From assembly GCA_028692715.1 (NCBI GenBank), contig JAQUWU010000015.1, forward strand, positions 1 through 64,000: a DNA stretch of 64,000 nt, read 5' to 3'. Position 1 is the first letter of the stretch. Each line of letters opens with the position of its first letter. This document shows, piece after piece, positions 1-64,000 of this stretch. The DNA comes from Paludibacter sp. GTDB lineage: Bacteria > Bacteroidota > Bacteroidia > Bacteroidales > Paludibacteraceae. The notes beneath the pieces were generated by a model. That model did no database searches, had not been told where the DNA came from, and worked only from the letters and a program-made list of their open reading frames with translations. Made by a program: the position numbers and the translations under genes.

Positions 1-95
1 CTTTCGAGCCAAATCTTTTTTCTTTTTATTTTAAAAAAGTTTTTTGACCGCTTTTCTGTTTCAGTACAGCTCCCTGTATTTCTCTAAAGCGGGTG

Positions 96-127
96 CAAAA
101 GTACACGCTTTTTATTTACAAACCAAA
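96..127 (-). promoter_or_regulatory. Bacteroidetes-type promoter reading off the left edge
   Basis: On the minus strand TTTG (127-124) is followed after 20 bases by TACTTTTG (103-96), matching the Bacteroidetes vegetative consensus TTTG-N19-21-TAnnTTTG. Transcription would start near base 90 and leave the window. The first transcribed bases (GCACCCGCTTT) and the long AT-rich leader with no start codon resemble rRNA operon leaders of the phylum, but no rRNA lies inside the window, so that target is a guess. Confidence 0.6.
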
Positions 128-533
128 TGTTTTGAGAAAATAAATTCATAAAATTTTAATCAATTTTCGTAATGAATTGACAACAAGTTTGTTTAGTGAA
201 TAATTTTTTAGTAAATATATTTTATCTTATATGATATTATTATTTAATGTCACTATTACAGATAGAAATCTATCGTTGATAAACTTTGAGAATATACTTT
301 GTAGAAGCAAATTCTCATACAAACAATAATACTGTGCATTAATATGACTTTAAATTTCCATACTATATTCATATAAATACTTTTTAATAATTTGAAACAT
401 AAGATAATCAAAATTTTGAGTACTTTTGACATTCAAAACAAATACAATAGAATGGGATATCCTTTTAATAGCAATTGTATTTTTTTGAAATTCAAATATC
501 TATAATTTTGATACCATTATAAAAAATTCAATC
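128..533. other. Intergenic, AT-rich, no gene seen
   Basis: About 400 bases of very AT-rich sequence with stops in all frames. Two TAnnTTTG boxes read rightward (421-428 and 503-510); the second lies 23 bases before the first gene and is its most likely promoter, though no well-spaced TTTG -33 element is visible. Confidence 0.5.
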
Positions 534-743
534 ATGCATCCAAAACTCAAACTGCTAATTTATGGTATTGGAGTATTTGCCGTTTATGCATTACTTACTT
601 ATTTACTCCGATTAATTACAGATCGTTTTCCGGAAAATCCTGATTACTTAGGTATTTTCACTACAAACGACTTATTACTAGGATTAGTTGTTGCTGTAGT
701 TTTAACCTTCTCAAACGAAAGAAAGAAAAAATTAAAGAAATAA
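534..743 (+). CDS. Small membrane protein, unknown function
   Basis: This 69-residue protein has two predicted membrane helices (about residues 7-27 and 44-59) separated by a short polar loop, and ends in a lysine-rich cytoplasmic tail. I do not recognise a family. It sits 52 bases upstream of the deacetylase gene and may be co-transcribed with it. A TAnnTTTG box at 503-510 gives a plausible start of transcription just upstream, which supports the ATG at 534. Its size and hydrophobic profile support a real gene, but nothing shows its role; an envelope function is inferred only from the neighbours. Confidence 0.6.
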   Translation: MHPKLKLLIYGIGVFAVYALLTYLLRLITDRFPENPDYLGIFTTNDLLLGLVVAVVLTFSNERKKKLKK

Positions 744-795
744 CTAATTCAGCAAATTTAGTTAAATTAAGATTATTGTATTTCAGAAACAAATT

Positions 796-2109
796 ATGCT
801 CGAAATTATTGAATATATTAAACAGTTTTTGTTAGGAGGTCAAATCCCTGAGAATATTCTGACTAAAATAGGTTATACTTCAAACCCCGAAGAATTTCAT
901 AAATATAAACTGGTTATCCTTCCTTCCCATTTTTTTGATAAAGATGTTTACGGTACTGAAAAATCATTACCTGATTTACCATTAACCATTTGGGAAGAGA
1001 CTCCCATTTTATTTGGGATCGCTGAAACAGAGGATATTAACGGGATCAAAATAATTCACGCAGATATAATTGCAAGTACTTTCTTTTTAATATCTAGGTA
1101 TGAAGAAACAATAAGAAGAAATGTTCGCGATGTACATGGTCGTTTTCCTGGGAAAGAATCGTTACCCTACCGTGCAGGATTTATTGATAAACCTTTAGTA
1201 GAACAATATGGTATTTTATTAAGAGCTCAACTAAGGGAAGTTTGCTGCGATGTTCCTGAGCCGCCAAAACAAATCAACAAAATATTTCTCACACATGATT
1301 TAGATCAGATTGCTCATTTCAGAACAATAAGAGGTATGATCGGTGGATTTCTAAGAGGAATAAAGCGCCCGAAAGAAGGACAAAAGGCGTTGAAAAGCTT
1401 TTTTAACGGTTTACGTTTTGACCCTTGGTATACTTTTCCGTTTTTGTATAAAGTTGATAATGAATTAATAAACAAAATTGGTAAAAACAGATGTGAATCA
1501 GTTTTATTCATACGTGCAGGTGGAGGTAAAAGGAAAGAAGATAAACCTTTTTCGAATCTAATTCATCCTGATTATAAAAATCTAATTCGTTATACCAAAC
1601 GAAAAGGTATTTCTATTGCATTACATCCAAGTTATGAAGCAGGTGTTAACCCTTTTTTAATTCCTGATGAGAAAAAAAAGTTAGAACATCATACACGATT
1701 AAGCATTAATTATAATCGTCATCATTTTTTGGATAGCAGAGAACCTGAAGATATGCGATATTTAGTAGAATCGGGAATTACAGATGATTTTACAATGGGA
1801 TATGCAGATATGGCGGGATTCAGACTAGGAACTTGCAGACCGGTAAAGTGGATTAATCTGAAAACCATGGAGGTGACAAACCTGACTTTACATTCACTTG
1901 CAATAATGGATATTACGTTAAGTGACAAACGCTATATGTATATGAATGCACACGACGCTTACCAATATTGCGAACAATTAATAAACTGCGTTGAAAGTTA
2001 TAACGGAGAACTTGTCCTGCTTTGGCATAATAATTCAGTCGAAAAAACCGTAAAATCTTATCATCGTAAATTGTATAAAGACATTACTAAGTATTTAGGC
2101 TCAAAATGA
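796..2109 (+). CDS. Polysaccharide deacetylase family protein (DUF7033 type)
   Basis: This 437-residue protein resembles the Bacteroidetes family that joins an N-terminal DUF7033-like region to a NodB-type carbohydrate-esterase domain. The NodB region begins near residue 160 with a THDLD motif (metal-binding Asp and His). It continues with HPSYEAG near residue 275, the usual second metal His region, and ends with an LLWHNN motif near residue 415. Such enzymes remove N-acetyl groups from polysaccharides in a metal-dependent reaction. No signal peptide is visible, so it probably acts in the cytoplasm. It overlaps the next glycosyltransferase gene by four bases (ATGA), so the two are translationally coupled and likely serve one surface-polysaccharide pathway. 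The substrate cannot be read from sequence. Confidence 0.8.
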   Translation: MLEIIEYIKQFLLGGQIPENILTKIGYTSNPEEFHKYKLVILPSHFFDKDVYGTEKSLPDLPLTIWEETPILFGIAETEDINGIKIIHADIIASTFFLISRYEETIRRNVRDVHGRFPGKESLPYRAGFIDKPLVEQYGILLRAQLREVCCDVPEPPKQINKIFLTHDLDQIAHFRTIRGMIGGFLRGIKRPKEGQKALKSFFNGLRFDPWYTFPFLYKVDNELINKIGKNRCESVLFIRAGGGKRKEDKPFSNLIHPDYKNLIRYTKRKGISIALHPSYEAGVNPFLIPDEKKKLEHHTRLSINYNRHHFLDSREPEDMRYLVESGITDDFTMGYADMAGFRLGTCRPVKWINLKTMEVTNLTLHSLAIMDITLSDKRYMYMNAHDAYQYCEQLINCVESYNGELVLLWHNNSVEKTVKSYHRKLYKDITKYLGSK

Positions 2110-3188
2110 AAAAGAGTATCATTATATCCGTTACAAGTGATTTAAGTACCGATCAAAGAGTCCTAAAAGTTGCAAAATCATGCTTTTCGAACGGATATGA
2201 TGTATTGTTAATCGGGAGACTAGTAAAAAGTAGTCAACCACTGTCTTTACCATTCCAATTTATCAGGTTACGGTTACTGTTTAATCATTCTGTTTTTTTT
2301 TATATAGAATTCAATATCAGACTTTTTATACTACTTCTTTTCAAACGTTCTACGGTTTTTTTATCGAACGACACCGACACTTTAGCTGCTAATTTTTTGG
2401 CTTCAAAAATACGCAGAAAAAAATTAGTGTTTGATGCTCATGAGCTATTTCCAGAAGTTCCAGAATTAGTAAACCGCCCAAAAGTAAAATACATCTGGCA
2501 AAAGTTAGAAGACATCGTTTTTCCGCATCTTACTCACACTTACACTGTTTGTGATTCAATTGCAAAACATTATAACCAAAAATACAAAATTAATATGCAA
2601 GTTATTCGAAACGTACCCTACTTTCGAGCAAATAACTCAAAAACAAAAAAAAATGATTATCCTAATAAAAAAATCATATTATATCAAGGAGCATTAAATG
2701 TCGGAAGAGGTCTGGAATGGGTAATAGATGCCATGCCGTTTATTGAAAATGGGATGTTACTAATCATCGGAGATGGTGATATTCGTCAGAATTTACAAAA
2801 TCAGACTCGAAGATTAAAATTAGAAAATAAGGTTACATTTCTGGGGAAAATTGAGGCGGAGAAACTTCACGAATATACAACCTCGGCAGATATTGGTCTT
2901 TGCTTACTTGAAAAAAGAGGTTTAAGTTACTATTATGCCTTACCAAATCGCATTTTCGATTATCTACAAGCAGATGTTCCAGTACTTGCCAGTCGTTTTC
3001 CTGAAATATCAAAAGTTGTGGAAACCTACAAAACAGGCACATTGATTGATCATTACGAACCTTTGTACTTAGCCGAAATAATAAATGATATGCTGTCACT
3101 CCCTTTTAACACAGATCATTTTGAATCTATCGCAAAAGAATTGTGTTGGGAAAACGAAGAAAAAGTTTTACTTTCTATCATTAATTAA
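2106..3188 (+). CDS. Glycosyltransferase, GT4-like
   Basis: A 360-residue GT-B glycosyltransferase. The N-terminal Rossmann half starts with a conserved SVTSDLSTDQRVLK segment and contains a DAHELFPEVPE stretch near residue 115, typical of GT4 enzymes of Bacteroidetes polysaccharide clusters. The C-terminal half has a YQGALNVGRGLEW nucleotide-sugar-binding entry near residue 196 and a weakly conserved EX7E-like region near residues 275-290. It would transfer a sugar from a nucleotide donor to a glycan or lipid acceptor at the inner face of the membrane. The start codon overlaps the stop of the deacetylase gene. Donor and acceptor are unknown. Confidence 0.85.
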   Translation: MKKSIIISVTSDLSTDQRVLKVAKSCFSNGYDVLLIGRLVKSSQPLSLPFQFIRLRLLFNHSVFFYIEFNIRLFILLLFKRSTVFLSNDTDTLAANFLASKIRRKKLVFDAHELFPEVPELVNRPKVKYIWQKLEDIVFPHLTHTYTVCDSIAKHYNQKYKINMQVIRNVPYFRANNSKTKKNDYPNKKIILYQGALNVGRGLEWVIDAMPFIENGMLLIIGDGDIRQNLQNQTRRLKLENKVTFLGKIEAEKLHEYTTSADIGLCLLEKRGLSYYYALPNRIFDYLQADVPVLASRFPEISKVVETYKTGTLIDHYEPLYLAEIINDMLSLPFNTDHFESIAKELCWENEEKVLLSIIN

Positions 3189-3388
3189 GTTTGATGTATT
3201 CTGACTTAATACTTTTATAATATTTGACATTACATTCAACTGCGTTGATTTACAATATTTTGTTAAATACATCTCAAATGACCTAAAACTGTGCAATTCT
3301 GTAAGTTAAAAGTTTAATTTCACATTAAACTCACATAAAAAACAATTAAAAAACTACAGTTTATTAACCACCAAGTGCAAAAAAGCAT

Positions 3389-3396
3389 TACTTTTG
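3389..3396 (+). promoter_or_regulatory. -7 box TACTTTTG
   Basis: TACTTTTG lies 38 bases before the acyltransferase ATG and fits the TAnnTTTG -7 element. No good TTTG -33 element is visible 19-21 bases upstream. It implies that the acyltransferase gene is transcribed separately from the glycosyltransferase, which ends about 200 bases earlier. Confidence 0.5.
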
Positions 3397-3434
3397 TATT
3401 TCAATTTTGATTGAATTAATATTCATTTTTTTAT

Positions 3435-4493
3435 ATGATGAAACCAATTATTGCGCCAATAGATAGGAAGTTGTTAAAGGAAGAACTTTCTGCAGATAAA
3501 TATTTACGTCCTACAAATAAGGCGCACAATGAGATATATGTAATTACTGCCCATAATGCACCAAATGTAATGCTTGAAATTGGTCGGTTAAGAGAACTTT
3601 CATTTCGTTCAGGAGGTGGTGGTACCGGCGAAGAGATAGATACCGACAAATACGATTATATGGAAAAACCATATAGACAGCTTATAGTATGGGATCCAAT
3701 TGCAGAAGAAATTATTGGAGGATATCGTTATTTACCGGGTTGCGAAGTAGATTTTGATGAAGAAGGTCAACCTACATTTGTAATGTCTCATTTGTTTACT
3801 TTCAGTGAAAAATTCATAAAAGAATATATACCATTCACCATTGAACTTGGACGAGCATTCGTTCAACCTGATTATCAAACATCAAAAATGGGGACAAAAA
3901 GTCTGTTTGCACTTGATAATTTGTGGGACGGATTAGGAGCGCTAATTCACACGGTAAAAAACGCCAGATATTTTATAGGGAAAGTAACAATCTATGAACA
4001 TTATCCCGTGATTGCACGCGAATTGATCTACGAATATATGTTCAGGTATTTCCCTGATCCGGATAAAATGATACTTCCAAAAACTATAATTCATGTCAGT
4101 AAAGATAATGAAAAATTAGCTCGGAAAATATTTCTGGGAAATAATTCAACAGCTGATTATAAAACGCTACAGAAAGAAATAAGAGCAGTAGAAGAAACAA
4201 TTCCATCCATGTTTAATGCATATATCGGATTAACTGATACTATGCGGATGTTTGGGTCAATTTACGACAAAGAATTTGGAAATGTTTACGAAACCGGTAT
4301 TATGATAACCATGGCCGATTTGCTTGAAACAAAACGCAAACGTTATATTGAACCTTACAAAGAATACCTGCGTAAAATTTTGGAAGAAAGAAGAGTAGCT
4401 AAAAAATTAGCACGAGAAACAAAATTGGCCGAAAAGATGGCAAAAAAAATAACTAAAAAAGAAAAAAAAAAGCAGAAAAAAATAATTATATAA
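3435..4493 (+). CDS. GNAT-type N-acyltransferase, GlsB/hemolysin-like
   Basis: A 352-residue protein of the acyltransferase group related to ornithine/glycine N-acyltransferases. The signature is RELSFRSGGGGTGEEIDTD near residues 53-71, followed by a GGYRY strand and the FTIELGRAFV segment near residue 137. In Bacteroides, GlsB of this group makes N-acyl glycine from acyl-ACP, the first step of glycine (serine-glycine) lipid synthesis. I infer a similar lipid-amino-acid role; no adjacent O-acyltransferase (GlsA) is present here. The last 30 residues form a lysine-rich helix, which may bind membrane. Two ATGs occur in tandem (3435 and 3438). A strong terminator follows. Confidence 0.7.
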   Translation: MMKPIIAPIDRKLLKEELSADKYLRPTNKAHNEIYVITAHNAPNVMLEIGRLRELSFRSGGGGTGEEIDTDKYDYMEKPYRQLIVWDPIAEEIIGGYRYLPGCEVDFDEEGQPTFVMSHLFTFSEKFIKEYIPFTIELGRAFVQPDYQTSKMGTKSLFALDNLWDGLGALIHTVKNARYFIGKVTIYEHYPVIARELIYEYMFRYFPDPDKMILPKTIIHVSKDNEKLARKIFLGNNSTADYKTLQKEIRAVEETIPSMFNAYIGLTDTMRMFGSIYDKEFGNVYETGIMITMADLLETKRKRYIEPYKEYLRKILEERRVAKKLARETKLAEKMAKKITKKEKKKQKKIII

Positions 4494-4518
4494 TTATCAA
4501 CATATTATACTTTTCAGC

Positions 4519-4556
4519 AAACAACTCTAACAAATTCGCAACTGTTAGAGTTGTTT
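4519..4556 (+). terminator. Rho-independent terminator
   Basis: A 14-bp perfect stem (4519-4532 with 4543-4556) around a 10-base loop lies 25 bases after the acyltransferase stop and runs into a T-rich stretch (TTTGGTTTTTG). Confidence 0.8.
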
Positions 4557-4570
4557 GGTTTTTGCCCAAT

Positions 4571-4749
4571 AATATTTGTAACTACTCAGCCCCCAACCCC
4601 CTAAAGGGGGAGTTCTGGAGCGACATTCATCATTTATGCGCTTTAATTTGGCTATATTTTTTGTGAAAATTACATTTTTTTTACTCTGCAATTTTCCCTA
4701 AAAACGTCAAATGAAGTACTTCTTGAAGTGCTGAGTAGTCACTAATATT
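4571..4749. repeat. MITE-like element with 20-bp terminal inverted repeats
   Basis: AATATTTGTAACTACTCAGC at 4571-4590 matches the reverse complement of 4730-4749 at 18 of 20 positions. The 179-bp interval has no open frame and includes a CCCCCTAAAGGGGG palindrome (4597-4610), related to palindromes at 8433 and 8491. It looks like a non-autonomous mobile repeat. No clear target-site duplication was seen. Confidence 0.6.
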
Positions 4750-4826
4750 CCCCAAAAACAGTTCTAATCATTTTGTTGAACAATTTTCTTTTTTCACTTA
4801 GAAAGTAACTGTTTTTACTGATTGTA

Positions 4827-4858
4827 TTTGGTAACTCTATTTTTGAATTATATTTTTG
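4827..4858 (+). promoter_or_regulatory. Promoter of the leucine-rich-repeat gene
   Basis: TTTG (4827-4830), a 20-base spacer and TATTTTTG (4851-4858) give a full match to the Bacteroidetes consensus, 51 bases upstream of the ATG at 4910. A second TATTTTTG overlaps at 4839-4846. Confidence 0.65.
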
Positions 4859-4909
4859 AAATACATTAAATCAATACTTTCAAAAGACAAGTCTTAAATT
4901 ATTTTACAC

Positions 4910-6997
4910 ATGAAAATCAGAAAATTACAATTACTTACGTACTTTTTAGTTTTTCTGACATTCGGACTATCTGCTCAAACATCAAAAACGGTTAATGTAA
5001 CTACACAGGGGACTTTAAAAAACTTAGTTTCAACTAGTGAAGCAAAAACTGTAACCACACTTACATTATCAGGGAGTATCGATGCTAGGGATATTGCGTA
5101 TATTCGTGATAATTTGAAAGTAGTATCTACTCTCTATTTGTATTCAACCTCCATTAAAAGCTATACTGGTTCTGATGGCACAAATACAGGAATTAACACC
5201 ACCTATCCTGCCAATGAAATTCCAATTTATGCCCTTTATAACCCCTATCTTTATACCTATAAATCAACACTAACAAGTCTTACTCTTCCTTCTAGTATCG
5301 TAAGCATAGGCTACATGGCATTTTACTACAGTTGGAATCTTTCGGGGACAATAAGTATACCGGCCTCTGTGAAATCTATTTCAAATTATGCATTTTATGG
5401 TTGTTTATCAATATCCTCATTTGCAGTATCAAGTTCAAATACTAGATATTCTTCTAGTAATGGTGTTGTTTTCAATAAAAATCAAGATACATTGTTTATA
5501 TTTCCAGCTGCTAAGTCTGGCAGTTATACTATTCCTTCAACTGTAACTCATATCGGATCTTCCGCATTTGAAAATTGCGGAAGTTTGACATCAATAAATT
5601 TTCCAACAAATTTAAAAAGTATTGGTAGTTATGCTTTCTCTTATTGTTCAGGAATTACAGGAAATCTAACACTTCCAACGACACTAAAACAATTAGGTAA
5701 TGAAGCTTTCTATGGTTGTTCAAATCTTTCAGGGACAGTAACTATACCGGCATCTCTTACTGAACTTGGATACTATTGTTTTCTTGAAAGTAATAATATA
5801 AAATCCTTTAGTGTAAATAGTTCAAATACAAAATATGCATCCATCAACGATGTTCTATACAGCAAAAATATAGATACTTTATTTATATGTCCTGGTGGAA
5901 AAACAGGGACTTTTTCTATACCAAGTACGGTTAAACTAATCGGGAGTCATGCTTTTTACAATTGTAAAAAATTAACCGGCACAATAAATATTCCGGCATT
6001 AGTTGATTATATCGGATATTATTCGTTTTATGGTTGTTCATTAATTACTGATTTTCAGGTAAATTCAACGAACCAATATTTTACTGCTGAAAACGGAATA
6101 TTGTTTTCTAAAAACATAGATAGATTATTAGCTTACCCAATAACAAAAACAGGAGCATACCAAATACCGGCTACAATAATAGATATTGATCCAGGGGCAT
6201 TTGCCTATTGTGAAAATCTTACAGGAGAATTTCATATTCCTTCAGAAGTAAAAAACATTGGTAATTATGCATTTTATAATACCAAACAGATTTCAGGATT
6301 TTCTGTTGATGCAGCTAATACTACTTATTCTTCGGAAGATGGTTTACTGTTTAATAAAAATAAAGATTCGTTGTTAGTTTGTCCTTATTTAAAATCAGGA
6401 AAATATAACATTCCAACAACGGTTACATATATTGGCACTTCTTCTTTTGATGGTTGCCCGTATCTGACTGAAATTAGTATTCCTAGTTCAACCATTACAA
6501 TTGGTGATTATGCATTCGAGTATTGTACAGGCATTACTAAAATAGAAATTCCTAAAAACACATTGAATATCGGAACTGCAGCATTTTATAGTTGCACAAA
6601 TCTTTTGGAATTATCCATTGCAAATCCAGATCCACCAATTCTCGATTATTATGCTTTAGATTTGATAAATAAAACTACATGTAAGTTAATTGTATCAATC
6701 GGTGCAAAAACGAGTTACCAGAATGCACCCTATTGGAGTGAATTTAGCAATATAAGCGAAAATAATTTTGAATTGGCAACACCTTCATTAAGTACTTCAC
6801 AATTTGTTATTTACAAAACTAACAACGGAATAAAAATAAGTGGCACCAATTCTGATAATGTAATTGAGATTTTTGACGTCAATGGTCACACAATCCTAAA
6901 AATAAATGCAAATAATGGAATAACAAACATTTACCTTTCTACAAGAGGAATGTACATTGTAAAAATCGACAATTTTTCATCAAAAATCCTTATTTAG
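4910..6997 (+). CDS. Secreted BspA-type leucine-rich-repeat protein with T9SS tail
   Basis: A 695-residue protein. Residues 1-22 form a signal peptide ending in an LSAQ-type cleavage site. Most of the chain is built from about 23-residue LRR_5 (BspA/TpLRR) repeats with the consensus IPxxVxxIGxxAFxxCxxL, from roughly residue 120 to 580. They are interrupted by four longer units with an S-SNTxYSSxNGVLFxKNxDTL pattern. The last 75 residues have the features of a T9SS type A sorting domain: a VIEIFDVNGH strand, a short loop, then GMYIVKI and a basic end. It should be exported by Sec, cross the outer membrane by T9SS and be anchored at the surface. BspA-like proteins bind host or matrix proteins; the ligand here is unknown. 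Confidence 0.9.
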   Translation: MKIRKLQLLTYFLVFLTFGLSAQTSKTVNVTTQGTLKNLVSTSEAKTVTTLTLSGSIDARDIAYIRDNLKVVSTLYLYSTSIKSYTGSDGTNTGINTTYPANEIPIYALYNPYLYTYKSTLTSLTLPSSIVSIGYMAFYYSWNLSGTISIPASVKSISNYAFYGCLSISSFAVSSSNTRYSSSNGVVFNKNQDTLFIFPAAKSGSYTIPSTVTHIGSSAFENCGSLTSINFPTNLKSIGSYAFSYCSGITGNLTLPTTLKQLGNEAFYGCSNLSGTVTIPASLTELGYYCFLESNNIKSFSVNSSNTKYASINDVLYSKNIDTLFICPGGKTGTFSIPSTVKLIGSHAFYNCKKLTGTINIPALVDYIGYYSFYGCSLITDFQVNSTNQYFTAENGILFSKNIDRLLAYPITKTGAYQIPATIIDIDPGAFAYCENLTGEFHIPSEVKNIGNYAFYNTKQISGFSVDAANTTYSSEDGLLFNKNKDSLLVCPYLKSGKYNIPTTVTYIGTSSFDGCPYLTEISIPSSTITIGDYAFEYCTGITKIEIPKNTLNIGTAAFYSCTNLLELSIANPDPPILDYYALDLINKTTCKLIVSIGAKTSYQNAPYWSEFSNISENNFELATPSLSTSQFVIYKTNNGIKISGTNSDNVIEIFDVNGHTILKINANNGITNIYLSTRGMYIVKIDNFSSKILI

Positions 6998-7059
6998 CAT
7001 TTTCATTGAAAAAACAACCCTTTTTACTGAATACATTTTTTTTTAATAGCCTAATTCAC

Positions 7060-7067
7060 TAATTTTG
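7060..7067 (+). promoter_or_regulatory. -7 box TAATTTTG of the PqqD-like cluster
   Basis: TAATTTTG lies 38 bases before the PqqD-like ATG and fits TAnnTTTG. No TTTG -33 is evident. It is the most likely promoter for the 7.1-9.9 kb genes. Confidence 0.5.
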
Positions 7068-7105
7068 AATCAGAAAAAATCTGAACTAAAAAATAAAAAA
7101 TTGCC

Positions 7106-7345
7106 ATGAGAGTAAGAAAAAATATTGCTACCAGCGAAGAAGGATTTCTTTTCAATCCAACTACTGGAGATTCATTCTCAACAAATGCCCTTGGAGCAGA
7201 AATATTATTATTATTAAAAAAAGACATTTCTAATAATGATGTTATTAATACCATCTGCGAAAAATACGATGTTGACAAATCTTTGTTTGAACGTGATTTT
7301 GAAGAATTTACTTTACAACTAAAAGATTATAGCATTTTAGAATAA
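7106..7345 (+). CDS. PqqD-family small protein (possible carrier or peptide chaperone)
   Basis: This 79-residue protein has the PqqD pattern: an N-terminal beta hairpin with GFLFNPTTGDSFSTNALGAEIL, then two helices with alternating hydrophobic residues ending in an LKDYSILE strand. PqqD proteins bind the leader peptide of ribosomal peptides and present it to modifying enzymes; free-standing members occur beside ATP-grasp enzymes. No radical-SAM enzyme or obvious precursor peptide is nearby. The last residue is glutamate, which recalls LysW-type amino-group carrier proteins, whose C-terminal Glu is loaded by an ATP-grasp ligase. LysW zinc cysteines are absent (only one Cys). The ATP-grasp gene follows after 28 bases. 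Family call firm, role inferred. Confidence 0.8.
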   Translation: MRVRKNIATSEEGFLFNPTTGDSFSTNALGAEILLLLKKDISNNDVINTICEKYDVDKSLFERDFEEFTLQLKDYSILE

Positions 7346-7373
7346 TAGTTTGATAGCACTTAGTTAAATCAAA

Positions 7374-8417
7374 ATGAAAAGAAAAATTGTAATAGCTGTA
7401 ACCGGTTTAAATGCCATTGACAGTCCCGGACCCGGTGTTGCTGTAGTGCGTGCCATAAGAGATTGTAAAGATTTCGATGTTCGCATTATAGGTTTATCGT
7501 ACGAATCGCTTGAACCTGGGTTATATATGCACGATATCATTGACAAAACATACCAGATCCCCTACCCTTCTGGTGGAACTGATAGTCTTTTGACTCGTTT
7601 GAAACACATTCATGAAATTGAAAATTTAGAAGTTATTATTCCTAATTTTGATGCTGAATTATTTAATTTCATTAAACTCCGAGAAACATTGAAAGCAATG
7701 GGGATCGCTACTTTTATGCCTGACATGAATCAGTTCGAAGCACGCGATAAAATTAATCTTCTCGAATTTGGGAGAAAATATGATTTTTATGTACCTGATG
7801 ATAAAATTGTTCATGAAATAAAGGAATTAAAAAATATCGGTGAAAAGTTTGAATATCCATTGGTTGTTAAAGGGAAATTTTACGATGCAATTATAGCTAA
7901 TACTTATGAACAAGCCGAAAAAGCATATTATAAAATTCAGGCTAAATGGGGCTTACCTATTATTGTTCAAAAATTTATTAAGGGAACAGAAATTAATATT
8001 GCCGCTTTAGGCGATGGCGAGGGTAATGCCATTAGCGTAATTCCTATGCGAAAATTATACATCACGGATAAAGGCAAAGCATGGGCAGGAGTTACGCTAG
8101 ATGATGATGAGTTGATAGAATTAGGCAGAAAGTTTGTAAAAGTTACCAACTGGCGGGGAGGTTGCGAACTTGAAGTTATGTTAACATCAGATGGCAAACC
8201 ATATATAATGGAAGTAAATCCACGTTTCCCAGCTTGGATTTATCTAACAGCTGCTGCAGGACAGAATCAACCGGCATTCTTAGTAAAAATGGCCTTGGGA
8301 GAAAAAGTTAAGCCATTTATTGATTACGAAGTGGGAAAAATTTTCATTCGTTATGCATGGGATTTAATAACCGACATTAGAGAATTTCACCAAATATCTG
8401 GAAACGGAGAACTATAA
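7374..8417 (+). CDS. ATP-grasp ligase, CarB/carboxylate-amine-ligase-like
   Basis: A 347-residue ATP-grasp enzyme. Residues 1-110 form the pre-ATP-grasp Rossmann region (IAVTGLNAIDSPGPGVAVVR). The ATP-grasp core has YPLVVKGKFYDA near residue 162, where Lys contacts ATP. IVQKFIKGTEINIAALGDG follows near 200, and the metal-binding ELEVMLTSDGKPYIMEVNPRFPAW ends the core near residue 285. Such enzymes activate a carboxylate as acyl-phosphate and join it to an amine or similar nucleophile. It lies directly after the PqqD-like gene and before a PLP decarboxylase, so it may ligate an amino acid to a small protein or to another metabolite. The substrate cannot be predicted; it is too short to be carbamoyl-phosphate synthase itself. 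Confidence 0.85.
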   Translation: MKRKIVIAVTGLNAIDSPGPGVAVVRAIRDCKDFDVRIIGLSYESLEPGLYMHDIIDKTYQIPYPSGGTDSLLTRLKHIHEIENLEVIIPNFDAELFNFIKLRETLKAMGIATFMPDMNQFEARDKINLLEFGRKYDFYVPDDKIVHEIKELKNIGEKFEYPLVVKGKFYDAIIANTYEQAEKAYYKIQAKWGLPIIVQKFIKGTEINIAALGDGEGNAISVIPMRKLYITDKGKAWAGVTLDDDELIELGRKFVKVTNWRGGCELEVMLTSDGKPYIMEVNPRFPAWIYLTAAAGQNQPAFLVKMALGEKVKPFIDYEVGKIFIRYAWDLITDIREFHQISGNGEL

Positions 8418-8424
8418 AAATATT

Positions 8425-8508
8425 ACCCCTAGCCCCTAAAGGGGAATTATATTACAACTATTAAAAAAACAATATATGACTAACTTCATTCCCCTTTAGG
8501 GGTTAGAG
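8425..8508. repeat. Inverted pair of CCCCTAAAGGGG palindromic repeats
   Basis: A CCCCTAAAGGGG palindrome (8433-8444) and its inverted copy CCCCTTTAGGGG (8491-8502), each with a related purine-rich flank (ctag/ttagag), bracket about 45 bases between the ATP-grasp and decarboxylase genes. This arrangement resembles paired REP/BIME elements. The pair could fold into one large hairpin in the transcript and affect expression of the genes on either side. Confidence 0.7.
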
Positions 8509-8531
8509 GTTGTCTTAATTAGGACAATATT

Positions 8532-9878
8532 ATGGAAAAAATTAGATACGAAAGACCATTAATAGTGAAAATGAACACGGGTCTGATGAATAAATTTGGA
8601 ACAAAAACTGAAAATGAGCCGGTTACACATATCGAAAGTGTTGGAGTAAAAACCTTGCTAAAACAATATGGTTCGCCACTTTTTGTCATTTCCGAAAAAC
8701 AAATCAGGAGAAATTATCAAAATGCAGTTCGGATTTTCAAAACCCGCTATCCAAAAGTTCAGTTTGCATGGTCGTATAAAACCAACTACATGAACGCAGT
8801 TTGCAGAATCTTTCATCAGGAAGGTTCTTGGGCAGAGGTTGTTTCAGGTTTTGAATATGATAAAGCTATAGGTAATGGCGTCCCGGGAAACAAAATCATA
8901 TTTAATGGCCCTGATAAAAAGGATGAAGATCTTATTAAAGCTTCAAAAAACAATTCATTGATTCACATCGATCATTATGATGAATTATATTCGTTAATCC
9001 GTTTGAGCGAAGAACATAACCTAAAACCACGAGTTGCCATTAGGGTAAATATGGATACAGGAATTTATCCAAAATGGGATCGTTTTGGGTTTAATTTCGA
9101 AAACGGACAAGCGTGGAATGCTTTAACACGGATCTTAAACTCCGAAAATCTGAATCTGGTAGGTATTCATTGTCATATTGGGACATTTATGCTTTCACCA
9201 AATGCTTATGCCATTGCAGCGCGGAATCTTTCTGAATTAGCCTGGAGCGTAAAAGAGCGATTTGGCAAAGTGATAGAATACATTGACTTGGGAGGTGGAT
9301 TCCCTTCTACAAATACATTGAAAGGCGCTTATTTACCCGGAACTGACACCGTACCTTCTATTGATCAATTTGCAGATGCTATTACAGATGTAATTCTTGG
9401 TTACGGATTTAAACAGAATGAACTTCCTTTGTTGATTTTAGAAACCGGACGTGCATTAATAGATGACGCAGGATATTTGCTTGGAAGTGTAATTGCAACT
9501 AAGCGGTTATCTGATGGACGACGTGCCACCATAATGGATTTTGGACTGAATTCTTTGTTTACTTCACTTTGGTACGAGCACAAAATTAGTCCGGCACAAA
9601 AACTGGGAAATCAAACAGAAGAAATGGTTATGTTCGGTCCGCTGTGTATGAATATTGATATTGTCAGGGAAAGTATTACCATGCCTATTCTTCAAAAAGG
9701 TGATCAGGTGGTGGTGCATAAAGTGGGTGCATATAATATGACTCAGTGGATGCAATTTATTACCTTACGTCCAAATATCGTTTTAATTGACAATGATAAC
9801 GAAACTCATGTTATAAGAAAAGCAGAAAGCTTAGAGTATATTGAACAATTGGAAGAAATTCCGAAACATTTAAAATAA
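8532..9878 (+). CDS. PLP-dependent fold-III decarboxylase (diaminopimelate/ornithine decarboxylase family)
   Basis: A 448-residue enzyme of the alanine-racemase-fold decarboxylases. The PLP Schiff-base lysine is K83 in AWSYKTN. The phosphate-binding glycine stretch is DLGGGFP near residue 256. ETGRALIDDAGYL near 305 corresponds to the EPGR motif, with Thr for Pro. GPLCMNIDIV near 368 supplies the Cys and Asp contributed by the second subunit. GAYNMTQWMQF near 396 replaces the usual GAY ending of LysA. The family decarboxylates diaminopimelate, ornithine, arginine or carboxynorspermidine. Divergent motifs and the ATP-grasp/PqqD context suggest a specialised substrate rather than the housekeeping lysine enzyme. 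Confidence 0.85.
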   Translation: MEKIRYERPLIVKMNTGLMNKFGTKTENEPVTHIESVGVKTLLKQYGSPLFVISEKQIRRNYQNAVRIFKTRYPKVQFAWSYKTNYMNAVCRIFHQEGSWAEVVSGFEYDKAIGNGVPGNKIIFNGPDKKDEDLIKASKNNSLIHIDHYDELYSLIRLSEEHNLKPRVAIRVNMDTGIYPKWDRFGFNFENGQAWNALTRILNSENLNLVGIHCHIGTFMLSPNAYAIAARNLSELAWSVKERFGKVIEYIDLGGGFPSTNTLKGAYLPGTDTVPSIDQFADAITDVILGYGFKQNELPLLILETGRALIDDAGYLLGSVIATKRLSDGRRATIMDFGLNSLFTSLWYEHKISPAQKLGNQTEEMVMFGPLCMNIDIVRESITMPILQKGDQVVVHKVGAYNMTQWMQFITLRPNIVLIDNDNETHVIRKAESLEYIEQLEEIPKHLK

Positions 9879-9898
9879 TAGTTCAAATAAAAAAATCG

Positions 9899-9925
9899 GA
9901 AGTAGAATTAATTTTTCTACTTTTG
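9899..9925 (+). promoter_or_regulatory. Hairpin overlapping an internal -7 box
   Basis: An imperfect AAGTAGA...TCTACTT hairpin (about 9900-9922) sits after the decarboxylase and runs into TTTTG; the same bases contain TACTTTTG (9918-9925), a TAnnTTTG box 31 bases before the next ATG. It could be a weak terminator, a promoter, or both, and marks a possible boundary inside the cluster. Confidence 0.4.
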
Positions 9926-9955
9926 ATTTAATATTATACTCATTGAGGACTTAAT

Positions 9956-12163
9956 ATGCGACAAAACAAAACCATAGAATCATTTCGTACCGACATTTTG
10001 CCGGGGATAATGAATAGTTATTCCATTATTTTCTTTCTTGATAACAAATTACTTGCCGGTACAATTATGATGGTAAGTTTTTTTAATTTCTGGAGTGGAT
10101 TTAGTGGATTAATGGCTGTAATTCTCACACTGTTTATTGGTCACACCATGCATCTTGATAAAGCAAGTTTGCGGAGTGGCGTGTACAGTTTTAATTCATT
10201 GCTAGCCGGAATAGGAATGGGTACATTTTTTGATCCCGGCTTTGTATTCTTCAGTTTACTGGCTTTGGCATCATTGCTTTCACTTTTACTTTCGGTGGGT
10301 CTAGGAGGTTGGTTTTATAAATACAAACTTCCTTTTTTGAGTATTCCATTTGTCATTACTTTTTGGTTTATCGTTTTACCTTCATCACATTACGAAAATT
10401 TAGGTTTAACACAACGAAGTATTTTTTGGATAAACGAAATGTATGCAGTAGGCGGAAACGGTTTACTAAAATTGTTCCAAATTATTGACACTTTACAGAT
10501 TAATGAATTAGTTAACATTTATTTAAGGTCAATTAGTTCCATCTTTTTTCAAAACAATTTAATAGCTGGATTGTTAATTACCATCGCTCTAATTTACAGT
10601 TCACGCATTATGTTCTCCTTGTCGGTTATTGGATTTCTATCAGCCTATTTATTTGCAATGTTTTCCGGATCGGAGGCAGCAAGCATAAATTATTATAATA
10701 TTGGAGCCAATTACATGATGGTAGCTTTTGCCATTGGTGGATACTTTACAATCCCATCCAAAAGTTCTTATTTGTGGACAGTTTTACTTATACCACTCAC
10801 ATCGTTGGTACTACTTTTCTTTTATAAATTACTGGGATACATTCAATTACCAGTTTTTTCATTGCCTTTTGCTTTTATTACAATTCTGTTCATCTATTTT
10901 CTTCGTCTACGTAGTAGATCAAACGGACTCGTGTTAACTCCCTTGCAACAAAACTCACCGGAAAAGAATTTATATTCCTACAATAACAACAAAGACCGAT
11001 TAGCTGGTTTGTACTATTTTCCTGTTCATTTACCTTTTATGGGTGAGTGGACTGTAACTCAGGCTTACGATGGAGAATTTACCCATATGGGTGAATGGAA
11101 GCACGCTTTTGATTTTATGATTACTGATAATGAAGGTAAAACGTATCGAAATGCAGGTTACTCGTTAAATGATTACTTCTGCTATAATAAACCAATTTTT
11201 GCACCTGCCGATGGATTTGTAGAAATAATTACTGATAATATTGATGACAATGAAATAGGAAATGTAAACACTACAAATAATTGGGGAAATAGTATTGTTA
11301 TCAGGCATTTGAATGGATTATACAGTCAGGTTTCGCACCTCAAAAAAGGCACATTTAAGGTGAATAAGGGAGATTATGTAAAACAGGGAGATATAATTGC
11401 TAACTGTGGTAATTCAGGACGTTCGCCCGAACCACATATTCATTTTCAAATGCAAATACTTCCAGTAGTTGGAGCAAAAACAATTGATTATCCTTTTGCC
11501 TATTATTTCAAACGAAATTCCGATAAAGATGAATTAATGCAATATAAAAAACCTGAAACCGGTGATAAAATTAGTAAAGTATCTTCCGATACATTTATTT
11601 TTAATGCGTTTAATATTTTACCTGACAGCTCTTTGTCAATGCGATACTCAAAAAATGGGTCGGATAATATAATGGAGAAATGGGATACATATACAGATGC
11701 TTACAATCAAAAATATATTTATTGTGCCGAAACAGAATCGGCTGCCTACTATGTAAATGATGGTTTTATGTTTTATTTTACAGCTTTTTACGGTGATAAA
11801 AAATCTTTGCTTTATTATTTTTATTTGTCAGCTTATAAACTGTTTTTAGGAAATGATATTAATGTAAAAATTTCAGATTCTTTTCCTTTGAGCATTGTAA
11901 ACAAAGCAAAATATCTAATTTGGTTAAATGACTTTATCGCACCATTTTACAATTTTATAAAAGTGAAATACTTATCGAAAATAATTTATACGGACAAAGC
12001 ATTGAAATTTGGAACGGTTCAATTTGGAACTTCAACTGAATTAAACTTAAAAAACAAAACAATCTATTCGAGTAATAGTGTAATTAGCATTACAGAAAAA
12101 GGGCTTACCAAATTTGAATACAATACAATTGACATTAAAATTAAAGCCGAATGTATAAAATAA
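9956..12163 (+). CDS. Urea transporter fused to an M23-family metallopeptidase
   Basis: A 735-residue fusion. Residues about 10-320 are hydrophobic with roughly ten membrane segments and resemble the UT urea-transporter fold, including the opening FRTDILPGIMNSYSIIFFLDN region. Residues about 350-520 form a LytM/M23 peptidase: HMGEWKHAFDFMI near 377-388 supplies His and Asp ligands, and the HxH ligand EPHIHFQM lies near 493. The rest (520-735) is an extra domain with no recognised motif. The peptidase should face the periplasm. Its presence on a small-solute channel is unusual; it may cut peptidoglycan or bind a peptide to gate or place the channel. The stop overlaps the next gene by 13 bases. 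Confidence 0.85.
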   Translation: MRQNKTIESFRTDILPGIMNSYSIIFFLDNKLLAGTIMMVSFFNFWSGFSGLMAVILTLFIGHTMHLDKASLRSGVYSFNSLLAGIGMGTFFDPGFVFFSLLALASLLSLLLSVGLGGWFYKYKLPFLSIPFVITFWFIVLPSSHYENLGLTQRSIFWINEMYAVGGNGLLKLFQIIDTLQINELVNIYLRSISSIFFQNNLIAGLLITIALIYSSRIMFSLSVIGFLSAYLFAMFSGSEAASINYYNIGANYMMVAFAIGGYFTIPSKSSYLWTVLLIPLTSLVLLFFYKLLGYIQLPVFSLPFAFITILFIYFLRLRSRSNGLVLTPLQQNSPEKNLYSYNNNKDRLAGLYYFPVHLPFMGEWTVTQAYDGEFTHMGEWKHAFDFMITDNEGKTYRNAGYSLNDYFCYNKPIFAPADGFVEIITDNIDDNEIGNVNTTNNWGNSIVIRHLNGLYSQVSHLKKGTFKVNKGDYVKQGDIIANCGNSGRSPEPHIHFQMQILPVVGAKTIDYPFAYYFKRNSDKDELMQYKKPETGDKISKVSSDTFIFNAFNILPDSSLSMRYSKNGSDNIMEKWDTYTDAYNQKYIYCAETESAAYYVNDGFMFYFTAFYGDKKSLLYYFYLSAYKLFLGNDINVKISDSFPLSIVNKAKYLIWLNDFIAPFYNFIKVKYLSKIIYTDKALKFGTVQFGTSTELNLKNKTIYSSNSVISITEKGLTKFEYNTIDIKIKAECIK

Positions 12164-13338
12164 CAATATTATTACTTTTCATATCGCTACCGTTTTATGC
12201 ACAACAGAATTATACTTTTGCTACTGTTGATAGTTTAAGTTATAATTATTTTGTAAATGGAAATTGGAACGAACTAATCAATATCAGTAAAGAGGCAGAG
12301 CATCAAAAAATAGATTTTAAATATCTACAACAGCGTGTGGGGTACGCTTACTTTATGAAAAAAGATTATTATAAAGCTATTAAGCATTATACTAAATCGC
12401 TTATATTCGATAAAACGGATGAAATTTCACATTTATATTTGTATTATTCTGCTCTGAATATTGGTGATGAAAGTATGGCACGCTATCATTTTTCCCTATT
12501 ATCACTGAAATTGCAAGAAAGTCTTGATACCAAAAAATTTAGTCTAATAAGTGCCATTGATTTGGAATACAATTATAAAATAAACAATTCTGAATTACGT
12601 ACAAATCCAAATTATACCAGAATAGGTGTAAATTCTTCACTTGGTTATAGGCTTAATTTATACCAAACTTTATCGAGATATAATCAAACAACTGATTATG
12701 TAGACATTACACAACAAGATGAATATTTTGGGTCCTTATCCTATTCTCTATTTGATAGAACCAACATCAATTTTGGGTATCACTATGTAAACACAAAAAT
12801 AACTACCGATCCTGATAGTTACTTATATCCGGGAAAAGTTTTATATGGAAAATTGAGTCAACGAATAAATCGGTTTGATATTGGAATAAATGCCTCTGTA
12901 TTTAATAGCGATTTGGCCAATGCAAGTCAATTAGGCATAGAAATTGGGTATGTAATTCCATCAAAGGTAAATCTGTATCTAAAGAGTTCCATCTATAATG
13001 TAAAAAGTACAACTTATGATTTAGAGGATATTGATACAGTTTCAACAAACAGTATAATATTCTCCCAAAAAATTGGTTTATTTGCTTTAAAAAATATTTG
13101 GTTAGAAGCATCGCTTACTCTTGGAAATCTGAATAACTTTGTAGATACAAATGGTATGTATTTATATAATTCAACAGATCCTACCACATTCAGAACTGGT
13201 ACTTCGGTTTTTTGGTATTTGAATAAACATCTTATTATATATTCAAACTATACTTTTGATCATAAATTAATAATTGACGACACACAAGAAAACTACAAAC
13301 AACATTCAATAACTGGAGGTATTATATGGAAAATTTAA
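12151..13338 (+). CDS. TPR plus outer-membrane beta-barrel protein (YaiO-like)
   Basis: A 395-residue protein with signal peptide (residues 1-17, FYAQ cleavage), a TPR-like helical part at about 20-130 (YAYFMKKDYYKAIKHYTKSLIFDKTDEISHLYL starting near 68 holds the clearest repeat) and a C-terminal half of alternating beta strands (about 140-395) with aromatic girdles. It ends ...SITGGIIWKI, as expected for an outer-membrane barrel. This matches the YaiO-type architecture. It overlaps both the transporter/peptidase gene upstream and the TPR gene downstream by 13 bases, so the three are translationally coupled. It may be the outer-membrane partner of the inner-membrane channel. Confidence 0.75.
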   Translation: MYKITILLLFISLPFYAQQNYTFATVDSLSYNYFVNGNWNELINISKEAEHQKIDFKYLQQRVGYAYFMKKDYYKAIKHYTKSLIFDKTDEISHLYLYYSALNIGDESMARYHFSLLSLKLQESLDTKKFSLISAIDLEYNYKINNSELRTNPNYTRIGVNSSLGYRLNLYQTLSRYNQTTDYVDITQQDEYFGSLSYSLFDRTNINFGYHYVNTKITTDPDSYLYPGKVLYGKLSQRINRFDIGINASVFNSDLANASQLGIEIGYVIPSKVNLYLKSSIYNVKSTTYDLEDIDTVSTNSIIFSQKIGLFALKNIWLEASLTLGNLNNFVDTNGMYLYNSTDPTTFRTGTSVFWYLNKHLIIYSNYTFDHKLIIDDTQENYKQHSITGGIIWKI

Positions 13339-13943
13339 AATTTTTAGTCATTTTTATTGCTCTCTTTGCAATAAATTCCTTGACAAGTTCACAAACAGCT
13401 AACAATCAGTCTATTTTCAATAAAAGTTACGAATACGAAAAGAGCTCAAACTATGCGGCTGCCATTAAGGAAATGAACTCAATATATAAAAGTAATGAGT
13501 ATTTTGTAAATATTCGGTTGGGTTGGCTGTATTATTTAAACAAAGACTACTCTAAATCAATAGAATTTTACAATAGAGCCATCAATCTGAAACCCTATGC
13601 AATAGAAGCCCGTTTCGGCTGCGTAAAACCCCTGAGTGCTATCGAAAGTTGGGAAAAAGTAAAATATCACTATTTACAAATTCTGAAAATTGACCCTCAA
13701 AACACAATTGCTAATTACTGGTTGGGCGTAATTTATTATAATCGAAAAGATTTTGATAATGCTTCAAAGTTATTCGAAAAAATAATTAATCTATATCCTC
13801 TGGATTATGAGTCTGTAATTATGCTGGGTTGGACAAAATTAAAGATGGGGAAAAAATCGGATGCTATAATATTATTTAATCATGCATTAAATTTACGTCC
13901 GAATGACAATTCTGCGTTAGATGGTTTGAAGCAAATAAAATGA
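13326..13943 (+). CDS. Secreted TPR-repeat protein
   Basis: A 205-residue protein with an N-terminal signal peptide (LFAINSLTSSQ) and at least four TPR motifs covering residues 30-200 (e.g. LGWLYYLNKDYSKSIEFYNRA near 60, YWLGVIYYNRKDFDNASKLF near 135). It overlaps the barrel gene by 13 bases and ends the operon; a bidirectional terminator follows. TPR proteins act as scaffolds. Its role with the barrel and the transporter-peptidase is inferred only from gene order. Confidence 0.8.
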   Translation: MENLKFLVIFIALFAINSLTSSQTANNQSIFNKSYEYEKSSNYAAAIKEMNSIYKSNEYFVNIRLGWLYYLNKDYSKSIEFYNRAINLKPYAIEARFGCVKPLSAIESWEKVKYHYLQILKIDPQNTIANYWLGVIYYNRKDFDNASKLFEKIINLYPLDYESVIMLGWTKLKMGKKSDAIILFNHALNLRPNDNSALDGLKQIK

Positions 13944-13987
13944 TGTTTTACTGAAACCACAAGACCGCTATTTAAGATTTATACATA

Positions 13988-14023
13988 AAAATCCCCGATT
14001 CAAATCATTGGACCGGGGATTTT
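13988..14023. terminator. Bidirectional terminator
   Basis: AAAATCCCCG (13988-13997) pairs with CGGGGATTTT (14014-14023). It lies between the convergent TPR gene and folA and has a T-run on both strands. Confidence 0.8.
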
Positions 14024-14025
14024 TG

Positions 14026-14520
14026 TTATTTCCTTTCGTAATAAGCGAAGCTGTAAGGATAAGGATTCTTTTGATCGGACTCGTGATTCTCCATACTCAC
14101 TTCATTCCATTCATCAAAATTAATTTCAGGGAAATAAGTATCAGCTAAAAAATCGTGATGTATCCAGGTAATGTACATTGAATCTACCTTGTCCACACAT
14201 TGTTTGTACACTGTAGCTCCCCCCATTATAAAAACATGATCTTCATGTTCACAAAGATAAATTGCATCTTCCAATGAATCGGCTTCGAAATAATGTTCAT
14301 TGACTCCTTCAGACATAATGGAAGTCAGTACGATGTTTTTTCTGTTAGGAAGCGGCCCATTTGCTAAACTTTCGAAAGTTCTTTTCCCCATTACAACTGC
14401 ATGACCTGTTGTAAGCTGTCTAAAATGCATTAAATCAGCCGGTAAATGCCAGGGTAAATTATTCGATTTCCCAATTGCATAATTATCGGCAACAGCGGCA
14501 ATAATTGAAATTTTTGACAT
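14026..14520 (-). CDS. folA: Dihydrofolate reductase
   Basis: A 164-residue DHFR that reduces dihydrofolate to tetrahydrofolate with NADPH. Typical motifs are IAAVADNYAIGKSNNLPWHLPADL (positions 5-28; the Met20-loop equivalent and the substrate-binding Asp), VVMGKRTFES (about 42) and VFIMGGATVYKQ (about 95, NADPH-binding Gly-Gly). It lies 257 bases downstream of thyA on the same strand, pairing the enzyme that regenerates tetrahydrofolate with the enzyme that consumes methylene-tetrahydrofolate. A separate -7 box at 14678-14685 suggests its own promoter with a long leader. Confidence 0.95.
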   Translation of the reverse strand: MSKISIIAAVADNYAIGKSNNLPWHLPADLMHFRQLTTGHAVVMGKRTFESLANGPLPNRKNIVLTSIMSEGVNEHYFEADSLEDAIYLCEHEDHVFIMGGATVYKQCVDKVDSMYITWIHHDFLADTYFPEINFDEWNEVSMENHESDQKNPYPYSFAYYERK

Positions 14521-14677
14521 AATCTGTTTGAATATTGATAATCAGGTGTATTTTCTAATTATCAGGTTTTTATTTAGCGTATTGGATAATTCTTTTTAAA
14601 ATAAATATAATTTGTAACAACAGATATTATTTCAAAAAAGATTTACACTAATCAGATGTCTGTATTCAGACGGGTTA

Positions 14678-14685
14678 CAAAAGTA
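14678..14685 (-). promoter_or_regulatory. -7 box TACTTTTG upstream of folA
   Basis: On the minus strand TACTTTTG fits the -7 consensus and lies between thyA and folA. It would give a leader of about 150 bases before the folA ATG. No -33 element is obvious. Confidence 0.45.
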
Positions 14686-14776
14686 CAAAAAAATATGGAA
14701 AATCAGTTCCGATTTTCCATATCAAATCTGTCATTAATGGATAAAAAAAATACGGCTATTATTTGTAATAATTACA

Positions 14777-15571
14777 TTAAATAGCCACTTCACCTTTAAT
14801 ATGTGGATGTGGGTCGTAATCAACCAGTTCAAAGTCGGAAAATTTAAAAGAAAAAATATCTTTCACATTTGGATTTATTAACATTGTAGGCAACTTCCGG
14901 GGTTCCCTCGAAAGTTGTAATTTAACCTGATCAAAATGGTTGGTATAAATATGTGCGTCACCCAATGTATGAACAAAATCACCTGCCTTTAAACCGGTTA
15001 CCTGTGCCATCATTTGTAATAGTAGTGCATAAGAAGCAATATTGAAAGGAACTCCCAAAAAGATATCGGCACTGCGTTGATATAATTGTAGGCTCAATTT
15101 CCCATCCGCCACATAAAATTGAAAAAATGCATGACAAGGAGGCAAATTCATATTTGGGATATCTGCTACATTCCATGCACTAACAATAATCCTGCGTGAA
15201 TCAGGATTGTTTTTAATGGTATTTACAACTTCAGTAATCTGATCAATATGTCCACCGTTATAATCGGGCCACGAACGCCATTGATAACCGTAAATATGTC
15301 CTAAATCCCCATTCTCGTCTGCCCACTCGTTCCAAATACGCACACCGTTTTCCTGAAGGTATTTTACGTTTGTGTCTCCATTCAAAAACCACAACAGCTC
15401 ATGAATAATAGATTTTAAATGCAATTTTTTAGTGGTAAGACAAGGGAAACCCTCTTCCATATTAAAACGCATTTGATGTCCGAAAACGCTGGTTGTTCCC
15501 GTTCCTGTACGGTCTTCTTTATGCACACCCTCGGCTAAAACACGTTGGAGTAAGTCTAAATATTGTTTCAT
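14777..15571 (-). CDS. thyA: Thymidylate synthase
   Basis: A 264-residue ThyA that methylates dUMP to dTMP with methylene-tetrahydrofolate. It has the full family length. The nucleophile is the Cys in [12 protein letters not shown] (about 146). The [19 protein letters not shown] segment (about 166-184) carries the phosphate-binding and folate-binding residues, and it ends in [10 protein letters not shown] with a C-terminal hydrophobic residue as in the family. It lies upstream of folA and downstream of the PorE-like gene on the same strand. Confidence 0.97.
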
Positions 15572-15587
15572 TAATTTTTGATTTTGA

Positions 15588-15632
15588 ACTTTATTAACTT
15601 TATAGACTTTATAAACTTTAAAAACTAATAAA
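15588..15632. repeat. 9-bp tandem repeat (ACTTTATAA type)
   Basis: Five imperfect 9-base units (ACTTTATTA, ACTTTATAG, ACTTTATAA, ACTTTAAAA, ACTAATAAA) run from the space between thyA and the PorE-like gene into the last bases of the latter, so the stop codon TAG lies in the repeat. The same unit is repeated at 17687-17740. Confidence 0.7.
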
Positions 15633-17610
15633 GATTATAAGTAGTCTTTAGCACCCTGAATTCTGTTCGACGATTAATCTGATTTACAATTTCTTTCTGT
15701 TCTGAAGTTAGATTTTGTACAAAGCTTTCATTCAAAACATCATTTTCTTTAAGGAAAGGATATTTCTGTGCTTGTTGAGCATCAACAACTACCGGATTTT
15801 CTTCGCCATAACCAACAGATGTAAGTCTTTGTGGGGCTATACCTGCTTTTATCAGATAATTTACAACAGAATTTGCACGTTTTTCAGATAGAATCTGGTT
15901 TGCCACATTTGCACCTACAAAGTCGGTATTTGCACTTATTTCGATGGTTATATTTGGATTATCTTTTAAAATTTTCACTAACACCTGTAAGCCGCTTTCC
16001 GATTCGGGGGTTAAGTCCCATTTTGCAAATTCATAGAAGATATTTTCTAGTTTAATGGGTTTTGATATGGTCGACAATTTGAAGTTTACTTCTAGATTTT
16101 GACTTTCAGTAGCTCCTGCAGTTGAAACTTCATTCTTCTGATTCAAATAGCCACGTGCTGAAGCTAGCATTACACATTCCTGATCTTTATCCAGTTTAAT
16201 TTTATAACTGCCATCCTTTTTAGCTTGAACGCGCTCATTCAAACCATTATTACTAACAAGTTTTATTACAGCATCCGGAACAGGATTATTTTTTTCATCC
16301 AGCACTTTTCCCTGAACAAAATAGGTCAAAACAGGCAATTCAAAACTCCAGATATTATCATACCCTCTGATTTCATTTCTATTAGATGAGAAATAACCTT
16401 TGTTGAATCCACTTTCAAAAGTAATTCCAAAATCGTCATTATTCGAATTAATTGGTTCTCCCATATTTTCCACTACCCAACCACCTTCTTTTTTTGGAGT
16501 TGCCCTGTAAATATCCAAACCGCCATATCCTACTCTTCCATTTGAGGAAAAGTACAATACGCCATCTTCCCTGACTGAAGGAAACATTTCATCGCCAGAA
16601 GTATTAATTTCAGGACCAAGGTTTTCAATATATTTACATTCACCATTTTCCAGTTTTGCTTTCCAAATATCTTTACCACCTAAGCCTCCAATTTCATTTG
16701 TTACAAAATAAATTGTTTGATCATCGGGAGAAATAGCCGGATGAGCAACAGACACAGTGCTGTCGTTGAATATATTAACAGACCGAGGAGCACTCCACGT
16801 CCCTCCTGCCCTGTTGGATTCATATATTTCTGTGCCTCTATCGCCGAGAGCAATATAGGGAGATTGAGTAAAATACATTTTCTTTCCGTCGGAAGTAAAC
16901 GAAGAAACACCATTATCATTAATACTATTTACCTCGCCTTCAAGTAATTCAGGTGTTTCCCATTTACCGGCTGCATTTTTACGGGTAATAAAAATATTGT
17001 TTATTGGCAGGCCTGTAATAGCGGAATTTTTTTGAGCAGTTTTACGGCTTATTTTACGAGTTGAAGTAAATACAAGTAAATCGGAATTTTTACCCACAAA
17101 AGCCGGACAAAAACTTGAACTACGATTTACATTAAATTCTTTTGATTTTGAGACTTTATATCGCACTGGAGTTTGTCTCCATTCAGCAATCTGATTAATT
17201 GCTAAAAGTCCATTTTTTGCAACGATACTTCCTGAATCATGTTCAAGGTAAATTTTATAATTTTTGGCTGCATCAGCATATTTTGCATTTCTATGAAGGA
17301 CTTGAGCATACCTGAGATAAACAATTGAATCGGGATAATTATACCGAATGGCTTTAGGATAGGTCTGTTCGGCTCTGCTTGAATTAATGTACCGATAACA
17401 TTCTGCTTGTTGAAAGGCTAAACGTGCTTTGAGTGGTTTATCTTTAATACCAACACTTGAATAGGCTCGTTTGTATAAATCGGCTGCAACGAAATACTCA
17501 CCCACTTCATAACGCTTATCTGCCTTTTTTATACGGGCACCTACGCTACAACCCTGTACTATTAGTGCAGAAAGAAAAATAATTATGATGGAAGAGAATT
17601 TTAATTGCAT
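15625..17610 (-). CDS. PorE-like OmpA-family lipoprotein
   Basis: A 661-residue lipoprotein with lipobox ending at C21 (LIVQGC). Domain order is TPR repeats (about 30-145), a PD40/WD40-type beta-propeller (about 165-430; e.g. [21 protein letters not shown]), a carboxypeptidase-regulatory beta domain (about 430-520; [18 protein letters not shown]) and a C-terminal OmpA peptidoglycan-binding domain (about 540-655; ISANTDFVG and LSEKRANSV). This is the architecture of PorE, the Porphyromonas T9SS component that links the secretion machinery to peptidoglycan. Three T9SS cargo proteins in the window fit. Paralogues with the same order exist, so PorE itself is not certain. Confidence 0.85.
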
Positions 17611-17686
17611 GAAAAAATGGTTGAGATATTTGAAATTATCAAGTTTGGCATTTAATGTTTCCCTATTTTAAACCAATCACTTTAAG

Positions 17687-17740
17687 ACTTTATAAACTTT
17701 ACTAACTTTATAAACTTTACTAACCTTACTAACTTTATAA
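17687..17740. repeat. 9-bp tandem repeat, six units
   Basis: Six perfect-length 9-base units alternate ACTTTATAA and ACTTTACTA (one ACCTTACTA) and end six bases before the DUF1015 stop codon at 17746. Unit sequence and gene-end position match the array at 15588. Confidence 0.8.
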
Positions 17741-17745
17741 ACTAA

Positions 17746-18993
17746 TCAAACTAATTTATGTATTACCAATCCCGATCTAAGTTTTGGTTCGAACCAAGTA
17801 GTTTTTGGAGGCATAATATTCCCTGAATCGGCAATGTCAATGAGCTGTTTCATCGATACAGGATAAAGAGCAAGAGCAATTCGCATCTCGCCGCTATCAA
17901 CTCGTTTTTGTAATTCACCAAGTCCACGAATACCTCCAATGAAATCAATTCGTTTATCGCTTCTAAGGTCTTTAATGCCTAAAATTCTATCCAAAATCAG
18001 ATTTGATGAAATAGTTACATCCAAGACAGCAATAGGATCATTATCATTATATGTTCCGGCTTTAGCAGTCAATGAATACCAATTACCCGACAGATACAAC
18101 GAAAAATTATGTAATTTATTTGGTTTGTAAATTTCTATTCCCTGTTTTTTTACATCAAAGTTCTCCTTTAGTTTTGTAAGGAACTCTTCATCAGTCAAAT
18201 TATTCAGGTCTTTCACCACACGATTATAATCAATAATATTTAATTGATTATCAGGAAAACAAACAGCCATAAAGAAGTTATATTCTTCATTGCCTGTATG
18301 ATGAGGGTTTGCTTTTTGTTTTTCCAATCCCACTAATGCTGCCGCTGCACTACGGTGATGACCATCAGCAATATAAAGGGAAGGAATGGTAGTGAAAATT
18401 TCTGTAATTCTCGCAATTGTTTCTGCATTATCAATGGTCCAAAAATGATGACCAAAACCATCACCGGAAGCAATAAAATCATAGATTGGTTTATTTTTAA
18501 TGATATCAGCAACAATAGCATCCAATTCATCATGATGTGGATAAGCAAAAAATACCGGTTCGATGTTCGCATTATTAACCCGAACATGTTTCATTCTGTC
18601 TTCTTCCTTGTCACGACGGGTTAATTCATGCTTTTTAATATTTTCTTTCACATAATCTTCAACATTTGCACAAACTACCAGTCCATATTGAGTTTTACCG
18701 TTCATGGTTTGAGCGTAAACATAGTATTTCTCCACATCATCTTGTAGCAACCAGCCTTCCTGTTGGAATTTAGCAAAATTTTCGGCGGCCTTATTGTACA
18801 CTTTTTCCTCGTGTTCGTCCGTACCCGGAGCAAAATCTATTTCAGGTTTAATAATATGATATAATGACATCGGATTTCCTTCTGCTTCCACACGGGCTTC
18901 TTGCGAATTCAATACATCATAGGGGCGAGAAGCAACTTTTTCAACTAAATTCTGAGGAGGACGAATACCTTTAAACGGTTTAATAATAGCCAT
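17746..18993 (-). CDS. DUF1015 family protein
   Basis: A 415-residue DUF1015 protein, from the ATG at 18993 (MAIIKPFKGIRPP is the conserved family start). A longer frame reaches 19110, but a -7 box TACATTTG at 19036-19029 puts the transcript start near 19022, so the shorter start is right. Conserved stretches include VASRPYDVLNSQEARVEAEGNP (about 19-40), IADGHHRSAAA (about 200) and NRVVKDLN (about 245). The IADGHHR motif suggests a catalytic or metal site, but the activity is not established. In Bacteroidetes the family often neighbours serine-biosynthesis genes; none is present here. Confidence 0.85.
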   Translation of the reverse strand: MAIIKPFKGIRPPQNLVEKVASRPYDVLNSQEARVEAEGNPMSLYHIIKPEIDFAPGTDEHEEKVYNKAAENFAKFQQEGWLLQDDVEKYYVYAQTMNGKTQYGLVVCANVEDYVKENIKKHELTRRDKEEDRMKHVRVNNANIEPVFFAYPHHDELDAIVADIIKNKPIYDFIASGDGFGHHFWTIDNAETIARITEIFTTIPSLYIADGHHRSAAAALVGLEKQKANPHHTGNEEYNFFMAVCFPDNQLNIIDYNRVVKDLNNLTDEEFLTKLKENFDVKKQGIEIYKPNKLHNFSLYLSGNWYSLTAKAGTYNDNDPIAVLDVTISSNLILDRILGIKDLRSDKRIDFIGGIRGLGELQKRVDSGEMRIALALYPVSMKQLIDIADSGNIMPPKTTWFEPKLRSGLVIHKLV

Positions 18994-19028
18994 AACAATG
19001 AGTTTAATTATTTGTTTTTTTGAAGACA

Positions 19029-19036
19029 CAAATGTA
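19029..19036 (-). promoter_or_regulatory. -7 box TACATTTG of the DUF1015 gene
   Basis: A TAnnTTTG match on the minus strand, 36 bases before the ATG at 18993. It decides the start codon, because the longer frame would begin upstream of the transcript. Confidence 0.55.
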
Positions 19037-19128
19037 CGAAAAAGTTTGTAAAAAAAGAAAGTAAAGACCTGTACTGAAATTTGTATATTTTGTTGTAGCT
19101 TTTTATGCAAAGCTCAATCGTTTTTTTA

Positions 19129-19136
19129 TATATTTG
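19129..19136 (+). promoter_or_regulatory. -7 box TATATTTG of the lipocalin gene
   Basis: A TAnnTTTG match 38 bases before the lipocalin ATG. With the DUF1015 promoter it forms a compact divergent promoter region of about 180 bases. Confidence 0.5.
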
Positions 19137-19174
19137 TAGAAAAATAAAAGGACAAATCTTTAAACATCCTCAAT

Positions 19175-19696
19175 ATGAAAACAAAAAATCTGATTACTTT
19201 CATTATCTTAATGGTATTTACTTCTTGTTCTTCAATTCCCAAAGGAGCAGTAGCTGTTCGTAATTTTGAAAAGGAAAAGTATCTTGGGAAATGGTACGAG
19301 ATTGCTCGTTTTGATTTTAGATTTGAAAGAGACTTAAACAATACCACCGCCAAATATTCGATTAATACTGATGGAAGTATAAAAGTATTGAATCGCGGTT
19401 TTAATACAAAGAAAAACGAATGGTCAGAGGCTATTGGAAAAGCTAAATTTGTGGGTGATCCGACAATTGCTATGCTAAAAGTGTCTTTTTTTGGTCCGTT
19501 CTATGCCGGTTACAATGTAATTGCGCTGGACAAAGATTATAAATATGCTTTAGTGGCCGGTTCAAGTTTAAAGTATTTATGGATACTTTCACGCGAAAAA
19601 ACCTTACCGGAAAATATAAAAAAAGAGTATCTGGAAATTGCCGAGAAGATTGGGTTCAATACATCCGATTTATTGTGGATTGAACATGGCAAATAA
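19175..19696 (+). CDS. blc: Outer-membrane lipocalin (Blc-like)
   Basis: A 173-residue lipoprotein with a lipobox at about C18 (VFTSCSS). The lipocalin first motif is YLGKWYEIARFDFRFERDL (about 40-58). KYSINTDGSIKVLNRGF and ALVAGSSLKYLWILSRE follow as later strands (the third motif includes the SRE). Bacterial lipocalins bind lysophospholipids and are attached to the outer membrane; a maintenance role under stress is known for E. coli Blc. It is followed 12 bases later by the DUF4943 lipoprotein gene, so the two are likely one operon. Confidence 0.92.
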   Translation: MKTKNLITFIILMVFTSCSSIPKGAVAVRNFEKEKYLGKWYEIARFDFRFERDLNNTTAKYSINTDGSIKVLNRGFNTKKNEWSEAIGKAKFVGDPTIAMLKVSFFGPFYAGYNVIALDKDYKYALVAGSSLKYLWILSREKTLPENIKKEYLEIAEKIGFNTSDLLWIEHGK

Positions 19697-19708
19697 TATT
19701 TAACCGGC

Positions 19709-20221
19709 ATGAAAACTGCGAAATTCTCCATTCTATTAATTTTAATTATATTAATAGGATCAGCCTGTCAAAACGAAGATTTTAGCAAAAAAAATCCTGA
19801 TGTAGATCAGTTTGTGAGTATTTTGAAAAGTGGGGATTATTTTGAAAAAGTTGGTTTTGAATTACCTGATTTCAAAGAAAAGGATATTAATAGACTACTC
19901 TTTTATATAAAAGATACTACTATTCTCAATCAATTTCCGACGAATCCCGTATCTTCAAAATTGACGCTGCCTAAAATACTTTGCGAATGTATTTTCTGGA
20001 CAATTGATGGTATCAGGCTTGGCACAAAATACCCTTCGCTCGAACCTTGTTTAATTGATACCACAACCTATTCCATTGAAACCGGGTATTCAAGAATATC
20101 AACCTCGGAATTATTGGAAATATCCATTTTGTATATAAACTGGTACACTGATTATAAGAAAAATCCAACTCGGACGATAAAACAAAAAAATATTTTTGAA
20201 AACACGCCTTATAGGTGGTAA
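19709..20221 (+). CDS. DUF4943-like lipoprotein
   Basis: A 170-residue protein with a lipoprotein signal (ILIGSACQ, C20). The DVDQFVSILKSGDYF segment, followed by PVSSKLTLPKILCECIFWTIDGIRLGTKYPSLEPCLID, matches my memory of the Bacteroidales DUF4943 family of short lipoproteins. Several aromatic and acidic residues recur, but no catalytic motif is visible and the function is unknown. It lies between the lipocalin gene and a dehydrogenase gene on the same strand with short gaps (12 and 22 bases). Confidence 0.7.
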   Translation: MKTAKFSILLILIILIGSACQNEDFSKKNPDVDQFVSILKSGDYFEKVGFELPDFKEKDINRLLFYIKDTTILNQFPTNPVSSKLTLPKILCECIFWTIDGIRLGTKYPSLEPCLIDTTTYSIETGYSRISTSELLEISILYINWYTDYKKNPTRTIKQKNIFENTPYRW

Positions 20222-20243
20222 AATCATATTTATAATAAAAACT

Positions 20244-21245
20244 ATGCAAATTTCTCACGAAACCATGCAGGATGTGCTCAACAAACTGTTTGTTAAATAT
20301 AAATTTTCCGAAAACAAGGCAAATCAACTTGCCAAGACTTTTACTGATAATACATTAGACGGGGTAAATTCGCATGGAATTAATCGTGTTATCCCTTTTA
20401 TTGAATCTGTTGTTAGTGGTTTTATCGAAATTGATGCTGAAGCAGAAAAAGTTGAATCGTTTGGAAATATAGAACGGTGGGATGGAAATTTTGGTCCCGG
20501 AATAATCAATGCAACGAAATGTACAAACAGAGCAATTGAACTGGCAAAACTTCATGGAATGGGATTGGTAGCATTGCGAAATACCAATCATTGGATGCGT
20601 GGAGGTACCTATGGTTGGCAAGCAGCGGATGCTGGTTGTATTTCTATCATTTTTACGAATACAAAACCAAATATGCCTCCATGGGGTGGAAAAGACAACC
20701 GAATTGGGAATAATCCATTTATAATATCCATACCCAGAGAACAAGGACATATTGTTTTAGATATGGCAATTTCTCAGTTTTCATTTGGAAAAATCAATGA
20801 ATATAAATTAAAAGGCGAAAAATTACCGCATTTCGGAGGTTGGGATGACAATAACGAATTGACGCAAGATCCTGAAGAAATTATGATGAATGAGCGTGGA
20901 TTACCTATTGGGTATTGGAAAGGTTCAGCTCTTTCAATTGTATTGGATATGTTGGCGACCATATTATCGGCAGGAGACTCCACTTATAAAATTGGCATGA
21001 AAGAAGCTGAAACAGGAATTTCTCAGGTGTTTTTGTGTATCTATCCCGAAATATTTAACGATAAAAAATTACAGGAAAAATTCATCAACGAAATTATTGA
21101 TTATACACACAATGTAGAACCCTTACATAAAGGCGATGCAACTTACTTTCCAGGTGAAAAAACGGCACAAACCAGAACTCGGAATTTGAAAAATGGTATT
21201 CCTGTAAATGATACAGTTTGGCAAAACATACTTGAATTAATGTGA
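20244..21245 (+). CDS. yiaK: 2,3-diketo-L-gulonate reductase (YiaK-like Ldh family)
   Basis: A 333-residue member of the malate/L-lactate dehydrogenase (LDH2) superfamily, from the ATG at 20244; an upstream in-frame ATG at 20196 falls inside the DUF4943 gene and adds a non-family extension. NTLDGVNSHGINRVIPFIE (about 33-51), LVALRNTNHWMRGGTYGWQAADAG (about 110-133) and GYWKGSALSIVLDM (about 232) closely match E. coli YiaK, which reduces 2,3-diketo-L-gulonate with NADH. No other ascorbate- or gulonate-pathway gene is nearby, so the physiological substrate is less certain than the family. Confidence 0.85.
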   Translation: MQISHETMQDVLNKLFVKYKFSENKANQLAKTFTDNTLDGVNSHGINRVIPFIESVVSGFIEIDAEAEKVESFGNIERWDGNFGPGIINATKCTNRAIELAKLHGMGLVALRNTNHWMRGGTYGWQAADAGCISIIFTNTKPNMPPWGGKDNRIGNNPFIISIPREQGHIVLDMAISQFSFGKINEYKLKGEKLPHFGGWDDNNELTQDPEEIMMNERGLPIGYWKGSALSIVLDMLATILSAGDSTYKIGMKEAETGISQVFLCIYPEIFNDKKLQEKFINEIIDYTHNVEPLHKGDATYFPGEKTAQTRTRNLKNGIPVNDTVWQNILELM

Positions 21246-21669
21246 TAAGTAATTTATAATATTTATTAATACATTTCCCCATATTGACTATAACTAGGGA
21301 CTTCTTAAAATTACTCAAAATACATGAAATAAAATCATTACATATCTTATGTTTTGATTCAGGTGCAAGTAATTTACATAGAAAAACTTAATTCCATTGC
21401 AGATCATATTTCGGTGTGCTGCACCTTATGAAAGCCACAGAGTGGCGAATTGAAAATCGGCGTAGCCAAATCTAATTTCATCTTTATTTTGTTAGCAAGT
21501 TTTTCAGCAGACTCTAACTTGGGACAAGCGACTTCCCAGTCGTTTGAGTTGTTATCAAGCGACTTCTCAGTCGCTTGTCCCCTGTTATCTTTCATTATCA
21601 AAAACATATCATTTTTTATTCCAGAGCACTTAATAAATAAAATTAAACTAATTATTTAAAGAATAAAAA
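21246..21669. repeat. Cluster of small palindromes (REP-like), no gene seen
   Basis: The space between yiaK and the CotH gene holds a string of short hairpins. They are GGTG-TGCTG-CACC (about 21413-21425), GCCAC-AGA-GTGGC (21434-21446), and two units with CGACT-tccc/tctc-AGTCG cores inside a 13-bp inverted repeat (21521-21533 with 21569-21581, GGGACAAGCGACT). Two overlapping 67-69-codon frames on opposite strands cover the same bases and look accidental. The pattern resembles palindromic intergenic repeats common in this phylum. Confidence 0.6.
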
Positions 21670-23856
21670 CTAATTTTTAATTAATTTTTGAGTTAACATC
21701 TCATTATTTGTCAATTTCACAGTTACCAGATACTCTCCCCTATTCAAATTATCTACATCAATTGAAATCTTAGAACTGTTGCCAACTTTTAATGACCTAA
21801 TTTGTTGACCACTCAAGTCATAGATTTCGACCGATTGTATATTTTTATCTGACTCTACATACAAGGTTGAAGTTACAGGATTTGGAAATATCCTAAAAAC
21901 AGTTTGTTTTAAATTTATATTCGCTGTATTGATTATTCTATGACCCACCATATTCGTATCTAACCAATTCATCCTGGTTTGTATCCAATTTTTAAACTTC
22001 TGAATTTCTCCTTCAAAAGTTGTAGGTTGCGTTCCCAACTCATTTGTACCCACATTAAGTCCCAACGTTGACCATTTGGTATAATGTCTTGCTTGTGCTT
22101 CGGCAAGTAAAGTTGCAATAGAATCGATAAAATGATTATTCCGACTATCGCTCATTATTGAATTTCTTAATTCATAATAGCGTGCATTTATAGCATTTGC
22201 AAAAACAGTATCTTGCAACATCCTTACTTCCCAACTTGGTGGAACCGGTCTCGGATTACATTCGTTTAGTAAATAAGACCATCCCGAGCCATCTGTACTA
22301 TTACTATGAACACAGGTTGTATTTATGTTTTTGTAGGCCCAATCGTAATCCCATACAGGACCCGAATACACTTTACTATCAATGCTGTCTCTATCTTTAT
22401 AAAAATACCGGCTTTTTTTATAAGCATCAGGATTGCGGGTTATCTCACCGATAATAAAATAATCGATAAAAGAAGCTTCGTCAAGATATGCTCTGAAACC
22501 GGTAGATGGATTTGCAAAATCATCGCTATAAAGTACCGTTTCCAAACCGTATATATAATCTTTCAGATATTCTTTTTGAGGTTCGGTGATGTCTTCCGGC
22601 TTCGGATCGTGATAAACAAAATAGACAGATGAACCCGGCTTATTAACAGGCGAATAGCTACTTAACCAGTTATTTCCGGTTTCGGTATAATCTGTCTTAA
22701 AAATATAACCACCGGTAACATTATTTCCAGTAGAATCAGATGTTGTAATATCAGCAATATTGACCCTGTCATCGTCTTGTTTAATTTTTTCGGAAAAAAG
22801 AAAAATCCCCTGATATTCATCATTTACAATTACCTCGCAATGTTTTAAGCGTGGAGCATAATGTCCCATTTGTTTAAATAAATCGAATGCAAAACTATTA
22901 CGGGCAAAAACTTTATCGTTGTAATTGGCAGTCAATATCCAATCGTTTTCTTTTGGCATTCCCAAAACTTTTGTATTAAAATTATTGCCAATAGAATCTC
23001 TTGTTTCTAAACCATAGGATTTTTGAGGAAAGTTTTGAGAATATGAACCTCTGTATTCAATTCCTATATTGCAAACAAAATCAGGTTTTGAAGTTAAAAG
23101 GTAATTTCGAACGCTATCATTAAAAATCGTCATTATAGCATTCACTTTTGGTTCATCAACTATGGTAGCTCCAAAGTCAGTTGTAATATTTATAACGGGC
23201 AAATTAGACGAATCGAAAACAAAAGGAGCTTTAAACCACGCAGGAGTTGACCTGTAATAAGTTGTGGAATTATTAATCAGAAAAGACAAAAATACATTGG
23301 AACTCATATCCGAAGAGGTTTCTGAACTGTTATGCACTTGAACAGATAAGACATTTTTACCTTTTAAAATGCATTTGGAAAGCAACTTTTTATTTATAGA
23401 AAACGATTCTGGTGTTCCACCGCTGTACATTTGTGCTTCGTGGTTTGTACCTAAAGTATTGTAAGTCGGATAATTTCCTGTTATACCTACTCTGGCAATT
23501 TCAATTCCATTCAAATAAGCTACAAAAGCGTCATCGTAATCTATATTCAATAATGCAGAACTTAATACCGTAGTATCTGTAACATTAAAACTGATACGCA
23601 AAAAAACAGAAGTACAGACTTCAATAATTGTATTATCATCATTATCTCCATTACCAATTCCACCTTTACCACTCAACCAACTACTGTCATCAAAGGTTGA
23701 ACTTCGCCAATCGGTTGGTGGCTCGGTTGTTCCAACAAAATAACGCCAGGTATCAGTATTAAAAATTGCTGTTTCCCAATGACTTTCAGATTTTATAGTA
23801 AAGCTAAAAAAAACAAGACTTAAAGCAGTAAAAATGAATTTGAAATATAGTTGCAT
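21670..23856 (-). CDS. Secreted CotH-kinase-family protein with T9SS tail
   Basis: A 728-residue protein. Signal peptide residues 1-23. Residues about 25-190 form a beta-sandwich (WRYFVGTTEPPTDWRSSTFDDSSW, a galactose-binding-like fold). The CotH kinase-like domain spans about 230-600: LPVINITTDF, YRGSYSQNFPQKSYGLE, HCEVIVNDEYQGIFLFSEKIKQDDDRVNI (near 342) and GPVWDYDWAYKN (near 507) are its conserved blocks. The end (about 650-728; FRIFPNPVTSTLYVES ... GEYLVTVKL) is a typical T9SS type A sorting domain. CotH proteins are atypical kinases that phosphorylate secreted proteins; here it would act at or outside the cell surface. A -7 box at 23899-23906 precedes it. Confidence 0.9.
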   Translation of the reverse strand: MQLYFKFIFTALSLVFFSFTIKSESHWETAIFNTDTWRYFVGTTEPPTDWRSSTFDDSSWLSGKGGIGNGDNDDNTIIEVCTSVFLRISFNVTDTTVLSSALLNIDYDDAFVAYLNGIEIARVGITGNYPTYNTLGTNHEAQMYSGGTPESFSINKKLLSKCILKGKNVLSVQVHNSSETSSDMSSNVFLSFLINNSTTYYRSTPAWFKAPFVFDSSNLPVINITTDFGATIVDEPKVNAIMTIFNDSVRNYLLTSKPDFVCNIGIEYRGSYSQNFPQKSYGLETRDSIGNNFNTKVLGMPKENDWILTANYNDKVFARNSFAFDLFKQMGHYAPRLKHCEVIVNDEYQGIFLFSEKIKQDDDRVNIADITTSDSTGNNVTGGYIFKTDYTETGNNWLSSYSPVNKPGSSVYFVYHDPKPEDITEPQKEYLKDYIYGLETVLYSDDFANPSTGFRAYLDEASFIDYFIIGEITRNPDAYKKSRYFYKDRDSIDSKVYSGPVWDYDWAYKNINTTCVHSNSTDGSGWSYLLNECNPRPVPPSWEVRMLQDTVFANAINARYYELRNSIMSDSRNNHFIDSIATLLAEAQARHYTKWSTLGLNVGTNELGTQPTTFEGEIQKFKNWIQTRMNWLDTNMVGHRIINTANINLKQTVFRIFPNPVTSTLYVESDKNIQSVEIYDLSGQQIRSLKVGNSSKISIDVDNLNRGEYLVTVKLTNNEMLTQKLIKN

Positions 23857-23898
23857 AAAAAATATAGTTGTTTATTTTCTGATTAAATGTAAGGAACA

Positions 23899-23906
23899 CA
23901 AAAATA
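23899..23906 (-). promoter_or_regulatory. -7 box TATTTTTG of the CotH gene
   Basis: TAnnTTTG match on the minus strand, 43 bases before the ATG at 23856. Confidence 0.45.
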
Positions 23907-24054
23907 CATTTATTTTTTTTTATATTTTATACAGATATACTAATTAAGTAAACATATGAATTATAATCCATTTATTTTTATAATTATACATGATTAAATC
24001 GTCAGAAATCTAATTCGATAAAAAACTTCTATCAAATATTTCGTACAGAATACA

Positions 24055-24062
24055 TATCTTTG
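24055..24062 (+). promoter_or_regulatory. -7 box TATCTTTG of the GH53 gene
   Basis: TAnnTTTG match 65 bases upstream of the ATG at 24128; no clear -33 element. Confidence 0.5.
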
Positions 24063-24127
24063 TCTACACCTGAATTTGTCATGTAGGGAGAAAAAATAAT
24101 CAGTTACTTTCTTAACAAATTATCTAT

Positions 24128-25384
24128 ATGAAAAATCGCATTTCAATTTTAACGATATTGTTCTTTATCTCAATTAAAAGCATTGCAGTTCAACCCTTTG
24201 CAAACGGAGCAGACGTAAGTTGGCTGCCTCAAATGGAAGCAACAGGTTATGTTTTTAAAAATGATAATGGTGTTTCTGAAGATTGCCTAAAAATTTTGAA
24301 AGATAAAGGAATAAATTCGATACGATTGCGAACTTTTGTTAATCCGTCAACTAATCGTACTAGCGGACATTGCAGTAAAGACGAAACAGTAGCAATGGCA
24401 GTTCGTGCTCAACAAATGGGCATGCGCATAATGATTGACTTTCATTACAGTGATACTTGGGCCGATCCTGCACATCAGGCAAAACCAGCAGCTTGGGTTG
24501 GTCACTCATTTACTGAATTGCTTGATGATGTTTACAACTACACTTTCGATGTAATGAATGCCCTAAAAACTGCCGGGGTTACTCCCGAATGGGTTCAGGT
24601 GGGCAATGAAATCCCAAGTGGAATGATTTATCCCGAGGGGAGCAATGAAAGTAGTTGGACTCAACTTATTCAAGTGATAAACAAAGGTTATGATGCAATT
24701 AAAACAGTTAGCTCGACCTCAAAAGTTATTTTGCATGTCGACCAAGGAAATGATAACAGTCGGTTTCGATGGTGGTTCGACAATGCAAAAAACGGTGCTG
24801 CAAAGTATGATATAATCGGAATGTCTTATTATCCATATTGGCTTAGCGGAAGTCCAAATTTCACTCTTTCTATTAACGATTTAGGCAATAATTTAAATGA
24901 TATGGTTTCCCGTTATGGCAAAGAAGTGATGGTGGTGGAAATTGGTGGTGTTGATACAGAAGCACAAAACACCTTCGATATGCTGACTGCCGTAATTGCT
25001 AAAGTAAAAGCGGTACCCAATAGTAAAGGTTTAGGAGTTTTCTATTGGGAACCGGAAGGAGCAAAAAGCTGGAGCGGATATTCGTTAAGTGCATGGGGAA
25101 ACAATGGACAACCAACCATTGCAATGAATGCATTTAATAATCTAACTGCAAATTATACTCCCAATGAATCTTCGGTAAAATTGTTTCTGAACAGACAAAA
25201 TAGCGAGTTGGAATTTTCAGTTATTTGTTCAAAAATTGAAATTTTAAATCTAAATGGAATGATACTCGATTCAATAACTAACTCAAATTCAATCAATATA
25301 CAGCAATTACCAAAAGGGTCTTACTTAATCAGAACTTTTGGAGAGAAATCAAAGGATGTATCCATTTTTAAATTTATTTCATAG
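24128..25384 (+). CDS. GH53 arabinogalactan endo-beta-1,4-galactanase, secreted
   Basis: A 418-residue enzyme with signal peptide (about 1-21). The GH53 domain covers about 24-345. It starts FANGADVSWLPQMEATGY, includes INSIRLRTFVNP (about 61), the acid/base Glu161 in VQVGNEIPSG and the nucleophile Glu271 in VVEIGG. It hydrolyses beta-1,4-galactan side chains of pectin. Residues about 350-418 form a short T9SS-type sorting tail (KIEILNLNGMILDS ... GSYLIRTFGEKS), so the enzyme should be surface-anchored or released. It is the only plant-polysaccharide enzyme in the window; no SusC/D pair accompanies it. Confidence 0.93.
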   Translation: MKNRISILTILFFISIKSIAVQPFANGADVSWLPQMEATGYVFKNDNGVSEDCLKILKDKGINSIRLRTFVNPSTNRTSGHCSKDETVAMAVRAQQMGMRIMIDFHYSDTWADPAHQAKPAAWVGHSFTELLDDVYNYTFDVMNALKTAGVTPEWVQVGNEIPSGMIYPEGSNESSWTQLIQVINKGYDAIKTVSSTSKVILHVDQGNDNSRFRWWFDNAKNGAAKYDIIGMSYYPYWLSGSPNFTLSINDLGNNLNDMVSRYGKEVMVVEIGGVDTEAQNTFDMLTAVIAKVKAVPNSKGLGVFYWEPEGAKSWSGYSLSAWGNNGQPTIAMNAFNNLTANYTPNESSVKLFLNRQNSELEFSVICSKIEILNLNGMILDSITNSNSINIQQLPKGSYLIRTFGEKSKDVSIFKFIS

Positions 25385-25948
25385 AAAGATATTTCCAAAA
25401 TCGATTGTTGGCTTAGCACTTTTAACCCTTCGCTACAAATTTATTTATATTACTGAACAACAAGAATATAAGTTATATATTTCGAGACTTTATTTTTTTT
25501 GTGTCTTAATATTCTTGCAAATTGTACCTGCTAATTTATCGGTAAAGAAAAAACTTTACAGTTTCCCATCCGATTCACAGATTGTTCCATTGGCAAACCC
25601 GGGTTTACGTGACAAGTTTTGTGTTTTTGCGTAAAAAAGATATTGTATAACGAGACATTGTATTTTAAAATATTGATATTAAATATCTCAACTTAGTTTA
25701 TTGCACCAAAATTCACTCATTTGCAAATCATAAAAATTAGTATTTGTATCTCAGTGACTTTGGATGATTTTATATTTACTAAAATTATATTTACTAACTT
25801 TTAGTTTGTTATCAATACAAATAAAAAATTAATATAAAAATCAGAAAAAACTTATCAAAAATAAAATATCTTTGCATACTACTAAGTTTAAAATAAGACA
25901 TTAAAGATTAAAAAAAATTGTTACTCTTACATATTACAATAAGATTTT
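25385..25948. other. 564-base intergenic region with ccsBA promoter
   Basis: No supported gene. A 98-codon open frame (25338-25634) overlaps the end of the GH53 gene and has an atypical composition, so I treat it as chance. TATCTTTG at 25867-25874 is a TAnnTTTG box 74 bases upstream of the cytochrome c maturation gene and its likely promoter. Confidence 0.5.
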
Positions 25949-28900
25949 ATGAAAAAACTGAAAGATGTACTTTTTTCGATGCATACCACCGTTATTTTAC
26001 TCCTGATTTTTGGTATCAGTATCGGTTACGCTACATTTGCCGAGAATAGTTCAGGTACAGAATACGCTCGCGAAATTATATACAACGCCATTTGGTTTGA
26101 AGTATTGATGATAGCATTAATTATCAATCTCTTAGGAAGTATATTTCGTTTTAAACTGCTAGCCAAAAGAAAATGGAGTGTACTTCTTTTTCATTTGGCT
26201 TTTATATGTATGATAATTGGAGCTGCCGTAACACGCTACTTTGGTTCGGAAGGTATGATGCATATACGACAAGGTGAAACTTCGAATGAAGTATCGACCG
26301 ATAAAACTTCTGTTGGAATTACGGCCGAATACAACGGAGAAAAAGTGGAGAAAACTTTTGATGCCAGCTTTGCCGAAAACAAATCGAATAATTTCTCAGA
26401 ATCGATTACCATAGCCGGAAAAACGATTACCGTTGAAAATGAAATGTATGTCCCTAATTCGGTTGAAACAATTGTTCCAGACGATAATGGAGAACCAGCA
26501 CTTTCGTTATTCGTAATGAACAGCATGAACAAAGGAATGGATTTTATTTTGATGAATGAAGAAACAAATTTGTTTGAAGGACTTGCTTTTGGTTTTGGCG
26601 ACAGTATTAAAAATTCAGATGTAAACTTGAAACTTGAAAACAACGAACTTTATTTTTCAAGTAGATATCCTGTTTCAGGCATGAGTATGATGCAAAAAGA
26701 TGAATCTGTGATGTTGCCGGGTAAATACTATCCTGCACAACAAAAAACTATTTATAAAGCTGAAAATGTGATATTTGTATTAAAGACATATTTGCCAAAA
26801 GCTAAAAAGAATTTATCGCAAGTCACACCCGAAATGAATAAATCCGGCATTACTATAGAAGGGAAAAATGCTATTGTATTCAAAGTAAGTAACGGAAATA
26901 TTTCAAAAAAGGTAAATGTTTTAAGTGCTGATAATCAAGTTTCACAACCCGCAAAATGTGAATTGGGGAACGTGAAAGTTTCAGTTTCGTACGGAGTGCT
27001 GGCAAAGAAATTGCCATTTTATATAACCTTACGAGAATTTGTTCTGGATCGTTATCCGGGTTCAAACAGTCCGTCATCCTACGCCAGCGAAATTACGGTT
27101 ACCGACCATGAAAGGAAAACCGAACTTCCGTTCAGAATATTCATGAATAATATCTTAAATTACCGTGGATATCGTTTCTTCCAGTCATCTTACGATCAAG
27201 ACGAAAAAGGAACGATATTATCTGTAAGCCAGGACTATTGGGGAACTCTGATAAGTTATATCGGATATTTCTTAATGATGCTGGGTATGATATGGACTTT
27301 ATTCAATAAAAACAGTCGTTTCCAAACAGTTATAAAACTCAGCAATGAACTTCAGAAAAAGAGAAAAGCTGGAAAAATAGCTCTTCTTGCCGGATTAATA
27401 GTATTATCGGGTTCGGTGTTCTCGGCGAGTACTGAAATCACTAAGAAAAGTCATATTAATGAATTAAACAGCTTATTAATTCAAGACGAAGCACAGGGAC
27501 GCATTGAGCCTTTCAATACTTATGCATCGGACATTTTCAGAAAAATCTCTAAAAAAACATCGTGTAATAATATGCCGGCAGTCGAAGTAATTATTGGAAT
27601 GTCTGCCAATCCTTCAGCATGGCAAAACGAACCAATTATAAAAGTTGCAAATCCTCAACTGGCTAAAGAATTGGGAATTGTAGGTGATTTAGTATCGTTC
27701 AACCAACTTTTCGATTTTGATAACGGCGGTGAATATCGTCTGAAAGAGAAGGTCAACAAGGTGTATCAAAAAGAACAATCTACGCATAATAAATACGATA
27801 AGGAAATAATTAATGTCGACGAGCGGGTAAATATCTGTTATGAAATTTATAACGGCAATATGCTGGCATTATTCCCAAATACAAGTCATTCAAATGACAA
27901 ATGGAATGTTGTTCAGCCTGTTGATGTGAACAATATTGGACATAATCATTCTGAAAATCCCCACATGAATGAAATGGGAAGTATGGAAAGCAAAACACCA
28001 CCTGCCGGAATGGGTGGAATGAGTGAAGAACAAATTAATGCCATGATGGGAAATACAATTCCAACAATAAATCCCACAACATTATCAAACGATTCGCCGG
28101 AAATGTTGCTGACAAATTATTTACATGCTGTAAACGAAGCAAATTTGAATGGTGATTGGAAACAAGCAATTGAACAACTTACACTTATAAAGAATTATCA
28201 AAAACTGAATGATGTTGATTTGCCTTCAGAAAGAAAAACAAATCTTGAAATATTCTACAATAATATAAATATCTTTTCAAAACTGGCAATAACCTACTCA
28301 TTACTAGGATTTTTATTATTACTACTACATTTAATTGATATTTTCAAAACTAAATCCGGTCTCGAAAAAATTCTGAAATGGGCAAATTATTTATTTCTAT
28401 TGGTATTTGTAGTGTACTGTTCCGGACTTGGAATGCGATGGTACATTTCAGCCCATGCCCCTTGGAGTAATGGTTACGAAACCATGATTTTTGTAGGTTG
28501 GGCAGCTGCTCTTTCCGGATTATTATTTGCCAGAAAATCACCCATATCGCTTGCTGTAACAGGCATTTTATCGGGTATTGCATTGTTAGTTGCCGGCATG
28601 AGTTGGATGAATCCTGAAATTACAAATCTCGTTCCTGTTCTCAAATCCTATTGGTTAATAATTCATGTGGCTATTATTACATCAAGTTATGGTTTTCTGG
28701 CAATGGCAGCATTACTTGGAATCCTAAACCTAAGTTTAATGATTGTCATGAATAAAAACAATGCTTATAAACTGAAAGACAGTATTCAGGAATTGAGCTA
28801 TATTATTGAAATGGCTATGACAATAGGACTCATTATGTTGACTATCGGTTGTTTTATCGGCGGAATTTGGGCTAACGAATCGTGGGGACGTTATTGGGGT

Positions 28901-29194
28901 TGGGATCCGAAAGAAACCTGGGCATTGGTAAGCATTTTAGTTTATTCAGCCATCCTCCATTTGCGAAATATCCCGGTATTAAACAATCAGTTTACATTGA
29001 GTAGTTTATCTTTATTGGGATTTGGCACTATTATTATGACATTCTTTGGCGTAAATTACTATTTATCAGGCATGCATTCCTATGCACAGGGAACGCCTCC
29101 ACCCATCCCTGCCGAAGTTTATATTGCCTTAATTGTGATAGTATTATTGGTTATTTTTGCTTTCAGAGCTGAAAAGAAAAATAAGAATATTTGA
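25949..29194 (+). CDS. ccsBA: Fused ResB-CcsA cytochrome c maturation protein (system II)
   Basis: A 1081-residue membrane protein that carries haem across the membrane and attaches it to apocytochrome c. The ResB/CcsB part is N-terminal: membrane helices at about 10-30, 48-68 and 76-95, a large periplasmic domain and a helix near 430-450. The CcsA part is C-terminal (about 770-1075) with the haem-handling WWD motif WANESWGRYWGWDPKETW near 970 and conserved membrane His residues. Between them is an extra soluble domain (about 490-760) that ends in a Met/His-rich stretch (about 664-695). System II fusions exist in Bacteroidetes and epsilonproteobacteria. No cytochrome c gene is adjacent. Confidence 0.93.
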   Translation: MKKLKDVLFSMHTTVILLLIFGISIGYATFAENSSGTEYAREIIYNAIWFEVLMIALIINLLGSIFRFKLLAKRKWSVLLFHLAFICMIIGAAVTRYFGSEGMMHIRQGETSNEVSTDKTSVGITAEYNGEKVEKTFDASFAENKSNNFSESITIAGKTITVENEMYVPNSVETIVPDDNGEPALSLFVMNSMNKGMDFILMNEETNLFEGLAFGFGDSIKNSDVNLKLENNELYFSSRYPVSGMSMMQKDESVMLPGKYYPAQQKTIYKAENVIFVLKTYLPKAKKNLSQVTPEMNKSGITIEGKNAIVFKVSNGNISKKVNVLSADNQVSQPAKCELGNVKVSVSYGVLAKKLPFYITLREFVLDRYPGSNSPSSYASEITVTDHERKTELPFRIFMNNILNYRGYRFFQSSYDQDEKGTILSVSQDYWGTLISYIGYFLMMLGMIWTLFNKNSRFQTVIKLSNELQKKRKAGKIALLAGLIVLSGSVFSASTEITKKSHINELNSLLIQDEAQGRIEPFNTYASDIFRKISKKTSCNNMPAVEVIIGMSANPSAWQNEPIIKVANPQLAKELGIVGDLVSFNQLFDFDNGGEYRLKEKVNKVYQKEQSTHNKYDKEIINVDERVNICYEIYNGNMLALFPNTSHSNDKWNVVQPVDVNNIGHNHSENPHMNEMGSMESKTPPAGMGGMSEEQINAMMGNTIPTINPTTLSNDSPEMLLTNYLHAVNEANLNGDWKQAIEQLTLIKNYQKLNDVDLPSERKTNLEIFYNNINIFSKLAITYSLLGFLLLLLHLIDIFKTKSGLEKILKWANYLFLLVFVVYCSGLGMRWYISAHAPWSNGYETMIFVGWAAALSGLLFARKSPISLAVTGILSGIALLVAGMSWMNPEITNLVPVLKSYWLIIHVAIITSSYGFLAMAALLGILNLSLMIVMNKNNAYKLKDSIQELSYIIEMAMTIGLIMLTIGCFIGGIWANESWGRYWGWDPKETWALVSILVYSAILHLRNIPVLNNQFTLSSLSLLGFGTIIMTFFGVNYYLSGMHSYAQGTPPPIPAEVYIALIVIVLLVIFAFRAEKKNKNI

Positions 29195-29269
29195 ATTTTT
29201 TCATGACAAAAAATCAAAAAGAGAGACCAAATGTTTAATTATAAAGCTGTATTCATCCTCGTAGTGTGA

Positions 29270-29500
29270 GATCGACCTCGTCCAGTGAGCCTGCCTGTTG
29301 CAGGTAGGTCGAAAAACAAGTGAAGTTGGCGTAAAAAATCGTCCTTTTTGAGCGAAGAAGGAGCGATCCACGATAGCTATCTCTTAGGTTTTAGCCAACT
29401 GAGCGTACGTTTTTCGAGCGAACGCCTGACGGTAGGCAGGGTGGGCGCAGTCTTGACTTTTTTGCCTACTTTTTGTGTTAAGACAAAAAGTAGGTCAGGG
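29270..29500. repeat. Compound palindromic repeat region after ccsBA
   Basis: The 400-base gap holds no gene but several palindromes: CCTGCCTG-ttg-CAGGTAGG (29290-29308), GCCTGACGGTAGGC (about 29423-29436) and a perfect 12-bp stem, CCTACTTTTTGT with ACAAAAAGTAGG (29465-29476/29483-29494, 6-base loop). The first matches a copy at 42289-42307 including the flank TCGAAAAA/TTGAAAAA. These look like dispersed intergenic repeats; the last could also end ccsBA transcripts, although it lacks a T-run. Confidence 0.6.
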
Positions 29501-29604
29501 TTTTAGGGGCGGAAGTCCATTAGATAAGGCAAAGATATTCAAGGCATTAATATCGTTTTTTTTTGTCATGTAAACTTCAATTAACAACCTATAAAATTAA
29601 CAAC

Positions 29605-30390
29605 ATGACACAATTCGTTCATAAGTTCTCAATATCCATTTATTTTATTATTATAATAGTTACTATTGTTGTACTAGCCTATTTTGGATTTTCGTTTTAT
29701 AATCTTCCTGAAGAAGAGCGTTTTTTTCATCCTCTTTACGAATCGTTGAAACCGAGTGGCTTCTTTGGACATGGTTTAGGGATAATTGGTACCTCCATTT
29801 TATTATTTGGATTGTTCTCATATATGGCACGAAAAAGGATGAAAATCTTTTCTCGTTGGGGAGTTTTGAAATATTGGCTCGAATTTCATATTTTCATGTG
29901 TACTTTAGGTGCGGTTTTAATTCTATTCCATACATCCTTTAAATTTGGAGGAATTATATCTATAGGTTTTTGGAGTTTAGCAATAGTTTGGGTTAGCGGT
30001 GTAATTGGTCGTTTTTTGTATATTCAAATTCCCAGAACCATTGAAGGTAGAGAATTGAGTTTGCACGAAGCCGAAGAAATTAAAAATCAGATAGCAGATG
30101 AATTATTGGAAAAATATCAAATTAATTTTCATGAAATTATGACCAGTAAATTTTCCGAAATTAAAGCTAAACTTATTTCGGAAAATGTTCATAAACATGA
30201 TTTTCGTAAGGTAAAAAAACAAATCAGGAAAGAACGTATTCTGGCAGAAAGGATTAAACGACTTGACCAAATGCTACGTTTATTTAAATACTGGCATGTA
30301 GCTCATTTACCATTTGCGTTAGTGATGCTGCTAATAATGGTGATACACGTGATTGTAGTATTAACATTGGGTTATCAATGGGTATTTTAA
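29605..30390 (+). CDS. Membrane cytochrome b-like protein
   Basis: A 261-residue membrane protein, starting at the ATG at 29605; an upstream in-frame ATG at 29563 would add a 14-residue polar extension before the first helix. Helices lie at about 10-32, 56-74, 92-112, 118-136 and 232-256. Histidines H56, H95, H109, H231, H234 and H248 lie in or at the ends of helices, as in b-type cytochromes that bind haem within the bilayer. A charged cytoplasmic segment (about 150-225) separates the last helix. The adjacent Fe-S flavoprotein gene, 41 bases downstream, suggests electron exchange between NAD(P)H and the quinone pool. The haem count is not provable here. Confidence 0.7.
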   Translation: MTQFVHKFSISIYFIIIIVTIVVLAYFGFSFYNLPEEERFFHPLYESLKPSGFFGHGLGIIGTSILLFGLFSYMARKRMKIFSRWGVLKYWLEFHIFMCTLGAVLILFHTSFKFGGIISIGFWSLAIVWVSGVIGRFLYIQIPRTIEGRELSLHEAEEIKNQIADELLEKYQINFHEIMTSKFSEIKAKLISENVHKHDFRKVKKQIRKERILAERIKRLDQMLRLFKYWHVAHLPFALVMLLIMVIHVIVVLTLGYQWVF

Positions 30391-30431
30391 AAAATAAATC
30401 TTTTGTTTTTTATAAACAAATTTAATTAACT

Positions 30432-31763
30432 ATGGAAGTAATCATTGAACAAGTACTAAGCTATGGTCTATCTGTCATACTTATAATTAGCATTCTGGCT
30501 ATATATTTATCACAACAAAAACGGCAATCTAAAGTAGTTAGCGATAAAATATTACAAGCTAAAGCTGATGGATTGCATGAACCGGTATCACTTTACCCTG
30601 TAGTGGATATTAACAGATGCATTCAAAGTGGAGCCTGTATTGAGGCTTGTCCAGAGAAAGAAATATTAGGAATTACAAACGGTAAAGCTTCAATTATAAA
30701 TGCTTCAAGATGTATAGGACATGGTGCTTGTTTCAGAGCTTGTCCAGTTGAAGCTATTTCATTATGGATTGGTACGGAAAAACGTGGAGTTGACCTACCA
30801 CATGTCAGTGCAAATTTCGAAACAAATGTTCGGGGAATTTTTATTGCTGGTGAGCTGGGTGGAATGGGACTGATAAGAAATGCTATCACTCAGGGTCGTG
30901 AAGCCGTTGAGCAGATTGTAAAAATAATTAATAAAGAGACAAAAGCTGACTATGATTTGATTGTGGTGGGTGCCGGTCCGGCAGGAATTTCGGGAACATT
31001 AGCCGCTAAAAAAGCCGGTTTAAATGTTCTTACATTGGAGCAGGATACGCTGGGAGGCGCAGTTTATACCTATCCCCGTTCCAAAATTGTAATGACAGCT
31101 CCTATGGATTTACCTTTGTATGGAAAAGTAAAGTTTAGAGAAACTTCTAAAACTGAATTACTGTCACTTTGGAAAACTGTCATCGAAAAAAATAAAATTG
31201 AAATTGTTGAAAACTCGAAAGTTGAAGCCATTATTCCAAATAATGGCATTTTTAGCGTCGAAACGATAAATGGTGAAAAATACTCATGTAAAAATGTATT
31301 ATTATCAATAGGTCGACGAGGAACACCACGAAAACTAGGTGTTCTGGGAGAAAATACTGAAAAAGTAGCCTACCGTTTACTCGAGCCGGAGATTATTACC
31401 GATAAAGATATAGTTGTAGTAGGTGGTGGTGACTCTGCAATTGAAGCGGCACTTTCACTTGCTGATAAAAATCGTGTAACTCTTTCGTACAGAAGCGATA
31501 AGTTTAGCCGAATAAAACAAAAAAATGCCGAAAAAATAAACGAAGCTATCAAACTGGCTAAAATCGTTGTAAAATTTAATAGCAATGTAGTTTTAATAGA
31601 ACCCGAAATAATTTCATATACCGAAAATAATTCTGAAGAAATTTTCAAAATTAAAAACGATTTAATTTATATCTTTGCAGGTGGTGAGTTACCAACGGAA
31701 TTTTTGAAAAAAATGGGCATTGAAATGTCAACCAAACACGGTGAAGTGGTATTGAAGCATTGA
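30432..31763 (+). CDS. Membrane-anchored Fe-S / FAD-dependent NAD(P) oxidoreductase
   Basis: A 443-residue protein. Residues 7-27 form a membrane anchor. Residues 60-112 are a dicluster ferredoxin-like domain in which each motif has three Cys: C63-x5-C69-x3-C73 and C94-x5-C100-x3-C104. The usual second Cys is Ser66 and His97. The rest is a thioredoxin-reductase-like flavoprotein with an FAD motif VVGAGPAGISG (about 178) and an NAD(P) motif VVVGGGDSAIEAA (about 325). The redox CxxC of thioredoxin reductase is absent, so it probably passes electrons to the Fe-S domain instead. It is paired with the cytochrome b-like gene upstream. Confidence 0.82.
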   Translation: MEVIIEQVLSYGLSVILIISILAIYLSQQKRQSKVVSDKILQAKADGLHEPVSLYPVVDINRCIQSGACIEACPEKEILGITNGKASIINASRCIGHGACFRACPVEAISLWIGTEKRGVDLPHVSANFETNVRGIFIAGELGGMGLIRNAITQGREAVEQIVKIINKETKADYDLIVVGAGPAGISGTLAAKKAGLNVLTLEQDTLGGAVYTYPRSKIVMTAPMDLPLYGKVKFRETSKTELLSLWKTVIEKNKIEIVENSKVEAIIPNNGIFSVETINGEKYSCKNVLLSIGRRGTPRKLGVLGENTEKVAYRLLEPEIITDKDIVVVGGGDSAIEAALSLADKNRVTLSYRSDKFSRIKQKNAEKINEAIKLAKIVVKFNSNVVLIEPEIISYTENNSEEIFKIKNDLIYIFAGGELPTEFLKKMGIEMSTKHGEVVLKH

Positions 31764-31990
31764 AAAAATCAAGAACTCTTTACACATTAATTACTTTTTC
31801 ATATAATTGAAGTAAAAGACTACGAGTATACAAATTAGAGCTGCTACTCCTGTAATCCAAAAGGCAGAAAAAAATTAATGCTAAAATAAAATGCAAATTA
31901 ATAATCAAATTTATTGTTTTAAATTTAACAATACGATATAAAATAGTATTTGTTTTTTAACAAGAAATTCTATAAAGGATTTTTATTGAT

Positions 31991-34462
31991 TTATTCAAAC
32001 TCCACTATCGTAATTCCAGCACCACCAAACTGAACATGTTCGTCACGAAATGTTTTTACAGCAGGAACTGTCCCGAGATACTGACGAATAATTTGTCGCA
32101 ATGCTCCGGTTCCTGTTCCATGCAGAATTCGAACGCCTGAAATCCCAACCATTAGCGCATCATCGATAAAATAGGTTACTGCCTGTAACGCTTCATCAAC
32201 ACGCATACCACGAACATCTATTTCGGATTTAAAAGTAAGTTTACGCTGACGAACCTCGTCGGTAGTTGTTGTTACTAAATTTTCAAACTTTTTGCTTTCT
32301 TTTTTGAACTGCGTGTTACTTATCACTTCTAATTTAATCAATTTCACCGTCGATTTCATTTGCCCAAAAGCCACAATTGCATTTTTATCCTGAATTTCAA
32401 TAACTTTACCAATGGCTGTTTGACCTTTCATACGAACATTAGCCCCCAACCTCACCTCGATCCTCCCCAAAGGGGAGGAAGTTGGAGGTTCAATAGACTT
32501 AATACGCTTTTTCAGAACACTTTTTCCCTCTCCTTTGGAGAGGGTTAGGGTGAGGTCAGGAATCGAGGGGTCAGGTGTGAGGTATTTCGCTTTAAACTCT
32601 TCCAACTCCTTCCTTACTGCTTTCGTTTTTTCTTTTTCTGCATCCGCTTCTTTTATTTGACGAATGGTATTTTCAATTTTGGCATTTGCTTCACTCAATA
32701 AATTCTGAGCATCAGCCTTTGCCTTTTGAGTTATTTCCTTCCGTTGCTTATCAATACCGGCCATTTCTTCCTCGTATTTTGCCAGGGTTTCTTCCAACCG
32801 TTTTTCTTTCTGACGGATTTGCTGACGTTTATTTTCCCAATAGCGTTTGTCGCGTACAATATCCTGTAAATGTTTATCATAATCCAGATGCTCCGCTCCC
32901 ACTTTTTCAGCAGCTTCGGCAATTAAATCTTCGGGTAGTCCAATCTTTCGGGCAATTTCAATAGCGAAGGAACTTCCCGGATTACCAATACTCAGTTGGA
33001 AAAGTGGTTGCAAATGCTGACGGTCGTACAACATGGCTCCATTCACAATTCCCGTAGCATCTTCGGCATAATGTTTCAGATTAGTATAATGCGTGGTTAT
33101 AACTCCAAAAGCCAGATTCTTATTGAAACGTTCCAACGAAGCTTCAGCAATTGCTCCACCAATCAGAGGTTCTGTTCCAGTTCCAAATTCATCAATCAGC
33201 AACAAGGTTTTTTCATTGCTATTTTTGATAAAATATTTCATATTCAGCAAATGCGAACTATAGGTAGACAAATCATTCTCAATGGATTGCTCGTCTCCAA
33301 TATCAATAAAAAGCCGCTCAAAAATTCCTGCACGACTGCTATCATGCACCGGAATTAGCAATCCGCACTGCATCATATATTGCAATAAGACAACCGTTTT
33401 CAAACAAACTGATTTTCCTCCCGCATTGGGACCGGAAATAATCAGAATCCGTTGATTTTCATTCAACGTAATGTCAAGCGGTACAATTTCTTTTCCTTGT
33501 TTTTTCAACGAAAGGAATAAGATGGGATGAACTGCTTTAGCCCATTCCAATTGGCAACAATCATCGATACGGGGTTTAATTCCGTTTATTTCAATAGCAA
33601 AAAGTGCTTTGGCCCGAAAAAAATCAATTTGACCCAGAAAAAATTGTGACGCAAAAATATCTTCGGAATGTGGACGAACAAAATTGCTAAAATCAACCAA
33701 AATACGTATCACTTCCCTCCGCTCCTCGCCTTCCAGTTCACGAACACGGTTATTGGCTTCCACTACTTGTTGGGGTTCAATAAAAACGGTTTTCCCGGTG
33801 GCCGATTCGTCATGAACTATTCCGTTTACTTTCCGCTTAAAAGCCGGCGAAACAGGGATTACCAAACGTCCTTCACGCATGGTTGGCGCTACATCTTTTT
33901 CTACATAACCATCGACTTGTGCCTGGCGAAGTATGGAGTTTAATGTTCGGGAAATACCACTTTGCACCTGAAAAATATCTTTTCGGATACGGGCTAATTC
34001 CGGAGAAGCATTATCTTTAATTTTCCCGAATTTATTTAGAATATTGTCAATTCGATTGATAATCAATGGGAAAGTTTCAATTTCCTGAACCAACTCGTGC
34101 AAATGTGGATAAACTTCGGCTTCGCTTTTTGTCAGAAATGCAACCAGTAATCGCACTGCTTCTAATGCTCTACGAAGATTAAACACCTCCAATTCATCCA
34201 AAAACAAACCCTCAACCTTGATTCTCGACAAAGCCGGACGAACATCGTAAAAATCACCAATGGGTAATTCATCGGCTTCGGAAGTCAGAATTCGTACCAT
34301 TTCGTCGGTCTGACAAAGCAATTTCATTACTTCCGTATAATCCGACGAAAACTGTATTTCATCTACTTTTTCGGCACCCAAGGTACTCACACACTTGTCT
34401 TTCAACAATTGGCGAATGGTACTAAAAGCTATTTTTTGTTCTATATGAGAAGGATAAAGCAT
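31991..34462 (-). CDS. mutS2: MutS2 family ATPase/endonuclease
   Basis: An 823-residue MutS2. The MutS core and lever helices (1-300) lead to the ATPase with Walker A SGPNAGGKSV (about 335), Walker B LLLIDEFGTGTEP (about 410) and a signature STYSSHLLNMK. A long coiled coil (about 515-620) precedes the linker and the C-terminal Smr domain (DVRGMRVDEALQAV and LHGTGTGALRQI, about 740-805). MutS2 acts on branched DNA, and in some bacteria on collided ribosomes. Linker residues about 635-672 are encoded by palindromic repeats (DNA 32442-32560) and are absent from typical MutS2. RhuM lies 162 bases upstream on the same strand. Confidence 0.93.
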   Translation of the reverse strand: MLYPSHIEQKIAFSTIRQLLKDKCVSTLGAEKVDEIQFSSDYTEVMKLLCQTDEMVRILTSEADELPIGDFYDVRPALSRIKVEGLFLDELEVFNLRRALEAVRLLVAFLTKSEAEVYPHLHELVQEIETFPLIINRIDNILNKFGKIKDNASPELARIRKDIFQVQSGISRTLNSILRQAQVDGYVEKDVAPTMREGRLVIPVSPAFKRKVNGIVHDESATGKTVFIEPQQVVEANNRVRELEGEERREVIRILVDFSNFVRPHSEDIFASQFFLGQIDFFRAKALFAIEINGIKPRIDDCCQLEWAKAVHPILFLSLKKQGKEIVPLDITLNENQRILIISGPNAGGKSVCLKTVVLLQYMMQCGLLIPVHDSSRAGIFERLFIDIGDEQSIENDLSTYSSHLLNMKYFIKNSNEKTLLLIDEFGTGTEPLIGGAIAEASLERFNKNLAFGVITTHYTNLKHYAEDATGIVNGAMLYDRQHLQPLFQLSIGNPGSSFAIEIARKIGLPEDLIAEAAEKVGAEHLDYDKHLQDIVRDKRYWENKRQQIRQKEKRLEETLAKYEEEMAGIDKQRKEITQKAKADAQNLLSEANAKIENTIRQIKEADAEKEKTKAVRKELEEFKAKYLTPDPSIPDLTLTLSKGEGKSVLKKRIKSIEPPTSSPLGRIEVRLGANVRMKGQTAIGKVIEIQDKNAIVAFGQMKSTVKLIKLEVISNTQFKKESKKFENLVTTTTDEVRQRKLTFKSEIDVRGMRVDEALQAVTYFIDDALMVGISGVRILHGTGTGALRQIIRQYLGTVPAVKTFRDEHVQFGGAGITIVEFE
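32442..32560. repeat. Two palindromic repeats inside mutS2
   Basis: CCTCCCC-AAA-GGGGAGG (32462-32478), flanked by ccaac/gttgg, and CCCTCTCC-TTT-GGAGAGGG (32526-32544), followed by ttagggtgagg. Both resemble the intergenic repeat type at 4597 and 8433. Both lie in the mutS2 coding region and add in-frame residues such as DLTLTLSKGEG and PPTSSPLGRIEVRLG to the linker before the Smr domain. Confidence 0.8.
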
Positions 34463-34623
34463 TTAATTTGTTCAATTAGAATCTTATTATTAAATATACT
34501 TCAAAAACAACGAAAAATCAGACAATCAATTAAGTATAACTAAATAAAGCATTTAGAATAAAGATTAATGAATATAGGGTGATATGATCCAAAATATCAT
34601 TTGTGTTTAAAGACATTAGATTA

Positions 34624-35655
34624 CTAATTTTGTTTTCGAAGCATCTTATCAAAGTCACTTTCAATCAATTTATTTTGTGTTATTCTGAATTTCTCGAATT
34701 CCTTTTCGGCAAGCGCTAATACCACTTCAGGCGAAACCGTTCCCTGATGGTTTAAAATTGCTTCTTCGTTAAATTGAAGAAATGCATCCAATTTTGCCAC
34801 CCAATCTTTCATATACATTACCACACTTTTTTTTGCCTGATTTTCAGCATAATCGAGATACATTGTGACAATGCGGTTAAGAGCATCCATTTCCTTTTCA
34901 TTCAGGTAATTTTTCGCAACCCCTACATCTGTTTTTCGGATAGTACCTTTCGGAGCATTCTTCCAAGTAGTCAAACCCATATTATCTTTAGAACAATCAG
35001 CTCTGGAAGCAATTAACTCTGATGCTGTCTGTCCGGTTATTGCCCAATGAAGTTTATTTTGTACGGTTGCAAAAAAATCTTTTGTTGTTTTTTCATCAAC
35101 ATTATAATCAGCACTACATTGAGAGTAAATGTCAGTAATTTTTTGATAAAAACGTCGTTCACTACTACGAATATCGCGTATTCGTGCCAATTGTTCTTCA
35201 AAATAATCCTTTCCAAAAATATTGTTTGGATTTTTAAGGCGTTCATCATCCATAGTAAAACCTTTGATGATATATTCTTTGAGCCGTTCAGTGGCCCATA
35301 TCCGAAAAGCTGTTGCCTGATGACTATTCACGCGATAACCTACTGAGATAATAGCATCAAGGTTGTAAAATTTTGTAGTTGATTCTTGCGTCTTTCCTTT
35401 TATAGCTCCATGTTGAGTGGTATGTTCCAAAATGGAACAAACCACTTCTTCCTGTAATTCACCTGATTCAAAAATATTTTTGAGATGCTTTGTTATTGCA
35501 GGGCGCTGCACGCCAAACAAATCAGCAATTTTATGTTGGGTAAGCCATATTGTTTCATTTTGTAAATAAATTTCCACTTTTACTTTACCGCCGGGCGTGG
35601 TATAAAGCAGTATTTCGCTGAAACCTTCTGTAACTAGGTTCTGTATTTTTGACAT
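34624..35655 (-). CDS. rhuM: RhuM-family virulence-type protein
   Basis: A 343-residue protein matching the RhuM family. The N-terminal winged-helix-like part reads IWLTQHKIADLFGVQRPAITKHLKNIF (about 33-59). The YNLDAIISVGYRVNSHQATAFRIWATERLKEYIIKGF block (about 97-133) is the best-conserved region. RhuM was named from Salmonella pathogenicity island 3; related proteins occur on mobile and accessory DNA across bacteria. The molecular role is unknown; DNA binding is inferred from the helix-turn-helix. It lies between two housekeeping genes (mazG and mutS2), suggesting insertion of a single accessory gene. Confidence 0.88.
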   Translation of the reverse strand: MSKIQNLVTEGFSEILLYTTPGGKVKVEIYLQNETIWLTQHKIADLFGVQRPAITKHLKNIFESGELQEEVVCSILEHTTQHGAIKGKTQESTTKFYNLDAIISVGYRVNSHQATAFRIWATERLKEYIIKGFTMDDERLKNPNNIFGKDYFEEQLARIRDIRSSERRFYQKITDIYSQCSADYNVDEKTTKDFFATVQNKLHWAITGQTASELIASRADCSKDNMGLTTWKNAPKGTIRKTDVGVAKNYLNEKEMDALNRIVTMYLDYAENQAKKSVVMYMKDWVAKLDAFLQFNEEAILNHQGTVSPEVVLALAEKEFEKFRITQNKLIESDFDKMLRKQN

Positions 35656-35735
35656 ATTATACTATGTTTCGTTCCTTGATCAATCAACTTAAACCTTTAT
35701 TGATTTTTACTTTTCTGGTAAACTTGAAGGTCAGG

Positions 35736-36533
35736 TTACTTTGTGGTCGAAGGGGGTAATTTCTTCGCTTCTTCCCAAATCTCATCCATTTCGGCTAAGC
35801 TCATTTTCTTTAAATCTTTTCCAACTGTAATGGTTTTCGATTCTAGATAATTAAAACGGCTGATAAATTTACGGTTGGTACGTTCCAGCGCATTTTCAGG
35901 ATTAATATCGTAAAGTCGGGCAGCATTGATCAAACTGAACATCAAATCGCCAAACTCAGCTTCCATTTTATCTTTGTCCATGGCAGCTACTTCAACTTTA
36001 AACTCATTAATTTCTTCCTGCACTTTTTCCCAAACCTGTTCGCGTTCTTTCCAATCGAAACCCACACTGCGGGCTTTGTCTTGAATGCGGTGGGCTTTTA
36101 TTAATGCAGGAAGCGACATGGGTACTCCCGACAAAACAGATTTATTTCCCCCTTTTTCCTTCAATTTCAACGATTCCCAATTTTGCATTACAATTTCGCT
36201 GTTGTTGGCTTCCACTTCGGCAAAAATATGTGGATGCCGATAAATCAGTTTTTCACATAACCCACTACAAACATCATAAATATCAAAATCGTTGGTTTCG
36301 CTGCCCATTTCGGAATAAAAAACAATGTGTAATAATATGTCTCCCAACTCTTTTCGAATTTCGGTTTTGTCTTCCCTGATGATGGCATCAGCCAACTCAT
36401 AAGTTTCTTCAATGGTGAGTGTGCGCAGACTTTCGAATGTTTGTTCTTTGTCCCATGGACATTTAGCGCGTAGTTCAGTCATTATTTCGAGTAATCGCTG
36501 AAATTGATCTAGTTTTTCTGTTGTTGTATGCAT
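35736..36533 (-). CDS. mazG: Nucleoside triphosphate pyrophosphohydrolase MazG
   Basis: A 265-residue MazG with two all-alpha pyrophosphohydrolase repeats. The first has the CPWDKEQTFESLRTLTIEETYELADAI block with the Mg-binding EExxE-type cluster (about 20-46) and KELGDILLHIVFYSE (about 60). The second has EFGDLMFSLINAARL near 190-204. It hydrolyses (d)NTPs to the monophosphate and pyrophosphate, cleansing the nucleotide pool and lowering ppGpp in E. coli. A -7 box TACCTTTG lies at 36584-36577, 43 bases upstream of the ATG. Confidence 0.95.
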   Translation of the reverse strand: MHTTTEKLDQFQRLLEIMTELRAKCPWDKEQTFESLRTLTIEETYELADAIIREDKTEIRKELGDILLHIVFYSEMGSETNDFDIYDVCSGLCEKLIYRHPHIFAEVEANNSEIVMQNWESLKLKEKGGNKSVLSGVPMSLPALIKAHRIQDKARSVGFDWKEREQVWEKVQEEINEFKVEVAAMDKDKMEAEFGDLMFSLINAARLYDINPENALERTNRKFISRFNYLESKTITVGKDLKKMSLAEMDEIWEEAKKLPPSTTK

Positions 36534-36576
36534 TTATTTCAGTTGATAATTCACAATTCATAATTTATAATTAGCA

Positions 36577-36584
36577 CAAAGGTA
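36577..36584 (-). promoter_or_regulatory. -7 box TACCTTTG of mazG
   Basis: TAnnTTTG match on the minus strand, 43 bases before the mazG ATG. The mazG and ABC-transporter promoters share the 262-base divergent region. Confidence 0.5.
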
Positions 36585-36730
36585 AGCATTTTTGGTGTTG
36601 AATTGAAAAATATTAAACTCCAACTCACTTTTCTAATAACGCAAAAAGCCCTATAAATAAGCATTCCAAAAATATTATTCTCAATTTAATATTTATTAAC
36701 TTATAAAATGAATCAAAATTGAAATATTGC

Positions 36731-36765
36731 TATACTTTTACGGTGTACTATTTCACTAATACACT
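36731..36765 (+). promoter_or_regulatory. Promoter with YtrA-like operator of the first ABC operon
   Basis: A -7-like box TATACTTTTA (36731-36740) is followed at once by an inverted repeat GGTGTA-N12-TACACT (36742-36765). This closely resembles the AGTGTA-N13-TACACT operator I recall for Bacillus subtilis YtrA. A YtrA-type GntR gene is the third gene of the operon, so autorepression is the obvious inference. The site would cover the transcription start, as expected for a repressor. Confidence 0.65.
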
Positions 36766-36795
36766 AATTCAAAACAAAAGTAATAATTTAAAATC

Positions 36796-37644
36796 ATGGT
36801 AAATGTACAAAACGTAACTTTCAGTTACAGTAGAAAAGCAAATTTGCTTTCCAATTTGAGTTTAAATCTAAAAGCGGGACGCATTCATGGCTTATTGGGA
36901 AAAAATGGCGAAGGTAAGAGTACTTTATTAAAATTAATTTCAGGAATGGATTTTCCACAATCAGGTTCTATTGAAACAATCGGATTTAACCCGGTAAAAC
37001 GTTTTCCTGAAATGCTTCGTGACATATATTTTATTCCCGAAGAATTACCACAGATGAGCATCAGTATAAAAGAATACGAAAATGTTTATGCCTCTTTTTA
37101 TCCAAATTTCAGTTCTGAGCAGTTCAACGCATATTTAAAAGAGTTTGAAATTGAATCAAAGTCCTCAAAACTAAACAAACTTTCTCAAGGACAGAAAAAG
37201 AAAGTTTTTGTGGCATTTGGTTTGGCCGCCAACACTAAATTATTGTTGATGGATGAACCAACAAACGGATTAGACATACCTTCGAAAGGACAGTTTCGTC
37301 GTATGGTGGCATCGGTAATAGATGAGAACCGCTGTTTGGTTATATCAACTCATCAAGTCCGCGATTTGGATAGTTTGATTGATACTATAACTGTAATGGA
37401 AGGTCACGAAATTGTGTTCAACGAATCCATTGAAGATATTACCAAAAAATTGCTTTTCAAAGTATATGAAAAAAATGAGAAAGATGAAACAGTTATCCAT
37501 TCTGAAGACACTTTGCGTGGTTATTATCAGGTTCGGGAGAATAAAACCGGCGAGGAAAGTAAATTAGATATTGAATTGTTATTCAATGCTATAATAGGCA
37601 ATAAAAATCGAATGAAACAACTTTTTCCCTTAACAAATAAATAA
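36796..37644 (+). CDS. ABC transporter ATP-binding protein (first module)
   Basis: A 282-residue ATPase with Walker A GKNGEGKST (about 38-46), signature LSQGQ (about 131), Walker B LLLMDEPTNGLD (about 150-161) and the H-loop STHQ (about 192). It resembles ATPases of YtrB/antibiotic-response type ABC exporters. Beyond the ATPase there is a C-terminal extension of about 70 residues (from 210) that is also present in its paralogue at 39799. It powers the permease encoded 10 bases downstream. Transcription is probably controlled by the operator at 36742-36765. Confidence 0.93.
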   Translation: MVNVQNVTFSYSRKANLLSNLSLNLKAGRIHGLLGKNGEGKSTLLKLISGMDFPQSGSIETIGFNPVKRFPEMLRDIYFIPEELPQMSISIKEYENVYASFYPNFSSEQFNAYLKEFEIESKSSKLNKLSQGQKKKVFVAFGLAANTKLLLMDEPTNGLDIPSKGQFRRMVASVIDENRCLVISTHQVRDLDSLIDTITVMEGHEIVFNESIEDITKKLLFKVYEKNEKDETVIHSEDTLRGYYQVRENKTGEESKLDIELLFNAIIGNKNRMKQLFPLTNK

Positions 37645-37654
37645 TTTAAAAACC

Positions 37655-38416
37655 ATGAATACAACATTAAATATCAATCGTTTAGGATTACTATTCAAAC
37701 GTTTTTTTATAGAAAACAAACAAAAGGAACTCATTTTTTGGGGAATATCTATAGCTGTTTTCACAATAATGCATCAGGTTGGTTCTGTAGAAATGTTTAC
37801 TTACATAGCCGGATTTATTTTTGCTGCTCGTCTGTTTAGCATTTTCGCCTATACTCCCACCGGAATGCATTACTTACTAATTCCTGCCACCCATACTGAG
37901 AAACTGATCGTAAATATTGTTTTAAGTACTATTTATTTTTTCACAATGATCTTAGTTACCTATATTATAGGCTCTGTTGTAGGAAATCTTTTAGGAAGTA
38001 TGATTTTTGGCTTGGATAAACCCATCAATTTAGACTTATTCAACGATAGCATTTCAAATGCATGGAATACAGGAAATCACCAAGACGGAATTTTCAACAT
38101 TTTCATGTCTTTTGCCCTGTCACAATCAATCTTTTTGCTGGGATCCATTTTTTTCAAAAGAAGCGCAATAGCAAAAACGTTCTTATCCATCATATTAGTT
38201 ACTATGGCACTTGGAATTATCCAATTAATACTCTTCAAACTTACTTTTGGAACATTTCATATGAATACCAACTCATTTAGATTTGATTTGTTAGGACCTA
38301 ATTTTATAAATGAAATTTTCCCTAATTACAAAATGATAGGTACAATTCTCAAGTACTCATTAATCCCATTTTTCTGGATGGTAACGTATTTCCGTTTAAC
38401 CGAAAAACAAGTATAA
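37655..38416 (+). CDS. ABC-2-like permease (first module)
   Basis: A 253-residue membrane protein with six probable helices (about 25-45, 49-66, 88-110, 150-166, 176-198, 228-246) and a conserved GMHYLLIPATHTEKL loop (about 70-84), shared with the permease of the second module (GIHFMMIPATQTEKL). The NRLGLLFKRFFIENKQKELIFWG start is also conserved. It lies 10 bases after the ATPase gene and 2 bases before the regulator gene. The substrate is unknown; related systems act against cell-wall-active peptides. Confidence 0.85.
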   Translation: MNTTLNINRLGLLFKRFFIENKQKELIFWGISIAVFTIMHQVGSVEMFTYIAGFIFAARLFSIFAYTPTGMHYLLIPATHTEKLIVNIVLSTIYFFTMILVTYIIGSVVGNLLGSMIFGLDKPINLDLFNDSISNAWNTGNHQDGIFNIFMSFALSQSIFLLGSIFFKRSAIAKTFLSIILVTMALGIIQLILFKLTFGTFHMNTNSFRFDLLGPNFINEIFPNYKMIGTILKYSLIPFFWMVTYFRLTEKQV

Positions 38417-38418
38417 TT

Positions 38419-38784
38419 ATGGAATTCAAAGAAAATCAAACCATATATCTGCAAATAGGCGATTACGTCTGCGAACAGATACTCCTTGGACGATGGAATG
38501 AGGGAGACCGTATTCTATCGGTGAGGGAGCTGGGTGTAGACTTGGAGGTAAACCCAAATACAGTCATGCGAAGTTATGATTTCCTGCAAAGCAACGAAAT
38601 TATATTTAATAAAAGAGGTGTAGGATATTTTGTGGAAGAAAATGCAAAAACTAAAATTATCAATTATCGTCGGAAACAATTTTTAGAACAAGAACTTCCT
38701 GTTATTTTCAAAACAATGAATTTACTTGGAATGACCATTGAAGATATAAATATACAATACACAAGCTATTTAAAATCAGTTTAG
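38419..38784 (+). CDS. GntR-family transcriptional regulator, YtrA type
   Basis: A 121-residue regulator with an N-terminal winged helix of the GntR kind: IYLQIGDYVCEQILLGRWNEGDRILSVRELGVDLEVNPNTVMRSYDFLQ (residues about 9-57) has the SVRELG helix and the NPNTV recognition helix. The short C-terminal part (about 60-121) is the two-helix dimerisation region of the YtrA subfamily, with no ligand-binding domain. Such regulators sit in operons with ABC transporters and respond to wall-active antibiotics. Its place third in the operon, two bases after the permease, is not the usual first position. The presumed target is the operator at 36742. Confidence 0.93.
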   Translation: MEFKENQTIYLQIGDYVCEQILLGRWNEGDRILSVRELGVDLEVNPNTVMRSYDFLQSNEIIFNKRGVGYFVEENAKTKIINYRRKQFLEQELPVIFKTMNLLGMTIEDINIQYTSYLKSV

Positions 38785-38787
38785 CCC

Positions 38788-39021
38788 ATGAAAACAACGA
38801 ATAGAATACCAAAAGCAATAGCAATTGTTGTAATTTTAGGTTTTGGAATGATTAACAATGTAAAGAATAAGCTAATTATGATACAAGCCTACGATCAAAT
38901 TTCGAATGAACTTGAAAACACGGTAGAATCGGAAAGTACAAAAACATCCGATAACAAGCTATATATTTACACTAAATCGATTATAAAAAGCAGTATTCAA
39001 CAAGTAATATTTAATTTATGA
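38788..39021 (+). CDS. Small membrane-anchored protein A (first module)
   Basis: A 77-residue protein with an N-terminal MKTTNRIPKA basic segment, one membrane helix (about 10-26) and a polar remainder ending in an amphipathic KLYIYTKSIIKSSIQQVIFNL-like helix (about 57-77). I do not recognise a family. The protein at 41464 (78 residues) is its paralogue: the MKTxNR start and the YTxSxxxSxIxxxIxNL end are shared. The gene starts 3 bases after the GntR stop, and its own stop overlaps the next start (ATGA), the same overlap as in the second module. This conserved pairing argues that it is a true gene. Confidence 0.75.
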   Translation: MKTTNRIPKAIAIVVILGFGMINNVKNKLIMIQAYDQISNELENTVESESTKTSDNKLYIYTKSIIKSSIQQVIFNL

Positions 39022-39527
39022 AAACAAGTAACAAATTACTCCTCGGACTTTTTATTGTAGTAGTTTTGGGAATGATATTCGCAAATATCAGACTTAAAAA
39101 TGTAATTGAAACGACACCTGGATTAGAAAGCCAAACTTCCAATAATAAGTCATTTTTTAGTTTTAAGATGACTAAAAGCTCAAGTAATACAATTTCGAAA
39201 ACTGATACTTTACAAGGTGACTTTAGTTATGGTCTTTTTGCAGATCAAACAAAAGTACTCTTATCGATAGATGGAAATACAAGCTATGATCAATTAAATC
39301 AGTATAAAATCGATTTGAAAAGACTAAATATCGATCTAAATATCAAAAAAGTAGAATTTGCCGATAATGGTAAAATGATAAAATTGGAAATTGCCGTCGA
39401 TTGTAATGACGGTTTTAAAGGGACTGTAAAACAAGTGCTTAGAAACAACAATAGAATTGGTTTTTACAGAATCTATGACGAATCGGCACCCTCTGCTTTT
39501 GGAATGTCTGCTATGCCTTTGGAATAG
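39018..39527 (+). CDS. Small membrane-anchored protein B with extracytoplasmic domain (first module)
   Basis: A 169-residue protein with a signal-anchor (MKTSNKLLLGLFIVVVLGMIFANI, 1-24) and a soluble outside domain. The segment YDQLNQYKIDLKRLNIDLNIKKVEFADNGKMIKLEIAVDC (about 96-135) looks like the periplasmic repeats of Bacteroidetes M56/BlaR1-type sensor peptidases, which is recalled similarity and not shown by search. The gene at 41697 is a 57-residue paralogue that keeps only the anchor. It overlaps gene A by four bases and is followed by a strong terminator. It may sense or bind the transported compound. Confidence 0.7.
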   Translation: MKTSNKLLLGLFIVVVLGMIFANIRLKNVIETTPGLESQTSNNKSFFSFKMTKSSSNTISKTDTLQGDFSYGLFADQTKVLLSIDGNTSYDQLNQYKIDLKRLNIDLNIKKVEFADNGKMIKLEIAVDCNDGFKGTVKQVLRNNNRIGFYRIYDESAPSAFGMSAMPLE

Positions 39528-39554
39528 CGATCTTTATAAAACTTATGTCATTAA

Positions 39555-39593
39555 AAACCATTTTACTGAACTAATCAGTGAAATGGTTTTTTT
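39555..39593 (+). terminator. Rho-independent terminator of the first ABC operon
   Basis: A 15-bp stem (39555-39569 with 39575-39589, one G-U pair, 5-base loop) runs into TTTTTTT at 39587-39593, 28 bases after the last stop codon. It separates the two ABC modules. Confidence 0.88.
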
Positions 39594-39716
39594 ACATTTA
39601 CATTTTGAGTTATTACTAAACTGGGCAATTTAACGAAAGCTACTAAACAATTATTATTACTTTCAATAAAATCTGAGATTAACTGCCTACAGACCAAACA
39701 ATTTAACGAAAAATAA

Positions 39717-39747
39717 TTTGTCAGGAAATTAACTATTAATACATTTG
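39717..39747 (+). promoter_or_regulatory. Promoter of the second ABC operon
   Basis: TTTG (39717-39720), 19 bases and TACATTTG (39740-39747) match the consensus in full; the ATG is 51 bases downstream. No GTGTA/TACAC repeat is visible here. A 13-base direct repeat CAATTTAACGAAA (39626-39638 and 39699-39711) lies upstream and could be a different binding site. Confidence 0.7.
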
Positions 39748-39798
39748 CAAAATACATTCTACAACTCTCGGGTTTTCAGAAACTAAAATCTGCATAAA

Positions 39799-40644
39799 AT
39801 GAGAAAAGTGATTGATATTAGAAATCTTGAATTTCACTACTACCGACAAGAGAAATTATTAAATAACCTGAATTTAAAATTAAAATCAGGGAATATTCAT
39901 GGTCTTATCGGCAAAAACGGAGAAGGCAAAACAACCTTATTTAAACTGATTTGCGGTTTAATATTTCCAATAAAGGGTGAAATAGAAGTGTTGGAATACG
40001 AACCACGTAAACGGCATACCGGAATGTTGAATCACGTTTATTTTTTGCCTGAAGAAATATATCCCACCAAACTGTCCATTCTAAATTATGAACGTGTATA
40101 TGCTCCCTTTTATCCTGAATTTAGTTCAGGTTCGTTTTATAAATATCTGAATGAGTTTAGCATCGATACTAAAAATACTAATTTCGAAAAGTTCTCCTAT
40201 GGTCAAAAGAAAAAAATAATGATTGCTTTCGGATTGGCAACTAATGCTAAACTGATACTTATGGATGAACCAACAAATGGTTTAGATATACCATCGAAAA
40301 GGCAATTCAGAAGGATGATTTCTTCAGTTTCGAATAAAGATAATTGCATAATTATTTCTACCCATCAGGTATTTGATTTGGAAAATATGGTAGATAATAT
40401 AATAATAATGGATGAACACGAAATAATATTTAATGAATTAATAACCAGCATAACGAATAAATTGCAATTTAAAGTATCAAAAAAAAGAGAAAAGAACGAT
40501 TTGATACTTTATCAGGAAGAAACTGCAAAAGGCGTTGGTCAAATTCTTGAAAATAAAACCGGAGTAGAAAGTTCTCTCGACATTGAGCTGCTATTCAACG
40601 CATTATTATTTGACTGTGAAAGGATTAAAACTGTATTAGATTAA
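39799..40644 (+). CDS. ABC transporter ATP-binding protein (second module)
   Basis: A 281-residue paralogue of the ATPase at 36796, colinear throughout. Walker A GKNGEGKTT (about 38-46), Walker B LILMDEPTNGLD (about 150) and STHQ are intact. The signature is FSYGQ (about 131) where the first copy has LSQGQ and the canonical form is LSGGQ. The C-terminal extension is kept. It has its own consensus promoter, and no regulator gene lies in this operon. It arose by tandem duplication of the module, to judge by gene order and similarity. Confidence 0.92.
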   Translation: MRKVIDIRNLEFHYYRQEKLLNNLNLKLKSGNIHGLIGKNGEGKTTLFKLICGLIFPIKGEIEVLEYEPRKRHTGMLNHVYFLPEEIYPTKLSILNYERVYAPFYPEFSSGSFYKYLNEFSIDTKNTNFEKFSYGQKKKIMIAFGLATNAKLILMDEPTNGLDIPSKRQFRRMISSVSNKDNCIIISTHQVFDLENMVDNIIIMDEHEIIFNELITSITNKLQFKVSKKREKNDLILYQEETAKGVGQILENKTGVESSLDIELLFNALLFDCERIKTVLD

Positions 40645-40666
40645 AACAAAAGAAATAATACTTATA

Positions 40667-41434
40667 ATGATGAAAAACAAAGTGGATTTCAGACAAATAA
40701 ATCTTTTAATTCAACGCTACATGTTTGAAAACTGGAGCAAAGAAGTGCTGTTTTGGAGCATTATCACTCTGTTTTTTACCGTGTTAGATAACCGGTACTT
40801 TGTTATTTTTGTATTATTTATTAGTGGAATAATATATTCTGTTCGTCTCCATAAAGAATTGATGAATGGAACAAATGGAATTCATTTTATGATGATTCCC
40901 GCAACACAAACCGAGAAATTAATTTCCAATATCTTTCTGAATACCGTTTACCATTTTTTTATGATATTATTTTCATATAGTATTGGTAATGTATTAGTTA
41001 TATTATTATATCATGTCATTCTAAAAATTAATGTACCGGTAAACTGGGATTTATTTCAGGTTACAAATAATACTTTTGCAGATGGCTATATACTGGTTAG
41101 CTCCAGAAATGTTTTTTGGCAGATATTTGGGTTATTTGCTTTCTCGCAAGCAATCTTCACATTAGGCTCTCTTTACTTCAAGAACAATATCGTGGCAAAA
41201 ACCATTTTAAGCTTTATTTTCATTGGCTTTATTTTTTTTATGGTACAGCTAATCCTGTTTAAATTTCTTTGGGATATAAAATATTTAAGCAATGCACTTT
41301 TCCCAATACTTGTGATGATAAATGATGCTACATTACCCCCTATTGTTCACAAAATAATAACCATTGGGAGTTATATCACTTTACCTTATTTGTGGGTGGT
41401 AAGTTATTTCAGACTGAAAGAAAAAGAAGTTTAA
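40667..41434 (+). CDS. ABC-2-like permease (second module)
   Basis: A 255-residue membrane protein, paralogue of the permease at 37655, with the same GxHxxxIPATQTEKLI loop (about 70-86), six probable helices and a shared ending (YFRLKEKEV versus YFRLTEKQV). Two ATGs occur in tandem at 40667 and 40670. It lies 22 bases after the ATPase gene. It probably forms a heteromeric or alternative transporter with the second ATPase. Confidence 0.85.
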   Translation: MMKNKVDFRQINLLIQRYMFENWSKEVLFWSIITLFFTVLDNRYFVIFVLFISGIIYSVRLHKELMNGTNGIHFMMIPATQTEKLISNIFLNTVYHFFMILFSYSIGNVLVILLYHVILKINVPVNWDLFQVTNNTFADGYILVSSRNVFWQIFGLFAFSQAIFTLGSLYFKNNIVAKTILSFIFIGFIFFMVQLILFKFLWDIKYLSNALFPILVMINDATLPPIVHKIITIGSYITLPYLWVVSYFRLKEKEV

Positions 41435-41463
41435 TTTTTTTAAATTAAAAGAAATTACAAATT

Positions 41464-41700
41464 ATGAAAACTAAAAACAGAACAATAAAAGCTATTGTTG
41501 TTATTCTAATGGTTAGTCTGGGAGTATTAAATAATATTGATTTTAAAATAAATAGAACCGACTCTTCTTTTTCAATAACAAACTCTGAAACGGAGATTCA
41601 AATGAAAAGCGATTCATCACTCGTTAAAACAAATCGCATAATTACCTATACTAGATCAGTTTTAAGATCAGGTATTAAACACTTAATTTCAAACTTATGA
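41464..41700 (+). CDS. Small membrane-anchored protein A' (second module)
   Basis: A 78-residue paralogue of the protein at 38788: basic MKTKNRTIKA start, a single membrane helix (about 8-25), a Ser/Thr-rich polar middle and the conserved end YTRSVLRSGIKHLISNL. It is 29 bases after the permease stop. Its stop overlaps the start of the next small gene in the same ATGA arrangement as in the first module. The function is unknown; conservation after duplication suggests that it works with the ABC transporter. Confidence 0.75.
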   Translation: MKTKNRTIKAIVVILMVSLGVLNNIDFKINRTDSSFSITNSETEIQMKSDSSLVKTNRIITYTRSVLRSGIKHLISNL

Positions 41701-41870
41701 AAACAAGTAACAAATTATTACTTGCACTTTTCTTTTTTATTTTAATAGGAATTGTAGTGCTAAATATTGTGATACGCAATGAAACTAACAATACTGTTTT
41801 AAGGCAAGCAGTAACTATTTCCAATAATGATACGACTTCTCTGTCAACCGATTCTATTGCCGCAGAATAA
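41697..41870 (+). CDS. Small membrane-anchored protein B' (second module), 57 residues
   Basis: This short reading frame opens MKTSNKLLLALFFFILIGIV, nearly identical to protein B at 39018 (MKTSNKLLLGLFIVVVLGMI), and overlaps gene A' by four bases as in the first module. It keeps the membrane anchor but ends after a short Ser/Thr/Asn-rich tail, so the 130-residue outside domain of protein B is absent. It may be a truncated copy or a separate short form. No frameshifted remainder of the missing domain is visible downstream; the next gene starts 15 bases later. Confidence 0.7.
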   Translation: MKTSNKLLLALFFFILIGIVVLNIVIRNETNNTVLRQAVTISNNDTTSLSTDSIAAE

Positions 41871-41885
41871 AGAATTGAACGATTA

Positions 41886-42143
41886 ATGAAATCTCAGCCC
41901 ACCCTTATATTTTGTCTGTTAATGGATTTGATAGGCTCAGCCAGCTTTTTCATTCCTGGAATTGGAGAATGGTTTGACTTACTTTGGGCACCTCTTTCGG
42001 CCTTTATTTTTTATAAAACTTTTGGTGGAAAACTTGGAAAACTTGGTAGTGTCATTTCTTTTGTTGAAGAAATTTTGCCCTATACCGACATTATTCCTAC
42101 CTTTACACTCGGTTACTTTTATAAACATAATGGTTCGTTATAA
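41886..42143 (+). CDS. Small hydrophobic protein, unknown function
   Basis: An 85-residue protein with two or three hydrophobic stretches (about 6-25, 30-46 and 65-80) and Gly-rich turns (FFIPGIGEWFDLLWAPLSAF, KTFGGKLGKLGSV). It resembles short conserved hypothetical membrane proteins of Bacteroidetes, but I cannot name a family. It lies 15 bases after the last gene of the second ABC module and is probably co-transcribed, though nothing equivalent is found in the first module. A 334-base gap follows. Confidence 0.65.
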   Translation: MKSQPTLIFCLLMDLIGSASFFIPGIGEWFDLLWAPLSAFIFYKTFGGKLGKLGSVISFVEEILPYTDIIPTFTLGYFYKHNGSL

Positions 42144-42204
42144 AATAATTTATTAGTTTAGTGTTCAGGTAATTAAAACGATTAACCCTTTTAAAATATT
42201 AAAT

Positions 42205-42315
42205 ATATTTTTTTTAATTAAACGCAAAGAACGCAAAGTGAAAAACTTGAAGTTTTTCTTGGCGGCTTAGCATCTTAGCGCCTTTTCGCCTGCCTGCTGC
42301 AGATAGGTTGAAAAA
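42205..42315. repeat. Intergenic repeat region
   Basis: The 334-base gap before the amidotransferase gene holds no frame worth calling. It contains a direct repeat ACGCAAAGAACGCAAAG, a hairpin AAAAACTT-g-AAGTTTTT (42241-42257), a GCGGCTTAGCATCTTAGCGCC palindrome-like stretch and CCTGCCTG-ctg-CAGATAGG (42289-42307). The last matches the copy at 29290-29308. These look like dispersed non-coding repeats. Confidence 0.55.
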
Positions 42316-42477
42316 TAAAATTTTATAACGAACTATTGTAAACATATAACTAATTGATAATTATTATTGATTATACTTTTTAATATGTAATCCACAGTAG
42401 TTCAAATAGAAAAAAGAAAACTAAGTCCACAACAGATCATTAAATATCGAAATTTCTTAAAAGAAAATAAATGCTCC

Positions 42478-43176
42478 ATGAATAAACTTAAAATTCACAC
42501 TTTTATGCACGTTCCTTATGAAGGATTAGGCTGCATTGAAAAATGGATAACATTAAAGAAACACAGTATTACTTACAGTAAATTTTACGAAAACTATTCC
42601 TTGCCCGAATTGTCAGAAATTGATTGGTTAATAGTTATGGGTGGACCAATGGGTGTGTACGATGATAATATATATCCCTGGTTGTCAGAGGAAAAAAACT
42701 TTATAAAAAGAGCTATAGATTCGGGCAAAACAGTGTTGGGAATTTGTCTGGGCTCTCAACTAATTGCAGACGTTTTAGGTGCAAAAGTGTATCCGAACAA
42801 ACAAAAAGAAATTGGTTGGTTTAACTTATCACTTACCGAAGTTGGTCAACAACATCCGATTTTAAAGGATTTTGAAAATAGTTTTCCAGTTTTTCACTGG
42901 CACGGTGACACCTTTGATTTGCCATCAGAAAGCATTCAATTATTTCAATCTAAAATCACTAAAAATCAAGGGTTTTTATATCACGAAAAGGTTTTAGGTC
43001 TCCAATTTCATTTTGAAGTAACCGTAAAATCATTAACCAATATGGTATCAAATGGAATGAGCGAACTTGTAGAGAATGAAAGTATTCAATCTTCTGAAAG
43101 TATTTTAGCTCAAACATCTGATATTGAATCAAACAATCAGAAAATGTACAGCATATTAGACTTTTTAGCCAAATAA
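42478..43176 (+). CDS. Class I glutamine amidotransferase
   Basis: A 232-residue GATase1 protein of the stand-alone GMP-synthase-like kind. The nucleophile elbow is GICLGSQLIADVLG (about 95-108, Cys97-region); WLIVMGGPMGVYDD (about 50-63) gives the oxyanion loop; QFHFEVT (about 176-182) gives the His and Glu of the triad. HWHGDTFDLP (about 140) is typical of the family. It takes ammonia from glutamine for an unknown acceptor enzyme; no synthetase partner is adjacent. Because the partner is absent, the substrate could also be a gamma-glutamyl compound. Confidence 0.88.
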   Translation: MNKLKIHTFMHVPYEGLGCIEKWITLKKHSITYSKFYENYSLPELSEIDWLIVMGGPMGVYDDNIYPWLSEEKNFIKRAIDSGKTVLGICLGSQLIADVLGAKVYPNKQKEIGWFNLSLTEVGQQHPILKDFENSFPVFHWHGDTFDLPSESIQLFQSKITKNQGFLYHEKVLGLQFHFEVTVKSLTNMVSNGMSELVENESIQSSESILAQTSDIESNNQKMYSILDFLAK

Positions 43177-43206
43177 AAAAGGAGGAAAATTATTTGTAAA
43201 AAAAAC

Positions 43207-43228
43207 AAGATACACAAATCTGTATCTT
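43207..43228. terminator. Bidirectional terminator
   Basis: AAGATACA-caaatc-TGTATCTT followed by ATTTTTTT (plus strand) and flanked by an A-run on the other side. It lies between the convergent amidotransferase and dapA genes. Confidence 0.8.
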
Positions 43229-43253
43229 ATTTTTTTATAAATAATGAATTGAA

Positions 43254-44147
43254 TTAATATTTCACATTCAATTTATTTAAAACCAATCTTATTTTTTCGT
43301 AGGTTTTTATGGTATTTGGGACTAAAGGTAAACGTAGAACATTTTCGGTATAACCCATAACGGCCAACATACTTTTTACACCAGCAGGATTTCCTTCCAC
43401 AAAAAGCAATTCAATCAACTCAGTAAATCGGTGATGAATTTGTCTTGCACTTGCATAATCTCCTTGTAAAGCAAGTCTTACCATTCTACTGAATTCAGTA
43501 GGTAAAGCGTTTCCAATTACCGAAATAACACCAACAGCTCCTAAGGTAATTAAAGGGAAAGTGATACTATCGTCGCCTGAAATAACCATGAATTCTTCAG
43601 GCTTATTTTTTATGATATCGTCAATCTGTGAAAAGTTACCCGATGCTTCTTTTATAGCACAAATGGATGAGAATTCTTTTGCTAAGCGTAAAGTGGTCGA
43701 AGCCAACATATTTACGCCTGTTCGTCCGGGAACATTATAAAGTATTATTGGAAGTGGCGATACTTTTGCAATAGCAGCATAATGTTGGTATAATCCTTCC
43801 TGCGAGGGTTTATTATAATATGGTGTAACCGATAAAATAGCATCAATTCCAGAAAAATCATAAGTCTTTAGTGTCTCGACAACAGCTTTTGTGTTATTAC
43901 CACCTACCCCAAGTACAATTGGCAAACGACCCGCGGCAGTTTGAACAACAAAACGGGTGATTTTTTCTTTTTCCTGTTCGGTAAGTGTTGGTGTTTCAGC
44001 AGTAGTACCACAAACAACAAGATAATCCGTTCCACATTTAATTTGATATTCAACTAAACGTGCCAACGCATCAAAATCTATCGATTCATCATTTTTGAAT
44101 GGAGTGATAAGAGCTACCCCCATTCCTGTCAGTTTATTATTTATCAT
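43254..44147 (-). CDS. dapA: 4-hydroxy-tetrahydrodipicolinate synthase
   Basis: A 297-residue DapA condensing pyruvate and aspartate semialdehyde in lysine and diaminopimelate synthesis. Start is the ATG at 44147 (MINNKLTGMGVALITPF). A TTG at 44162 would extend it by five residues, but the -7 box TACTTTTG at 44178-44171 puts the transcript start at about that TTG. Active residues are the Tyr in ILYNVPGRTGVNM (about 135) and the Schiff-base Lys in CAIKEASGN (about 163). TTAETPTL (about 42-49) is the substrate loop. It lies downstream of the DUF6913 gene, an order common in Bacteroidales. Confidence 0.96.
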   Translation of the reverse strand: MINNKLTGMGVALITPFKNDESIDFDALARLVEYQIKCGTDYLVVCGTTAETPTLTEQEKEKITRFVVQTAAGRLPIVLGVGGNNTKAVVETLKTYDFSGIDAILSVTPYYNKPSQEGLYQHYAAIAKVSPLPIILYNVPGRTGVNMLASTTLRLAKEFSSICAIKEASGNFSQIDDIIKNKPEEFMVISGDDSITFPLITLGAVGVISVIGNALPTEFSRMVRLALQGDYASARQIHHRFTELIELLFVEGNPAGVKSMLAVMGYTENVLRLPLVPNTIKTYEKIRLVLNKLNVKY

Positions 44148-44170
44148 CGGTAAAATATACAATTTGTTTG

Positions 44171-44178
44171 CAAAAGTA
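44171..44178 (-). promoter_or_regulatory. -7 box TACTTTTG of dapA
   Basis: TAnnTTTG on the minus strand, 23 bases before the dapA ATG and inside the last bases upstream of the DUF6913 stop. It gives dapA its own promoter and supports the ATG start at 44147. Confidence 0.55.
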
Positions 44179-44183
44179 ATGCT

Positions 44184-44759
44184 TTAATCGTTAGTTTGTA
44201 TGCTTTTGAGGTAAAAAATTATTTGTTCGAACAAGTAAGTTTCGTCAAGTTGAATCTCAGAAGTTTCAAGTTCTTCATTTTTTGTTATTAAATTTTCAAT
44301 ATCTAAAACAAAATCATATAAGGGCAATTGAAAATTTTTAATACCGGTTTTACAAGATGCATTGGCATACAAAGCAATATATTGAAGCGGAAGTATTGGT
44401 TTCAACGTTAGGTCAATCAACAAATCAAATTGCTGATTCTCAAGTTCATTTAAAAATGTAGTTTTCGGAACCTGGAAAAAATTAGTTTCTTTATGATTTA
44501 ATATTCGAAATTCGGGTAAAATAGAGGTAATAACGACCTTTTTTTCAACAAATCCCCAGCAGGATACTTTTTTTCTGTCCTGTTGGAGCTTATAAACTAT
44601 TTTCCGAACTTCAGGATTTTTTTCGGAAAAATCACTTTCGAACAATACTAAAACTGATTTAGCATTATTGTAATTCACAAACCGTCGCTCCCGTTCGGAA
44701 GTGTTGATTATTTTCTTTGCCCGATGCAGAAATATGAAATTATTTAATTTTTTGAACAT
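44184..44759 (-). CDS. DUF6913 family protein
   Basis: A 191-residue soluble protein that fits the Bacteroidetes DUF6913 family, which is commonly encoded just upstream of dapA, as here. There is a basic N-terminus (FIFLHRAKKIINTSERERR), a central stretch ILVLFESD-like at about 34-44 and the conserved LLIDLTLKPILPLQYIALYANASCKTGI block near 112-139, a pattern typical of a Rossmann-like fold. No catalytic motif can be named. Function unknown. Confidence 0.75.
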   Translation of the reverse strand: MFKKLNNFIFLHRAKKIINTSERERRFVNYNNAKSVLVLFESDFSEKNPEVRKIVYKLQQDRKKVSCWGFVEKKVVITSILPEFRILNHKETNFFQVPKTTFLNELENQQFDLLIDLTLKPILPLQYIALYANASCKTGIKNFQLPLYDFVLDIENLITKNEELETSEIQLDETYLFEQIIFYLKSIQTND

Positions 44760-44831
44760 ACAATTTATTTTTAAAACAAAAATTCTAAATGACTGACGAA
44801 ATAGAAATCAAAAGAAAAAAATCAAAATTTA

Positions 44832-45026
44832 AATAGAACGCTGATTTACGCCGACTTAACGGATTTTTCTCAATAATATCAGGACGGATTTAAATTTCAA
44901 CTAGTCGAAATGACTTTCAGATACTCAGTTCTTATCTGTCATGCTTGCATGACTAAAATCTGTTTTTTTGATCCGTAAAAAAGAATCTGCTGAATTCCGC
45001 ATAATCCGCTAAATCTGCGTTCTATT
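44832..45026. repeat. 195-bp MITE-like repeat, copy 1
   Basis: The element starts AATAGAACGCTGATTTA and ends with the inverted complement TAAATCTGCGTTCTATT, a 17-base terminal inverted repeat with one mismatch. Inside is a perfect GTCATGC-tt-GCATGAC hairpin. Copies 2 and 3 are exactly the same length. A further 27 bases (AAACATTAAGTAGAATATCA...) are also shared with copy 2. No reading frame. Confidence 0.85.
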
Positions 45027-45063
45027 AAACATTAAGTAGAATATCATATCATTAATTATTGGC

Positions 45064-45258
45064 AATAGAACGCTGATTTACACCTACTTAACTGATTTTT
45101 CCCGATAATATCAGAACGGATTTAAATTTCGACTAGTCGAAATGATTTTCAGATACTTAGTTCTTATCTGTCATGCTTGCATGACTAAAATCTGTTTTTT
45201 TGATCCGTAAAAAAGAATCTGCTGAATTCCGCATAATCCGTTAAATCTGCGTTCTATT
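45064..45258. repeat. 195-bp MITE-like repeat, copy 2
   Basis: Same ends and internal hairpin as copy 1, same orientation, 37 bases apart. It lies immediately downstream of the GxxExxY gene stop (45281) and could supply its transcript end. Differences from copy 1 are scattered single bases, so the two arose by duplication some time ago. Confidence 0.85.
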
Positions 45259-45280
45259 AAACACTAAGTAGAATATCACA

Positions 45281-45670
45281 TTATTCCATTTTCTTTTTAT
45301 TATTCATAAATATTTTCCTTTTATATTCAGCCACTTTTCCAAAATTCAACAGTAGGCCGAGTTCTACATCTGTTGCTCTTAAGTAATTTATTAACTGACA
45401 TTCATTTTCTTCGGATAATACCTTAGATGCTTTGAGTTCTATTACAACTAAGTTATTCACAATAATATCTGCAAAGTATTCACCAACAATTTTGTTATCA
45501 TACAATACAGAAATTGGATATTGACATTTCACTTCTAATCCATTTTTCATTAATTCTATTGCTAATGCATTTTCGTATACTTTTTCCAAGAAACCATAAC
45601 CAAGAGTGTTGTAAACTTTATAGTATGATTTTATTATTTTCTCAGTAATTTCTTCATGTAGCAATTTCAT
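45281..45670 (-). CDS. GxxExxY family protein (PD-(D/E)XK-like)
   Basis: A 129-residue protein of the GxxExxY family. The name motif is GFLEKVYENALAIEL (about 26-40). The nuclease-like core is the YFADIIVNNLVVIELKAS stretch (about 65-82; D and E-x-K), followed by INYLRATDVELGLLLNFG (about 93-110). These are PD-(D/E)XK-fold proteins of unknown function, often found amid short inverted repeats. It is bracketed by copies 2 and 3 of a 195-bp repeat, so it may be cargo of, or act on, that repeat. Confidence 0.9.
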   Translation of the reverse strand: MKLLHEEITEKIIKSYYKVYNTLGYGFLEKVYENALAIELMKNGLEVKCQYPISVLYDNKIVGEYFADIIVNNLVVIELKASKVLSEENECQLINYLRATDVELGLLLNFGKVAEYKRKIFMNNKKKME

Positions 45671-45744
45671 AATACTGTATGAATTAATTATTTGAATACA
45701 TTATTCTAAAAAAGACAAAGTTTCTATAAATTATATTCATTTAT

Positions 45745-45939
45745 AATAGGACACTGATTTACATATACTTAACGGGTTTTTCCCGATAATATCAGGACGG
45801 ATTTAAATTTCGACTGGTCGAAATGATTTTCAGATACTCAGTTCTTATCTGTCATGCTTGCATGACTAAAATCTGTTTATTTAATCCGTAAAAAAAAATC
45901 TGCTGAATTCCGCATAATCCGTTAAATCTGCGTTCTATT
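45745..45939. repeat. 195-bp MITE-like repeat, copy 3
   Basis: Third copy of the same 195-base element, on the upstream side of the GxxExxY gene and 24 bases from the ligA stop. Its left end is slightly diverged (AATAGGACACTGATTTA); the right end (TTAAATCTGCGTTCTATT) is intact, as is the GTCATGC-tt-GCATGAC hairpin. Confidence 0.85.
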
Positions 45940-45963
45940 CTCTTTCATTAACTTTCCCAATTC

Positions 45964-48042
<2,079 letters not shown>

Positions 48043-48265
48043 CTAAAATTAGAATTCATTAATTTATCATCAACCGCAACGATAAAATCACTGAAATTTT
48101 TGATATTAAATTTGCTATTTTTTTTATAATTTAAAGCATAATCACTTCAAAAAAAATCAAGTAGAAATATTTGTATTTTTAAGCTAAATTTTTTTCCAAT
48201 ATTTATACATTTTTCATACTTTTCTATTATCTTTCGAAAAAAATAATCTTATAATCAGAGATTTT

Positions 48266-51200
48266 ATGAAAAAGATAAGCCCACAAGAAGTAATCGATTG
48301 GTCGAAAGAATTTCTTTTTAAAACAGAAATGGAAATTACGAAAGAGGAGAAAAAAGAACAAAAGAAATATGCCATTTTAATTCAAAATCCAAACGATAAA
48401 ACGCTTTTATCTAAGCTTTTGGATGAGTCGTCGCAAATTCATGATAACAAGAAATTAGCACGTCGCATGAAATTGTTAATTGAGAAATACGGTGTTCCTG
48501 AATTTTTCAGTAAATCAGGCAATTTTATGTTAAAGCTATTTACCGGCTTTGGGTATTTGTTCGATTTTATTTCTGTTCCTCTATTCAAAAATCGTCTCCG
48601 TTCCGATACATCCAAAGTCATTATTAATGAAAAGCCATCGTTACTCAATCAACATTTAGACAAGAGAAAAAAAGAACAAATCGGTCAAAATGTGAATTTA
48701 TTGGGCGAAGTAGTATTAGGAGATAGTGAAGCTGAAAAACGTTACCAGCATTATCTGAAAGCTTTAAAAGATCCACATATCAATTATATTTCAATCAAGA
48801 TATCAGGTATTTACGCACAAATCAATCCATTAAATTACGAACAAAACAAACTCGATTTATGCGAACTATTGACTAAAATCTATCAACAATCGATTGATTT
48901 CCCCTATATCGAAGAAAACGGTACAGCTAAGTCAAAATTCGTAAATCTGGACATGGAAGAATACAAAGATGCGGAACTTACAATGGACGTTTTCAAAACC
49001 GTATTAAGTCTTCCGCAATTTAAAAATTATACAGCTGGGATTGTCGTTCAGGCATATTTGCCGGATGCCTGGCATTTTCAAACCGAGTTGCTTGATTTTG
49101 CAAAAGCTCGTTTTGCAGCAGGTGCTGCTCCACTAAAAATGCGATTGGTAAAAGGAGCCAATCTCCAAATGGAATCGATTATTTCATCGCTTAGAGGTTG
49201 GGAAAATCCGGTTTTACATTCGAAAGTGGAAGTAGATGCAAATTATTTGCACATTCTTGACAGAGCTTTAGAACCTGAAAATGCTAAAGCATTGTATATT
49301 GGAGTTGCCTCACACAACTTCTTTAGCATTGGATATGCCTATTTGTTAAGCAAAGAAAATGGAGTAGAGAATCAGGTTACTTTCGAAATGCTGGAAGGTA
49401 TGGCGAATCATTTACCTCGCGTTATGCGAAATCTGGGAAAACAAATTATACTTTATACGCCAGTAGTGAAAAACGAACATTTCCTCAATGCCGTTTCCTA
49501 TCTCGTTCGTCGTCTTGACGAAAATACCGGAAAAGATAATTTTCTGAGCTATTCATTCGGTTTAAAATACGACAGTAAAGAGTGGAAATTTTTACAACAA
49601 CAATTTATAGATGCATACAAGTTGAAAGACAGCATCGACCCTACTCCATTCCGCCAACAAAACCGGAACGAAAAACAACAATCGCAAGACGCTGAAAATA
49701 AGAATTTTAAGAACGAATCTGATACTTTCTTCGACACCAAACAAAATCGTGACTGGGCAGATGAAATACGCAAAAATTGGATGAAAACCAAGGATTCAAA
49801 GCCCTATCAAATTCCGGTACAAATTGGCGATAAAGAAATTACAACAGAAAATAAAATCAAATATTTTGATAAAAATCAGAACAATGAAATACTGGTTTGT
49901 GAAACCTCACTTTCGAATCTAGATCAGGTAAAAGATATAATTTCGGTAGCTGAGAAAGATGTTTCGGGCTGGAGAAAATCAACACTGAAAGAAAGAAATT
50001 TGATTTTGAACAAAGTGGCAGAAAATCTAAGCAATAATCGTAAAAATCTGATCGGTTCTATGTCTGCCATAACGGGAAAAACATTCCTTGAAGGAGATGT
50101 GGAAGTATCGGAGGCTATTGATTTTTGTCGTTATTATCCTATCACGATGAAAACATTTGAAGAGTTAAAAACAGTTTCCATCTCACCAAAAGGAATTGTA
50201 TTAGTTATTCCACCATGGAATTTTCCATTAGCAATTCCTGTTGGTGGTGTAGTTGCAGCACTTTCGGGAGGAAATACTGTAGTACTGAAACCTGCCACAG
50301 TAGCTTTACCTGTTGCCTGGGAATTTGTGAAAAGTTTTTGGGAAGCTGGCGTGCCAAAAGACGCTTTGCAGATAGTTTGCACTGACGGCCGCGAACCGTT
50401 GAATTTTCTAACTGCTCATCCTTCCATTAAACACATTATAATGACTGGTGGAACTGATACTGCTTTCCACTTGTTGGAAAATAATCCAACCTGCCCACTT
50501 TCTGCAGAAACGGGAGGAAAAAATTCTATTATCCTAACTTCCAGTGGCGACCGAGATCATGCCATACAGAATATTGTAACATCTGCTTTCAGTAATGCTG
50601 GTCAAAAATGCTCTGCTTGTTCATTATTGTTACTTGAAAAAAAAGTATATAACGATCCTGGATTTAAGACAAAACTAAAAGATGCGGTTACCAGCATGCA
50701 TACAGGAAGTGCGTGGGATGGAGGAAACATGGTGGGACCCATGATTACAAATCAAAACGATAAGTTGCTACATGCCATTGCCCATCTCGAACCAGGCGAA
50801 TCGTGGCTTGTTGCTCCTGAATATGTGGACGAAAAACAATTTATTTTGAAACCGACTGTAAAATGGGGAGTTGAGCCGGGTAGTTATACCTTTGAAAATG
50901 AATTATTCGGACCTCTGTTGGCTGTTGTATGTATCGACAATTTAGATCATGGGATTAAAATCATGAATAAATCGGAATATGGATTAACATCTGGATTGCA
51001 AAGCTTGGACGAAACAGAACATCTGAAATGGAAAAACAATTTAGAAGCAGGGAATCTTTATATAAATAGAGGAATCACGGGAGCAATAGTTAATCGTCAA
51101 CCATTTGGTGGTATGAAACGCTCTGCTTTTGGTGGTGGTTTGAAAGCCGGCGGACGAAATTATGTTTCATTATTTGTTGATATTGGTGAAAAGAATTCAG

Positions 51201-51781
51201 TATACATTACACCTGAAAACAACAAATTTCACAAATTTAATAACTTATTAAACACAAAGGAAAAAGGACGTTTTAATACAGCCGTTGAAAGTTATCTGAG
51301 AAATTGGGAATCTGAATTTTCGCTTGAACTGGACATAAATAATATTATGGGCGAAAAAAACACATTCCGATATCTGCCACTTAAAAATATGGCATTAAGA
51401 GTTCAACCCTCTGATAATTTATGCGACATTTCAATGATTTTGGCTGCTGCTAACATTGCTAAAACTCCAATAACAATTAGTATTAATACCGATGATAGTA
51501 AATTCTATATTTTGAAAAAAATGGCTGATAAAAAATTTAAACTAAAAGTTCAAAAAGAATCAGCGTTTTTGGATGAAATGAATAGTTACGAACGAATCCG
51601 GACCTGTAATGATCAAATTTCAAAAGAATTTTATCTTCAAGCAGCAAAACTGGGAAAATATCTAGCCACGGCTAAGCCAACTATCGAGGGTCGACTGGAA
51701 ATGCTTCACTACCTAAAAGAACAAAGCATTGCCTTCGAATATCACAGATACGGAAGTATTGCTGAGACTGAAAAAAACTAA
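48266..51781 (+). CDS. putA: Bifunctional proline dehydrogenase / glutamate-semialdehyde dehydrogenase
   Basis: A 1171-residue PutA that oxidises proline to glutamate. The FAD-dependent proline dehydrogenase domain is N-terminal (about 130-460; e.g. LKMRLVKGANLQMES near 291). The NAD-dependent aldehyde dehydrogenase domain is about 505-985: IPPWNFPLAIPVGG (about 649), the Glu in SAETGGKNSIIL (about 748) and the nucleophile Cys in NAGQKCSAC (about 781). The last 180 residues resemble a degenerate second ALDH-like fold used for oligomer contacts in long PutAs. There is no N-terminal ribbon-helix-helix, so it does not act as a repressor. A terminator follows the stop. Confidence 0.95.
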   Translation: MKKISPQEVIDWSKEFLFKTEMEITKEEKKEQKKYAILIQNPNDKTLLSKLLDESSQIHDNKKLARRMKLLIEKYGVPEFFSKSGNFMLKLFTGFGYLFDFISVPLFKNRLRSDTSKVIINEKPSLLNQHLDKRKKEQIGQNVNLLGEVVLGDSEAEKRYQHYLKALKDPHINYISIKISGIYAQINPLNYEQNKLDLCELLTKIYQQSIDFPYIEENGTAKSKFVNLDMEEYKDAELTMDVFKTVLSLPQFKNYTAGIVVQAYLPDAWHFQTELLDFAKARFAAGAAPLKMRLVKGANLQMESIISSLRGWENPVLHSKVEVDANYLHILDRALEPENAKALYIGVASHNFFSIGYAYLLSKENGVENQVTFEMLEGMANHLPRVMRNLGKQIILYTPVVKNEHFLNAVSYLVRRLDENTGKDNFLSYSFGLKYDSKEWKFLQQQFIDAYKLKDSIDPTPFRQQNRNEKQQSQDAENKNFKNESDTFFDTKQNRDWADEIRKNWMKTKDSKPYQIPVQIGDKEITTENKIKYFDKNQNNEILVCETSLSNLDQVKDIISVAEKDVSGWRKSTLKERNLILNKVAENLSNNRKNLIGSMSAITGKTFLEGDVEVSEAIDFCRYYPITMKTFEELKTVSISPKGIVLVIPPWNFPLAIPVGGVVAALSGGNTVVLKPATVALPVAWEFVKSFWEAGVPKDALQIVCTDGREPLNFLTAHPSIKHIIMTGGTDTAFHLLENNPTCPLSAETGGKNSIILTSSGDRDHAIQNIVTSAFSNAGQKCSACSLLLLEKKVYNDPGFKTKLKDAVTSMHTGSAWDGGNMVGPMITNQNDKLLHAIAHLEPGESWLVAPEYVDEKQFILKPTVKWGVEPGSYTFENELFGPLLAVVCIDNLDHGIKIMNKSEYGLTSGLQSLDETEHLKWKNNLEAGNLYINRGITGAIVNRQPFGGMKRSAFGGGLKAGGRNYVSLFVDIGEKNSVYITPENNKFHKFNNLLNTKEKGRFNTAVESYLRNWESEFSLELDINNIMGEKNTFRYLPLKNMALRVQPSDNLCDISMILAAANIAKTPITISINTDDSKFYILKKMADKKFKLKVQKESAFLDEMNSYERIRTCNDQISKEFYLQAAKLGKYLATAKPTIEGRLEMLHYLKEQSIAFEYHRYGSIAETEKN

Positions 51782-51802
51782 AAAATTCACTCAGAATATT
51801 AT

Positions 51803-51830
51803 AAGCCCGACTAATAAAAAAGTCGGGCTT
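51803..51830 (+). terminator. Rho-independent terminator of putA
   Basis: AAGCCCGACT (51803-51812) pairs with AGTCGGGCTT (51821-51830), an 8-base loop, followed by TTTTTTATT. It starts 22 bases after the stop. Confidence 0.9.
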
Positions 51831-51839
51831 TTTTATTAA

Positions 51840-52361
51840 AATCAAGAATTGAGCGAACAGGAATTTATGATGTTAGTCGTATTTTCTGTTACATTTAATA
51901 CTATTTTCACTTAAATATTGCTGTTTATAAAATTTGTAATTGTTATAAATTAGCAATTAATAGTTAATATTTTAGTTCATATCACATTCGAAACATTAAA
52001 ATCAGTTAACTATTTTTTTTTGCCACTTTTCACAACCCCTTATTTATCAGTATTTACGGTTTTAATTACAATGATAATGTAAATATTATTATGTTTAACT
52101 TGATGAGTCTGATTGTTTGATTTTAAAAGTATTGCTCCAACTGTCTTGTTTTCTGACTCTTAAACAGCATTTAAATATAAAATAAATTACGAACATACTT
52201 CTTTAAAGGAATGAAGTTCAAGTTTTGAGATCAACCTTCCTATTCGGCTGTAGTATTTATTCTTTTTCAATAGGTAAAAAGTTCTACATAACACTACATA
52301 TCAACACTTTATATTTTTTTTATATATTTGAAACAGTATAAAAATTTAAAATAAATAAGTT
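51840..52361. other. Intergenic, no gene seen
   Basis: About 520 AT-rich bases with no frame worth calling. TATATTTG at 52323-52330 is a TAnnTTTG box 32 bases before the lipoprotein gene ATG and its likely promoter. Confidence 0.5.
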
Positions 52362-55265
52362 ATGATATCTTATAGTAAAACAAAAACATATACAGTTTTA
52401 ACAATTCTCATTTCAATATTTCTTTTTACAAACTGTATTGATAATGAATATGATTTATCAAGTGGTATAAATACAGAAATAAGTGTTGGGGGTGATTCAC
52501 TTTCATTTCCTATTGTCAAAACTACAAAAATCTATCTTGATTCAATGATGACAAGTCAGGATATTCAGATGTTGCAACGATTAGGAGACAGCACCTATTC
52601 ATTTCAGTTAATTGATTCGATGAGAGCGACTATGGGAACCCTCGCACCGGTAACTATCACCGTACCTTCTCTATCAATTGAACCTATCAAAATGAGTTTC
52701 TCAGACATAGAACTTCCTACCATAAATCTTGATCCAACGCACTTTCAAACAGCTATTGAGATTCCTGATTTTGATATCGAAAACAAATTTATAAATCCAA
52801 TAAACTCTTCTTATACACAGACTTTTCCGATTGATGCTCCCTCCTACGTAAAAAGGAATTCAGGCGCTTCAAAAATTAATAGTGCCAATATAGTGGTAGG
52901 ACCATTTCAAAAAACAGTTAGCCAATCGATTAGCCAAGCACTTTATTTTTCATTTCCATCTCAAATTAAAAAAATCAATAAAGTTCAATTTAAAAACACG
53001 AAAGTCACTCTTACTTTTGATAAAACAAATACAAATTTATTGAATTTGGTTTCTCAGAATGACACAATTAGAGAATTAAGAATTGACTTCCCAAGTGAAT
53101 ATATTTTATCAACAGCTGTTGGTTTAAATTCAAAAATTGAGGGAAGTTCATTCGTCATTAAAAATGCAATTCTGACTCAGGGAGTAAATATATTTACTGC
53201 CAGTTTTATGATCCAAAGCTTGGATTTGACAAATATATTTCAATTTGAGTCATTATCTTACAACAAATCAATTGATTACAGTATTAATTATGGTTTTATC
53301 GGCGAAACGAATGATATAAATTCGCTTAAGGGAAAGAACGTAGAATACAAAGTAAGTTTGCAAGCTACCCCCGTTATTGATGATATAGCCGTTATAACAA
53401 ATAACATTGAGTCCGAATCTCAATCAGGAACTTTCACTGTATCTAAAAAAGTTGACAATTTACCTTCTGAGATAGCTGAAATAAAAACAATTACATTTGA
53501 AGACAATGCAAAATTGCAACTTTCAATTCCTGATCCTGGATTTTATCCTTTTATTTTGACGGCTGGTAATTGTATAATAGAATTACCAAAATCAATTATT
53601 TTCAAGCCAACTACAGGTTTAAATACATCGACGAATGTTCTTACATTACCTTTCAATGAGAATTTTGGAACAAAAGATTTGGGAATTTCCGGTTTAAAAA
53701 TCAATAAAACAATTCCTGAAGGACAAAACTCATTTACAATTACCGACGAAACAAAATATTCTATTTCAGGAGTGGTAATCGGATCACAAGAAACGACTTT
53801 AAATGCTTTTAAATCATTGAATGATAAACAAATAAACATTACTGCAACCTGTAGTGGATTAGTTCCGAAAAATGCTGAACTTACAACCAACAGGATTTCC
53901 ATAGATTTGGCTAAAAACACGACTAACATAAATATAAGCAAATTCGTATCAAAAGATGTTAAACGTTTGTACGTTGCTGAATTGAAGGAACCGACTGACA
54001 TCAATATTAAAATAAATATCAAAAACTTTCCATCAACTATTGACTCTCTATTTTTTGAAAATTACGTTATTCAACTTCCAACTTACCTAAAATTTAAAAC
54101 AGGAGATGTAAATAGTCAAAACCAAGTAATTCTTAATCGTGGTTTTAAGGTTTCGAATGGTTTTACAAAAACACTTACCTTATTGAAATTGGATTTTGGG
54201 GTTAGTGGAAAAGTACTTGAAGATGGTGTTTTTGCTCTCAACGATGAAGTAAGTATGCAGGGAAAAGTTTACATTAAAGGAGCCAACCTTAATACAAGCG
54301 AATTGGGCGAAATAGAAATTTTACCTTCCTTTAAAATCAACGATTTAGCCTTGTCAATTGTCGAAGGAGAAATTAAGCCCGAAATTCCTCCGGTAACAAA
54401 AATTATGATGATGAATTTCCCTAATTATCTACAAAATGAAACCACCAGTCTGGATTTGCAAAATCCGGTAGTGACATTGCAAGTTGGAAATACCTTAGGA
54501 ATGGAAATTCATGCCATAGTAACATTAATACCAAAACGCAATGGAATTGCAATAAACGATGCAATCGTTACGAGTGAGATTGACATTCCTGCAGCCGGTG
54601 TAATAGGACAAACTAGTTGGTTTAAATATTGGATTGCAAGAACTGATGCCGGAATTTCTGAAAATTACGTGCCGGTTATAATACCTGATATTTCGAAATT
54701 GCTTAATTCAGTTCCTGATGAAGTAGATATAGTCGTTAGTCCTTCGTTAACAGGTGACCGACAAATAATTGATTTGTATTCAACCAATAATACACTTGAA
54801 ATGAATTATGTAATGAATATTCCATTGGATTTTGGCACCAATTTTAATCTAAGTTATAACGATACTTTAATGAACTTAAAGGAAAAATTACGGGACATTA
54901 TTAATTATACTCGAAAGATAGATGTAATTGCTATTATTGAAAATAAAATACCTTTGGATATGAATTTCGAGGTGATAGCACTAGATAGCTTAAATCAGGT
55001 AATACAAGGAATAAATATTGTATCGTACGATTCTATTAAATCTTGCAATATTGATGGTTCTTTAAAAACAAATAACCTGAATCTGACAATAAATGAAACA
55101 AAAACAGGTGCGCTGGATTTACTAGATGCCTTTGCTTTTAAAGTTTCAGCATCGAAAAATACAACCGTTGCAGGAATTCCATTAAAAACTGATCAATTTA
55201 TTTCTCTCGAAATAAGAGTAAGAATTCCGGACGGAATTACGATCAATCAAACTAATTCAAACTAA
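52362..55265 (+). CDS. Large repeat-containing lipoprotein, unknown function
   Basis: A 967-residue protein with a lipoprotein signal (FLFTNC, C25). The body is beta-rich, with repeated units of about 150-200 residues. Each has a strand pair like CIIELPKSIIFKP (about 401) or YVIQLPTYLKFKTG (about 567), followed by a GxxxxxNKTI/LxFGVSG region and a NAxxLTTxxxxxDL-type stretch. The end (about 770-967) repeats the theme. It should sit on the outer membrane, periplasmic or exposed. The following gene encodes a DUF5723 outer-membrane protein, and the two probably work together. I recognise no family with a known activity. Confidence 0.7.
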   Translation: MISYSKTKTYTVLTILISIFLFTNCIDNEYDLSSGINTEISVGGDSLSFPIVKTTKIYLDSMMTSQDIQMLQRLGDSTYSFQLIDSMRATMGTLAPVTITVPSLSIEPIKMSFSDIELPTINLDPTHFQTAIEIPDFDIENKFINPINSSYTQTFPIDAPSYVKRNSGASKINSANIVVGPFQKTVSQSISQALYFSFPSQIKKINKVQFKNTKVTLTFDKTNTNLLNLVSQNDTIRELRIDFPSEYILSTAVGLNSKIEGSSFVIKNAILTQGVNIFTASFMIQSLDLTNIFQFESLSYNKSIDYSINYGFIGETNDINSLKGKNVEYKVSLQATPVIDDIAVITNNIESESQSGTFTVSKKVDNLPSEIAEIKTITFEDNAKLQLSIPDPGFYPFILTAGNCIIELPKSIIFKPTTGLNTSTNVLTLPFNENFGTKDLGISGLKINKTIPEGQNSFTITDETKYSISGVVIGSQETTLNAFKSLNDKQINITATCSGLVPKNAELTTNRISIDLAKNTTNINISKFVSKDVKRLYVAELKEPTDINIKINIKNFPSTIDSLFFENYVIQLPTYLKFKTGDVNSQNQVILNRGFKVSNGFTKTLTLLKLDFGVSGKVLEDGVFALNDEVSMQGKVYIKGANLNTSELGEIEILPSFKINDLALSIVEGEIKPEIPPVTKIMMMNFPNYLQNETTSLDLQNPVVTLQVGNTLGMEIHAIVTLIPKRNGIAINDAIVTSEIDIPAAGVIGQTSWFKYWIARTDAGISENYVPVIIPDISKLLNSVPDEVDIVVSPSLTGDRQIIDLYSTNNTLEMNYVMNIPLDFGTNFNLSYNDTLMNLKEKLRDIINYTRKIDVIAIIENKIPLDMNFEVIALDSLNQVIQGINIVSYDSIKSCNIDGSLKTNNLNLTINETKTGALDLLDAFAFKVSASKNTTVAGIPLKTDQFISLEIRVRIPDGITINQTNSN

Positions 55266-55279
55266 CAATTGTTTTATAA

Positions 55280-55337
55280 AATGTAAAGATTCGGGAAAAG
55301 ATAGTTAGGAGATTACTACCTTACGAATCTTTACATT
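55280..55337 (+). other. Long intercistronic hairpin
   Basis: AATGTAAAGATTCG (55280-55293) pairs perfectly with CGAATCTTTACATT (55324-55337), a 14-bp stem with a 30-base loop. There is no T-run after it. It lies 15 bases after the lipoprotein stop and 30 bases before the TTG start of the next gene, so it could stabilise, attenuate or protect the mRNA between the two genes. Confidence 0.6.
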
Positions 55338-55366
55338 ACATAATTATCATCAAAATACCATTTTCC

Positions 55367-56746
55367 TTGAAAAAAATAATTGTCTACATATTTATATTGT
55401 TTAATTCATTCCAGATCATAAGGTCTCAATCAATGAATTCAATTTATTTTCTGGATGAATGGTCACAAAGACATACACTAAATGCTTCTTTCGCACCTCA
55501 AACAGGTCATTTTTCACTTCCTTTTGTTGGAGGAATGAGCTTTAATATTTCATCAAATACAGGTCTTTCAAATTACATCTACAAAAATGATAATGAGCTG
55601 GTTACATTTATGCATCCGAGTGTTGATGGACACGACTTTATAGATCAGTTGGCTACGAACAATTTTTTGCATCAAGCGTCAAAAGTAAATTTGTTGTCCT
55701 TCGGATTTTACAATAAAGAAAACTATTGGTCTTTTGATTTTAATCTGAAAGAACAACTGAACCTGAATTTACCAGTGGATTTATTTAGGCTTATAAAACT
55801 TGGTTTTGAACATGAAACAAATCAATATGATTTAAAAGATTTAAGCATTGACCAATCAAATATTGCCGAATATTCATTGGGCTATTCACGAAATATAAAC
55901 CAAAAAATAAGAATTGGTGCTAATATGAAATTGCTGATCGGTTTATCTAGCGAACAAATAAAATACTCAAAATTTGATGTTTTGCTGACAAATGACCGCT
56001 ACCAAATAAATGCAACGGGTGAAACAAATATCATGTCGGATATCTTAACATTTGGTTCTGACACAAACAATAATATCGATTTTTTTAATCCGGATATAAA
56101 CTTCTCAAGTAAAAATCCTGCAGGAACAGGTGGTGCAATTGATCTTGGGATAACCTATAAACCAAATTTAAAATGGACTTTTTCAGGAGCTGTTAACGAT
56201 TTAGGAATTATGTTTTGGAATGCATCAAAAATAACCAAAGGCATTGCAAACAGCAATTTCATTTTTACGGGATTTACTGTTGTTGATATGGAGAATAACA
56301 GTATTGAGAGTCAGCTCAATCAGATGGAACAGGATTTAAACAATTTGATTTTATTTCAAGATCAAGGACTTACAACTTCTGACATAGTAGAATCGACACC
56401 AACATCCGTTAATTTATCTGCCGAGTACAGTGTTTTTGGGGATTCAGATCGCGATATAAAGTTGGGAGTATTACTGAACAGTTATAATTCAGCTATTTAC
56501 AATTCGAATCAATTAATGGGTGCTGTAACTTTCAAGCCAATGTCATGGCTTAGCCTATCTACTTCTTATTCAATACTTTTTAATGAAAGTAACCGCTTTG
56601 GAATTGCAATGAATTTTTCGCCCGAATGGTTGAATGCATTTATAGCAGCTGATTTTTCAACTTTAAAATTCAATCGTCAGTTTATTCCTATCAATAAATT
56701 TAATTTGAATTTTCAAGCCGGGATTTCATTATACCTTGGTGAATAA
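55367..56746 (+). CDS. DUF5723 outer-membrane protein, TTG start
   Basis: A 459-residue protein starting with TTG at 55367: the signal peptide (MKKIIVYIFILFNSFQIIRSQ) lies upstream of the first internal ATG, so TTG is the only sensible start. NSIYFLDEWSQRHTLNASFAP (about 24-44) and the mid-region FGSDTNNNIDFFNPDINFSSKNPAGTGGAIDLGITYKP (about 228-265) match the DUF5723 family of Bacteroidetes membrane proteins. Alternating strands and a terminal LNFQAGISLYLGE with aromatic/hydrophobic spacing fit a beta-barrel. It follows the lipoprotein gene and probably forms an outer-membrane complex with it. Confidence 0.8.
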   Translation: MKKIIVYIFILFNSFQIIRSQSMNSIYFLDEWSQRHTLNASFAPQTGHFSLPFVGGMSFNISSNTGLSNYIYKNDNELVTFMHPSVDGHDFIDQLATNNFLHQASKVNLLSFGFYNKENYWSFDFNLKEQLNLNLPVDLFRLIKLGFEHETNQYDLKDLSIDQSNIAEYSLGYSRNINQKIRIGANMKLLIGLSSEQIKYSKFDVLLTNDRYQINATGETNIMSDILTFGSDTNNNIDFFNPDINFSSKNPAGTGGAIDLGITYKPNLKWTFSGAVNDLGIMFWNASKITKGIANSNFIFTGFTVVDMENNSIESQLNQMEQDLNNLILFQDQGLTTSDIVESTPTSVNLSAEYSVFGDSDRDIKLGVLLNSYNSAIYNSNQLMGAVTFKPMSWLSLSTSYSILFNESNRFGIAMNFSPEWLNAFIAADFSTLKFNRQFIPINKFNLNFQAGISLYLGE

Positions 56747-56749
56747 AAC

Positions 56750-57853
56750 TCAATAAAAAATTAAACAAACCGGCGAACCAACATTCATCCTTTTTCCGGT
56801 ATCAGTAAGCATCCCCGTTTTTTTATTTCTTTCAAACACAACAATATTATCTGTAAATTGGTGAGCTACAAATACGAATTTACCATCGGGTGTAATAGCA
56901 AAATTACGAGGTCCATCACCCATAGTTGAAATTTGTTGAATGAAAGTTAATTCTCCATCTTTTGCCACCGAAAAGCAAGTGATATCATTCGCATTTCCAC
57001 GATTGGTGACATAAAGAAATTTTTCGTCGGGCGAGAGATGAATGTCAGCTGCCCTATTAATAATGTTTTCTTTTTTTACTAACGATGTTTCCTGAATAAG
57101 CGAAAGTTTCCCTTTATCGAATCCCAGCACCGAAACAGTTCCATCAATCTCCTGAACCAAATAAAGTTTTTCCCCATTTTTACTAAAAGTTGCATGTCGT
57201 GGTCCACTTCCCAATTTTACCTGTAAAGTATCGAATGGAACAAGAATTTCAGTATCAGCGTTTGGATAATAATTATAAACAGTTACATTATCCGTTCCTA
57301 AATCATTTGCAATAATGTATTTTTTATCTTTTGACAGGATCACCTGATGAACATGAGCTTCATTCTGGCGTTCTTTATTAATACTCCCACCTGAATGACG
57401 AATTAATTGTTTGGCTTCGGTAATTGATCCATCATTATTTCTTCCAAACACCGAAACACTTCCACCACCATAATTTGCAGTAAAAACATTTTTTTCGGTA
57501 GCAAGGATATTACAAGGGCCTCCACTTTTGGTCAATGAAGTATTTATCGGAGTGAGTTGAGCTATTTTTTTATTAAAACTGAATGATTTTGCTGCACTTC
57601 CTTTATCGTTTTCACATACAGCATAAACAAATTTTTTATCGGGCGTTAATGCTAAAAAACTCGGATTGACAATATTTTTCGTTATCGACTTTTGTATAAA
57701 ATCTCCTTTTTTCATGTCAATTTCGTAGGAATAAATTCCTTCACTTTTTCCGGTATTGGTATATGTTCCAACCAACAATTTATATTTACAACTCTGCATA
57801 TATGTAAGATGCGTAAAAAGCAGAATAATTGAAATTGTAAAAAACTTTTTCAT
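56750..57853 (-). CDS. Lactonase-family beta-propeller protein (YkgB/6-phosphogluconolactonase type)
   Basis: A 367-residue protein. The ATG at 57853 begins a clear signal peptide (MKKFFTISIILLFTHLTYMQS); a longer frame to 57925 is unlikely because the -7 box TACTTTTG at 57885-57878 puts the transcript start near 57870. The body is a seven-bladed propeller with repeated blade motifs such as LSPDEKFLYVTNRGNANDI and ITPDGKFVFVAHQFTDNI. The family includes 6-phosphogluconolactonase (YbhE/Pgl), but a signal peptide means an exported form, so the substrate is probably not the cytosolic pentose-phosphate lactone. It ends 3 bases from the convergent DUF5723 gene. Confidence 0.85.
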   Translation of the reverse strand: MKKFFTISIILLFTHLTYMQSCKYKLLVGTYTNTGKSEGIYSYEIDMKKGDFIQKSITKNIVNPSFLALTPDKKFVYAVCENDKGSAAKSFSFNKKIAQLTPINTSLTKSGGPCNILATEKNVFTANYGGGSVSVFGRNNDGSITEAKQLIRHSGGSINKERQNEAHVHQVILSKDKKYIIANDLGTDNVTVYNYYPNADTEILVPFDTLQVKLGSGPRHATFSKNGEKLYLVQEIDGTVSVLGFDKGKLSLIQETSLVKKENIINRAADIHLSPDEKFLYVTNRGNANDITCFSVAKDGELTFIQQISTMGDGPRNFAITPDGKFVFVAHQFTDNIVVFERNKKTGMLTDTGKRMNVGSPVCLIFY

Positions 57854-57877
57854 TTCGTTTTCTTTTAAAAATTGCCT

Positions 57878-57885
57878 CAAAAGTA
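57878..57885 (-). promoter_or_regulatory. -7 box TACTTTTG of the lactonase gene
   Basis: TAnnTTTG match 25 bases before the ATG at 57853 on the minus strand; rules out the 72-base longer frame. Confidence 0.55.
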
Positions 57886-57973
57886 AGATTATTTTCTTAT
57901 AAATTCTACTTAATGATTCAAACAATGCCAGGGATCTATACGTTTAATTGGAAACAATTAATATTTTTTAATA

Positions 57974-58393
57974 ATGAAACATACAATTAGAACAGAGTGG
58001 AAAGGTAAAATGGCTTTTGAGGCTGACATAAATGGTCATAAAGTATTAATGGATGCACCAGAAGCAAATGGCGGCGATAATTCAGGTCCCGGACCAAAAA
58101 CATTACAATTGGTAGCATTAAGTGGTTGCACCGGAATGGATGTAGTATCTATCTTAAAAAAAATGCGGGTAGAAATTGAAAAATGTAACATCGAGGTACA
58201 AGGTGAGATTACGGAAGAATATCCCAAACAATATTCCAGTATGCATGTTATTTATGAATTTACAGGAAAAAATTTAGCCTTGGACAAACTTGAAAAAGCT
58301 GTTCGAATGTCAGAAGAAACCTATTGTGGTGTAAGTGCATTGTATCGAAAAGCTATCGAAGTAACATCTGAAATTAAAATTTTTGAATCGTAA
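57974..58393 (+). CDS. OsmC-family protein
   Basis: A 139-residue OsmC/Ohr-fold protein. The two redox cysteines are in LSGCTGMDVVSIL (about 54) and EETYCGVSALYRKA (about 118). The GGDNSGPGPKTLQLVALSG segment (about 34-52) is the conserved helix cap. Family members reduce organic hydroperoxides with the Cys pair, or serve as dimeric thiol proteins of unknown role. The gene is alone on its strand between the lactonase and trehalose genes. Confidence 0.92.
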   Translation: MKHTIRTEWKGKMAFEADINGHKVLMDAPEANGGDNSGPGPKTLQLVALSGCTGMDVVSILKKMRVEIEKCNIEVQGEITEEYPKQYSSMHVIYEFTGKNLALDKLEKAVRMSEETYCGVSALYRKAIEVTSEIKIFES

Positions 58394-58699
58394 AAATATT
58401 TCCAACAAAAACAATTACGAGCAAATTTGATACATTAGAGTTTATATCGAATAATAAATTAGAGTACTAAAATTCAACTAAATACGAATTATCACAAAGA
58501 CACGAAGTTACAAATATTAATAATTAAGAAACCTGGTCATATTTAACTTACTTTTAACCACTTAGTTCAGCACATCTTTACTTAGAAAACAAATCCTGAG
58601 TTTTAAAAAGGGTTCTGAAATAGGATTTATAGATAATTTGTCGTAATTTTGTGTTAATCTTACTTTATCAAACCTAGTTGAACAAAACAAAAATTATTT
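58394..58699. other. Intergenic, promoter of the trehalose gene
   Basis: About 300 AT-rich bases without a gene. TAATTTTG at 58644-58651 is a TAnnTTTG box 48 bases before the trehalose synthase ATG. Confidence 0.5.
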
Positions 58700-60880
58700 A
58701 TGAAACTAATAATTATTTCGAACAGACTACCTGTAAAAATATCATTCGACGAATCAAATTTAATGGAGTTTTCACGTAGCGAAGGGGGTTTGACAACCGG
58801 ACTTGACTCACTTGATATGGACATTGAAAAACATTGGGTAGGTTGGCCTGGTGCAGATATTGAAAGTGATGAAGATAAAGAATATGTGATTCATCATTTG
58901 GAAAAGTTCAAATTTCATCCCGTTTTTCTTACTCCTGATCAAATTGAAGATTATTACGAAGGATACAGCAACAGCACTATTTGGCCATTATGTCATTATT
59001 TTTATTCTTATATTCAATACGAAAACAGATTTTGGGAATCCTATAAACATGTAAACGAATTATTTTGTCAGGCAGCTTTGGATTTTATAGAACCCGGTGA
59101 TATTGTTTGGGTTCAGGATTACCAGTTAATGCTACTGCCCCAAATGCTTCGCAAATCCACGTCTGACATAAGTATTGGTTATTTTCATCATATTCCATTT
59201 CCTTCGTACGAGCTATTCCGTGTATTGCCCGAGCGGGATGAATTATTGAAAGGCTTACTTGGAGCTGATTTAATTGGATTCCACACGCATGAATATATGC
59301 GTCACTTTGTGAGTGCTGCTGAACGTGTATTGGATTTGCGTTTCAAGCTGGATCAAGTTGTTCTGAACAATAGAATTGCTTATGTTGATGCTTTTCCAAT
59401 GGGGATAAATTACGATTTGTATTATAACTCCATTGAACAAACAAAAGTAAAAGAAATTGCATCAGTTTTAAAGAAAAACTATGGAATTCATAAACTGATA
59501 TTATCAGTCGACCGTCTGGATTATAGCAAAGGGATTATACATCGATTGAAAGGATTTGCTCAATTTATTGAAAACCATCCCGAGTATAAAGAAAAAGTAT
59601 CGTTGGCAATGATTATTGTTCCATCACGTGATAATGTGGGAAGATATGCTGATTTAAAAACAAAAATTGATGAAACTATCGGAGCAATAAATGGGATGTA
59701 CTCTACAATAAACTGGACTCCGGTATATTATTTTTATCATAGTTTCCCGTTTGACGAACTGGTAGCGATGTATAATATTGCTGATATTGCCTTGGTTACA
59801 CCTTTACGTGATGGAATGAATCTGGTAGCAAAAGAATATCTGGCAGCAAAAAGAGATAAACCGGGTGTTTTAATATTAAGTGAAATGGCAGGTGCTGCAA
59901 TTGAGTTGACTGAAGCAATACTTGTTAACCCTAACGACATAACTGAAATAGAAAATGCCATTCTCGAAGCCATTGAAATGCCGGAAGAAGAACAACTGCG
60001 AAGATTACAAATTATGCAACAACTTATTTCAAAACATAATGTAAATCGTTGGGCTTCAGGATTTGTAAAAGAGTTGAAAAATATTAAAAACAAAAATGCT
60101 GCACTTTTAAGTGAAAAAATTGACACCCACACCTTACAAATCATTCAGGAAGATTACCGAAACTCCGACAAAAGATTATTTATTTTAGACTATGATGGAA
60201 CTTTGGTGGGCTTTAAAAATAAACCGGAAGATGCTGTACCAACTCCTGAGTTATTGGGAATCCTTGAAAAACTGGCTTCATCCACTAAAAATAAAATTGT
60301 TATCAGTAGTGGACGTCCTAAAGTTTTTTTAGAAAAATGGTTTGGGAATCTACCTTTAACGTTGGCCGCTGAACATGGTGCTCATTTTAAAGAAGACGGC
60401 ATTTGGTACGAAAACGAATCACTCATTGAACCGTGGGATGAAGAGATAATAAATATTTTCCAGAATTTTGTCGATAAAACACCCCGATCAAAACTCGAAG
60501 TGAAAGATACTACCCTCGTGTGGCATTTTCGCAACGTGGATAACTGGTTTTCTTCGCTACGCGAACAACAATTGGTAGATGCATTAATAATGCCTTGTTC
60601 CCGTCAAAATTTACAAATTATGCGGGGCAATAAAATTGTAGAAGTAAAATCGCCTCATCACACAAAAGGATCAGAGGCGAAAAGACTTTTAGGAAATAAC
60701 GACTACGATTTTATTTTAGCAATAGGCGATGACACGACCGATGAAGACACTTTCCGCGAATTACCCTGTAGTGCATACACCATTAAAATTGGGAATATAT
60801 CGGAAATTGCCAGATATAACATTCGCCATCAATCAGGTGTTTTACCATTTTTAAAACAACTGAGTGAAAACGTAAAATAA
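58700..60880 (+). CDS. Trehalose-6-phosphate synthase / trehalose-6-phosphatase fusion
   Basis: A 726-residue OtsA-OtsB fusion making trehalose from UDP-glucose and glucose-6-phosphate. The GT20 synthase part (1-465) has the EGGLTTGL region (about 28-35), WVQDYQLMLLP (about 136) and DGMNLVAKEYLA (about 372). The HAD phosphatase part (about 485-726) starts FILDYDGTLVGFKNKPED (about 496) with the nucleophile Asp, and has GDDTTDEDTF near 677 with the Mg ligand Asp residues. No SD sequence is seen, as usual for the phylum. It is convergent, with a two-base gap, to the GH15 gene, which may degrade the product. Confidence 0.96.
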   Translation: MKLIIISNRLPVKISFDESNLMEFSRSEGGLTTGLDSLDMDIEKHWVGWPGADIESDEDKEYVIHHLEKFKFHPVFLTPDQIEDYYEGYSNSTIWPLCHYFYSYIQYENRFWESYKHVNELFCQAALDFIEPGDIVWVQDYQLMLLPQMLRKSTSDISIGYFHHIPFPSYELFRVLPERDELLKGLLGADLIGFHTHEYMRHFVSAAERVLDLRFKLDQVVLNNRIAYVDAFPMGINYDLYYNSIEQTKVKEIASVLKKNYGIHKLILSVDRLDYSKGIIHRLKGFAQFIENHPEYKEKVSLAMIIVPSRDNVGRYADLKTKIDETIGAINGMYSTINWTPVYYFYHSFPFDELVAMYNIADIALVTPLRDGMNLVAKEYLAAKRDKPGVLILSEMAGAAIELTEAILVNPNDITEIENAILEAIEMPEEEQLRRLQIMQQLISKHNVNRWASGFVKELKNIKNKNAALLSEKIDTHTLQIIQEDYRNSDKRLFILDYDGTLVGFKNKPEDAVPTPELLGILEKLASSTKNKIVISSGRPKVFLEKWFGNLPLTLAAEHGAHFKEDGIWYENESLIEPWDEEIINIFQNFVDKTPRSKLEVKDTTLVWHFRNVDNWFSSLREQQLVDALIMPCSRQNLQIMRGNKIVEVKSPHHTKGSEAKRLLGNNDYDFILAIGDDTTDEDTFRELPCSAYTIKIGNISEIARYNIRHQSGVLPFLKQLSENVK

Positions 60881-60882
60881 AA

Positions 60883-62703
60883 TTAGGGTCGGATAAACTT
60901 TGATAATTCTATTTCTTCTGAAAAGAGTAATGCTGTGTTTATCAATGCTAATTGAGAATATGCTTGAGGGAAATTACCCAACTGGCTTTTCGTTTCAAAA
61001 TCAAGATCTTCGCTAAATAAGCCCAAATGATTTGAGTAACTCAATAGTTCTTCAAAAAGCGTTTGGGCTTCTTTTTCTCTTCCTGTTACAAATAATCCAC
61101 GAATCATCCAAAAAGTACATATGGTAAATGCAGAAGTTGGTTTTCCAAAATCATCCTGAACAGTATATCTAAACATTAAGCCATTATAATTAAGAGCTCT
61201 ATAAACAGAATCAACTGTTTTCTTATAACGTATGTCATTAGCAGAAATAAATCCGTATTCTTCCATCAATAAAAGCGATGAATCCATTTCAGTATTTGTA
61301 TAAGTTTGAGTGAAACTTCCAATTTCTTCGTTCCAGCCTTTTTCCATAACGTCTTGCTTAATAGAGTCGGCAATTATTTTCCAACGAGTGGCAAAGTCAT
61401 TGCGTTGCAGAATTTCGGCAATACCTACCGCCCTATCCATTGCTACCCACGACATAACTTTCGATAACACAAAATGTTGCTCTTCACCACGGATTTCCCA
61501 TATACCTTTATCAGGATTTTCCCAGTCGGAACTTACTGCTCGGACAATATTTTTCACTACTTCGAACATATCTTCCACTTCGTCCAACGAACCCGGAAAA
61601 AAACGATAATACTGAAAAATAACATCCATTAAATATCCAAACGAATCGTTTTGTTTTTGATGATAAGCATCATTTCCTATGCGAACCGGCGCTGAGTTCT
61701 TATAACCACTTAAATGTGGTAGAATTTCTTCATGAAGCAATCTTTCCCCCCGAATTCCATACATAATTTGGAAACGGTCGGACTTCTTTTTCAATATATT
61801 GTGAATAAATGCCATAAAACGCTTTGCAGCACCCTGATGTCCAACACCCAATAAGGTTTCGATTGACATGGAAGCATCACGCAACCAACAAAAACGATAA
61901 TCCCAATTGCGAACTTCGCCAATAGATTCGGGCAAACTGGTGGTTAGTGCTGCCAGTACAGCTCCACTCCTATGGAATGACATTAGCTTCAATACCAACA
62001 CACTCCGTTCAATTAACGAATAGTATTTAGTGAATTTTTTAGTTCGGTTCGCCCAATTAATCCAATAGACTTTGGTGCGCTGATATTCCATTTCAACCCG
62101 TATTTGGTCTATTTTTATCAGTTTCTGATTATAAGAAAGAAGAAAAAATTCGTTTTTTTCAAGAATAAATTCTTTTTTTTCCAATACTGTATCAAAATCG
62201 ATACTACTATATAAATAAAATGTATCGTATTGATTTTCAGAAGCAACCACTTTCATGTAATCATTTTGAATATTAAATGTGGCGGTATCACGGGCATAAT
62301 TCATAGCCGGTTTAAAATCCACTTTAAAACGCGGTTTACCACTTCGAAGTTTTATTAATCTGTAAACTTCAGGAGGCAAATAATAATCGTGTTTTTCTCC
62401 GATACGATATCGTGGCATAAAATCCAACACTTCAAACTCACCTTCGTAAGATGAAAAAGTTGTACAAAGTATATTCGTGTGTTCTACATACTTTTGCTTA
62501 ATGGAGTATGATTCATCAACTATAAAACCAAAATTTCCTCCAATTTTTTTATCAAGAATTTTTGCAAAAATCGAGGATGAATCGAAATCAGGAAGACATA
62601 ACCAATCAATACTACCTTTGTCAGATATCAGCGCTGCCGATCTGCAATTTCCTATTGCACCATAATTAAGAGATTCTGCCTGTAAATTTTCAGTTAGCTC
62701 CAT
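60883..62703 (-). CDS. Glycoside hydrolase family 15 enzyme (glucoamylase/trehalase-like)
   Basis: A 606-residue GH15 protein. It opens with YGAIGNCRSAALISDKGSIDWLCLPDFDSSS (about 14-44), and the (alpha/alpha)6 barrel holds RNWDYRFCWLRDASMSIETLL (about 263-283), WEIRGEEQHFVLSKVM (the acid Glu, about 404) and the base-region SFTQTYTNTEMDSSLLL (about 463). Bacterial members include glucoamylases and acid trehalases; the adjacent trehalose synthase favours trehalose or maltodextrin as substrate. It has no signal peptide, so it acts in the cytoplasm. It overlaps the following KPR-family gene by 14 bases. Confidence 0.92.
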   Translation of the reverse strand: MELTENLQAESLNYGAIGNCRSAALISDKGSIDWLCLPDFDSSSIFAKILDKKIGGNFGFIVDESYSIKQKYVEHTNILCTTFSSYEGEFEVLDFMPRYRIGEKHDYYLPPEVYRLIKLRSGKPRFKVDFKPAMNYARDTATFNIQNDYMKVVASENQYDTFYLYSSIDFDTVLEKKEFILEKNEFFLLSYNQKLIKIDQIRVEMEYQRTKVYWINWANRTKKFTKYYSLIERSVLVLKLMSFHRSGAVLAALTTSLPESIGEVRNWDYRFCWLRDASMSIETLLGVGHQGAAKRFMAFIHNILKKKSDRFQIMYGIRGERLLHEEILPHLSGYKNSAPVRIGNDAYHQKQNDSFGYLMDVIFQYYRFFPGSLDEVEDMFEVVKNIVRAVSSDWENPDKGIWEIRGEEQHFVLSKVMSWVAMDRAVGIAEILQRNDFATRWKIIADSIKQDVMEKGWNEEIGSFTQTYTNTEMDSSLLLMEEYGFISANDIRYKKTVDSVYRALNYNGLMFRYTVQDDFGKPTSAFTICTFWMIRGLFVTGREKEAQTLFEELLSYSNHLGLFSEDLDFETKSQLGNFPQAYSQLALINTALLFSEEIELSKFIRP

Positions 62704-63640
62704 TTGTATAATTGTTTAATCTTTCATTAAGACTTTGAAATATAACTTTATATGTTGGAGTTTCTACTCCGTTTTTCTTTCCTATATTTATTACCACCTT
62801 GGTCAATGTATCTATTTCAGTGGTTTTGCCTGCAATAAAATCGCTATGCATTGATGAAGTTGTTTTAAATGGCAACCGTTCAATTTTTCGAATAGTACTC
62901 TCAATTATATCCGGCTCAAAATCCACACCTTCGGAATGTGCAATGTTCAACAATTCATTGAAACAGGACAGAGTTAGCATCTTGCGATGATCATCCGTCA
63001 ACAAATCGCGAAATCCAACATTAAAATAAGAAGTGAGTGACGCTGTGACAGAAATGAACATAAATTTTCGCCAAATAATCTTTTTAATATTTTCTTCTAA
63101 ATGCGATTCAATACCGGCATTTTTAAACAGATTATCCATCCAAACCAATTTTTCGTTGGAACCTTTTTCTGCACCAAAATATAAATCGTGAAGACCACCG
63201 GAGCTTTCTACAATTCCCGGTTCATTTAACCTACCCACAATATAAACACATCCATCCCATACCTGGTTAAGAGGAAAGTGTGTTCTTATTCGTTCACTTA
63301 TATCAGCTCCATTTAATAAGGGTAGAATAATTGTATTATTATCAATACAGGCCGAAATTTGATCTAATGTTTGAATTAAGTCATAGCTTTTTGTAGTCAA
63401 AATAACATAATGCATTTTACCAAGTTCAGCTACATCGTTTGTAGCCAGTTTAGGATGAACTACAAAAGTTTCAGTCTCAGCAATAACAGTTAATCCATTT
63501 TTCTTTATTGTTTCCAAATGTTTTCCACGGGCAAAAAAATAGATTTCAATTTCCGGAATATTCTTGCAATACTTTGCCAATAATCCTCCATAATAGCCTC
63601 CTACTCCACCTAAACCAACAATTAATATTTTGATTTTCAT
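62690..63640 (-). CDS. Ketopantoate reductase family protein (ApbA/PanE-like)
   Basis: A 316-residue NADP-dependent reductase. The Rossmann motif is GLGGVGGYYGGLLAKY (about 9-24); the substrate Lys is in IKKIIWRKFMFISV (about 186-199); FKTTSSMHSDFIAGKTTEID (about 254-273) is the conserved end. PanE reduces ketopantoate to pantoate for CoA; divergent members reduce other ketoacids. Translation of the GH15 gene follows in the same operon (14-base overlap). A -7 box TAACTTTG at 63689-63682 lies 42 bases upstream of the ATG. Function beyond the family is not proven. Confidence 0.87.
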   Translation of the reverse strand: MKIKILIVGLGGVGGYYGGLLAKYCKNIPEIEIYFFARGKHLETIKKNGLTVIAETETFVVHPKLATNDVAELGKMHYVILTTKSYDLIQTLDQISACIDNNTIILPLLNGADISERIRTHFPLNQVWDGCVYIVGRLNEPGIVESSGGLHDLYFGAEKGSNEKLVWMDNLFKNAGIESHLEENIKKIIWRKFMFISVTASLTSYFNVGFRDLLTDDHRKMLTLSCFNELLNIAHSEGVDFEPDIIESTIRKIERLPFKTTSSMHSDFIAGKTTEIDTLTKVVINIGKKNGVETPTYKVIFQSLNERLNNYTNGAN

Positions 63641-63681
63641 TACAATAAATAAATTATCTAACAGTTTTTTTAATTAATTTA

Positions 63682-63689
63682 CAAAGTTA
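63682..63689 (-). promoter_or_regulatory. -7 box TAACTTTG of the KPR-GH15 operon
   Basis: TAnnTTTG match on the minus strand 42 bases upstream of the ATG at 63640. Confidence 0.5.
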
Positions 63690-63789
63690 GTATATTATGA
63701 CAATTAATAAAAGATTAAAATGCTAAAGCTCCATAAAAATAGTTGGCAGATAAACAATTGAAAAAAACTGATTTTTTTGTAAAAAATAA

Positions 63790-63817
63790 CGGGCTGAACC
63801 TTTAATGGAACAGCCCG
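63790..63817 (-). terminator. Terminator of the SPOR gene
   Basis: CGGGCTG (63790-63796) pairs with CAGCCCG (63811-63817); on the minus strand the stem is followed at once by TTATTTTTT. It ends transcripts from the SPOR gene, 20 bases after its stop. Confidence 0.75.
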
Positions 63818-63838
63818 CAAATTCAATATTTACGATCG

Positions 63839-64000
63839 TTATTTCTTTACCAAAACCCATGCATCGGGGAATCTATCTTTAATCTGATTAATGCGTGAAC
63901 GCGCTTGTGAATACTCATCAAACGAAGCAATTAACACTCTAAACATGTTGTTTTCGTTAACAACAACTATTGCTCTGTTACCTTCAGAATTTAATGTACT
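63839..64000 (-). CDS. SPOR-domain protein, C-terminal fragment (runs off the right edge)
   Basis: The last 53 codons of a gene continuing past base 64000. The fragment reads through NRAIVVVNENNMFRVLIASF, then DEYSQARSRINQIKDRFPDAW and VLVKK before the stop at 63839. The strand-helix-strand order with FRVLIASF and AWVLVKK is that of a SPOR domain, which binds denuded peptidoglycan at septa. The N-terminal part is not in the window, so neither length nor role can be stated. Confidence 0.85.
   Translation of the reverse strand, partial: STLNSEGNRAIVVVNENNMFRVLIASFDEYSQARSRINQIKDRFPDAWVLVKK

Follow-up and report, generated by a model that had tools for sequence, protein, structure and literature searches.

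LysW and ArgW carriers are small proteins that adjoin an ATP-grasp ligase, and in the butirosin system the ATP-grasp enzyme BtrJ acts as the loader. Among solved RREs, LppB holds the Pro kink and the Tyr of its YxxP leader with residues N33 and D70. The lasso leader register is described as Y-17, P-14, L-12 and T-2, together with Gly1 of BsfA (PMC10368454). According to one survey, about 60% of RREs either are fused to a well-characterised RiPP protein or lie near one (PMC12710340). BtrK decarboxylates a carrier-bound amino acid and MccE a peptide-borne one; in the same source, the acid following the catalytic Cys is described as reading the free side-chain amine, and it is replaced by M355 in FigC (PMC7857480).

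The locus described here lies in the window, defined as the whole analysed stretch of 64,000 nucleotides, and comprises six same-strand genes (7106-13943) encoding a PqqD/RRE protein, a ligase, a decarboxylase, a UT/M23 protein, a TPR and barrel protein and a TPR protein:

7106-7345, + strand: gene for a PqqD-family discrete RRE, 79 aa, last residue Glu
7374-8417, + strand: gene for an ATP-grasp ligase, 347 aa, PRK12767-like, with the conserved ExNPR motif kept
8429-8506, unstranded: inverted repeat CCCCTAAAGGGGAAT / ATTCCCCTTTAGGGG between the ligase and decarboxylase genes
8532-9878, + strand: gene for a fold-III PLP decarboxylase, 448 aa, with a CMNID motif
8532-8600, + strand: leader-like arm, decarboxylase codons 1-23 (Y6-E-R-P9-L-I11 at 8547-8564, K21 at 8592-8594, G23 at 8598-8600)
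9956-12163, + strand: gene for a urea-transporter-type channel fused to an M23 (LytM-type) domain
12151-13338, + strand: gene for a TPR and beta-barrel protein, with a signal-peptide-like N-terminus, TPR helices and, in the model, a 14-strand outer-membrane beta-barrel
13326-13943, + strand: gene for a TPR protein, probably periplasmic from a signal-peptide-like N-terminus judged by eye

The preliminary description had placed the first three genes on one strand, with 28 bases between pqqD and the ligase reading frame and a terminal Glu in PqqD, and all of this was confirmed. Its gene list was correct for these three and incomplete for the set, to which the three envelope genes at 9956-13943 also belong. 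The inverted repeat is outside the proposed mechanism.

The ligase and the decarboxylase were co-present in the same 34 of the 395 sampled Bacteroidota genomes, spanning 27 of 171 genera. Gene order was never permuted across 113 compared loci (L035-L149 without L069, a 28%-identity outlier, and L067, the duplicate, identical end of the contig that yielded L066), and the three genes form a conserved set, as had been surmised. The full order pqqD-grasp-dec-UT/M23-barrel-TPR was present in 64 of these loci, the barrel protein copy was unrecognisable in 20, and fewer genes were visible in 29, many of which lay on short contigs. Twenty of 22 further genomes with matches were taken in (G461 and G670 were left out). 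In one genus, the gene set was dispersed yet retained; genomes G586 and G643 carried pqqD, ligase, decarboxylase and UT/M23 on separate contigs, one gene per contig, and both the arm and D64 were retained. At two loci (L165 and L166), neither pqqD nor the decarboxylase was close by. Residues H377, D386, H461, H494 and H496 of the UT/M23 protein were at least 97% conserved. The gene set seems to point to an undescribed biosynthetic pathway across Bacteroidota. Within the open-licence literature, no publication on the combination was found, only work on its parts, which does not imply its absence from print; likewise, no described function was found for the set of urea-type channel/M23 fusion and TPR porin.

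The PqqD protein scored 38.3 bits against PF05402 (cut-off 23.4). Its profile matches to solved RREs include TbiB1, TfuB1, PbaB1 and LppB, with TbiB1 as the best PDB match (E 1.2e-13). In the profile alignment, N27 and D64 fall on G42 and Q79 of PbaB1, which are the positions of N33 and D70 in LppB. Both residues were invariant in the PqqD alignment, whose 35 rows all come from Tyr-arm loci; Ser replaces N27 in three Hymenobacter-type PqqDs (L169, L171 and L172). It is very likely that PqqD binds a peptide.

The N-terminal arm of the decarboxylase was found in the lasso-leader register, with Y6 at -17, P9 at -14, I11 at -12, K21 at -2 and G23 at +1. The arm pattern was matched by 113 of 114 decarboxylases (L067 retained); the single exception was L140, where the ORF is split; its 5' piece bears the pattern, and its larger piece was the one scored. 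As this leader-like arm is one that PqqD is equipped to bind, a peptide-like ligand appears to be present nearby, as the N-terminus of an enzyme.

In one clade, the arm Tyr is replaced by Phe, and D64 of PqqD by Tyr or His. D64 was kept in 116/116 Tyr-arm pairs and lost in 12/12 Phe-arm pairs, L067 being retained in this pairing. When columns conserved to 90% or more across 111 Tyr sequences were compared with 12 Phe sequences, only Y6 changed among 171 decarboxylase columns and only D64 among nine PqqD columns; this and the mutual-information test excluded L067 and any decarboxylase that measured, from the arm onwards, less than about 400 aa. On the ligase tree, the switch maps to a single event (SH-aLRT 81; L067 retained), and clade-specific switches were also observed in the ligase (2/102 conserved columns) and UT/M23 (2/80). 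Mutual information between PqqD and the decarboxylase placed the arm in 4 of the top 20 pairs (1.0 expected) and 13 of the top 200 (10.4 expected), so that the arm was not singled out beyond the top few pairs; the signal was dominated by ancestry, and the merging of F, W and Y in the alphabet made it blind to Y6.

The decarboxylase matched the Pfam families Orn_Arg_deC_N (104.9 bits) and Orn_DAP_Arg_deC (47.6 bits), and its closest solved relative is the N-citrylornithine decarboxylase FslC/FigC (PDB sequence match, E 2.1e-61). Its best NCBIfam score, 235.5 bits for the FslC model NF041039, lies below the cut-off of 500, and the BtrK match reached only 91 bits. M373, next to the catalytic C372, and T344 were invariant in 57/57 decarboxylases; they replace the acid after the catalytic Cys and the Arg in the specificity helix of LysA, M373 being the equivalent of FigC M355. 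The possibility that this enzyme is the housekeeping LysA, which the preliminary description had weighed against its own proposal, was rejected on account of these two residues, a TIGR01048 score of 219 bits (cut-off 297.9) and a separate LysA-like protein on contig C15 of the same genome, which bears CESSD where the window enzyme has CMNID. Of the membership evidence, only the residue following the catalytic Cys supports a decarboxylase that would act on a conjugated amino acid. The ligase matched ATP-grasp families PF15632 (42.9 bits) and PF02655 (34.5 bits), and PRK12767-like models were its best family matches. By fold and linkage, the two enzymes would act sequentially, and ligation followed by decarboxylation, as originally suggested, still appears to be the most sensible chemistry.

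Taken as a whole, we consider it rather probable that the RRE docks on the decarboxylase arm and thereby couples ligation to decarboxylation of the conjugated amino acid. The docking itself is a well-supported prediction: the discrete RRE PqqD would grip Y6-x-x-P9-x-I11 of the arm as lasso/LPP leaders are gripped, and the gripped arm would hold the decarboxylase next to the ligase. Judging from its fold, the ligase would join an amino acid via its distal group to a partner molecule. The active-site residues of the decarboxylase suggest that it would then remove the alpha-carboxylate of the conjugated amino acid, as do BtrK, MccE, SbnH and FigC. The amine product, or its envelope target, may be handled by the UT-channel/M23, TPR beta-barrel and TPR proteins, to which linkage points.

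The same arm might carry the substrate itself, although we think this unlikely. Here, K21 would be the acceptor that the RRE presents to the ligase; an amino acid would be attached via its distal carboxylate, and the arm would then swing round so that the alpha-amino acid enters a decarboxylase active site, either that of its own chain or the dimer partner's. K21 occupies lasso-leader position -2 and is kept at a fixed YxxP spacing despite the predicted arm disorder (113/114; 126/126 in a selected decarboxylase set), with G23 (124/126) and N20 (96/126) conserved around it, and BtrK on a carrier and MccE on a peptide offer a precedent (PMC7857480). However, the arm search required a Lys at the K21 spacing, so exceptions could appear only as misses (one, explained above), the conserved Lys could just as well bind to the ligase or to some other surface, and a release enzyme is not evident. 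A captive leader-plus-acceptor arm of this kind, with the K21 side chain loaded and the amine made in place, would be a RiPP-like carrier-peptide cycle inside a metabolic enzyme, common among Bacteroidota and coupled to a channel-peptidase-porin envelope module; such an arrangement is doubtful.

It is quite improbable that the locus serves a true RiPP pathway with a precursor encoded elsewhere, the decarboxylase arm merely competing for or regulating the RRE. RREs normally bind precursor peptides, and contig C3 of the same genome has an ordinary-looking set of a 60-aa ORF with YIAPEV, a PqqD and a P-loop protein, which we take to resemble an HprK-like kinase. Against this, examination of 4531 operon-strand ORFs of at least 25 aa near the loci, of which 250 with a permissive motif outside the core genes were clustered, revealed no recurring small YxxP precursor, and the largest cluster consisted of 12 membrane histidine kinases. 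A hidden small precursor was thus dropped for lack of evidence, and the phylum-wide conservation of the arm would be unnecessary for a mere competitor. No radical-SAM protein was found among the families recurring around the loci. The earlier statement that no precursor peptide lies nearby therefore stands for recurring small YxxP peptides, but it overlooked the leader-like peptide present as the decarboxylase N-terminus.

An ordinary structural N-terminus, with a coincidental YxxP and a PqqD that serves something else, is less probable still. The shortness of the arm and the N-terminal variability among decarboxylases of this fold would speak for it; however, [YW]xxPx[LVIFA] occurred within the first 40 residues of 112/131 decarboxylases, as against 18/618 other ORFs (at least 250 aa), and within the first 120 residues of 125/131, a wider count made because some decarboxylase ORFs were called too long. 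The PDB matches of the decarboxylase begin past the arm, near residue 28-41 or later. In the AF2 model, arm residues 1-25 had a pLDDT below 50 and the following domain mostly above 85, which suggests that the arm is probably disordered; its conservation nevertheless, together with the co-switch of Y6 and D64, argues against a purely structural role.

Lastly, the preliminary description had proposed a LysW-like amino-group carrier loaded on the C-terminal Glu, since the window PqqD ends in Glu and an ATP-grasp ligase adjoins it, but this can hardly be credited, because the terminal Glu is not conserved (E in 23/130, D in 21/130, A in 20/130, then others, on tails of 14 to 23 residues beyond D64) and the peptide-binding cleft is preserved. 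Of its carrier-or-scaffold proposal, peptide binding by PqqD remains very likely; of its two expectations, gene co-occurrence held and terminal-Glu conservation failed.

Other roles were also considered. Anti-phage defence was rejected, as the sole PADLOC match was a weak one of 12.9 bits, to the TPR protein, and a mobile element was rejected, as the ligase had no match at E 1e-20 in collections of plasmids and phages. Rfam at gathering threshold gave no match in the window. An HMA-AraC-like regulator lies upstream in 14 loci. A siderophore or metal role, suggested by this regulator and by the FslC likeness, is not claimed, because the HMA match (16.8 bits, one protein scanned) is below the cut-off of 24.8.

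If the docking reading is true, RREs do more than read RiPP precursors and can, by reading leader-like tags on enzymes, organise other pathways too. Some of the RREs with no clear RiPP setting would then appear in a new light. The reading would also give access to a hitherto undescribed pathway in the 34 genomes above, for whose testing three soluble proteins, a single short peptide and one defined pair of exchanges would serve.

Compared with known systems, the operon differs from LysW/ArgW in that its PqqD has no conserved terminal Glu. Graspetide synthetases and partner-dependent graspetides likewise have an ATP-grasp ligase with a partner protein, and an RRE-like domain is described in MirC (PMC13097080), whereas the ligase here, judged by its PRK12767-like best matches, appears to belong to another ATP-grasp family and is accompanied by a decarboxylase and no such peptide. 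With butirosin BtrI/BtrJ/BtrK, the locus shares a fold-III decarboxylase, which in butirosin acts on a carrier-attached amino acid (PMC7857480); it differs in having an RRE and envelope proteins instead of an acyl carrier protein, of which none was found among the six genes or the profiled recurring neighbours. FslC/FigC and the operon decarboxylase have in common the Cys-Met motif and the specificity-helix Thr and Tyr, but here the partner is an ATP-grasp ligase and not an NIS synthetase, the arm is extra, and the score is far below the family cut-off. A B2 protease and a lasso cyclase were absent from the profile-scanned window genes, and none were seen among the recurring neighbours, some of which were profile-searched. 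The discrete RREs of lasso and LPP systems (TbiB1/FusB1, PbaB1 and LppB) share the PqqD fold family, the cleft Asn and Asp, and a [YF]xxPx[ILV] ligand motif in the same register; in contrast to these, the motif here is carried by an enzyme of ~450 residues instead of a small precursor.

The three open reading frames named in the preliminary description were found as it had placed them, and they matched the PqqD, ATP-grasp and fold-III PLP-dependent decarboxylase families. They are followed on the same strand by three further genes:

9956-12163, + strand: fusion of a urea-transporter domain and an M23 domain (UT/M23)
12151-13338, + strand: 395-residue protein with weak TPR matches
13326-13943, + strand: TPR protein

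The gene of the 395-residue protein shares a few bases with both adjoining genes, which points to an operon-like arrangement. A CCCCTAAAGGGGAAT-type inverted repeat at 8429-8506, whose two copies are the only ones that the window contains when up to 2 mismatches are allowed, separates the ligase and decarboxylase genes; it looks like a small insertion, since these genes abut in many relatives. Upstream, a VimE-type deacetylase (796-2109; 610.4 bits, cut-off 440) and the glycine N-acyltransferase GlsB (3435-4493; 414.8 bits, cut-off 300) were matched, and both genes are apparently unrelated to the operon.

The ligase search of 395 Bacteroidota genomes gave 35 matches at E 1e-30, one of them an outlier with 28% identity (genome G369). 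A decarboxylase search with the same sampling (E 1e-80) matched 34 genomes, which were the 34 non-outlier ligase genomes, and the co-occurrence that the preliminary description had proposed as a check is thereby borne out for these two genes. About 20 kb was fetched around each ligase match, and 80 further loci were added from the GTDB contig collection, where at least 562 relatives were confirmed. The gene order was never permuted across 113 loci; in an order-level scan, the ligase was present in 17 of 241 genomes. Two of these 17, from one genus (G586 and G643), carried pqqD and the decarboxylase gene on contigs other than that of the ligase, as well as a UT/M23 homologue on another contig (38-39% identity; read with one internal stop in G586), while the decarboxylase kept its leader-like N-terminal arm and PqqD kept D64. 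These genes thus persist together even when they lie apart, with the reservation that both assemblies are fragmented (810 and 430 contigs).

Some loci were unusual. In locus L073, an OmpA/TSP3-repeat protein gene (13506-15056) lies between the decarboxylase and UT/M23 genes, and L077 has a gap of similar size there. Locus L129 (CALPQG020000174.1), labelled Bifidobacterium breve, is probably a mis-binned contig, because a Bacteroidota genome (L162) encodes exactly the same ligase. L066 and L067, the two ends of one contig (G124:C1), bear identical operon genes, probably through the unclosed overlap of a circular contig, and were counted once where stated.

The possibility that the decarboxylase is the housekeeping LysA, raised in the preliminary description, was discarded: it scored 219 bits against the TIGR01048 cut-off of 297.9, and a LysA-like protein with CESSD is encoded on contig C15 of the same genome. 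Two further fold-III family members lie on C83, which we take to be carboxynorspermidine and arginine-type decarboxylases. The score against the FslC model was 235.5 bits, under the cut-off of 500, and the closest solved relative was N-citrylornithine decarboxylase. FigC lacks both the acid by which a free side-chain amine is read, having instead a Met next to the catalytic Cys, and the Arg that DAP decarboxylases carry in the specificity helix (PMC7857480). The corresponding residues here, M373 and T344, were the same in all 57 aligned members. The substrate is likely a conjugated amino acid, because the clade described in that source includes enzymes acting on citryl-amino acids, peptidyl microcin C and a glutamylated carrier.

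The N-terminal segment of the decarboxylase falls outside the alignments to solved relatives. Its consensus, K-x-x-[YF]-E-[RSK]-P-x-[ILV]-x-[KR]-x-x-x-G-x-[MP]-N-K-[FY]-G, is gap-free between YxxP and K and matched 113 of 114 decarboxylases, the exception being a split ORF with the arm on its 5' piece; as the pattern required the Lys, its invariance is seen in the near absence of misses and not in the tally. The first 40 residues contained the motif [YW]xxPx[LVIFA] in 112 of 131 decarboxylases, against 18 of 618 other ORFs of at least 250 residues in the same loci. AlphaFold2 gave residues 1-25 a pLDDT below 50 and most of the folded domain above 85, yet conservation of arm residues 5-23 came close to that of the domain (mean entropy 1.26 and 1.15; 1.95 for linker 24-36). 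Conservation without a fold suggests a binding motif. That the arm is itself loaded, on K21, we consider unlikely.

The candidate partner of the arm is PqqD. Both proteins could be read in 128 loci: a Tyr arm accompanied D64 in 116 and a Phe arm accompanied Tyr or His at position 64 in 12, with no mixed combinations. The Phe arms form a single clade on the ligase tree, which indicates one joint change and not many. In this clade, only Y6 switched among 171 well-conserved decarboxylase columns and only D64 among 9 in PqqD; had one conserved column per protein switched at random, this pair would arise about once in 1500 (a crude estimate). For comparison, 2 of 102 ligase columns, 2 of 80 UT/M23 columns and none of 25 in the TPR protein (just 4 Phe-clade rows) switched. 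Between decarboxylase and PqqD, the joint change is specific to this pair of columns.

Discrete lasso and LPP RREs, the peptide-binding domains of the PqqD family, are described as recognising [Y/W]xxPx[L/V/I/F/A]; LppB holds the Tyr through a hydrogen bond from D70 and the Pro kink through N33, and its binding is weakened by D70A and almost lost with N33A (PMC13381572). A gap-free profile alignment of the operon PqqDs with PbaB1 (9x90) placed D64, N27 and F68 at Q79, G42 and F83, positions named in the same paper, the pairing following from one constant offset by our own arithmetic. Across 35 PqqD sequences, all from Tyr-arm loci, only G13, F16, G21, N27 and D64 were invariant. PqqD probably docks on the arm. 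Docking would serve the ligase and decarboxylase working as a pair on a conjugated amino acid, a fuller statement that we favour by a modest measure.

Another PqqD ligand was sought among 4531 ORFs (at least 25 residues, on the strand of the operon and no more than 4 kb from its genes). With core genes excluded, 250 carried a permissive motif; clustering yielded one set of 12 histidine kinases of the membrane type, two sets of four proteins that are secreted or belong to the envelope, and otherwise pairs. No recurring small YxxP ORF was found among those examined, in agreement with the earlier remark that no precursor peptide is nearby. A second RRE set lies elsewhere in the genome (L182, G000:C3 near 51634; 1107-2573), comprising a 60-residue ORF with YIAPEV, a 91-residue PqqD-like ORF and a 299-residue ORF with a GFSGVGKST P-loop, resembling an HprK-like kinase. 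It looks like an ordinary precursor-type set, with a small YIAPEV ORF beside PqqD, whereas none recurred among the ORFs examined around the operon.

In UT/M23, H377, D386, H461, H494 and H496 were kept in at least 97% of 107 members and plausibly form a metal site, which we assume from the M23 family. The model of the 395-residue protein (pLDDT 93) begins with TPR helices, which lead into 14 strands. Among PDB folds, OmpG, FadL and CymA came nearest, and PelB and cellulose synthase subunit C ranked lower; as query-normalised TM-scores reached at most about 0.5 among the rows listed, the model is described as a porin-like barrel with TPR and nothing finer. In a group that we guess from its genes to be Ignavibacteria-like, a different 280-residue protein without a Pfam match takes its place. 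Upstream partners differed: a GNAT acetyltransferase in 24 loci, T9SS-tailed proteins in 13, an AraC-type regulator whose heavy-metal-associated domain is weak in 14 (e.g. L144 7855-8493), and a LytS-type kinase cluster with associated proteins in 21 others.

No paper among those searched described an enzyme that bears the leader motif and shares its pathway with envelope proteins and an ATP-grasp ligase, and the novelty would grow if loading of K21 were shown. RRE-leader recognition and conjugate decarboxylases are already known kinds. In lasso leaders, Tyr, Pro and Leu stand at -17, -14 and -12, usually with Thr at -2, and Gly1 in the BsfA group; swapping such leader residues had little effect in the BsfA experiments described, which means that some systems can do without the motif (PMC10368454). 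The register of Y6, P9, I11, K21 and G23 agrees with these leaders.
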